Shown here: piece by piece, positions 1-23,307 of the stretch
Layout: each line of letters opens with the position of its first letter
Numbering within the stretch: the first letter of the stretch is position 1
Source of the DNA: a virus
Reading direction: 5' to 3' (one strand)
Length of the DNA: 23,307 nt
IMG/VR virus record: IMGVR_UViG_3300025646_005991
Span: 1-23,307 of that record
The notes under the pieces: model-generated
What the model saw: the letters and a program-made list of their open reading frames with translations, nothing else
Databases searched by the model: none
What the model was told of the DNA's origin: nothing
Made by a program: the position numbers and the translations under genes

Positions 1-37
1 AGTCAGAAATACCCGCTGGGAAAACGCTTCAAAGTAC

Positions 38-646
38 CTAACGCATTTGCTTTCGTAACGTCTCGAACCGTTTGCGCTCGTCTTCGAGTTCTTGAAGTTC
101 AACGTGGCTTCTGTTCATGGATAAGTGATTCATTCTGAGCGGTTTGCTTGGATTGCCAATGTAGACAACCCCAGGCTCAATCCTTGAGCGGCTATGGACA
201 ACCGTACCCATGCCAAGCATTGTGTATGAGCCAATGACGCTGTATTGGTGAACGCTGACGTTTAGGCCAAGGTTTGCGTTCCGCATGACGTGACAGTGAC
301 CAGCCAGCAAAGCAGAGTTCGCAAGCGTGACGTTCTCTTCAAGAAAGCAATCATGAGCAACGTGACTGCCAGCCATCAAGTAAGCGAACTCTCCGACTAC
401 GGTTTGCCTCGCAATCCCAGCGTGAACCGTTACGAACTCTCGAATGACTGAGCCTTTGCCAATCTTGACGCCCATCATCTTTCGTCTGCTTCGGTGTTGC
501 GGATTTGAACCAATGACTGCGCCAGGATAGATTTCGCAGTTTGCGCCTATGTCGAGTGGCCCATAGAGGCAGACATTCGGCCCGATCTTTACGTCTTTGC
601 CAAAGGTAACGTCACCTTCAACGTGAACAGTTGAGTGAATGTTCAT
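38..646 (-). CDS. LpxA-like acyltransferase, left-handed beta-helix
   Basis: The 202-residue protein is built of hexapeptide repeats throughout (for example IGPNVC, IGANCE, IGKGSV, VGEFAY), which fold as a left-handed beta-helix. Residues about 91-100 read MAGSHVAHDC, matching the LpxA active-site segment in which the second histidine (here His98) is the catalytic base. LpxA transfers a 3-hydroxyacyl chain from ACP to UDP-GlcNAc, the first step of lipid A synthesis in the cytoplasm. The protein is shorter than cellular LpxA (about 260 residues) because the C-terminal helical domain is cut to about 30 residues. It overlaps the upstream glycosyltransferase gene by 4 bp (ATGA), so the two are probably translationally coupled. 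Substrate is inferred only; another nucleotide-sugar acyltransferase is possible. Bases 1-37 beyond its stop contain no gene I can support. Confidence 0.8.
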   Translation of the reverse strand: MNIHSTVHVEGDVTFGKDVKIGPNVCLYGPLDIGANCEIYPGAVIGSNPQHRSRRKMMGVKIGKGSVIREFVTVHAGIARQTVVGEFAYLMAGSHVAHDCFLEENVTLANSALLAGHCHVMRNANLGLNVSVHQYSVIGSYTMLGMGTVVHSRSRIEPGVVYIGNPSKPLRMNHLSMNRSHVELQELEDERKRFETLRKQMR

Positions 647-1311
647 AGCCAGTGAGCCATCAGTTCAGGTTCGATGTTTGGTGGTTTTGGATTGCCGTGA
701 AAGTAAACGATTCGCGCCTTGCTTCGTTCCTCTGGCTGATTTGTCCAGTGAACTTTGTAGCTTTGAATCTCATGAGGAAAAACTTGGTCAAGTCTTGTGG
801 CGTTAGCACAGACAACACGAAGAAAAGCCATCTCGCTTGGTAAGTTCTTGTAGGTGTAATTAACTCCGCTTTCTGCTCGGTGTTGCCAAAGATTCCAGAT
901 TCGTTTGACTTCAGCGGCTGAGAATAAGCCGATCCCGTTGCAGATGGTGTGAGGTTCAAACGGATCTGTGAGCAATCCGCATTCGCCTCGCCAGTTCAGT
1001 AGCTCGTCAATGTTGTTCGTAATGAGCGTATCCAGCCCAATGATAAACCTGCGGCCTTTGCCTAGTCCTGGTCGAAACGCTTCCATGACACAAGCCCAGC
1101 CCAGATCCTCACAGTCGAGCGCAACTTGCGTGACGGTTTCGTTGAACTGATATTCTCTGTCAGTCAGGCAAATCAACTTGTGGCTCTTGGTTGTGTTGCG
1201 CTTAATCGCTCGCGCCAATTTGTCCACCCATTCAGCAGAGTAGCCAGCGTTTGCGCTGTAGCTGGGTAGGTGCCGCTCTTTGCCATTAAAAAGAATGCAG
1301 ACAATATCCAT
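643..1311 (-). CDS. Putative glycosyltransferase
   Basis: The 222-residue protein resembles the phage glycosyltransferase family with an N-terminal nucleotide-sugar domain: an early CLTD segment, a GW segment before the acidic motif, a LDTLITNNIDEL stretch where family members usually carry DLDTVI, and a C-terminal YFHGNPKPP. The first aspartate of the usual DxD metal motif appears to be replaced by glycine (IIGLDTLI), so activity or metal dependence may be altered. Its ATG overlaps the preceding gene's stop by one base (TGATG), and its stop overlaps the LpxA-like gene by 4 bp. Family assignment rests on motif recognition. The acceptor is unknown; with the neighbouring acyltransferase, host LPS or a surface glycan is a reasonable guess. 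Confidence 0.65.
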   Translation of the reverse strand: MDIVCILFNGKERHLPSYSANAGYSAEWVDKLARAIKRNTTKSHKLICLTDREYQFNETVTQVALDCEDLGWACVMEAFRPGLGKGRRFIIGLDTLITNNIDELLNWRGECGLLTDPFEPHTICNGIGLFSAAEVKRIWNLWQHRAESGVNYTYKNLPSEMAFLRVVCANATRLDQVFPHEIQSYKVHWTNQPEERSKARIVYFHGNPKPPNIEPELMAHWL

Positions 1312-2084
1312 CAGGCCGCCACCTTCCTCTGCTTTGGATTCATGATTTGCTTGCGCCAGTAGGCGAAGTTTCTAGGCCAGTGGCGTTTGATTGCAAGCTC
1401 GCCAACATACTCGAAGTCAAGCCGCTCGGCCTCGTAATCTGAGCCAGAAACAAAAATCACAAACCACTTAGCCACGTTTTTGCTCGTTCGCTTCTTGATG
1501 CCGTAAGGTCTGCCGCTTCTATCTCGCACCACGAAATAGCTATACTTCGTTTTTTTCTTAGCCATGCTCTTGGCTGTTGTGTTCTGCATCGCGTCAGGAT
1601 TCGCTTGCAGATAACTCAGCATTTGCGTGATGGAGCCTCTGGTCAGGTTGCCGTATTTGTCTAAACGTGCCTCTTCGGATGGGACGGCATACCAGTTTTT
1701 GGGCAATGCGCCAATCCGGTAAAGTGCTTTCTCGAATCGCTTGTGTTCTCGGTCCTGTCCAGTGATATGCGGTAACAGGATTTCTTCTGCCGTCAGCGAA
1801 CTACCCACAACGCCTTTTAGATCCTTCGCGTAGACTCTGCCGTTCTGGTCTTTGATAGAATACTCGACAAACAAGCTGCCTCGTCTGCCAGGCTTCTTTT
1901 TGTTGGGTGGCACAATGAATGGTGTAGGCTTGTCAAAGACGTCTTCCATTTCTTCGTAGAGTGCAAAGCGAACGTCAAACAAAGTATCTCGCACTGCCTT
2001 GCCTACAGCATCCGGCATTTTCTTAGCGACTTGTCGCAGGTACTGCCTTGGGATTTTTAGTCCGGTGTCGCCTTTCAGTGGCAT
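1311..2084 (-). CDS. Conserved phage protein, possibly virion-associated, function unknown
   Basis: A 257-residue basic protein. Residues about 10-60 (PRQYLRQVAKKMPDAVGKAV to DKPTPFIVPPNKKK) and the middle (KRFEKALYRIGALPKNWYAV, then LDKYGNLTRGSITQMLSYL) recall a family found in many siphophages and prophages, often among structural genes, with no assigned biochemical role. The C-terminus (about 175-257) is rich in Lys, Arg and aromatic residues. The start is an ATG with only a weak purine-rich region upstream. The upstream small zinc-protein frame overlaps it by 62 bp. It sits after the replication genes and before the surface-modification genes, near where the early operon should hand over to structural genes beyond the left edge. 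Virion association is inferred from family memory only. Confidence 0.65.
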   Translation of the reverse strand: MPLKGDTGLKIPRQYLRQVAKKMPDAVGKAVRDTLFDVRFALYEEMEDVFDKPTPFIVPPNKKKPGRRGSLFVEYSIKDQNGRVYAKDLKGVVGSSLTAEEILLPHITGQDREHKRFEKALYRIGALPKNWYAVPSEEARLDKYGNLTRGSITQMLSYLQANPDAMQNTTAKSMAKKKTKYSYFVVRDRSGRPYGIKKRTSKNVAKWFVIFVSGSDYEAERLDFEYVGELAIKRHWPRNFAYWRKQIMNPKQRKVAA

Positions 2085-2178
2085 GGGCTATTCTCTGACA
2101 AAGTTTACAAGCTTTGAAATCATTGAAGAAAACTTTGGTGTTTGGTTTGTGCGTTTGGCAGGATTCGCAAAAACGCAT
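2023..2178 (-). CDS. Small zinc-binding protein (two CxxC pairs)
   Basis: A 51-residue basic protein with CESC followed after about 17 residues by CKLC, a four-cysteine zinc site. The start is uncertain. I chose the ATG at 2178, which lies 22 bp after the upstream gene's stop. The same frame stays open to an ATG at 2295 and a TTG at 2325, which would add a Lys/Glu-rich helix (about residues KPLSERLEERLKKLK) but overlap the upstream gene by about 95 bp. No convincing ribosome-binding site precedes any choice. The 3' end overlaps the next gene by 62 bp. Small zinc proteins of this kind are common in phage early operons; the role is unknown. Confidence 0.5.
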   Translation of the reverse strand: MRFCESCQTHKPNTKVFFNDFKACKLCQRIAHATERRHRTKNPKAVPATSR

Positions 2179-2200
2179 GGACGGTTTTTGTTTTAGCTTT

Positions 2201-2392
2201 TTAAGCCTCTCTTCGAGTCTTTCGCTGAGTGGCTTTCTGTTGTCTTGCCAAGTGTAGCGCTTCAAGTTCTGCTTCCTCTCTGGATAACCCACCATCGAAT
2301 TGCATGATTGCGGCTCGTTCTTCAAACCAGACGTACAAGTCAGGCTCTAAGAAACGAAGTCGTTCAATCTCATGAAAAAGTTTTTCGTTCAT
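2201..2392 (-). CDS. Small conserved phage protein (FEERAAIMQFDGG motif)
   Basis: A 63-residue acidic protein starting at an internal ATG (MNEKLFHEIERL). The segment WFEERAAIMQFDGGLSREEA recalls short proteins found in many phage and prophage replication regions; their function is not established to my knowledge. The frame is open upstream to a TTG at 2509, which would give 102 residues, but the extra N-terminus looks unlike a folded domain and the ATG start matches where the conserved part begins. Neither start has a clear Shine-Dalgarno sequence. The stretch 2393-2522 between this start and the deaminase stop would then be non-coding or the N-terminal extension. Confidence 0.55.
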   Translation of the reverse strand: MNEKLFHEIERLRFLEPDLYVWFEERAAIMQFDGGLSREEAELEALHLARQQKATQRKTRREA

Positions 2393-2522
2393 TGAGGCGC
2401 AGCTTAAGACGTGCGTCCGTGAAACGTCTCTATCGCTTTTGATAAAGCAAGCTTCCTTCGCGTGGTTTGGCAGCACTCGCTGTGGCGACTCCTCAGTTTG
2501 GTTCGCCAAAGATTGCTAATCG

Positions 2523-3041
2523 TCACGCCTCAAAATCCTTGTACAATCGGCTTCCTGTTGCGCCTTCCTGTCCTTGATACTTTCCTGCATACGGTTGAGC
2601 GGTTGGCTCGTCCAACTGAAAAAAAACAATTTGGCAAATCCTCACGCCTGCTTTCAAAAGGATTGGCTTCTCGCTCTGGTTGTACAGTTCAAGCGTGATC
2701 TGGCCTTGAAATCCAGAATCGACGAATCCAGCATTTTGAATCTGTAAGCCAAGCCTTCCCACTGACGAGCGACCAGCCACAAAAGCCGCTAAGTGATTCG
2801 GTACGCTGATCTTTTCCTGAGTTGAAGCCAGAACAAATTTGGAAGGCTCCAGCAAAAAATCTTCGGTCTGAACGTGTTGGTAAACGGATTCTGAATCCAG
2901 AAAGAGAAATTTTTGTTTTATGCCCAACTGAGCGAAGGTGTTGCCTAAGTGCAAATCAACACTACATGGCCCCACCTGGGCAAATCGTGGCAGGTGTCCA
3001 AGTTCTTTGAGTCCATTCAAAGTTTGGTGAGAGAGAATCAT
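2523..3041 (-). CDS. dcd: dCTP deaminase (dUTPase-related trimer)
   Basis: A 172-residue protein of the dCTP deaminase/dUTPase superfamily, which deaminates dCTP to dUTP (bifunctional members go on to dUMP) and feeds dTTP synthesis. Family motifs appear in order: CSVDLHLGN, EPSKFVLASTQEKI, AGRSSVGRLGL, NAGFVDSGFQGQITLELYN (with the catalytic glutamate in TLEL), and the C-terminal KYQGQEGATGSRL that closes over the triphosphate. The NAGF form replaces the TAH/TAG seen in classical enzymes, so mono- versus bifunctionality is open. The ATG at 3041 is preceded by GGCGGA at good spacing and overlaps the rusA stop by 4 bp. A TTG four codons upstream is less likely. Confidence 0.88.
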   Translation of the reverse strand: MILSHQTLNGLKELGHLPRFAQVGPCSVDLHLGNTFAQLGIKQKFLFLDSESVYQHVQTEDFLLEPSKFVLASTQEKISVPNHLAAFVAGRSSVGRLGLQIQNAGFVDSGFQGQITLELYNQSEKPILLKAGVRICQIVFFQLDEPTAQPYAGKYQGQEGATGSRLYKDFEA

Positions 3042-3424
3042 AAATCCGCCCAATCAAATTCTGTTGGTGAATAAATCCGAATCAGTCCGGTTTCTCCCCA
3101 TCGCTTTGAAGCGTGAACGTCCCAGACTTGCTTGTCTTCACTGAGTAAGGCATCAATCAAAGCCTTCAAGAGATTGTCAATGTCAGCGGTTTGTCTATGA
3201 GGTTTGCCGTTCATTGCTTTCTTTTTCTTGAGGCTCCAGCTTTTCGGCATAGGCAAAATGAATTCAACGGCAAAGCTGTCTGGAAGTTGAAACTTTTGTG
3301 TGTGAGCTTGAAGCCGTAAGGTGTCGCAGAAAACCCGATAGCGCAAAACCTCCGGCCTGACTCGCCACTTATCAGAGCGACTTTGGCGTGGTTTCGGAAC
3401 AGGTGAAACATGAAACGTTATCAA
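3038..3424 (-). CDS. rusA: RusA-family Holliday junction resolvase
   Basis: A 128-residue protein, close to the usual RusA length of about 120. Hallmarks are FILPMPKSWS, a basic loop KKKKAMNGKPH, the acidic TADIDNLLKALIDAL motif supplying metal-binding aspartates, and EDKQVWDVHASKRW. RusA cuts Holliday junctions symmetrically, resolving recombination intermediates or branched replicating DNA before packaging. The frame is open much further upstream, but that part lies antiphase inside the preceding gene. The natural start is a TTG at 3424 (MITFHVSPVPKP) overlapping the upstream stop as TTGA, giving family length. No strong ribosome-binding site is seen, which fits coupled translation. It sits with the Bet and replication genes. 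Confidence 0.88.
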   Translation of the reverse strand: MITFHVSPVPKPRQSRSDKWRVRPEVLRYRVFCDTLRLQAHTQKFQLPDSFAVEFILPMPKSWSLKKKKAMNGKPHRQTADIDNLLKALIDALLSEDKQVWDVHASKRWGETGLIRIYSPTEFDWADL

Positions 3425-3891
3425 GCAGCAACCGTTTTGACTAACTTCGCAAAGTATTGGCTTGGTGAATCGGTTTTGCTCGGTTTGTCCACTTTCACAG
3501 GTGTCTCGTCTTTCTTTGTCCAACGAACGATTGAGTCTGAATCCAGCCAGAAGCCAAAAGGTGCGCGACCAATCGCCTGAAAGAACTTCTGGCCTCCGCA
3601 TGGGTCCAAGCGTTTGCCTGTCGCTTTGAGTTCTGCTTCTTTCATAAGCCACTCGTCAGGTGTCTTACAAGCTTGGGTTCGGTTGCTGGTGTTGCGTTGT
3701 GCGTAACTGCGAAAAACGGCAACGGTTGGCAAGAAGTCACTCTTGAACTCTTTGACCATCCGGTTGAAACCTTCTTCGATTTGCTCTTCACTCAGGTCAT
3801 CAAGTCCAATCTGCCAAGCTTGAGCGAGTTCTGGGCTTGGCTTGGTTTTGTAGATTGCGCTTAATTTGCGTAGTAGCTCGACGGACTGCAT
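3421..3891 (-). CDS. Putative helicase loader / replication protein (lambda P-like position)
   Basis: A 156-residue protein. Its N-terminal half (ELLRKLSAIYKTKPSPELAQ, LSEEQIEEGFNRMVKEFKSD, FLPTVAVFRSYAQ) has the short-helix pattern seen in phage replication proteins that lie directly after an initiator and act as helicase loaders. The C-terminal half is a poorly conserved Lys-rich tail. It starts at an ATG 31 bp before the O-like gene ends and is followed by rusA with a TTGA overlap. The assignment relies mainly on position (O-like then P-like, as in lambda) and weak N-terminal resemblance. It has no ATPase motif, so an AAA-type DnaC-like loader is excluded. Confidence 0.55.
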   Translation of the reverse strand: MQSVELLRKLSAIYKTKPSPELAQAWQIGLDDLSEEQIEEGFNRMVKEFKSDFLPTVAVFRSYAQRNTSNRTQACKTPDEWLMKEAELKATGKRLDPCGGQKFFQAIGRAPFGFWLDSDSIVRWTKKDETPVKVDKPSKTDSPSQYFAKLVKTVAA

Positions 3892-4619
3892 TTGTTGTCT
3901 CCTTGAAGTTGTTGTTCAATCAAATCCCATTCGTCAGGCTGGCTGCTTGGTGAGGCTCGGCTTGGTTCCTGGTGTTGTTCAATCAAGTCTGCGACTAGAA
4001 ACCGTTCAGCGTCCTTGGTGTAGCTGTCGCCACACTCTGCGAGGTAGTGCTTGGTTGCGATTTGAATTTCAGCAACGCTGAACTTTGCCAGCAGCTTCTT
4101 GAAGTTCTCAAAGGCTTTGGCTTTGCGTCCTGGCTTTCTGGTTGCCTTTGCTTTCCAATCGTCCCACCAGCCTTCAAAGTGCGTAATATATTCAGTGTTT
4201 CTTTTGTTATTTGTTTCTTTTGTTAATTCTTTATTTTGTAGCTGGCGATTTTCCTGACTAGGTTTTCCCTGACTAGGTTTTCCCTGACTAGGAAAATCCA
4301 CGTTAGGTTTTTCTAGGTTAGGCATTTCGTCACGAACACCTGAGAGCAGATAGACATAATCCCCAAGCTTGCCATCCGGCTTGCGAACTCTCGGACCACG
4401 CTTGATGTAGCCAGACTTCAGCAGTTCATCCATTGCTCGCTTGGTTGAGTCATAGCCATCTGTCGCATGATTGGCTAACTCACTGATTCGGATGTTCCAG
4501 TTCTTCGGCAGACTAAGCAGGTAAATCAGCAATCCTTTGGCTTTCCAGCTAAGTTCTGCGTCCTGAGCGGCTGCGTTACCGATAACGGTGTAAGGTCCGT
4601 CAATGCGTTTGCCTATCAT
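3861..4619 (-). CDS. Replication initiator, lambda O-like, winged-helix N-terminus
   Basis: A 252-residue protein. Residues 1-95 form a helix-turn-helix domain of the phage replication type (LSWKAKGLLIYLLSLPKNW, ISELANHATDGYDSTKRAMD, ELLKSGYIKRGPRVRKPDGK). A low-complexity linker follows at about 105-140, containing a repeated PSQGK, and then a C-terminal domain (about 145-225; EGWWDDWKAKATRKPG, KAFENFKKLL) common to phage initiators. In lambda, O binds iterons within its own gene and recruits P and DnaB. The same layout is seen here, because the linker is encoded by tandem 15-bp DNA repeats next to an AT-rich stretch. The start ATG has GAGG upstream, just after the stop of bet. Confidence 0.78.
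   Translation of the reverse strand: MIGKRIDGPYTVIGNAAAQDAELSWKAKGLLIYLLSLPKNWNIRISELANHATDGYDSTKRAMDELLKSGYIKRGPRVRKPDGKLGDYVYLLSGVRDEMPNLEKPNVDFPSQGKPSQGKPSQENRQLQNKELTKETNNKRNTEYITHFEGWWDDWKAKATRKPGRKAKAFENFKKLLAKFSVAEIQIATKHYLAECGDSYTKDAERFLVADLIEQHQEPSRASPSSQPDEWDLIEQQLQGDNKCSPSSYYAN
4184..4320. other. Candidate replication origin: three 15-bp iterons plus AT-rich tract
   Basis: CCTGACTAGG occurs three times at exact 15-bp spacing (4253, 4268, 4283), each with a CCTnnnnAGG dyad. Degenerate TAGGTT copies follow to about 4320. Bases 4184-4240 are almost entirely A and T on one side. Iterons inside the initiator gene, with an AT-rich segment on their 3' side in gene orientation, reproduce the lambda ori layout. 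Origin function is inferred. Confidence 0.55.
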
Positions 4620-4628
4620 GCTTACCTC

Positions 4629-5372
4629 TTAAGCGGCTTCAGTTGCGGTTGCCATCGTCTGAGCAATATCCTGCTCTACTTGCTTCTGTATCAACTTCAA
4701 TCGGTCTATCTCGCCTTTTTTCAAGTCACCTCGTTTGGCGTAGGCATTGGCTAGACTGTTTGCCTCTTCGAGTGCCTCTTGAGTCTGGCAGGATTCAAAT
4801 TGCTCTTTCAGCAGAAAGAAGGTTTGTGAGCCTTCAGGATTGATGACTTTTGGCGCTGGTGGTTCTTCTTCCTGTGCGTCCGGTTCTGGCGTAATTCCCG
4901 ATAGACCAAAGGCTAGTCGAATGGCCTGTTTCATTGCAGCATGGCGAAGCATCCGGCTGGGGTATTGTTTCCAAGGTTGGCTTCCAGTGTTGCACTCGCT
5001 CAAGAACTCAGTCACCACAGTTGGTCGCTGACGGTCTTTCCGGTAAATCGTTGCGGTGACGCTCACCACTTGGCCTTTTTCGTCTGTTGCATGATTGAAT
5101 TCGATTCCGTCAAACTGCGGATGCTGATTCATGATCTTGTTCCAACCATCGACACTCATCACAACGCTGATGCCACCGGATTTTGCCGGAAAGGCGTAAA
5201 TCTCTCTCGTCAATGGATTCAGGTTGTGCTGTTTGGCAACTGCCAGAAAAGCCATCAAATGCTCTGGCTTTGTGCCTGTTGGCAAAACCGTCTTGGACAA
5301 GACTTCTTGCAGCTCTTCCGGTTTTACCTGGCACTGTTGTGCCACTTGCACGATTAGGTTTTTTTCGGTCAT
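4629..5372 (-). CDS. bet: Bet/RecT-type single-strand annealing protein
   Basis: A 247-residue protein of the phage Bet family, which anneals complementary single strands during phage recombination. Recognisable segments are HLMAFLAVAKQHNLNPLTRE, IYAFPAKSGGISVVMSVDGW, QHPQFDGIEF, RMLRHAAMKQAIRLAFGLSG, and a Glu/Pro-rich linker leading to a helical tail. The ATG at 5372 (MTEKNLIV) has a strong AAGGA site at proper distance; an in-frame TTG upstream at 5393 is unlikely. It directly follows a PD-(D/E)XK-like protein that could supply the 5'-3' resection usually provided by lambda Exo, since no YqaJ-type exonuclease is seen. Confidence 0.88.
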   Translation of the reverse strand: MTEKNLIVQVAQQCQVKPEELQEVLSKTVLPTGTKPEHLMAFLAVAKQHNLNPLTREIYAFPAKSGGISVVMSVDGWNKIMNQHPQFDGIEFNHATDEKGQVVSVTATIYRKDRQRPTVVTEFLSECNTGSQPWKQYPSRMLRHAAMKQAIRLAFGLSGITPEPDAQEEEPPAPKVINPEGSQTFFLLKEQFESCQTQEALEEANSLANAYAKRGDLKKGEIDRLKLIQKQVEQDIAQTMATATEAA

Positions 5373-5382
5373 TGGTTCCTTA

Positions 5383-5994
5383 TTAGTTTTCAAGAGGTTT
5401 CACTCCATTCACTTGGATTGTGAAGTTGTTGAAAATGGCTCCAAAAAGCTCGCTTGGCTCAATTGCAAAATTAAGCGTTTCGTAACCTTTGTTCTGTGCC
5501 GCAATAAGCTGATCTTCTCTCTGCAACCACTTTTGTTTGTGTTTCTGCCAAACAATTTGAAGTGGCCCTACTGGCAGCATATAAATTAGGCCAAGTCCTT
5601 TGACGTAATAGGCAATGTAATCCGCAAGCAAAGGCTTGCACACCCATCCTGGGCTATTTCTTCGGTTGTTGCTCACATACTCAAGAAGTATGTCTGTGTA
5701 GACTCTGCCGCTTTTGCTTGGGTAGCGTATCTTTTCATCAATCACATAATTCTTGCCACCGTCACAAATTACTTGTCGATCTCCACCAAGCCTTTGAAAG
5801 TCTGAATCCCTCTGAAAATAAACAGAACATTTAAAGTTGGGAAAAAACTTTTTGTAGGCTTCTTCCCAAACAGGTAACTCACTATCCAAGTGTGAGTCGT
5901 TCAGTTGCTTATAAAAATCGTTCACTGGCTCAGTAACTGATACCTGATAATCTAAGAACAGGTCTAATTGATTTGGTTGCCCCACTGGCTCCAA
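5383..5994 (-). CDS. PD-(D/E)XK nuclease-like protein
   Basis: A 203-residue protein. The central part shows DFQRLGGDRQVICDGGKNYV then IDEKIRYPSKSG, followed by TDILLEYVSNNRR and PGWVCKPLLADYIAYYV. The order D, then DEK, then a DIxLEY strand looks like a PD-(D/E)XK nuclease core, and I associate this pattern with an uncharacterised phage family. The nuclease role is an inference from motifs. Its position between a DNA methyltransferase and bet suggests a recombination or modification partner. The first start is a TTG at 5994 lying 31 bp inside the methyltransferase gene; a GTG at 5985 preceded by AAGG and GGAG is an alternative. The stop overlaps the TTG-extended bet frame but not the chosen bet start. 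Confidence 0.6.
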   Translation of the reverse strand: MEPVGQPNQLDLFLDYQVSVTEPVNDFYKQLNDSHLDSELPVWEEAYKKFFPNFKCSVYFQRDSDFQRLGGDRQVICDGGKNYVIDEKIRYPSKSGRVYTDILLEYVSNNRRNSPGWVCKPLLADYIAYYVKGLGLIYMLPVGPLQIVWQKHKQKWLQREDQLIAAQNKGYETLNFAIEPSELFGAIFNNFTIQVNGVKPLEN

Positions 5995-6935
5995 CCTTCT
6001 CTTGCAGTCCTTGCAAAGAGTTCAAGTTTCTTTGCTTCTGAAAAAGCTGAGTCAATCCACTCTATGAATTCAACAGGCTTGGCGCTGTGCTTTGTCCTTG
6101 AGTAGCTGAAGATAGAAGAGTGTCTGTGGTCTGGCTCTGGTGGTGAAAAGTTGCCTTTGGTTGCAACAAACAAAAGTTCATGTTGCCCACGAAACCAGTA
6201 GCCCATTCCTATTTTTTGCTTGTCCCAGATAGCATGAGTTTTATAGGTCAATCCCCAAGCATCAATGACCATGAAAGCCTCTCTTAACTTTGGTGCTGTT
6301 GCCCATAGCAGAAGCAAGCTGTCGGCAGCAAAAGGCACTTGCATTTCACAGATTTCATCAATCTTCATGGTTGGGTAGTGATTCGCCAAATCTCTGCTTT
6401 GAGTTTCTGCAAAATCATAATCCCAAGGCGGATCTGCATAAACTAAATTAAACTCTCCTTCTGGCAGAACAGTCTTAGGTAACTCGGCATGTTCTGCCTT
6501 CTTCTTTTGAAGTTGAAAATCCTTGGATTCTCGCAGCATTAAAGATTGAGTCAGTTCCTTTTTTTCTTCTTTGGTTTCCTCAATTACTTCTTCAAAAATT
6601 ACTTCAGGTAAGTCAGCAATCTGTTGCCAACGCATGGATTGTGTCTTTTCAATGCCTAAGTCTTTCAGGCTTGGAGCACTGGTTGCACGATGCAACCGGT
6701 GCTTGCTAGTATCACCACCTCCTTTATTCTTCTGCATTTCCTTCAGTAACTCGCCACCTTTGCGCTCGGCTCTAAGCTTTGTTTCTGCGGCCTGATTCTG
6801 CATTTCTAAAGAATAACCAGCAGCTTTAACGTAAGCCTTTATAGCTTCCGCTTGATCTCGTATTTCCTTAATTTCTTGCAGTGTCGAAGCTTCTTCTAAA
6901 GCTCTTCTAGCTGCATCTAGTTTAACGAGTTGCAT
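5964..6935 (-). CDS. MT-A70 family adenine methyltransferase
   Basis: A 323-residue protein. Residues 165-171 contain YADPPW, the catalytic DPPW motif of MT-A70 N6-adenine methyltransferases, followed by family segments (SLLLLWATAPKLREAF, MGYWFRGQHELLFVATKG, HSAKPVEFIEWI, KLELFARTAREGW). Residues about 1-150 are helical and charged (AETKLRAERKGGELLKEMQK), a common N-terminal extension in phage members and probably involved in DNA recognition. Such enzymes methylate adenine in phage DNA, protecting it from host restriction or marking it; the site is unknown. The ATG has AGAGAAG upstream. No cognate restriction gene is nearby, consistent with an orphan, self-protecting methyltransferase. The 125 bp upstream (6936-7060) holds no gene. 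Confidence 0.87.
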   Translation of the reverse strand: MQLVKLDAARRALEEASTLQEIKEIRDQAEAIKAYVKAAGYSLEMQNQAAETKLRAERKGGELLKEMQKNKGGGDTSKHRLHRATSAPSLKDLGIEKTQSMRWQQIADLPEVIFEEVIEETKEEKKELTQSLMLRESKDFQLQKKKAEHAELPKTVLPEGEFNLVYADPPWDYDFAETQSRDLANHYPTMKIDEICEMQVPFAADSLLLLWATAPKLREAFMVIDAWGLTYKTHAIWDKQKIGMGYWFRGQHELLFVATKGNFSPPEPDHRHSSIFSYSRTKHSAKPVEFIEWIDSAFSEAKKLELFARTAREGWSQWGNQIN

Positions 6936-7060
6936 TCTTCTCTTTAATTCGCGCCTTCCAGCCAGCTTAAGCTTGAGTTGAGAAAAGCTTTATCGCTTGC
7001 TCCGGTACATGAAGTGGGCTTTTGTTTAGGGAGGACGCCCAAACCGGAAAACCAGAAGGC

Positions 7061-8017
7061 TTAATCTATAAAATCATCCTCGTATTCAGAAGGCTGCGAG
7101 CCTTCCACCCAGACCGGATTCAGGTATTGGGTGATTTGTCCACCTCTGCGGATGAACGCCAAAATCTCTTCTGGAAAAAGTGAATCAGCCGGAACTTCTG
7201 TTGAGGTGACTGAAGCGTTGTTCCACTTCTCTTTCACTTCAACCTGCTTCTTCGCCTCAATCTCCAACTCTTCTCTTTTCTCAGCGGCCTTGTTCCCGTG
7301 ATGAACCGCTCGGCATTCAGCAGAACAAAACTTAGCTCTCGACTTGCTCGTCACTGGCTTAAATTCGGTTTTACAAATCCAGCATTTAAGAAGTCGATTG
7401 TGGTCCAGCCTTGAGCGATTTCTCTTAAGGTGAACCAATCCGTTGCAGGTTGGACTGCAATATTTTTGAGAACCTGCTTTTGGTTGAAACGTCTTCTGGC
7501 AAACCAAACATTCTTTGGGTTTCAAAGTCCCAGGCATTCTGGGAATCGTCCCTCTGACGTAGGCTCTGCGCTTGTCGTTGATATAACGACATTGCTGACT
7601 GCAAAGAATGTTGCGCTCAGTCCTAGGCTGAAACACCTCGCCACACTCAACGCATGGTCTTGGCTCAACAATTACCGTCTTTTTATAGTGCTGGTTGTAG
7701 CAACGAGTGCCGCAGAATCGCTGATCCTTGCGAGTGGGCAAAAACAGCTTGCTGCATTGCTCGCAGGCGATCTTGACTTTCGGCTTTCTGACTTTGTCGC
7801 GATAACGTGCAGCGTTCTGCTTTTTGAGCTGATAACCGCATCTGTGCGAACAAGTCTTGTGGCTGCTGGACTTTCTTTTGAACCGCTTTGAGCAAATCAC
7901 ACACTGCGGCTTGGTGTGCTTGGCCTTCAACTCGTCAAAACAAATCTGTCCGCAAGTCCTTTCCTCGCCTTCAGTCAGAAACTTTAAGCCGCAATTTGTG
8001 CAGACCTTAATGGTCAA
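7061..8017 (-). CDS. Protein with six tandem zinc-knuckle repeats
   Basis: A 318-residue basic protein with six near-identical cysteine modules of form C-x2-C-x12/13/15-C-x3-C. The cysteines are at 6/9/22/26, 39/42/56/60, 85/88/102/106, 122/125/139/143, 170/173/187/191 and 212/215/231/235. The third pair usually follows a Lys/Arg-rich stretch (for example QRFCGTRC, QKYCSPTC). After residue 240 comes a Lys/Glu helix and an acidic tail (EYEDDFID). The start is a TTG (MTIKVC) overlapping the upstream stop as TTGA, with GGAG at good spacing. Nucleic-acid binding is the obvious inference, but I know no characterised homologue of this length and regularity. It may be a multi-finger RNA or DNA binding protein or a host-factor decoy. 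Confidence 0.8.
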   Translation of the reverse strand: MTIKVCTNCGLKFLTEGEERTCGQICFDELKAKHTKPQCVICSKRFKRKSSSHKTCSHRCGYQLKKQNAARYRDKVRKPKVKIACEQCSKLFLPTRKDQRFCGTRCYNQHYKKTVIVEPRPCVECGEVFQPRTERNILCSQQCRYINDKRRAYVRGTIPRMPGTLKPKECLVCQKTFQPKAGSQKYCSPTCNGLVHLKRNRSRLDHNRLLKCWICKTEFKPVTSKSRAKFCSAECRAVHHGNKAAEKREELEIEAKKQVEVKEKWNNASVTSTEVPADSLFPEEILAFIRRGGQITQYLNPVWVEGSQPSEYEDDFID

Positions 8018-8286
8018 AGGTCACTCCATGTCTGTTCATTGTGTGGATCGTCCAGCCTGCTGAACTTCTCTTCCTTCGATATGTCTAAAGGCTTCAAGTC
8101 TTTGCACTTTTGGCTATGTCCTTCCGGCCTGAACAAACCGCAAACTGGACATTGAAAAACTGGCGTATACGATTCACGCAACGCCTTGGAGTCTGCTTCT
8201 GCTCTCCGAACACTTGCCCAATATGCTCGTCCAATCCTTCTGGTTTCCTCCTTAAAGGCTTCAAATCTTTCTAAGCCTTCGTGCAT
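8014..8286 (-). CDS. Small zinc-finger-like protein
   Basis: A 90-residue protein: residues 1-40 form a charged helix (RFEAFKEETRRIGRAYWASV), then CPVCGLFRPEGHSQKC gives a C-x2-C-x7-H-x3-C zinc site, followed by a polar tail. The ATG has a GGAAA stretch upstream. Its stop overlaps the TTG of the six-knuckle protein, so the two zinc proteins are translationally coupled and may work together. Its first 26 bp overlap the small basic ORF upstream. Function is unknown. Confidence 0.65.
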   Translation of the reverse strand: MHEGLERFEAFKEETRRIGRAYWASVRRAEADSKALRESYTPVFQCPVCGLFRPEGHSQKCKDLKPLDISKEEKFSRLDDPHNEQTWSDL

Positions 8287-8425
8287 ATTTCCGGTTAATA
8301 AAGAAAAGCCGAATGCGCCACCAGAGCTTCTTCCATGCTGGCGCGGTGTGGTGAGTGATAATCTGTGTCTTTGACTTTCGTTCTGCTCGAAAGAACAAGG
8401 CTTGTACGGTAGGTGCTGTGGTCAT
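8261..8425 (-). CDS. Small basic protein, hypothetical
   Basis: A 54-residue frame (MTTAPTVQALFFRAERKSK) ending in a Trp- and Arg-rich segment (WKKLWWRIRLFF, then YARRLRKI). The ATG has GGAG six bases upstream, a good ribosome-binding site; an ATG four codons earlier lacks one. It overlaps the next gene by 26 bp, in the compact style of this operon. The composition suggests an amphipathic or membrane- or RNA-binding peptide. No family recognised; coding status is moderate. Confidence 0.45.
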   Translation of the reverse strand: MTTAPTVQALFFRAERKSKTQIITHHTAPAWKKLWWRIRLFFINRKYARRLRKI

Positions 8426-8444
8426 GTTCAACTCCATGTTGTGG

Positions 8445-8511
8445 TGGGGAAACGCTGCTCAAGCTGCCGGCAGACCCCTCCGCCTTTACTAAAACAGCGT
8501 TTGTTTCCCCA
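8445..8511. repeat. Imperfect inverted repeat (GGGGAAAC...GTTTCCCC)
   Basis: TGGGGAAACGCTG at 8445-8457 pairs with the arm at 8495-8511, which reads CAGCG, TTTG, TTTCCCCA, with a 4-base bulge. Inside lies a perfect 10-bp palindrome, CTGCCGGCAG (8464-8473). No U-tract follows on either strand, so a simple intrinsic terminator is unlikely. In the minus-strand early transcript this is a stem-loop about 20 nt before the small basic gene. Confidence 0.6.
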
Positions 8512-8533
8512 TGTAGACTGTTGAATGAGCCAT
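8489..8533 (-). CDS. Possible 14-residue leader peptide
   Basis: The minus strand carries ATG at 8533 and TAG at 8489, encoding MAHSTVYMGKQTLF, with GGAG six bases upstream of the ATG. The start codon lies inside the distal arm of the long inverted repeat at 8519-8605, so folding could hide it. Short frames occur by chance; the well-placed ribosome-binding site and the structure are the only arguments. Confidence 0.3.
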   Translation of the reverse strand: MAHSTVYMGKQTLF

Positions 8534-8605
8534 AGCCGCTCCAGCCGGTTCTCCCAAACCGTCCAACTCGGTCAATGAGTTGAAATAACTATGGCTCAGT
8601 CAACA
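8519..8605. ncRNA. Structured element: 17-bp stem with two inner hairpins
   Basis: Arms 8519-8535 and 8589-8605 are reverse complements at 16 of 17 positions. The 53-nt interior holds two further hairpins, CGGTT/AACCG around 8546-8561 and AACTC/GAGTT around 8565-8581, giving a three-way-junction fold. Together with the repeat at 8445-8511 it fills the only long gene-poor stretch (8438-8635) of the early operon. It may be a regulatory leader, an antitermination site or a small RNA. Strand of action is probably minus, with the operon. Confidence 0.5.
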
Positions 8606-8635
8606 GGCAGCCCACGAAGAGGCTGCGTTTGAAAA

Positions 8636-8854
8636 TTACTTAAATTGAGAAATCAATTGATTTGCGTACTTTTCGCCTCTAAACCACATGGTTCTTTTGG
8701 CATCACTAATGTTTTTATTTGTGAGCTGACTAGTTGTAACAACCAAGTAGGCTGCAACGCCTTCTCTAAAATCCGTCTCCATTGATGGTTCCATGACTCT
8801 CAATTCGTCGTTAATAAAATTAAACTTTTGAATTTGAGCGCAAAGTTTATCCAT
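8636..8854 (-). CDS. Hypothetical early protein, 72 residues
   Basis: The ATG at 8854 (MDKLCAQIQKFNFINDELRV) is preceded by AGAGGAA at ideal spacing, which decides this start over an upstream in-frame ATG at 8893. The protein is a mixed alpha/beta candidate with REGVAAYLVVTTSQLTN and MWFRGEKYANQLISQF. No family recognised. It follows the coiled-coil protein by 10 bp and precedes the structured intergenic stretch. Confidence 0.6.
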   Translation of the reverse strand: MDKLCAQIQKFNFINDELRVMEPSMETDFREGVAAYLVVTTSQLTNKNISDAKRTMWFRGEKYANQLISQFK

Positions 8855-8864
8855 ATTTCCTCTT

Positions 8865-9062
8865 CTAGTAAGTCCGCAATTTTTGAGTGGCACGGCTTGC
8901 GGTTTGCCGTAAGCGGTTCAACTCAACCGCTCGCTCTGACTGAGTCGCCTGAATGGCAACGTCAGCGGAAATTCTTTTGCTGAGAATGTCCTGATTCACT
9001 AGAACCTCATTCAGCATGTTCCGAATGCTGGCTAGTTCTTCGCGTAGTTTTTCGTCAATCAT
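8865..9062 (-). CDS. Small coiled-coil early protein
   Basis: A 65-residue protein starting at ATG 9062 (MIDEKLREELASIRNMLNEV), with heptad-like leucine/isoleucine spacing through residue 50 and a basic C-terminus (RLRQTASRATQKLRTY). The ATG overlaps the stop of the upstream MerR-like gene by 8 bp, which supports this start over an upstream one at 9125 that would overlap that gene further. Probably a dimerising accessory protein; no known family. Confidence 0.55.
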   Translation of the reverse strand: MIDEKLREELASIRNMLNEVLVNQDILSKRISADVAIQATQSERAVELNRLRQTASRATQKLRTY

Positions 9063-9231
9063 TCTTGTTTTTAAAAAATTTCTTGATTTCTTGGACTTCT
9101 TTGTCTGAAAAAATGATTGGTGCATATTTGTGGACTTGCGTTCCTTTTGGAATCAGTCCTTTGCTGCGCCAGTAGCGAATACGGTCAGGATGGGCTTGAA
9201 CGATCTGCGACAAATCAAACAAAGAAGTCAT
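9055..9231 (-). CDS. MerR-like DNA-binding protein (Cro or excisionase candidate)
   Basis: This 58-residue frame encodes MTSLFDLSQIVQAHPDRIRY, then WRSKGLIPKGTQVHKYAPII and FSDKEVQEIKKFFKNKND. The pattern helix, RIRYWRSKGLIP, wing, FSDKEVQEIKKF is the winged-helix DNA-binding domain of MerR and phage excisionases, without an effector domain. It is the first gene of the leftward operon and is divergent from the CI-like repressor across a 113-bp control region, the position of Cro or Xis in temperate phages. It could oppose the repressor, direct excision with the integrase, or both. No strong ribosome-binding site precedes the ATG. Confidence 0.65.
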   Translation of the reverse strand: MTSLFDLSQIVQAHPDRIRYWRSKGLIPKGTQVHKYAPIIFSDKEVQEIKKFFKNKND

Positions 9232-9344
9232 TTAATAAATTGATTTTTAAAGAGTAAACACTTAGTATTTCGCCTAGCTGCTAGGCAGCAATTGTCTCCA
9301 TCTTAATTAATCAATTGATAAAATCAAGAAAAATTTAAAGGTGC
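9232..9344. promoter_or_regulatory. Divergent early/lysogeny control region with operator palindrome
   Basis: The 113 bp between the leftward MerR-like gene and the rightward repressor contain GCCTAG-CTG-CTAGGC (9272-9286), a perfect 6-bp inverted repeat, and a palindromic ATCAATTGAT (9310-9319). For the leftward gene, a weak TTGCTG and TACTAA pair spaced 18 bp brackets the first palindrome, so a bound repressor would block it. For the rightward gene, TTGTCT (9292) and TGATAA (9316) are candidate elements. Promoter calls are weak; the palindromes are direct observations. Confidence 0.5.
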
Positions 9345-9752
9345 GTGGTGAATTCTTCTGAAATTATTGAAAAGGCTAAAAGTCTTTTGAATCTAAGATT
9401 TGATAGAGAATTAGCTGAAATGCTGGGAATGAGTGCAGCGGCCTTATCCGAAAGGCGCAGAAAGAATTCAATACCAATTGAGGCAATTAAGAAAATTTTG
9501 CTTGAAAAATCAATTGATTCTTCTTTTTTGGACTCTGAAGGTAGGAGTAAAGAAATGAAGGCCGATTCATCGCAGACCATGAATCCAGAAAGCATACGCT
9601 TAAAGGACGAAGTCATATCAATTCAAAAGAAATATATTGAACGCCTAGAGAAAACGATTGAGAGGCTTGAGGAAGACAAAAAAAAATACCAGCCGACAAT
9701 TGCACCAGAATGGGTCAATCAGCCGGACAATTGGGCAATCAGCCAAATCTGA
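9345..9752 (+). CDS. CI-type phage repressor N-terminal domain with coiled-coil tail
   Basis: A 135-residue protein. Residues about 5-68 match the phage CI repressor helix-turn-helix domain: FDRELAEMLGMSAAALSERR, then RKNSIPIEAIKKILLEKSID, then SFLDSEG. Residues about 80-115 are a strong coiled coil (IQKKYIERLEKTIERLEEDK). There is no S24 LexA-like autocleavage domain, so induction by RecA-stimulated cleavage is not expected. The start is GTG; AAAGG lies at better spacing for the second GTG at 9348 than for 9345. It is divergent from the early operon and upstream of the integrase in the same orientation. It presumably binds the palindrome in the control region to maintain lysogeny. Confidence 0.8.
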   Translation: MVNSSEIIEKAKSLLNLRFDRELAEMLGMSAAALSERRRKNSIPIEAIKKILLEKSIDSSFLDSEGRSKEMKADSSQTMNPESIRLKDEVISIQKKYIERLEKTIERLEEDKKKYQPTIAPEWVNQPDNWAISQI

Positions 9753-9864
9753 GGCTTGAAGACAAGTAAAATCCTAGCCTGCTCTTCTTTTGTTCGTTGT
9801 GTTACAAAAAAGCTACCCCCCCCCAATTTATTCACACATATATTCACATAACCAAATATAAAAT
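9753..9864 (+). other. Repressor-integrase spacer with C9 tract
   Basis: This 112-bp spacer holds a run of nine C (9816-9824) followed by an AT-rich stretch with the near-repeat ATTCACAca/ATTCACAta just before the integrase start. No ribosome-binding site precedes the integrase TTG. Repeats here might be integrase or excisionase arm sites; this is not demonstrable from the sequence. Confidence 0.35.
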
Positions 9865-11046
9865 TTGAGCCACAAAAACGAAATCGTCCATGACCAACGG
9901 CAAAAAGCCTATGTTGGTCAGTTGTGGATTGATAAGAAAAGATACCGTCGAGTTCTGATTCGTTTTGTGGATGCTGAAGGCTTAGAGCCTGACCAGTTGA
10001 ACTCTCTGCTCGTTGAGCGGTTTCTGCAGCTGAAAGAAAAGCTGAGTCGAGAAGTCGAGAGGCTTACTGATGAACAAGGTTTGTTCTTTTCAGAACTGTT
10101 GGATTTGTTCCTAGCGCATGTTCAAGCGAATCGTGACGAGCGAACGGTTGTTAAGTATCGACAGCAGCTTAGTCGTTACCAAAAGATTGTAGGTGATTAT
10201 CGGATTCGGCTGCACTCCGCACAGTTGACTGACAAGTTCGTTTTGGCTCTTCGTAAGGCTGGACTGAATGACCACAGCTGCAACAGTTATCTCAGAGCAG
10301 TCCGAGCGATTCTTAATTGGTCTTGGGAACAAGGTCAGATTCCGGCAGCCATCAAAGTCAAAAGCGTTCGCTCGTCCAAGCCGCTGCCTGCTATATTTTC
10401 TGCTCAACAACTAGAAGATTTGCGGCAACACCTAGAACAAGGTTGGAACGAAACCAAACGAAGACGGTTCTTGGTTCTGCTTCGGGCTTGGTGGTTTTTG
10501 CGCTATACTGGAATGCGTGGTGGTGAGCTTCTGGCCTTGCGTTGGGACAATGTTTACCCAGACCGAATTGAACTGCGCTCAACGCGAGATTGGAAAGTCA
10601 AAGGTCGAAAAGACGCAATCCTCCCCATTGCTGAAGATTTAAAAGAATTTATTCAGGCGCAGGATATTCAAGGCGAGCGTTATGTGCTGGATGATGGCAG
10701 AGGTAAACCTCTTTATAGTTCGCTAGGTGATTTGACCAAGAGTATGCGAAAGGCTTTGCAGAAGGTAGGAATAGAAAACGCGAAACCGCTGCACTCGTTT
10801 CGTTCTACGGTTGCGACTGAACTATTATCTGGTGAGTCTTCAAATCCGGTTCAGGTGCAAAAGCTTCTGCGTCATCAGTCGATTCAAACAACCATGTCTT
10901 ATTTAAATAGTGACCACTTGCAGCAGGTAGACTTGGTAAATAAGTTAGGAAACTCGCCACAAAACACTGTTTCAAAGAAAAAAACCGAAAGCCGCAAGCC
11001 CAGCATTCGTCTAGCCTACAGCCGAAAAAACTCAGGTGACTGTTAA
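9865..11046 (+). CDS. int: Tyrosine recombinase (phage integrase)
   Basis: A 393-residue protein with an N-terminal arm-type region (1-65), a SAM-like core-binding domain (about 70-165, LFLAHVQANRDERTVVKYRQ) and a catalytic domain. Catalytic residues are Arg218 (TGMRGGELLALRW), a lysine among 244-249, His300 and Arg303 (LHSFRSTVA), His327 (LLRHQSIQTTMSYLN) and nucleophile Tyr336. The set is complete and the spacing normal. A basic tail of about 50 residues follows. It starts at a TTG just after an in-frame stop, with no Shine-Dalgarno sequence, so expression may be low or leaderless. The stop lies 10 bp before a tRNA 3'-end fragment, the typical integrase-att arrangement. It catalyses integration into, and with an excisionase excision from, a host tRNA gene. 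Confidence 0.92.
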   Translation: MSHKNEIVHDQRQKAYVGQLWIDKKRYRRVLIRFVDAEGLEPDQLNSLLVERFLQLKEKLSREVERLTDEQGLFFSELLDLFLAHVQANRDERTVVKYRQQLSRYQKIVGDYRIRLHSAQLTDKFVLALRKAGLNDHSCNSYLRAVRAILNWSWEQGQIPAAIKVKSVRSSKPLPAIFSAQQLEDLRQHLEQGWNETKRRRFLVLLRAWWFLRYTGMRGGELLALRWDNVYPDRIELRSTRDWKVKGRKDAILPIAEDLKEFIQAQDIQGERYVLDDGRGKPLYSSLGDLTKSMRKALQKVGIENAKPLHSFRSTVATELLSGESSNPVQVQKLLRHQSIQTTMSYLNSDHLQQVDLVNKLGNSPQNTVSKKKTESRKPSIRLAYSRKNSGDC

Positions 11047-11056
11047 TCATTGGGTC

Positions 11057-11084
11057 GCTGGTTCGAGTCCAGCTTGGGGAGCCA
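11057..11084 (+). other. attP: Putative attP: tRNA T-arm and acceptor 3' end with CCA
   Basis: GCTGG TTCGAGT CCAGC forms a perfect 5-bp T stem with a canonical T loop (11057-11073), then TTGGGGA (acceptor strand), G (discriminator) and CCA. The D arm, anticodon arm and 5' acceptor strand are absent, since the integrase gene lies immediately upstream. Integrating phages carry such a fragment to restore the host tRNA. Similarity may begin at about 11051. An inverted repeat AGTGGC/GCCACT lies just beyond (11114-11139). Confidence 0.8.
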
Positions 11085-11137
11085 CCTCCAGCCGATTTGT
11101 GACACCTCCGGTAAGTGGCAATATTTGAAAACCGCCA

Positions 11138-11293
11138 CTAGCCCAGCAGTTGCTCCTTCAGTTTTTTTGCTTTTCTCATTTTTTTATACAATAAAACGCC
11201 TGGAACAGCCGCGCCCATTCCGGTTGCCGCTAAAATCAATTCTAATCCGCCAGAATCAACCGCCTGGTTAAAAATCTCCAAAAATCCTTCCAT
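11138..11293 (-). CDS. Small membrane protein at end of lysis cassette
   Basis: A 51-residue frame (MEGFLEIFNQAVDSGGLELI, then LAATGMGAAVPGVLLYKKMR, ending KAKKLKEQLLG). Residues about 17-36 form one membrane segment, followed by a Lys-rich tail that should remain cytoplasmic. The ATG directly abuts the endopeptidase stop and has GGAG eight bases upstream. One small membrane protein beside an endolysin suggests a holin, antiholin or pinholin; this is inference from position and topology. It ends about 50 bp from the attP fragment. Confidence 0.55.
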   Translation of the reverse strand: MEGFLEIFNQAVDSGGLELILAATGMGAAVPGVLLYKKMRKAKKLKEQLLG

Positions 11294-11677
11294 TTAATAA
11301 CTCCAAATCGCTGGAGAAGATTCTTGCCGAATATCTAAATGAATAAATCGGCTGTTGAAATCACCTTTTTGACTGACGCCAATTCCATTGAATCCATGTT
11401 TCAAGGCTAGGCTGATTAAGTCCAAAGCATCTTCCCCATAGACTAAACAGTCCACCGCAACGCCTTGGGTATGCCGTCCGCCTTTTCCTCCTGGTTTAGT
11501 TCGTTCTCGCGGATGTTCAATGCTCCTGAAAGCAGAAGAAAGCCTCATGGGTCTGTTGTAATCCATCCGCAAGGCTTCCAGCTTTTCCATAAACCAATCT
11601 TGCATTTGGCATTCACCGGAAAAACTACATTGCAGTTCTTTTCGCTTGAAATGAGTGGAGTGGTCAACGGTTGGCAT
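11294..11677 (-). CDS. M15-family D,D-peptidase (endolysin candidate)
   Basis: A 127-residue zinc peptidase of the M15 type used as a phage endolysin. Motifs are SSAFRSIEHP, then GGKGGRHTQGVAVDC supplying a His and an Asp zinc ligand, then GFNGIGVSQ and RFIHLDIR with the final His ligand, and a terminal IWSY. The length fits single-domain phage members. Such enzymes cut peptide cross-links in peptidoglycan. There is no signal peptide, so a holin is needed for export. The ATG at 11677 has AAGGAG at ideal spacing and overlaps the upstream stop (TGATG); a TTG one codon earlier is less likely. Confidence 0.82.
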   Translation of the reverse strand: MPTVDHSTHFKRKELQCSFSGECQMQDWFMEKLEALRMDYNRPMRLSSAFRSIEHPRERTKPGGKGGRHTQGVAVDCLVYGEDALDLISLALKHGFNGIGVSQKGDFNSRFIHLDIRQESSPAIWSY

Positions 11678-11991
11678 CAAGTCTCCTTTTCTGGGTAATC
11701 AATACACTCTTGCGAATACATCTCACCAAATGCTTCTCGTTGAGGTAACGGCATAAGTTGCAAATCTACATAGCGATGGTTTTCTCGATAGTGGTCAATC
11801 ACACAACTGCATAGCTGAATTGCCGATTGCATCGCTAGATTGCTCGTCATTCCTTGCATTTGATAAGTGGGAGCAAGTCGTAAGGAACACTGATAGGCCC
11901 AAGAAACCAAGTGAAGTGTTTTGTACTCAACAGGAAGAGCAAATGCTGATGTTGCGAGCAGCAAAGCCAAACCTGTGAGAAGCGGTTTCAT
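11677..11991 (-). CDS. Secreted cysteine-containing small protein in lysis cassette
   Basis: A 104-residue protein with a clear signal peptide (MKPLLTGLALLLATSAFA) and a predicted cleavage after the alanines. The mature part has four cysteines (YQCS, QLCSC, QECI) and is helical. It overlaps the holin-like gene by 4 bp (ATGA) and is followed directly by the endopeptidase. A periplasmic role in lysis, for example a spanin-like or endolysin-regulating role, is possible from position. However, it lacks the transmembrane coiled-coil or lipobox features of classical spanins, so function is unassigned. Confidence 0.65.
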   Translation of the reverse strand: MKPLLTGLALLLATSAFALPVEYKTLHLVSWAYQCSLRLAPTYQMQGMTSNLAMQSAIQLCSCVIDHYRENHRYVDLQLMPLPQREAFGEMYSQECIDYPEKET

Positions 11992-12323
11992 TTTGCTCTG
12001 TCTTGGTGCAGTAACACCTTCAGTTCATTTATTGAAGTGTGCAGGTCTTGAAGAACCTTTGCGGTTTCCTGCATGATGGTCATGAGGCTTTGATAACTAG
12101 ATTTCTGTAATTCCAGAATTCTTATATCCGCTGCTGTATCCTTCTCATCAAATCGTTTTCTTTCCTCTGCGGCTTCGGCTCTGATTTTGTCTCGCTCTTC
12201 TTGTGCTTTCACACGCTCATCATTAAAGGATTGATTTAAAAATCGGATATACCAAAAGCAACTCAACAGAGTAAACGCATTGATGCCAATGGTGTTTATC
12301 ATTTCTAGTGGTGCTTCTGGCAT
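11988..12323 (-). CDS. Holin-like protein: one membrane helix plus coiled coil
   Basis: A 111-residue protein. Residues about 8-28 (INTIGINAFTLLSCFWYIRF) form one membrane helix, and residues 33-110 form a highly charged coiled coil (ERVKAQEERDKIRAEAAEER and beyond). This topology resembles BhlA/UviB-type phage holins, but also i-spanins. An AAGG lies about nine bases before the ATG. It starts 12 bp after the reverse transcriptase stop and begins the cassette of holin-like, secreted, endopeptidase and small membrane genes. Holin versus spanin cannot be decided here. Confidence 0.5.
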   Translation of the reverse strand: MPEAPLEMINTIGINAFTLLSCFWYIRFLNQSFNDERVKAQEERDKIRAEAAEERKRFDEKDTAADIRILELQKSSYQSLMTIMQETAKVLQDLHTSINELKVLLHQDRAK

Positions 12324-12335
12324 TGCTCGGCCTTA

Positions 12336-13625
12336 TTAAATGGTTAAAGCTGACTCGACTTCAGCTTGCGTAAAACCTAAACGGAATAGTTTGCAGTTTG
12401 GATCTTCTTGCAGTTCTTGCTGATATTTTATGGTCACACCATCCAAATCCGTTTCGGTTCTGACTCGGTGCGTAGCATCTGTAATCCCTGCATCTTCTGG
12501 CGCTAAGTCTCCTGTTCTGAACCAGTTTAGCCTGTTATCTAGTAACGCTTGGTACTGCTGTTGCCAGCCTGACAGGTTTTGATTTTTAATGTATTCGTAA
12601 TCAAATCTGGTATTTAAATGCTTTGGAATCCCTCGCATACCGATAATCTCCTTTAGTTTAGTGATTTCTAGGGTTTGCAATAAATGATAAGTGTTCGCCC
12701 AACTTGCCCAACCTTCATACGATGCTAGTGTTGAACGAAATCGAATGCTGCTACAAGCAGGCCAGTTCTTTTTGAGCTCACTGATCCTTTGAATCATTTG
12801 TTTTGCTGTTGATTTTCGTAACAGTTTCTTTGTAGGGAAATGGCGATAACCAACAAAATCAACGCCTGTCTCGACAGGCTTTAGCGACCACCTGCTAATT
12901 TCTAGTTTTAATGATCTCTTTAAAAAATCTACAATATTTACACGAACAAATTGCAGCCATTCCTTGCTATCGCCAAATATTAAAAAATCATCAACGTAAC
13001 GGCAATATCCTTTGATTCTATATTTGTGTTTTAAGTATTGGTCTAATTCATTTAAGTATAAATTGCCAAACCATTGGCTTGTGTAATTCCCTATTGGGCA
13101 GCCTTCGGCACTACTGATGATTTCTTTAATTAGCATTAAAGTGCGTTTGCATTTTATCTTTTGCTGAACAACAGAAAATAAAATCTGATGGTCAACACTC
13201 GGATAAAACTTCCGAATATCCATTTGCAAACAGTATTTATATTTTTGCACACAGCTCTGAGCATAGTTGCTGGCTCGGTGAAGTCCTAATTGTTTACGAC
13301 AAGCAAAACTTTGCGCTAATAAAACCCTGTCCCAGATTGGCTCAAGGATCTGGATAATAGCGTGTTGGACGATTCTTTCAGGAGCAAATGGAAGCACATA
13401 AATTATTCTGCGTTTTGGTTTTAGAATCTCTTTTATACGGTATTGGCTGGTCTGGTACTTACCATCTACTAATTGCTTGCGGATTTCCGCCAATCCTACT
13501 TCGCTACGATTGTCAAATTCTTGGACTACTCGCTGCCAAGACTTACCTTTTCTTGCGTTGCGATAGGCAAGATTTAAATTGTCAGCAGACACAATCTGCT
13601 CAAAAAGATTCCCGTGACGTTTCAT
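12336..13625 (-). CDS. DGR reverse transcriptase
   Basis: A 429-residue reverse transcriptase with RT motifs in order: KPKRRIIYVLPFAPERIVQH, LQMDIRKFYPSVDH (catalytic Asp136), GCPIGNYTSQWFGNLYLNEL, and CRYVDDFLIFG (Asp212, Asp213). The IGNxTSQ motif at 178-184 is the form typical of retroelement RTs associated with diversity generation, replacing QGxxxSP of most others. After the thumb-like region (to about 320) a C-terminal extension of roughly 80-100 residues (LLDNRLNWFRTGDLAPEDAG onwards) ends in an acidic segment. It makes error-prone cDNA from the TR transcript, misincorporating at adenines, and the cDNA replaces VR. The TR lies about 100 bp upstream. No avd-like accessory gene is seen beside it. 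Confidence 0.95.
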   Translation of the reverse strand: MKRHGNLFEQIVSADNLNLAYRNARKGKSWQRVVQEFDNRSEVGLAEIRKQLVDGKYQTSQYRIKEILKPKRRIIYVLPFAPERIVQHAIIQILEPIWDRVLLAQSFACRKQLGLHRASNYAQSCVQKYKYCLQMDIRKFYPSVDHQILFSVVQQKIKCKRTLMLIKEIISSAEGCPIGNYTSQWFGNLYLNELDQYLKHKYRIKGYCRYVDDFLIFGDSKEWLQFVRVNIVDFLKRSLKLEISRWSLKPVETGVDFVGYRHFPTKKLLRKSTAKQMIQRISELKKNWPACSSIRFRSTLASYEGWASWANTYHLLQTLEITKLKEIIGMRGIPKHLNTRFDYEYIKNQNLSGWQQQYQALLDNRLNWFRTGDLAPEDAGITDATHRVRTETDLDGVTIKYQQELQEDPNCKLFRLGFTQAEVESALTI

Positions 13626-13728
13626 TTTCTAGAGAGATGTCCTTCGCTCTCACTACCAAACACCTCTCCCACCGTTGTGTATTTTGGCAAAAGCCAAGGT
13701 GAGCCAGCCAGCCAGTGGTGTTGTGGCC

Positions 13729-13847
13729 CTCTCACTGTCTCTGCGTGACCCGATGTTGTCGTTGAGATTCAAAGGTGAATTATTCCAATTGACACTGCGT
13801 GACCTGGATTTCGTGCCATTGTTCCAATTGCTGCCCACGATCCCGTG
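13729..13847 (-). repeat. DGR template repeat (TR)
   Basis: The 119-bp segment aligns without gaps to 13903-14021. It differs at 26 positions, 22 of them where TR has A on the minus strand. TR contains 38 adenines there, so 22 of 38 are changed against 4 of 81 other bases. Adenines are concentrated in AAT/AAC-type codons of the corresponding VR frame (for example NWNN), as expected for a template tuned for diversity. It lies between the target gene and the RT gene. Confidence 0.95.
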
Positions 13848-13869
13848 CTGTAACAACGGTACTGCCTCA

Positions 13870-13882
13870 CCCTCCCAGAGGG
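13870..13882. other. Small GC-rich hairpin downstream of VR
   Basis: CCCTC-CCA-GAGGG gives a 5-bp stem with a 3-nt loop about 20 bp past the VR 3' end and 10 bp past the target stop codon. In the Bordetella phage DGR a hairpin just downstream of VR is needed for efficient target recognition. The equivalence here is inferred from position. Confidence 0.4.
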
Positions 13883-13892
13883 ACTTTTAAAA

Positions 13893-15071
13893 TTAGTACA
13901 GACTCCCACTAACTCCGCGCGACCCGACGTTGCCGTCGAGAATCAAAGGTGAATAATACCAACCGACACCGCGCGACCCGCACTTCGCGCCATCGTTAAA
14001 ATCGCCGCCCACGAGCCCGCGATTTGGAACTGAGTATCCTTGACCCCGACCGATAGAATTAGCTCCATCGTATGTCGTTCCGTCGGAGGCGGTGTCTTGA
14101 ACTGCCCAACTAGCTGCACCACCGTCAGATCCGGTTTCATTGGCCCATTGCCACAATGCGCCTGCACAGTCTTCACACCCGACATTTGAGATCATTCTGC
14201 GACTAGCTGTGTCACTGTGGCCTCCAGTCGTTCCAGGGTCTGCTGATCCACTGATATTGGTTTCTTCATTGCTGCCAATAGCTAGAGCCATAAACTCGGC
14301 TTGTGTGGGGAGTCTTTTGTCGATTTCCGCAAATCTCTCTACAAAATTATACCAGTGATAATCGGGGTTGCTTGCCCCATCAACGATGGTTCCACCGTAA
14401 CTGGATTCCAGCGTTGTGGTATTACTGGCTAAGTAAATATCCGCCCAAAGTTTATTACCCACATAAACCATTCCTTCTGGACTTGAAGTTGGACGATGTT
14501 GCGCTTGTGTCCAGACACTTCGAGGCAGAATATCCCCATCGAGGTAACCTGTTAGGGAGTGCCCACTAATTGTCCCAACATCAACACACAGACAGTGGAA
14601 TCCGCCAATCTTGCGAGAGTTTGTGGCACTGGCTGTCACACCTCCAACCGTTCCATCAGGATAGGTAGAATTGGAGCTTAAGCAGAAATTTGGAGTGGTT
14701 CCCGAACTAGGTTCTACCGCATAAATATAGACATCCTCTCCATTGCGGTTTGCTGCTGTTGCTTTGGAGGTTTCATTACTCGCCCAAGAACCTGTTGTGT
14801 CTGCGTCCAGTGTGGTAGCAGTCGAAAGTGTGTAAACAGTGGCGTTGATTTGTAGTTGCACAGCCGGAATATTTACTGTCCGCCTTTCTGAAGCTGTAGC
14901 AGAACCAGCATAAAATCCAGCACTGACATCATTTCCACCTGTGATTTGCTGCTCGGCTAAATACCAGTTGGGGATTGTAGGCGGAACGGCCTGAACCGAA
15001 CCCCCAAAGCTGATTAGACCACCGGATTCAGTGGCTAAAGTCACACTGTTTAGTTGAATTTCACCTGCCAT
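13893..15071 (-). CDS. DGR target protein with FGE/C-type-lectin-fold C-terminus
   Basis: A 392-residue protein. Residues 1-40 resemble the N-terminal attachment parts of the neighbouring fibre proteins. Residues about 170-392 show the FGE-sulfatase-like form of the C-type lectin fold used by DGR targets: GFHCLCVDVG, KRLPTQAEFMALAIG, CAGALWQWANE, then the variable C-terminus GLVGGDFNDGAKCGSRGVGW with SPLILDGNVGSR. The last 37 or so residues are encoded by VR. Adenine-driven changes relative to the template include N to D, G, Y or I, S to C or G and R to G. GGTGAG lies at good spacing before the ATG. Position after fibre genes suggests a receptor-binding tip or adhesin whose binding face is diversified. 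Confidence 0.93.
   Translation of the reverse strand: MAGEIQLNSVTLATESGGLISFGGSVQAVPPTIPNWYLAEQQITGGNDVSAGFYAGSATASERRTVNIPAVQLQINATVYTLSTATTLDADTTGSWASNETSKATAANRNGEDVYIYAVEPSSGTTPNFCLSSNSTYPDGTVGGVTASATNSRKIGGFHCLCVDVGTISGHSLTGYLDGDILPRSVWTQAQHRPTSSPEGMVYVGNKLWADIYLASNTTTLESSYGGTIVDGASNPDYHWYNFVERFAEIDKRLPTQAEFMALAIGSNEETNISGSADPGTTGGHSDTASRRMISNVGCEDCAGALWQWANETGSDGGAASWAVQDTASDGTTYDGANSIGRGQGYSVPNRGLVGGDFNDGAKCGSRGVGWYYSPLILDGNVGSRGVSGSLY
13903..14021 (-). repeat. DGR variable repeat (VR)
   Basis: This is the 3' end of the target gene, homologous to TR (13729-13847). Substitutions fall at template adenines (22 of 26 mismatches), to G, T or C on the minus strand. Four non-adenine differences (VR 13911, 13981, 13998, 13999) break the rule. 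It ends 8 bp before the stop codon; TR/VR identity there probably includes the homing-initiation segment. Confidence 0.95.
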
Positions 15072-15073
15072 AT

Positions 15074-15760
15074 TTAACTCACCACTTTAAGAGTGCCTGA
15101 TGTATCGACATTAACCGTCCCAGTAAAATTTGCAAAACCGTGACTGACCACTAAATAACCTGCCATCGTTCCGCTACCCGTAAAGGTTGTGTTGCCAACA
15201 TACATACGATTGGTTCCACTGCTGATCGCCAAAGAGTCTGAAACTGTGTCGCTGTGTTCGATATAGCTACTTCCAGAGCCACCACCTCCACCAGCAGAAG
15301 CTTCCAAGCTGATCAGTCCAGTAGCGTCATCATAGGTTAAAACATAATTGTCCTGACCTGCGCCAACGGTTTGGTCTGCGTCAAAGGAAAAATTTCCAAT
15401 TGAAACGTTACCCGTGCCGTTTGGGTCCAGCGTAATATTTCCGTCTGTATTTGTGCTGCTGATCGTGTTGCCGTCGAGTTGTAGATTATCGACTCGCAAA
15501 TCAGTGACGGCTGAATTTGTCCCAATCGTCACAGCGTCAATCGCGCCTCCGTCAATATTTACCGAATCAGCCGCTTGCGTTGCGATTGTGCCAAGACCCA
15601 AGTTTGTTCTGGTGGTGCTGGCATCCGTGACCGTGATTGCACCAGTAACATTCAGTTGTCCACCCGTATTAAAAACACTGGATGTCGCAACCGTTGTTGC
15701 CGTCAGTGTAATCGTCGAGCCATTAAAAACCTGAAGCTCATTGACTTTTAGAAGGCTCAT
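15074..15760 (-). CDS. Tail fibre-like protein
   Basis: A 228-residue, Thr/Ser/Gly/Asn-rich protein of beta-repeat character. It contains the phage-fibre segment TRTNLGLGTIATQAADSVNI followed by DGGAIDAVTIGT, tandem short beta units (LQLDGNTISSTNTDGNITLD), a Gly-rich linker (ASAGGGGGSGSS) and a C-terminal beta domain. Such repeats form trimeric beta-helical shafts. It overlaps the upstream gene by 4 bp and ends 2 bp before the DGR target gene. It could be the shaft that carries the variable protein. Confidence 0.75.
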   Translation of the reverse strand: MSLLKVNELQVFNGSTITLTATTVATSSVFNTGGQLNVTGAITVTDASTTRTNLGLGTIATQAADSVNIDGGAIDAVTIGTNSAVTDLRVDNLQLDGNTISSTNTDGNITLDPNGTGNVSIGNFSFDADQTVGAGQDNYVLTYDDATGLISLEASAGGGGGSGSSYIEHSDTVSDSLAISSGTNRMYVGNTTFTGSGTMAGYLVVSHGFANFTGTVNVDTSGTLKVVS

Positions 15761-16713
15761 ATCAGTTCAATAAATTCAAAGTTGTAATCATAAAGCTGAC
15801 TTCCTTGGTAACTGTAGGCAATGGAAGCAGGCTCAAAGAAGCTACCAAAAACTGCGGTGTTGGTTTGATAGCCCAGAATCTCAGCAGCAACAGGTTGCAT
15901 TCGTAAGCCAGAAAACACCTTGGTTGCGGTGTCTCTCTCTGATTCTAAGACCTGAACCGAACCAGTGAATCGTCTGCGAATCTCGCCCAAACGGTAGACC
16001 AAACCTGAATCACGTTCTTGTTTGATTCCTAGCGAGTCTCTGCTGATCGACATACCCACGTTTGGATTATAAGTTTCCAGCACTTTCCCAGCTCGAATGG
16101 TGTTCACAACAACAGGCAGCGTCATTGAAGTGACGCTAAAACTGGAATCTCCGCCTGTGGTTAGTTGCAAATCTGTTGTTCCGGTCCCGTCTCCCGTGAT
16201 TCGGTTGATTTGTGCCGAATTGACAAACGCCCCAAGTTTAATTTGTGGATATTCTTCCAGATAAATATTTGTACTGCTGGCCTGAAGTCTTCCCAACTGG
16301 CCTGAAGATCCTGTGACCCAACCGTCCAAAGTTCCTTTGACATCAGTTGAATTTGACAAGGCAATCTCAACCGTGTTGGTCGTCGCTGGACAAGCTACAA
16401 ATACCGAATCATTCCAGTGTGTCTTTTCGTTTAACAGATAGTATTCGCTCAGTGTGTAGCTATTGGAATAAGTCTCAGTTGAAAGCGTAGAGGCTCCAGA
16501 ATCCTTGAATGTTACAGTCACAGCTTCCGCAAGATAACTGAAGAAAATCGCTTCAGCACCTGGACAGGTAACGGTAATCGTCCCACTTGTTGCGTTCGCA
16601 ATGTATGGCTGCTTGGGATAATTGTTCTCAGTTTTGGCAATCGCATAATCTGCTGATAAGTGACTGGCTGAACTGCTGATGCCTGTGATTGCATTGGTGT
16701 AGATAATTTTCAT
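15757..16713 (-). CDS. Tail tip or baseplate protein, unassigned
   Basis: A 318-residue, Ser/Thr-rich beta protein without recognised motifs. The C-terminal third (SLGIKQERDSGLVYRLGEIR, then RRFTGSVQVLESERD and SYQGSQLYDYNFEFIEL) looks like a folded structural domain. It overlaps both neighbours by 4 bp. Position between the tape measure and the fibre gene suggests a distal tail component. Confidence 0.6.
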   Translation of the reverse strand: MKIIYTNAITGISSSASHLSADYAIAKTENNYPKQPYIANATSGTITVTCPGAEAIFFSYLAEAVTVTFKDSGASTLSTETYSNSYTLSEYYLLNEKTHWNDSVFVACPATTNTVEIALSNSTDVKGTLDGWVTGSSGQLGRLQASSTNIYLEEYPQIKLGAFVNSAQINRITGDGTGTTDLQLTTGGDSSFSVTSMTLPVVVNTIRAGKVLETYNPNVGMSISRDSLGIKQERDSGLVYRLGEIRRRFTGSVQVLESERDTATKVFSGLRMQPVAAEILGYQTNTAVFGSFFEPASIAYSYQGSQLYDYNFEFIELI

Positions 16714-17273
16714 GCAGCTCTTACAAAGTCCAAGTCAGTTGGTCCGCTGATTATCGTTTCTTCACTGTCAAATGAGTAAATGATTGAGGTGATTGTAATG
16801 GTGGCCTGCAAGCTTTGACGTTCGTCCACACAAAGGATTCGGTAGCCTAAGAGCCAATCGTTTTGAATTCCAAAAACTCTAGCTGTGCAGATTGGTGAGG
16901 CTTCTGAAATCAAGATTGCTCTGAGAAATTGCAGTACCTTTTCTTCACTTGTCGAAAGTGCTTCATATTTTTGTTCTTCCCCATAACTCAAATTATCAAC
17001 CTGAACCACCTTCCGCTCAGTCGCTAGCGTTACAGAGTCAGGGTAAGGCGTATTGTATTCAAATTCAGAATACACCTTCTTGATTGGGTAAGCTGGATTG
17101 ACACTCAACCCCAACAACTCTGGATTCCTGACCGTCTGATAAACTGCTCCGGTTTGAATCCGGTTAATCACTCGCAATGTGCTACCGTCGATCTGAAGCA
17201 GCATGTTTGCGGCTTTGGCAACATCAGTTGCAAAATCAAGCAACGGTTCGGAGCGTGAAGATGCCTGCGCCAT
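16710..17273 (-). CDS. Virion-associated protein, unassigned
   Basis: A 187-residue protein of mixed alpha/beta character (LLQIDGSTLRVINRIQTGAV, YPDSVTLATERKVVQVDNLS, FLRAILISEASPI). It starts at an ATG whose first base overlaps the upstream TAA (TAATG). It lies in the tail-tip cluster after the tape measure. No family recognised; probably a baseplate or tail-tip subunit. Confidence 0.6.
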   Translation of the reverse strand: MAQASSRSEPLLDFATDVAKAANMLLQIDGSTLRVINRIQTGAVYQTVRNPELLGLSVNPAYPIKKVYSEFEYNTPYPDSVTLATERKVVQVDNLSYGEEQKYEALSTSEEKVLQFLRAILISEASPICTARVFGIQNDWLLGYRILCVDERQSLQATITITSIIYSFDSEETIISGPTDLDFVRAA

Positions 17274-17455
17274 TATGGACTGTAAATTTCAATATCAGAG
17301 GCAGTGGTTGCCACGTCAAGCGAGCGCACAATCAGCGTTCCGGTTCCGTTGACGGTAATCGTCACAGAATTGCGAATCTCCACAGGTGAGTCCTCTACTC
17401 TTGTGTCGCTAATCGTTTCATCGACTAAAAAAGCCTTTCCAGAAATTAAGCTCAT
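17273..17455 (-). CDS. Small tail-cluster beta protein
   Basis: A 60-residue protein (MSLISGKAFLVDETISDTRV, then SVTITVNGTGTLIVRSLDVA). The start at 17455 overlaps the stop of the upstream gene (ATGA). A longer in-frame version back to 17632 lies antiphase within that gene and is rejected. The alternating beta pattern suggests a small structural or adaptor subunit. Confidence 0.6.
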   Translation of the reverse strand: MSLISGKAFLVDETISDTRVEDSPVEIRNSVTITVNGTGTLIVRSLDVATTASDIEIYSP

Positions 17456-18489
17456 TGCAGGCTCACATCCAGAGAGAGTCCTAGTTGAGAAGCAGTGTAG
17501 CTGAAAAACTGCGCAAGTGTTGTCCCTCTGGTCGATACTCCAGAAATGCTTAGGACTCCGCCAACCGTTGCAGCATTGAGCTTGATGGTTGACGTTGTTG
17601 GAGCAATTCCAGAATTGCCGCTCGCATTCCAATACTCTGTTGAGCCGGAATCTGTCGAATAGATCAGGACTCCGTCCTCTCTAATTTCAATCGGGTCACT
17701 GCTGCTGGCGAGTTCCAGATTTGGATTTGCCACTTCATCATCTCGCTTCTTGATTACTGGAGTTTGTTCGTTCACGATTCCCCAAGAAAACGGAAGCCTC
17801 AAAGGAATTCCAACTCGATGCGTGTCTCCGTCACTGACGAAACTTCCGGCAGTACCCACACCTGCCGTTACTGGGATAAAATCCTTATCTTGTAAAGTGA
17901 AGGTGTTGGCAGAGGTTCGGACAATGTAATAATAGTTGTCATCGCTCACGCCTGAGTATTCTAGGTTTCCACCGTAGGTATCCATCTTTTCAAAAATCAC
18001 CTGTTGCCCTGTCGCAAACCCATGAGAATTTGCGGTAATGCTCACAGGTTGCCCTCCGCCTGGCACACTCACACCTTCGACAAACGCAAAGGATTCGGTA
18101 AGTGTGAATGGCCTTGCACCCAGTGAATATTCGGTGTCAGTCAAGGCAAAGGTCAGTTCTGTTTCGCTGATCGCCTGCAAAAAGATTTGACCAGAAAACA
18201 AGTCTCTTCCAGCCTCACCCCATTTGATGGTGCATGGGTACAACTGGGGAAGTCGCACAAGGTCTTCATAGCGTTGCAAAGCAAAAGGTGCTTCCGCATT
18301 CAGGAAATCGTTGTGCAAGGTTAGGTTGCCGAACTTCACCCCAATCTTTCCTGAATCTTCTACCTGTCCAAGTTCGAGTGAAGGCATTCTCTTGATGAAC
18401 GGTTGCCAAAAATACTCGCCAGCCAGGCCAAGCTTTGAACCTCGGTAAACCGTTTCTGCTACAGTGATTTCAGCGAGTAACTGGCTCAT
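17452..18489 (-). CDS. Tail protein following the tape measure (tip/baseplate)
   Basis: A 345-residue protein starting at the last base of the tape measure stop region. The N-terminal part (residues 1-135) is beta-rich (GKIGVKFGNLTLHNDFL). Residues about 148-205 contain a small beta module common in phage tail proteins (ITANSHGFATGQQVIFEKMD, then YYYIVRTSANTFTLQDKD). The C-terminus is Ser/Thr-rich. The role is likely a distal-tail or tip structure by gene order; the exact homologue is not recognised. Confidence 0.65.
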   Translation of the reverse strand: MSQLLAEITVAETVYRGSKLGLAGEYFWQPFIKRMPSLELGQVEDSGKIGVKFGNLTLHNDFLNAEAPFALQRYEDLVRLPQLYPCTIKWGEAGRDLFSGQIFLQAISETELTFALTDTEYSLGARPFTLTESFAFVEGVSVPGGGQPVSITANSHGFATGQQVIFEKMDTYGGNLEYSGVSDDNYYYIVRTSANTFTLQDKDFIPVTAGVGTAGSFVSDGDTHRVGIPLRLPFSWGIVNEQTPVIKKRDDEVANPNLELASSSDPIEIREDGVLIYSTDSGSTEYWNASGNSGIAPTTSTIKLNAATVGGVLSISGVSTRGTTLAQFFSYTASQLGLSLDVSLQ

Positions 18490-21400
18490 CAGATATACCT
18501 TGCTGGGACATACTGCTCGCCTTGCCTTCTGGTTCTTTCTCTCAGCTCGCTTCTGAATTCTTCAATGCCTGCTTTTGTCTGGCCTGCCATATCGGTGTAG
18601 ACGTTGACTTCTGTCTCGTTTTCTCGCACTGCCACAATCAATTCAGCCAGTAAGCGTTTGACCTCTGGGTCTGAGGTTGCGTTGATTGCGGCTGAATCGC
18701 CAGAGTTGAGACGGTTCAGATTGCTGACTCCATAACGTCTAACGGTTTCTGGGGATAGGATATATTCGCCAGGACTCAACATGGCTGGAATGGTGTCCAT
18801 TGGGTCTGGGACTAATCCGCCTTGCCGGAAGCCGTATTTTGTAGGATTGAAAATATCTTTATAAGAATTATAAACTTGGTTTGCATCGCTCAGTGTTTCG
18901 TAATAATAAGCGTAAGAATTGCCTGAATATCTAAAATAAATGCCGTAAGGATAGACTTCTTCGCCTGACTGTAAATAAGTAGCAGTTAGGTCAGCAAAAG
19001 AAGTATTAGACCCCGATTTAACAGAAGCACCATAATCTCCAGCACTGTATTGGTTCCCAGAAAATGTAGTGGCATCGCTAACAAAACTACCTGTTCCCCC
19101 AATATTTATGATTCCAAGCTTTGCGTAGGTTTCACTTAGTCCAGAAACAAAACTGCTGATTGCATTATTTACGTTTGTGGTCAGCGTGGAAAAAGCTGAT
19201 GTCACAGAAGAAGTATTCAGGCTAACGGTTGGGGTAATGGTTCCCAAGTTTGGCGTTCCGGCTGTTGCAATAGGTGTGATTGTTCCTAAGTTCAGCCCAG
19301 AAGTGTCCACCGTGAACATACTGGTGGACATTACCAGCGAGAGGTCAAGATTGGTTGAGTCCAAGCTGAAGTTGTCGCTTGTCAGTTCAACCGTTTCACT
19401 GATTCCAGAAGTATCAATAACAATATCATCACCACTAAGCGTTAAAGGAATCTGAGCAACTTCTGTGATGTATTCAATTTGCTGTTGAGCAAAAGCTAGT
19501 GCTGCGGAGTCAATGCTAGCAATCAGAGTGTTGACGACTTCCGCAAAGTCTTCATCCAAGACGGAGAGGATTTCTTCCAAATCACTGGATAAATTACTGC
19601 TTGCTTGAATCGGAGCATTGACAGACGTTTGCAGTCCAAGTCCCGTTAAATCACCAAGCACACCTTCGAAAATGGTTGTAAAGGCTGTTGAGGACTTAAA
19701 AACGTTCCTGGCTGCGGTGAGGTATTCATTGACAAAGGCTTGCAGAAGTTTAATGTCTTCCTCAGTTGCATCAGCATCAAAGGCATTTTCTAGTAGGCTT
19801 TCGTAAGTGCTTTGAGCTTGAGCGAATTGTTCTTGTGGTCCCAGTGGAGAAAAGTCCGAAAAGAGCAATTCTTGGACTTGGTCAAAGAGTCCTTGAACCA
19901 ACTCATCAATCTTTTCAATCGTGCGCTCAAAATCTGACAGTAAGGCTTGCAAACCTGTTTCGACGTTTTGCAGTGCCAGAAGTTGCTGTTCTCTTTCGAG
20001 TTGGTCTAATTGCTTGTTTTTCAGTTCAATCGTTTTCGCTTCTGCTTTGTTTGCGGCATTCAACAACTGAGTCCTTAAATCCTCATCATCTATTAAGTCC
20101 GCCAAGGCTTTTTGCTGTTCAATCGTCGCAATTGACTCTTGGTATCGAAACTCAATCTGCTCTTCAATGCTCATGTTCTGAAAATCAATGGCGTCAATCT
20201 GGTCTTGTGCGGATTGGGTCAAATCATCCAAGGCGTTCAGTGGTTCCTGAATATAGGCTTCAATTAATCCTTGAATAACAATCTTTGATTTCTCTTCTGT
20301 CTCAGCAATCTTCTGATTTACTTTTTTTATTTCCTTACCTATTTGATTCATAAGATAAGGAGCAGATGAAGCTGCTGCTAGTGTTTTGAAATTGATTTCT
20401 TGCACAGCTTCCAGGCTAGCAACTGCCTCTTCAGTGTTTTGCGTTATTCGGTTGATAACTTCGGTCAGTCCCAAATCTGGAATCAAGTCAGCTAGTTCGT
20501 CAATCTTTGGTTGCAGTTGATCCCTCGTTGACGGAGCGTCTGCAATGTTTTCAAAAATCAAATCGGCTTGAGCAAATGCTTTTTGCTGATTGGTTGGTCC
20601 TCCAGGTCTTGAGCTGCTGAAAGCAGCTTCTAAGTCTCTGGCAAGTCCACCTCCAAAAATATAACCATTTGGGCCAAGTCCAACCGTGTCAAGCAAGCCT
20701 TCTGCGGCATTTGTTGCGTTCTCAATCAATGCTCCAATCAAGCGATTAATGGCACTGATTAAATCGCCAAGTAAATCAATGAATGGGTCAAGCACCTCAA
20801 ACAGAAGTTCAAAGCTTGAGTCGATGGCTTTGGCAACCTTTTCGTTGCTCAAGATTAGTTTGGCAGCGGCTTCTTCTGGTGATTTCGATTGAGCAATGTT
20901 GATCGCTCGACTAGCGTTTGGTCCTGCGCCAGAAATGCCTGAAACAATTGCTCCTGCGGTTCTTTCTGCTTCTTCGTTCAGTTGTCCCTGAAGTAAAAGC
21001 TGAGTTCTTAGTTGTTCGGTTGCTTCCTCAAGGTAAGTTAGTTCTCTGGCTTTTGGGAAAAGGCTTGCTTCGTAGAGGTCATTCTTTTGCTGAGTCAAGG
21101 CGTTGATTTCAGTGACTCGCTCAAATTCTTCTTCTAAGCCTTGCGTGAATCGGTTCTGTTGGTCTTCGGTCAGTTGTCCAAGTTCTGTTCTGATTCGGAA
21201 TTGTTCTTCCAGTTGTCTGGTGAACTCTTCTTGTTGCGCTTCTGAAATCTGGCCTGTGAAATCGGTGTATTCAATCTCTTTGACTTCTTCGATTTTTTCT
21301 TTCAGCTTCTCAACTGATGAGGCGGCATTTGCAGCTTCAAGGTTTACATTGCCCAGTTGCTCTTCAGTCTTGATTAGTGTCCCAGAATCAATCTGTTGTG

Positions 21401-22781
21401 TGTATTGATTGAACTCTGCATTGACGGCAGCATAAGCTTCTTCTGCTTGTCGTAGTAAGTCAGCCTGTCTTCGGTAGCTGTCTGCTAAAAATTCTGCCGA
21501 ATCTCTCTCAAATTTTAATTCTGATTCTCTTGCACTTGTTGAGGTTGCAATTGGCGCAACGTCTCCGTCCATCCCAATTGAGTCTGCGGCACTGTTGTAA
21601 TAGCCAATAACCTTGTTGATTTGATTGATGAAAAAGTTATCAACCGATTCAAAGAAGCTCAGAAGGTTGGCAACCATGCCGATGAAAAAATCTCGAATCT
21701 GATAAGCCAATCGTTCCAACCGAATTGCCAAATTCTGCGTTTGATAATCAACGGCAACCGTCAGCAAAGAAAGCGAATATTGAATGTAGTTGATGGTTTT
21801 GGCGATTGGATTTGACGTTCCTCCAGAAAAAACAGAAAAGGCATCTCGTAGAGGTTTGGTCAAGGCAAGTGCTAGCTGCTTGAGCTTGTCAAAGTAAACT
21901 CCCAGCATTACCACTACTTCTGAAAACTGACGAACAATGTTGTCTGCCTTGTCGAATTCTGTGGCTAGTTTGGTGAGTGCGTTTGCCGTCTTGTTGAAGA
22001 TTCCGGTTGATTGCTCAAATTTCCCAATGAGCATCGTTAGGCTGTTGTTGATTCTTTGAGTGGCTGTTCCAATCGTGTCCTGAGCTGCGCCAAACTGTTC
22101 GTTAATGGCTTCAGCAGACCCAAGGATTGCGTCTTTAAATAACTGATTCGTCAGGTTGCCATCGGTCACAAACTTCTTCAGACTTCCAGCCGTGAGTCCA
22201 AGTTGCTTTTCAACTTCTTTGAGCAGATTGGGCATTCCGTCAATCAACGAATTGAACTCTTCCGCCTGAACCTTTGGCGAGTTCAAGGCTTGCGCGAGTT
22301 GCAGCAATGCCCCAGAAGCCTCAGTGCTACTCGTTCCGGCTGCGGCTAAAGACTTGGCAACAATTTCAGTAATGCGGATGGTTTCGGCTTGGGATGAGCC
22401 TAACTGGTCAGCAGCAACACGAAGGCGAGCGTAAAGCTTGGTGGTGTCCTCAATTGCGGTTCCGGTGGTCTGTGAAACTCGGTACAACTCTTTCTGAACC
22501 GCTGCGGCTTCTGCGGCTGAGTTGGTTGCAATGCGGATTTGATTGGCGAAATTTGTGAAAGTGTCAGCGGCTTGTGCGATTTGCTGAACACTAATCGCAG
22601 CAACCAAAGCAGAAGCAGCATTCCTGGCAGACTTAAAAGCGGACTCCATTTTTCTGGTTGAGTTCGCCACTCGGTCCATTGCACTCGAAGACTTTTTGAG
22701 TTCGCCTTCAAGCTTGCCCAAACGGTTAATGGCGTCACGAATCTCTAATTCAATTTCAATGGTAGAGGCTGCGTTTGCCAT
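18489..22781 (-). CDS. Tail tape measure protein
   Basis: At 1430 residues this is the largest gene. The N-terminal 230 residues match the tape-measure domain (AAISVQQIAQAADTFTNFAN, GTSSTEASGALLQLAQALNS, VQAEEFNSLIDGMPNLL). Hydrophobic stretches at about 340-390 and 640-700 and long helices around 440-580 and 850-1000 follow. The C-terminus has GGLVPDPMDTIPAMLSPGEY then LSPETVRRYGVSNLNRLN, a conserved tape-measure ending. The protein sets tail length and may be ejected into the host. At the usual rule of about 1.5 angstrom per residue, the tail would be a little over 200 nm. Its ATG overlaps the TAA of the frameshifted chaperone (TAATG), the classical neighbour. Confidence 0.95.
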   Translation of the reverse strand: MANAASTIEIELEIRDAINRLGKLEGELKKSSSAMDRVANSTRKMESAFKSARNAASALVAAISVQQIAQAADTFTNFANQIRIATNSAAEAAAVQKELYRVSQTTGTAIEDTTKLYARLRVAADQLGSSQAETIRITEIVAKSLAAAGTSSTEASGALLQLAQALNSPKVQAEEFNSLIDGMPNLLKEVEKQLGLTAGSLKKFVTDGNLTNQLFKDAILGSAEAINEQFGAAQDTIGTATQRINNSLTMLIGKFEQSTGIFNKTANALTKLATEFDKADNIVRQFSEVVVMLGVYFDKLKQLALALTKPLRDAFSVFSGGTSNPIAKTINYIQYSLSLLTVAVDYQTQNLAIRLERLAYQIRDFFIGMVANLLSFFESVDNFFINQINKVIGYYNSAADSIGMDGDVAPIATSTSARESELKFERDSAEFLADSYRRQADLLRQAEEAYAAVNAEFNQYTQQIDSGTLIKTEEQLGNVNLEAANAASSVEKLKEKIEEVKEIEYTDFTGQISEAQQEEFTRQLEEQFRIRTELGQLTEDQQNRFTQGLEEEFERVTEINALTQQKNDLYEASLFPKARELTYLEEATEQLRTQLLLQGQLNEEAERTAGAIVSGISGAGPNASRAINIAQSKSPEEAAAKLILSNEKVAKAIDSSFELLFEVLDPFIDLLGDLISAINRLIGALIENATNAAEGLLDTVGLGPNGYIFGGGLARDLEAAFSSSRPGGPTNQQKAFAQADLIFENIADAPSTRDQLQPKIDELADLIPDLGLTEVINRITQNTEEAVASLEAVQEINFKTLAAASSAPYLMNQIGKEIKKVNQKIAETEEKSKIVIQGLIEAYIQEPLNALDDLTQSAQDQIDAIDFQNMSIEEQIEFRYQESIATIEQQKALADLIDDEDLRTQLLNAANKAEAKTIELKNKQLDQLEREQQLLALQNVETGLQALLSDFERTIEKIDELVQGLFDQVQELLFSDFSPLGPQEQFAQAQSTYESLLENAFDADATEEDIKLLQAFVNEYLTAARNVFKSSTAFTTIFEGVLGDLTGLGLQTSVNAPIQASSNLSSDLEEILSVLDEDFAEVVNTLIASIDSAALAFAQQQIEYITEVAQIPLTLSGDDIVIDTSGISETVELTSDNFSLDSTNLDLSLVMSTSMFTVDTSGLNLGTITPIATAGTPNLGTITPTVSLNTSSVTSAFSTLTTNVNNAISSFVSGLSETYAKLGIINIGGTGSFVSDATTFSGNQYSAGDYGASVKSGSNTSFADLTATYLQSGEEVYPYGIYFRYSGNSYAYYYETLSDANQVYNSYKDIFNPTKYGFRQGGLVPDPMDTIPAMLSPGEYILSPETVRRYGVSNLNRLNSGDSAAINATSDPEVKRLLAELIVAVRENETEVNVYTDMAGQTKAGIEEFRSELRERTRRQGEQYVPARYI

Positions 22782-23236
22782 TATCGTTTTCTTCTAGGCT
22801 TTGGGGTAGGTCGAGCGGTTGCGGACTTTTTCTTCTGCAAGTCTCGTTTGCGCTCGTTCTCTTGCTTTCTGTGGCTAGTGACTTCTCTGTCAATCGTCAC
22901 TAGTGCCGAATAGACTTCTGGTGTGTTGGTCTGGTTTCTTCTTAAGTAGCAATCAATTGCTTCTTCGCGCAGAAAACCAATATCAAAACCCAAGTCTCGT
23001 CCGGTTGTGTCCAAGTCTCTGAACGCTTGAACCGCTGCCAAGTTACGCTCGGTCAGCGTCAAGTTGTTTGGACAAACTGAACAAGGCGGCTCTTCGTCAT
23101 CTTGCCAGACATTCTCAGCAGATTTGCAACACCAAACCGCTTGGTATCTGTCGCCTTCCTGAATGCCATGCTCGGCTGAATCACCTAGATAAGCCGCTCG
23201 TTCTAAGACTAAATCTAGGTAACTTTTTAATTTCCC
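22781..23236 (-). CDS. Tail assembly chaperone T extension, expressed by -1 frameshift
   Basis: The frame is open from just after a TGA at about 23243 to a TAA overlapping the tape measure start, with no ATG or GTG and only a TTG at 23062. It reads GKLKSYLDLVLERAAYLGDS from the slip site, then a cysteine cluster (WCC and PPCSVC) and a segment typical of tail chaperones (LTERNLAAVQAFRDLDTTGR, DIGFLREEAIDCYL), ending in a very basic tail (ATARPTPKPRRKR). Translation is explained by slippage at GGGAAAT (23230-23236), where the zero-frame stop follows immediately. This makes a G-T fusion as in lambda. An independent product from the TTG is the alternative. Confidence 0.8.
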   Translation of the reverse strand, partial: GKLKSYLDLVLERAAYLGDSAEHGIQEGDRYQAVWCCKSAENVWQDDEEPPCSVCPNNLTLTERNLAAVQAFRDLDTTGRDLGFDIGFLREEAIDCYLRRNQTNTPEVYSALVTIDREVTSHRKQENERKRDLQKKKSATARPTPKPRRKR

Positions 23237-23307
23237 TCTTCGTCATCGACTTTCGCCTGGGCTAAACGCATCAGCTTCAAGCTAACATGCGTTGCCATTT
23301 TATTGAG
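23227..23307 (-). CDS. Tail assembly chaperone G-like protein, C-terminus only
   Basis: The window holds only the last 26 codons. The frame reads in from the right edge without a stop, through MATHVSLKLMRLAQAKVDDE and EGN, to TAA. The in-window ATG at 23298 could start a 23-residue peptide, but a longer protein beginning outside is more likely, since G proteins are usually over 100 residues. The C-terminal acidic DDEEGN precedes the slip site. The call depends on the frameshift and the tape measure downstream. Confidence 0.6.
   Translation of the reverse strand, partial: LNKMATHVSLKLMRLAQAKVDDEEGN
23230..23236 (-). promoter_or_regulatory. -1 programmed frameshift site G GGA AAT
   Basis: Zero-frame codons are GAG GGA AAT TAA. 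The heptamer G GGA AAT fits X XXY YYZ, and slipping back gives GGG AAA TTA, entering the open T frame. Lambda uses GGGAAAG at the same gene position. Confidence 0.8.

Follow-up and report, generated by a model that had tools for sequence, protein, structure and literature searches.

A probable Mtd-type phage diversity-generating retroelement with a fused reverse transcriptase and a TR-RT cassette that is present or absent as a unit

Introduction

The founding example of diversity-generating retroelements (DGRs) is the type that acts on Mtd-like tail proteins, so the DGR core described here is not new. In phage BPP-1 (mtd-avd-TR-brt, NC_005357), the Mtd-type target gene carries a variable region (VR) at its 3′ end, and the TR lies between the target and the reverse transcriptase (RT). 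Avd, encoded by the majority of known DGRs although not by all of them (PMC10053308), is essential in BPP-1; in that phage the TR-RT spacer both brings in the RT complex and serves to prime synthesis of the cDNA (PMC12875486). The hairpins of published phage DGRs have stems of 7–10 bp and GRNA loops, with an 8-bp stem in BPP-1 (PMC3240598), and DGR transfer between genomes has already been described in general (PMC8144416).

The locus reported here resembles that of BPP-1 in its Mtd-type target with a 3′ VR, the placement of the TR, a homologous RT, the IMH/IMH* logic, a TR-RT spacer RNA, and lysis genes downstream. Unlike BPP-1, it has no Avd between mtd and TR, its RT is fused to a C-terminal domain (CTD), and a weak inverted repeat stands in contrast to the 8-bp stem with its GRNA loop. 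The closest annotated relative is Caudoviricetes sp. vir525 (BK063673, host given as Methanosarcinales; RT 47%, Mtd 51%), which has the same spacer RNA, as do loci with the layout mtd-RT-accessory-CTD (L027, L028, L046, L048, L049, L054, L056, L062, and L066). Unlike the present locus, vir525 and these related loci keep an accessory ORF of roughly 97 aa between the RT and the next gene, and their RT is separate.

Results

Gene layout of the phage contig

The window analysed here is a whole 23.3-kb IMG/VR virus contig, and this contig is probably incomplete. The phage is tailed and probably temperate; the window encodes a tape measure protein, an integrase and a CI-type repressor (Pfam), and an endolysin of the M15-peptidase type (Pfam, PHROG). 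No tRNA gene that would indicate an attachment site was found in it. On the minus strand, tail genes are followed by the mtd-like target, the TR, the RT, two small genes, and the endolysin. The target ORF (13893–15071, minus strand) and the RT ORF (12336–13625, minus strand) are both intact, and target, VR, TR, and RT lie where the preliminary description had placed them.

Other minus-strand genes include one at 38–646 for a hexapeptide-repeat acyltransferase-like protein (PF00132), which looks LpxA-like and may point to host surface modification, and those at 5964–6935, 2523–3053, and 3038–3652 for an MT-A70 adenine methyltransferase, a dCTP deaminase/dUTPase-like protein, and a RusA resolvase. 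A RecT-family annealing protein (PF03837) is encoded at 4629–5393, also on the minus strand; it could serve module exchange and perhaps cDNA integration.

An Mtd-type target and a DGR-type reverse transcriptase

The 392-aa target protein matches the second domain of Mtd (PF21916, E = 6e-14), the tail protein family phrog_11262, and, over residues 147–389, the solved Mtd structures 1yu0–1yu4 and 2iou. The same residues align with 1yu4 residues 131–376, the VR region included, so that sequence alignment to structures recovers both the middle domain of Mtd and a variable C-terminus of the C-type-lectin type, for which motifs had been noted before. From this homology, we infer that the target is a tail receptor-binding protein of Mtd type, whose receptor-binding surface would be expected to change faster.

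The RT part (12639–13625, minus strand) comprises 329 residues of a fused 429-aa ORF and contains the IGNYTSQ and YVDD motifs noted earlier. It matches PF00078 and phrog_1423 (E = 2.5e-110), and its best PDB match is 8ub7 (201.9 bits over residues 2–320, versus 103 for the best group II intron RT). It shares 36% identity with BPP-1 brt, groups with other RTs that adjoin mtd genes, and is intact and strongly conserved in all members of its clade.

Adenine-restricted variation in VR

The best ungapped repeat pair joins VR (14019–13903) to TR (13845–13729) on the minus strand over 117 nt with 25 mismatches. These affect 21 of the 37 adenines in TR but 4 of its 80 remaining bases (Fisher P = 1.0e-9; offset score 54.5, next-best offset 12.5). 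Extending the pair by two bases at its 5′ edge brings in one more adenine mismatch and reproduces the 119-bp alignment reported at the outset (26 mismatches, 22 of 38 adenines). Three of the non-adenine mismatches of the window VR lie upstream of its terminal 23 nt.

Related virus contigs sharing the locus (RT identity 97–100%) provided a series of nine alleles, in which enrichment of substitutions at TR adenines, anticipated for related genomes, was indeed found. Across the first 94 nt of VR (13926–14019, minus strand), 26 of 30 TR-adenine columns vary, versus 7 of 64 other columns (P = 7e-13). Along the last 23 nt (13903–13925, minus strand), none of the seven TR-adenine columns varies, yet the TR differs there; these tracts of VR and TR behave as expected of IMH and IMH*, respectively. 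The count of 22 changed adenines therefore stands, although four of them are fixed IMH/IMH* differences and not fresh mutagenesis, because their columns are invariant among the nine related alleles.

The TRs of the related contigs fall into five nearly identical versions, and their VRs are highly diverse. Three non-adenine TR polymorphisms recur in the VR of the contig that carries them, L011 providing the one exception. Nearly invariant TRs, diverse VRs, and these shared markers together point to information flow from TR to VR. Two assemblies of one phage from different metagenomes, L003 and L004, show 9 differences over 13,284 bases, two of them at VR adenine sites; by simple arithmetic, the chance of two or more differences falling in VR is about 0.003. 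Adenine-restricted variation among relatives over a near-invariant TR makes recent activity of the DGR core credible, in keeping with the active-looking pair first described.

An inverted repeat behind VR (13870–13882, minus strand; stem CCCTC/GAGGG, loop TGG) has only a 5-bp stem and folds no better than shuffled sequences; a search for a strong hairpin or cruciform behind VR returned nothing better. It belongs to the cassette defined below and is absent at empty sites. The element had been called complete, a description that holds for the core and not for the Avd gene, which was not found, or for this weak repeat.

A covarying RNA in the TR-RT spacer

The spacer contains a structured RNA element (13608–13691, minus strand); across 27 loci, two-sided compensatory changes occur at 10 of 10 predicted pairs. 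Pairing holds in 88.4% of cells (53.4% after shuffling), and the signal vanishes once the partners are slid against each other. The long spacer stem, as the window itself folds, pairs 13669–13658 with 13642–13631. A model built from the element matches the window (68.2 bits) and finds loci outside its training set (L016, L049, L030, L052, L048, L079, and L199), with no match in BPP-1 or at empty sites. By analogy, this RNA may have the role of the BPP-1 spacer. Rfam RF03020 (RT-17 RNA) aligns over its full length to 13701–13617 on the minus strand at 25 bits (E = 0.11), below its gathering score of 40.4, and relatives gave no Rfam match at gathering; the spacer was not assigned to RT-17.

Fusion of the RT to a gene that is separate elsewhere

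The last 100 residues of the RT ORF, the CTD (12336–12638, minus strand), begin at an internal methionine with its ATG at 12638 and are homologous to a separate gene behind mtd elsewhere. Throughout the window clade the RT is fused to the CTD in an open frame, whereas in L013–L015, L022, L023, and L025 the CTD is a free-standing gene directly behind mtd, with no RT in those contigs; free-standing homologues also occur in distant loci. A possible ribosome-binding site, AAAGGAG (12648–12654, minus strand), precedes the internal ATG by 9 nt, and aligned clade members retain its AAGGAG core; a free CTD is therefore probably made besides the fusion. A similar AAAGGAGG occurs in the other fused locus L199.

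The CTD gave nothing above cut-off in Pfam and no match in PHROG. Its predicted fold is confident (pLDDT 89) and has no significant counterpart among PDB folds, the one match being an uncharacterised viral protein, so that it could not be assigned to a known domain. Similarity to BPP-1 Bbp4 is confined to 14 C-terminal residues, and homology is not claimed. As the CTD remains beside mtd even in RT-free contigs, we favour a role in the tail or in tail assembly.

A census took in 113 loci, 80 from IMG/VR that were retrieved with the CTD and 33 from genomes, some near-duplicates among them. It gave the layouts mtd-RT-accessory-CTD in 39, mtd-CTD in 16, fused mtd-RT-CTD in 12 plus one fragment, and unfused mtd-RT-CTD without an accessory ORF in five, one of these with a truncated RT. 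Since mtd-CTD and mtd-RT(-accessory)-CTD layouts both occur, mtd and CTD read as a recognition module that receives a TR-RT(-accessory) block. One decayed relative (L043:5003-5680) has a TR-like sequence and then an RT without its N-terminal part, adjoined by intact mtd and CTD genes.

The window clade groups with L180 and L185 (support 97/89), which lack the accessory ORF and keep RT and CTD as separate, abutting genes; this nearest branch suggests that the accessory gene was lost first and the fusion came later. A second fused pair, L199 (a virus contig) and L052 (an Elusimicrobia MAG), is joined in the same place with no accessory ORF between and lies on another RT branch (support 100/100). 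A single origin of all RT-CTD fusions was neither shown nor rejected (AU p = 0.11).

The accessory gene of related DGRs

Between RT and CTD, related DGRs encode an ORF of roughly 97 aa with no Pfam match and a predicted order of strand-strand-strand-helix-strand-strand, OB-like; in alphaproteobacterial and Rickettsiales genomes it lies just before the RT. Examples of this beta-rich ORF (KRFSDFAEE...) include L027:5684-5977, L028:5675-5983, L016:8986-9279, and L063:4996-5271, among others. It is not Avd, and its fold search gave no significant matches; it is a candidate accessory protein that may substitute for Avd. For L163:3357-5312 and L154, the profile census gave an RT-less mtd-accessory-CTD layout, which could be an intermediate on the way to losing the cassette; the L163 accessory match is absent among the listed ORFs of 80 aa or more.

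The searched sequence yielded no accessory gene for the present DGR, either Avd or an alternative. The bAvd model PF22296 has no match in the window, the only sequence to which it was applied, and searches of the window and of four clade contigs, which are incomplete, recovered neither PF05635 (Avd-related) nor the small accessory ORF.

A cassette within an exchanged module

Exact alignment of filled and empty sites delimits a TR-RT cassette of 1246 bp (13884–12639, minus strand), present or absent as a unit, that runs from just after the mtd stop and TTTTAAAA to the CTD ATG. Between phages, the cassette as a whole is about 99% identical, its RT core about 97–99% and the spacers 96–100%, while the flanks are more divergent (mtd body mostly 82–94%, CTD mostly 84–91%). 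Synonymous codon differences from the window number 8–12 of 328 in the RT core versus 46–99 of about 345 in mtd. Because its identity exceeds that of mtd and CTD, synonymous sites included, the cassette is the most recently spread or homogenised part of the module. In the 13.3 kb of L003 compared, DNA shared with the window is detectable only between the mtd start and a point just beyond the CTD, a pattern indicating that the mtd-CTD module passes between otherwise different phages.

At empty sites, VRs match TR except at adenines; in L022, differences occupy 2 of 64 other positions and 20 of 30 adenines. The mtd bodies of L010 (filled) and L022 (empty) are 99.3% identical. Since these VRs are already adenine-diversified and the two mtd genes are near-identical, the empty sites in this clade reflect cassette loss or import of an already diversified mtd. 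RT supplied in trans was rejected as far as the cassette-free contigs reach: none was found in them, including contigs of 65–123 kb, which may be incomplete. Chimeric assembly could link flanks wrongly, but neither exact empty sites nor the occurrence of one cassette in several metagenomes would arise from it. Several clade contigs (L038, L039, L032, and L012) terminate within the cassette, which would be expected of assemblies that break where several phages of a sample share sequence.

Discussion

Alternative explanations

Derivation of the RT from a group II intron or retron, with a coincidental repeat pair, has a negligible probability. The best NCBIfam model is indeed the group II RT/maturase TIGR04416, at 130.8 bits against a cut-off of 300 (the retron model reaches 53.7 against 235), yet 8ub7 and BPP-1 brt match far better; the RT clusters with other RTs that adjoin mtd genes; and the adenine-specific pattern across nine alleles contradicts coincidence. 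It is likewise very improbable that the high identity of the cassette reflects unusual constraint instead of recent spread. The RNA portion of the cassette, TR and spacer, is structured and constrained, but low divergence extends to synonymous sites across the whole RT core and stops at the mtd stop and the CTD start.

How the element manages without a neighbouring accessory gene admits several readings. It may work as in BPP-1, with the accessory encoded by the host or in phage sequence that the contigs lack, a reading that is plausible though short of an even chance: Avd is essential in BPP-1, and of the several contigs searched (the longest 31 kb) none is shown to be complete, while the accessory ORF adjoins the RT in all related DGRs seen here and none was found in the window or the four clade contigs searched for it. 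It is also possible, if rather doubtful, that the cassette is a self-sufficient plug-in that dispenses with a separate accessory, or uses the fused CTD instead, and is gained and lost at a fixed site behind the receptor gene, so that phages would turn targeted receptor evolution on or off. We consider it improbable that the element is a defective remnant in which VR diversity predates accessory loss and RT fusion and VR alleles now merely recombine. Such decay would fit the missing Avd or small accessory ORF, the sister phages that lost the cassette and keep diversified VRs, and the truncated RT in L043; against it stand the strongly conserved RT, the five TR versions, with non-adenine markers that are mostly found again in the VR of their own contig, and the differences at VR adenine sites between the otherwise nearly identical L003 and L004.

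Proposed organisation and mechanism

The window thus very probably carries an Mtd-type phage DGR with a recently active core, an RT-CTD fusion, no adjacent accessory gene, and a removable cassette. The core comprises a DGR-type RT, an adenine-biased TR/VR pair, transfer that apparently runs from TR to VR, and an IMH/IMH* boundary; homology of target and RT, with adenine-restricted allele variation, supports the original proposal of a phage DGR acting on an Mtd-type receptor-binding protein. Counting against this reading are the failure to find Avd or another accessory in a contig that is probably incomplete, the weak inverted repeat, and the three non-adenine mismatches that the window VR has upstream of its IMH tract.

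In the proposed mechanism, the RT encoded by the element would copy a transcript spanning TR and the spacer RNA into cDNA, making errors at adenines. This cDNA would take the place of VR in the 3′-terminal part of mtd, up to a 3′ boundary defined by the IMH tract, thereby diversifying the binding surface of the tail receptor-binding protein. Because the RT frame enters the CTD while the start and putative ribosome-binding site of the CTD survive, both an RT-CTD fusion and, probably, a free CTD would be made. The small accessory gene of related DGRs appears to be missing, with no Avd replacing it in the known sequence, and the element may be independent of an accessory protein. The 1.25-kb TR-RT cassette is a removable unit inside an mtd-CTD recognition module exchanged between phages, perhaps by homologous recombination.

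The papers searched, among which the large DGR survey doi 10.1093/nar/gkx1150 did not figure, describe neither the RT-CTD fusion nor the accessory ORF nor exact cassette presence and absence; the accessory ORF may thus have been reported before.

Significance

A beta-rich gene of roughly 97 aa, unmatched in Pfam, accompanies this RT clade in both phages and bacterial genomes and is a candidate substitute for Avd. A DGR that has neither Avd nor another recognised helper, and has a strongly covarying spacer RNA, offers a test of which parts are essential. Filled and empty versions of one recognition locus, with nearly identical mtd genes in L010 and L022, may show what a DGR is worth to a phage.

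Follow-up and report, generated by a model that had tools for sequence, protein, structure and literature searches.

The window analysed in this study comprises 23,307 bases and is the whole of IMG/VR record IMGVR_UViG_3300025646_005991, the end of which falls inside a gene, here called G, that is read on the minus strand together with an overlapping frame (T) and a long tape measure gene. The elements of this locus are as follows, in window coordinates:

23227 to 23307, minus strand: 3' end of G (the final 26 of its 118 codons and the TAA), zero frame, encoding a putative tail assembly chaperone whose AlphaFold model matches the HK97 chaperone
23243 to 23245, minus strand: TGA that shuts the -1 frame upstream and restricts the point of entry to the heptamer region
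23230 to 23236, minus strand: slippery heptamer G_GGA_AAT, invariant and in the same phase in all relatives
23227 to 23229, minus strand: zero-frame stop TAA, abutting the heptamer and lying within the spacer to the hairpin
23213 to 23224, minus strand: 5' arm of a conserved 12-bp stem, a probable frameshift stimulator
23179 to 23190, minus strand: 3' arm of the same stem
22781 to 23230, minus strand: -1-frame extension T, comprising 149 aa beyond the slip (LKSYLDLV...PRRKR) and a TAA, with codon-position variation that tracks the T frame
22781 to 23062, minus strand: shortened 93-aa ORF opened by TTG, an unlikely start, as expected from a gene caller
18489 to 22781, minus strand: tape measure protein, 1430 aa (PF20155 TMP_3, E 5.8e-55; PHROG tape measure, E 1e-64)

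The contig breaks off before the 5' part of G, whereas the complete gene is present at 4480-4836 of relative L003, which is almost identical to the window. The genes of L003 run in the order protease-capsid fusion, small genes, head closure (PHROG 82, E 5e-18), tail terminator (PHROG 4204, E 7e-23), a 417-aa protein, G, T and tape measure. The 417-aa protein has no family match and is named as the presumed tail tube protein from its position only, with the overlapping G and T frames situated between its gene and that of the tape measure. The tape measure genes themselves are of several types (18489-22781 in the window; also L005, L034 and L035), having in common their first ~20 residues, MANAASTIEIELEIRDAINRL, and the same G and T ahead of them. 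Elsewhere, the window contains a diversity-generating retroelement on the minus strand (12336-14019), consisting of a reverse transcriptase (12336-13625; PHROG 1423, E 2.5e-110), a template repeat (13729-13845) and a variable repeat (13903-14019) located at the 3' terminus of the gene for a tail protein (13893-15071); of the 25 differences between the repeats, 21 fall at template adenines. It further encodes an integrase on the plus strand (9865-11046; PHROG 1, E 4e-32) and, at 4629-5393 on the minus strand, a Bet-like annealing protein, on account of which this uncultured, tailed phage is probably temperate.

The minus-strand end of G reads GAA GAG GGA AAT TAA, and the zero-frame stop (23229-23227) is indeed the codon directly after G GGA AAT, as a sequence-only reading of this DNA had stated. 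No stop codon interrupts the T frame between the TGA at 23245-23243 and the TAA at 22783-22781. This TAA shares one base with the ATG of the tape measure gene, which bears out the TAATG overlap of that reading. Two relatives, L043 and L034, have a longer and different T C-terminus that overlaps a GTG-started tape measure gene, with no TAATG. Joined at the heptamer, the 118 aa of G and the 149 aa of the T extension would form a GT protein of 267 aa. T had also been described as having neither ATG nor GTG. This is correct for its beginning, since the first conventional start is the TTG at 23062, but later starts include one GTG at 22900, deep inside the frame. A conventional gene caller would consequently report only the TTG-started fragment, as had been anticipated.

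The tentative assignment of G to the tail assembly chaperones draws on its gene position and its predicted structure (AlphaFold pLDDT 81.5). When the model was compared to the PDB with Foldseek, the two best matches were the HK97 tail assembly chaperone 2OB9 (E 0.17) and YqbN 3KLU (E 0.56), with modest structure comparison Z scores of 5.1 and 4.7, respectively, while among the viral models of BFVD it matched named tail assembly chaperones at E 3e-4 to 6e-4. Taken alone, each of these fold matches is weak, but the appearance of the right family at the top together with the gene position makes a persuasive case that the modeled protein is a probable tail assembly chaperone. At the sequence level, G yielded nothing significant against known chaperone families (PHROG 15027 only at E 0.07-0.1) and no match in a PDB profile search; among isolate phages, the only hit was Serratia phage Tlacuache gp13 (E 0.3), which occupies the same gene position and provides a mere hint. 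Neither T nor the presumed tail tube protein has protein-level relatives among isolate phages, a scan of GTDB genomes with T found no relative, and a nucleotide search returned a single match at chance level. The predicted structure of T (pLDDT 50) was uninformative.

A search of viral contigs, for which the TTG-started portion of T served as the query, yielded 44 relatives, all belonging to one close group, and 42 of these span the junction between the frames. GGGAAAT, its phase and the abutting TAA are identical in all 42, each of which also carries a -1 frame stop upstream of the heptamer. Heptamer and TAA are likewise kept in 112 of 112 loci checked, a set of partly overlapping contigs that includes loci added via G and the presumed tail tube protein. 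The conservation proposed earlier as a check on the heptamer is thus evident throughout the group, and a search of the relatives for a degraded heptamer or for a T gene with its own conserved start codon found neither. Searches with G, the tail tube protein and the tape measure N-terminus gave the same group again and no deeper relatives in which heptamer turnover could be followed. Slippery heptamers are also rare in the window, with just 13 in-frame XXXYYYZ motifs (X≠Y, Y = A/T) in the ~6055 codons of its genes, two of them GGGAAAN. Given this rarity, a zero/-1 frame overlap of only ~5 codons at the heptamer and the conservation across relatives, a chance occurrence does not explain the motif. 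In a single contig, a one-base difference of frame would look the same if G and T were one gene split by an indel, whether through an assembly or sequencing error or through decay. However, the same arrangement recurs in 42 separate contigs of diverged sequence, a degree of conservation that already refutes this explanation and leaves it a negligible probability.

Among 31 distinct sequences, the 15-nt block GAAGAGGGAAATTAA shows no variation at all, whereas 13 of the 15 zero-frame third positions are variable in the 45 nt upstream. The variable sites before the heptamer number 7, 7 and 13 of 15 at zero-frame codon positions 1, 2 and 3, respectively; between the heptamer and the TTG, it is the T frame that exhibits such a bias (18 of 55, 11 of 56 and 47 of 56). 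The pattern of codon-position variation therefore changes frame exactly at the heptamer, and T is, judging from this pattern, under purifying selection immediately after it. This switch, along with the closure of the -1 frame at TGA 23245-23243, agrees with the earlier proposal that T is entered by slippage. The junction and heptamer are unaltered even where G is only ~53% identical between subgroups: L035, L037, L039 and L040 encode a G of another type, ~53% identical to that of the window, alongside a T that is >80% identical, a disparity that places an exchange boundary near the junction and the GAAGAGGGAAATTAA block, with the heptamer outlasting the exchange.

It could be argued that T is instead a separate gene, expressed from TTG 23062 or another weak start and coupled to the termination of G, in which case the heptamer would be incidental. 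The TTG does open a 93-aa ORF, and a likeness to a ribosome-binding site might be seen in the purine-rich GAAGAGGGA ahead of the stop. We nevertheless regard this as very improbable, as the 56 codons between the heptamer and the TTG are constrained at the protein level in the T frame, no start is conserved in that stretch, and neither the heptamer nor its phase varies. None of the 42 junction-spanning relatives revealed a conserved T start codon, and the TTG at -150 occurs in only some of them. Since the codon-position variation there follows the T frame despite the lack of a conserved start, the stretch from heptamer to TTG must be translated in that frame. Two further routes into T were considered and rejected: reinitiation at a non-standard start, as the T frame has no start codon at a suitable distance, and transcriptional slippage, as there is no long homopolymer run.

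Gene order, phase, the lack of a T start, selection, conservation and the fold of G all agree with the lambda-like -1 frameshift originally proposed for this locus, and a programmed -1 ribosomal frameshift very probably yields a G/GT pair of tail assembly chaperones. According to this mechanism, the majority of ribosomes would terminate at the TAA abutting GGGAAAT to produce the 118-aa G, whereas in a minority tRNA-Gly and tRNA-Asn on GGA AAU would shift one base back to GGG AAA, producing GT. DDEEGK had been suggested as the peptide spanning the junction, but slippage of two tRNAs predicts ...DDEEGN-LKSYL..., and the K would require slippage of the P-site tRNA prior to decoding at the A site. 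By analogy to lambda, the role of G would be to coat the tape measure protein and that of the T portion of GT to recruit tail-tube subunits. In lambda, whose site operates without stimulators, G and GT are made at a ratio of ~30:1, with G as the binding partner of the tape measure and T as that of the tube protein (PMC5009743).

The similarity to lambda gpG/gpGT (G_GGA_AAG) extends to the gene order, the -1 direction and phase, the GGGAAA core, a G stop soon after the heptamer and a T frame without a start that is followed by an overlapping tape measure gene. The earlier claim that the heptamer itself matches that of lambda holds for the core but not for the last base, which is T here (Asn AAU) and G in lambda (Lys AAG). 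Unlike lambda, the stop abuts the heptamer in this group and a conserved hairpin lies 4-7 nt downstream; no sequence similarity to this G/T pair was detected in lambda. The P2 site likewise has nothing comparable to the hairpin at that position. HK97 gp13/gp14 offers another parallel, as the gp13 structure 2OB9 resembles the G model, a -1 frameshift is annotated, and a candidate heptamer, GGGAAAA, is found near the end of gp13 with moderate downstream structure, although gp13 and G share no significant sequence similarity. In the -1 signals of E. coli dnaX and of the IS3/IS911 type, a slippery heptamer is combined with a downstream stem-loop at a distance of a few nucleotides. The present site shares this combination with them, but the genes are unrelated, here being those of a tail chaperone, and inspection revealed no apparent Shine-Dalgarno-like stimulator ~10 nt upstream.

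The stem-loop, a conserved feature that the sequence-only reading overlooked, was found after the heptamer by folding in all 30 distinct sequences, mostly with 10-13 bp and in a few with 8-9 bp. The spacer between heptamer and stem, which includes the zero-frame TAA, is 5 nt long in the window; among the relatives it ranges from 4 to 7 nt, with 8 nt in L004. A local scan covering -340 to +530 placed the deepest mean free energy at the hairpin (-19.7, compared to a mean of -10.0 and an sd of 3.3). Four of the 12 stem pairs exhibit double-sided changes in at least two sublineages (C-G to U-A, A-U to G-C via a G-U intermediate, and G-C to A-U at two pairs), although these compensatory changes reflect few events, as all of the relatives belong to one close group. 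Stem covariation is 0.180, compared to 0.129 when shuffled and at most 0.058 when slid, and 97% of cells pair. Synonymous variation is lowered in the stem but not in the loop, with a third-position entropy of 0.31 bits in the stem and 0.69 bits elsewhere (none of 91 shifted blocks is as low). When 11 sequences were compared with synonymous recodings of themselves, the actual hairpin was the stronger fold in 95.6 to 100% of comparisons; that of the window, which L003 shares, is the weakest tested, with 44 of 1000 recodings folding equally well. For a second helix, located further inside the hairpin, just 75% of cells pair, and we make no claim for it.

In E. coli tests, mixed purine/pyrimidine AAN A-site codons such as AAU slip worse than AAG or AAA as a general rule, and stimulatory structures begin 5-8 nt downstream (PMC4066793), a distance of about 5-8 nt after the heptamer that the spacer of the hairpin fits. 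Since AAU slips less well and structures at that distance stimulate, the hairpin would offset the weaker heptamer, and it does look like a frameshift stimulator that makes up for the weaker slip codon, probably by keeping the ribosome on the heptamer and thereby fixing the rate. We consider it reasonably likely that the AAU heptamer, the abutting stop and the stem-loop jointly set the G:GT ratio, unlike in lambda. The less likely scenario, though one deserving serious consideration, is that the frameshift is real but the hairpin is no stimulator, being a by-product of coding or serving some other RNA function such as mRNA processing, with the heptamer sufficing as it does in lambda. The lambda site works without stimulators and shows no unusual downstream structure (rank 125 of 218), and in the window itself the hairpin surpasses its recodings by a moderate margin only. 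Conversely, such a scenario leaves unexplained why the hairpin of nearly all relatives begins 4-7 nt past the heptamer, why four pairs show compensatory changes and why synonymous variation drops in the stem while the loop is spared. A literature search found no paper on a stimulator at a tail-chaperone site, although its coverage was incomplete and the absence is not evidence.

The frameshift event itself is of a known kind. What is new is its occurrence in an uncultured phage group that has no cultured relatives in the collections searched, together with a probable RNA stimulator. This adds a well-supported tail-chaperone frameshift for phages that lack any significant match to G or T in the isolate-phage collection, and it sets right gene calls from which the N-terminal part of T would be missing. 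Largely on the basis of lambda, tail-chaperone frameshift sites are usually described as stimulator-free, and the conserved hairpin provides a testable case of a structured stimulator at such a site. If it does function in this manner, RNA structure would tune the ratio of G to GT and hence the assembly of the tail.
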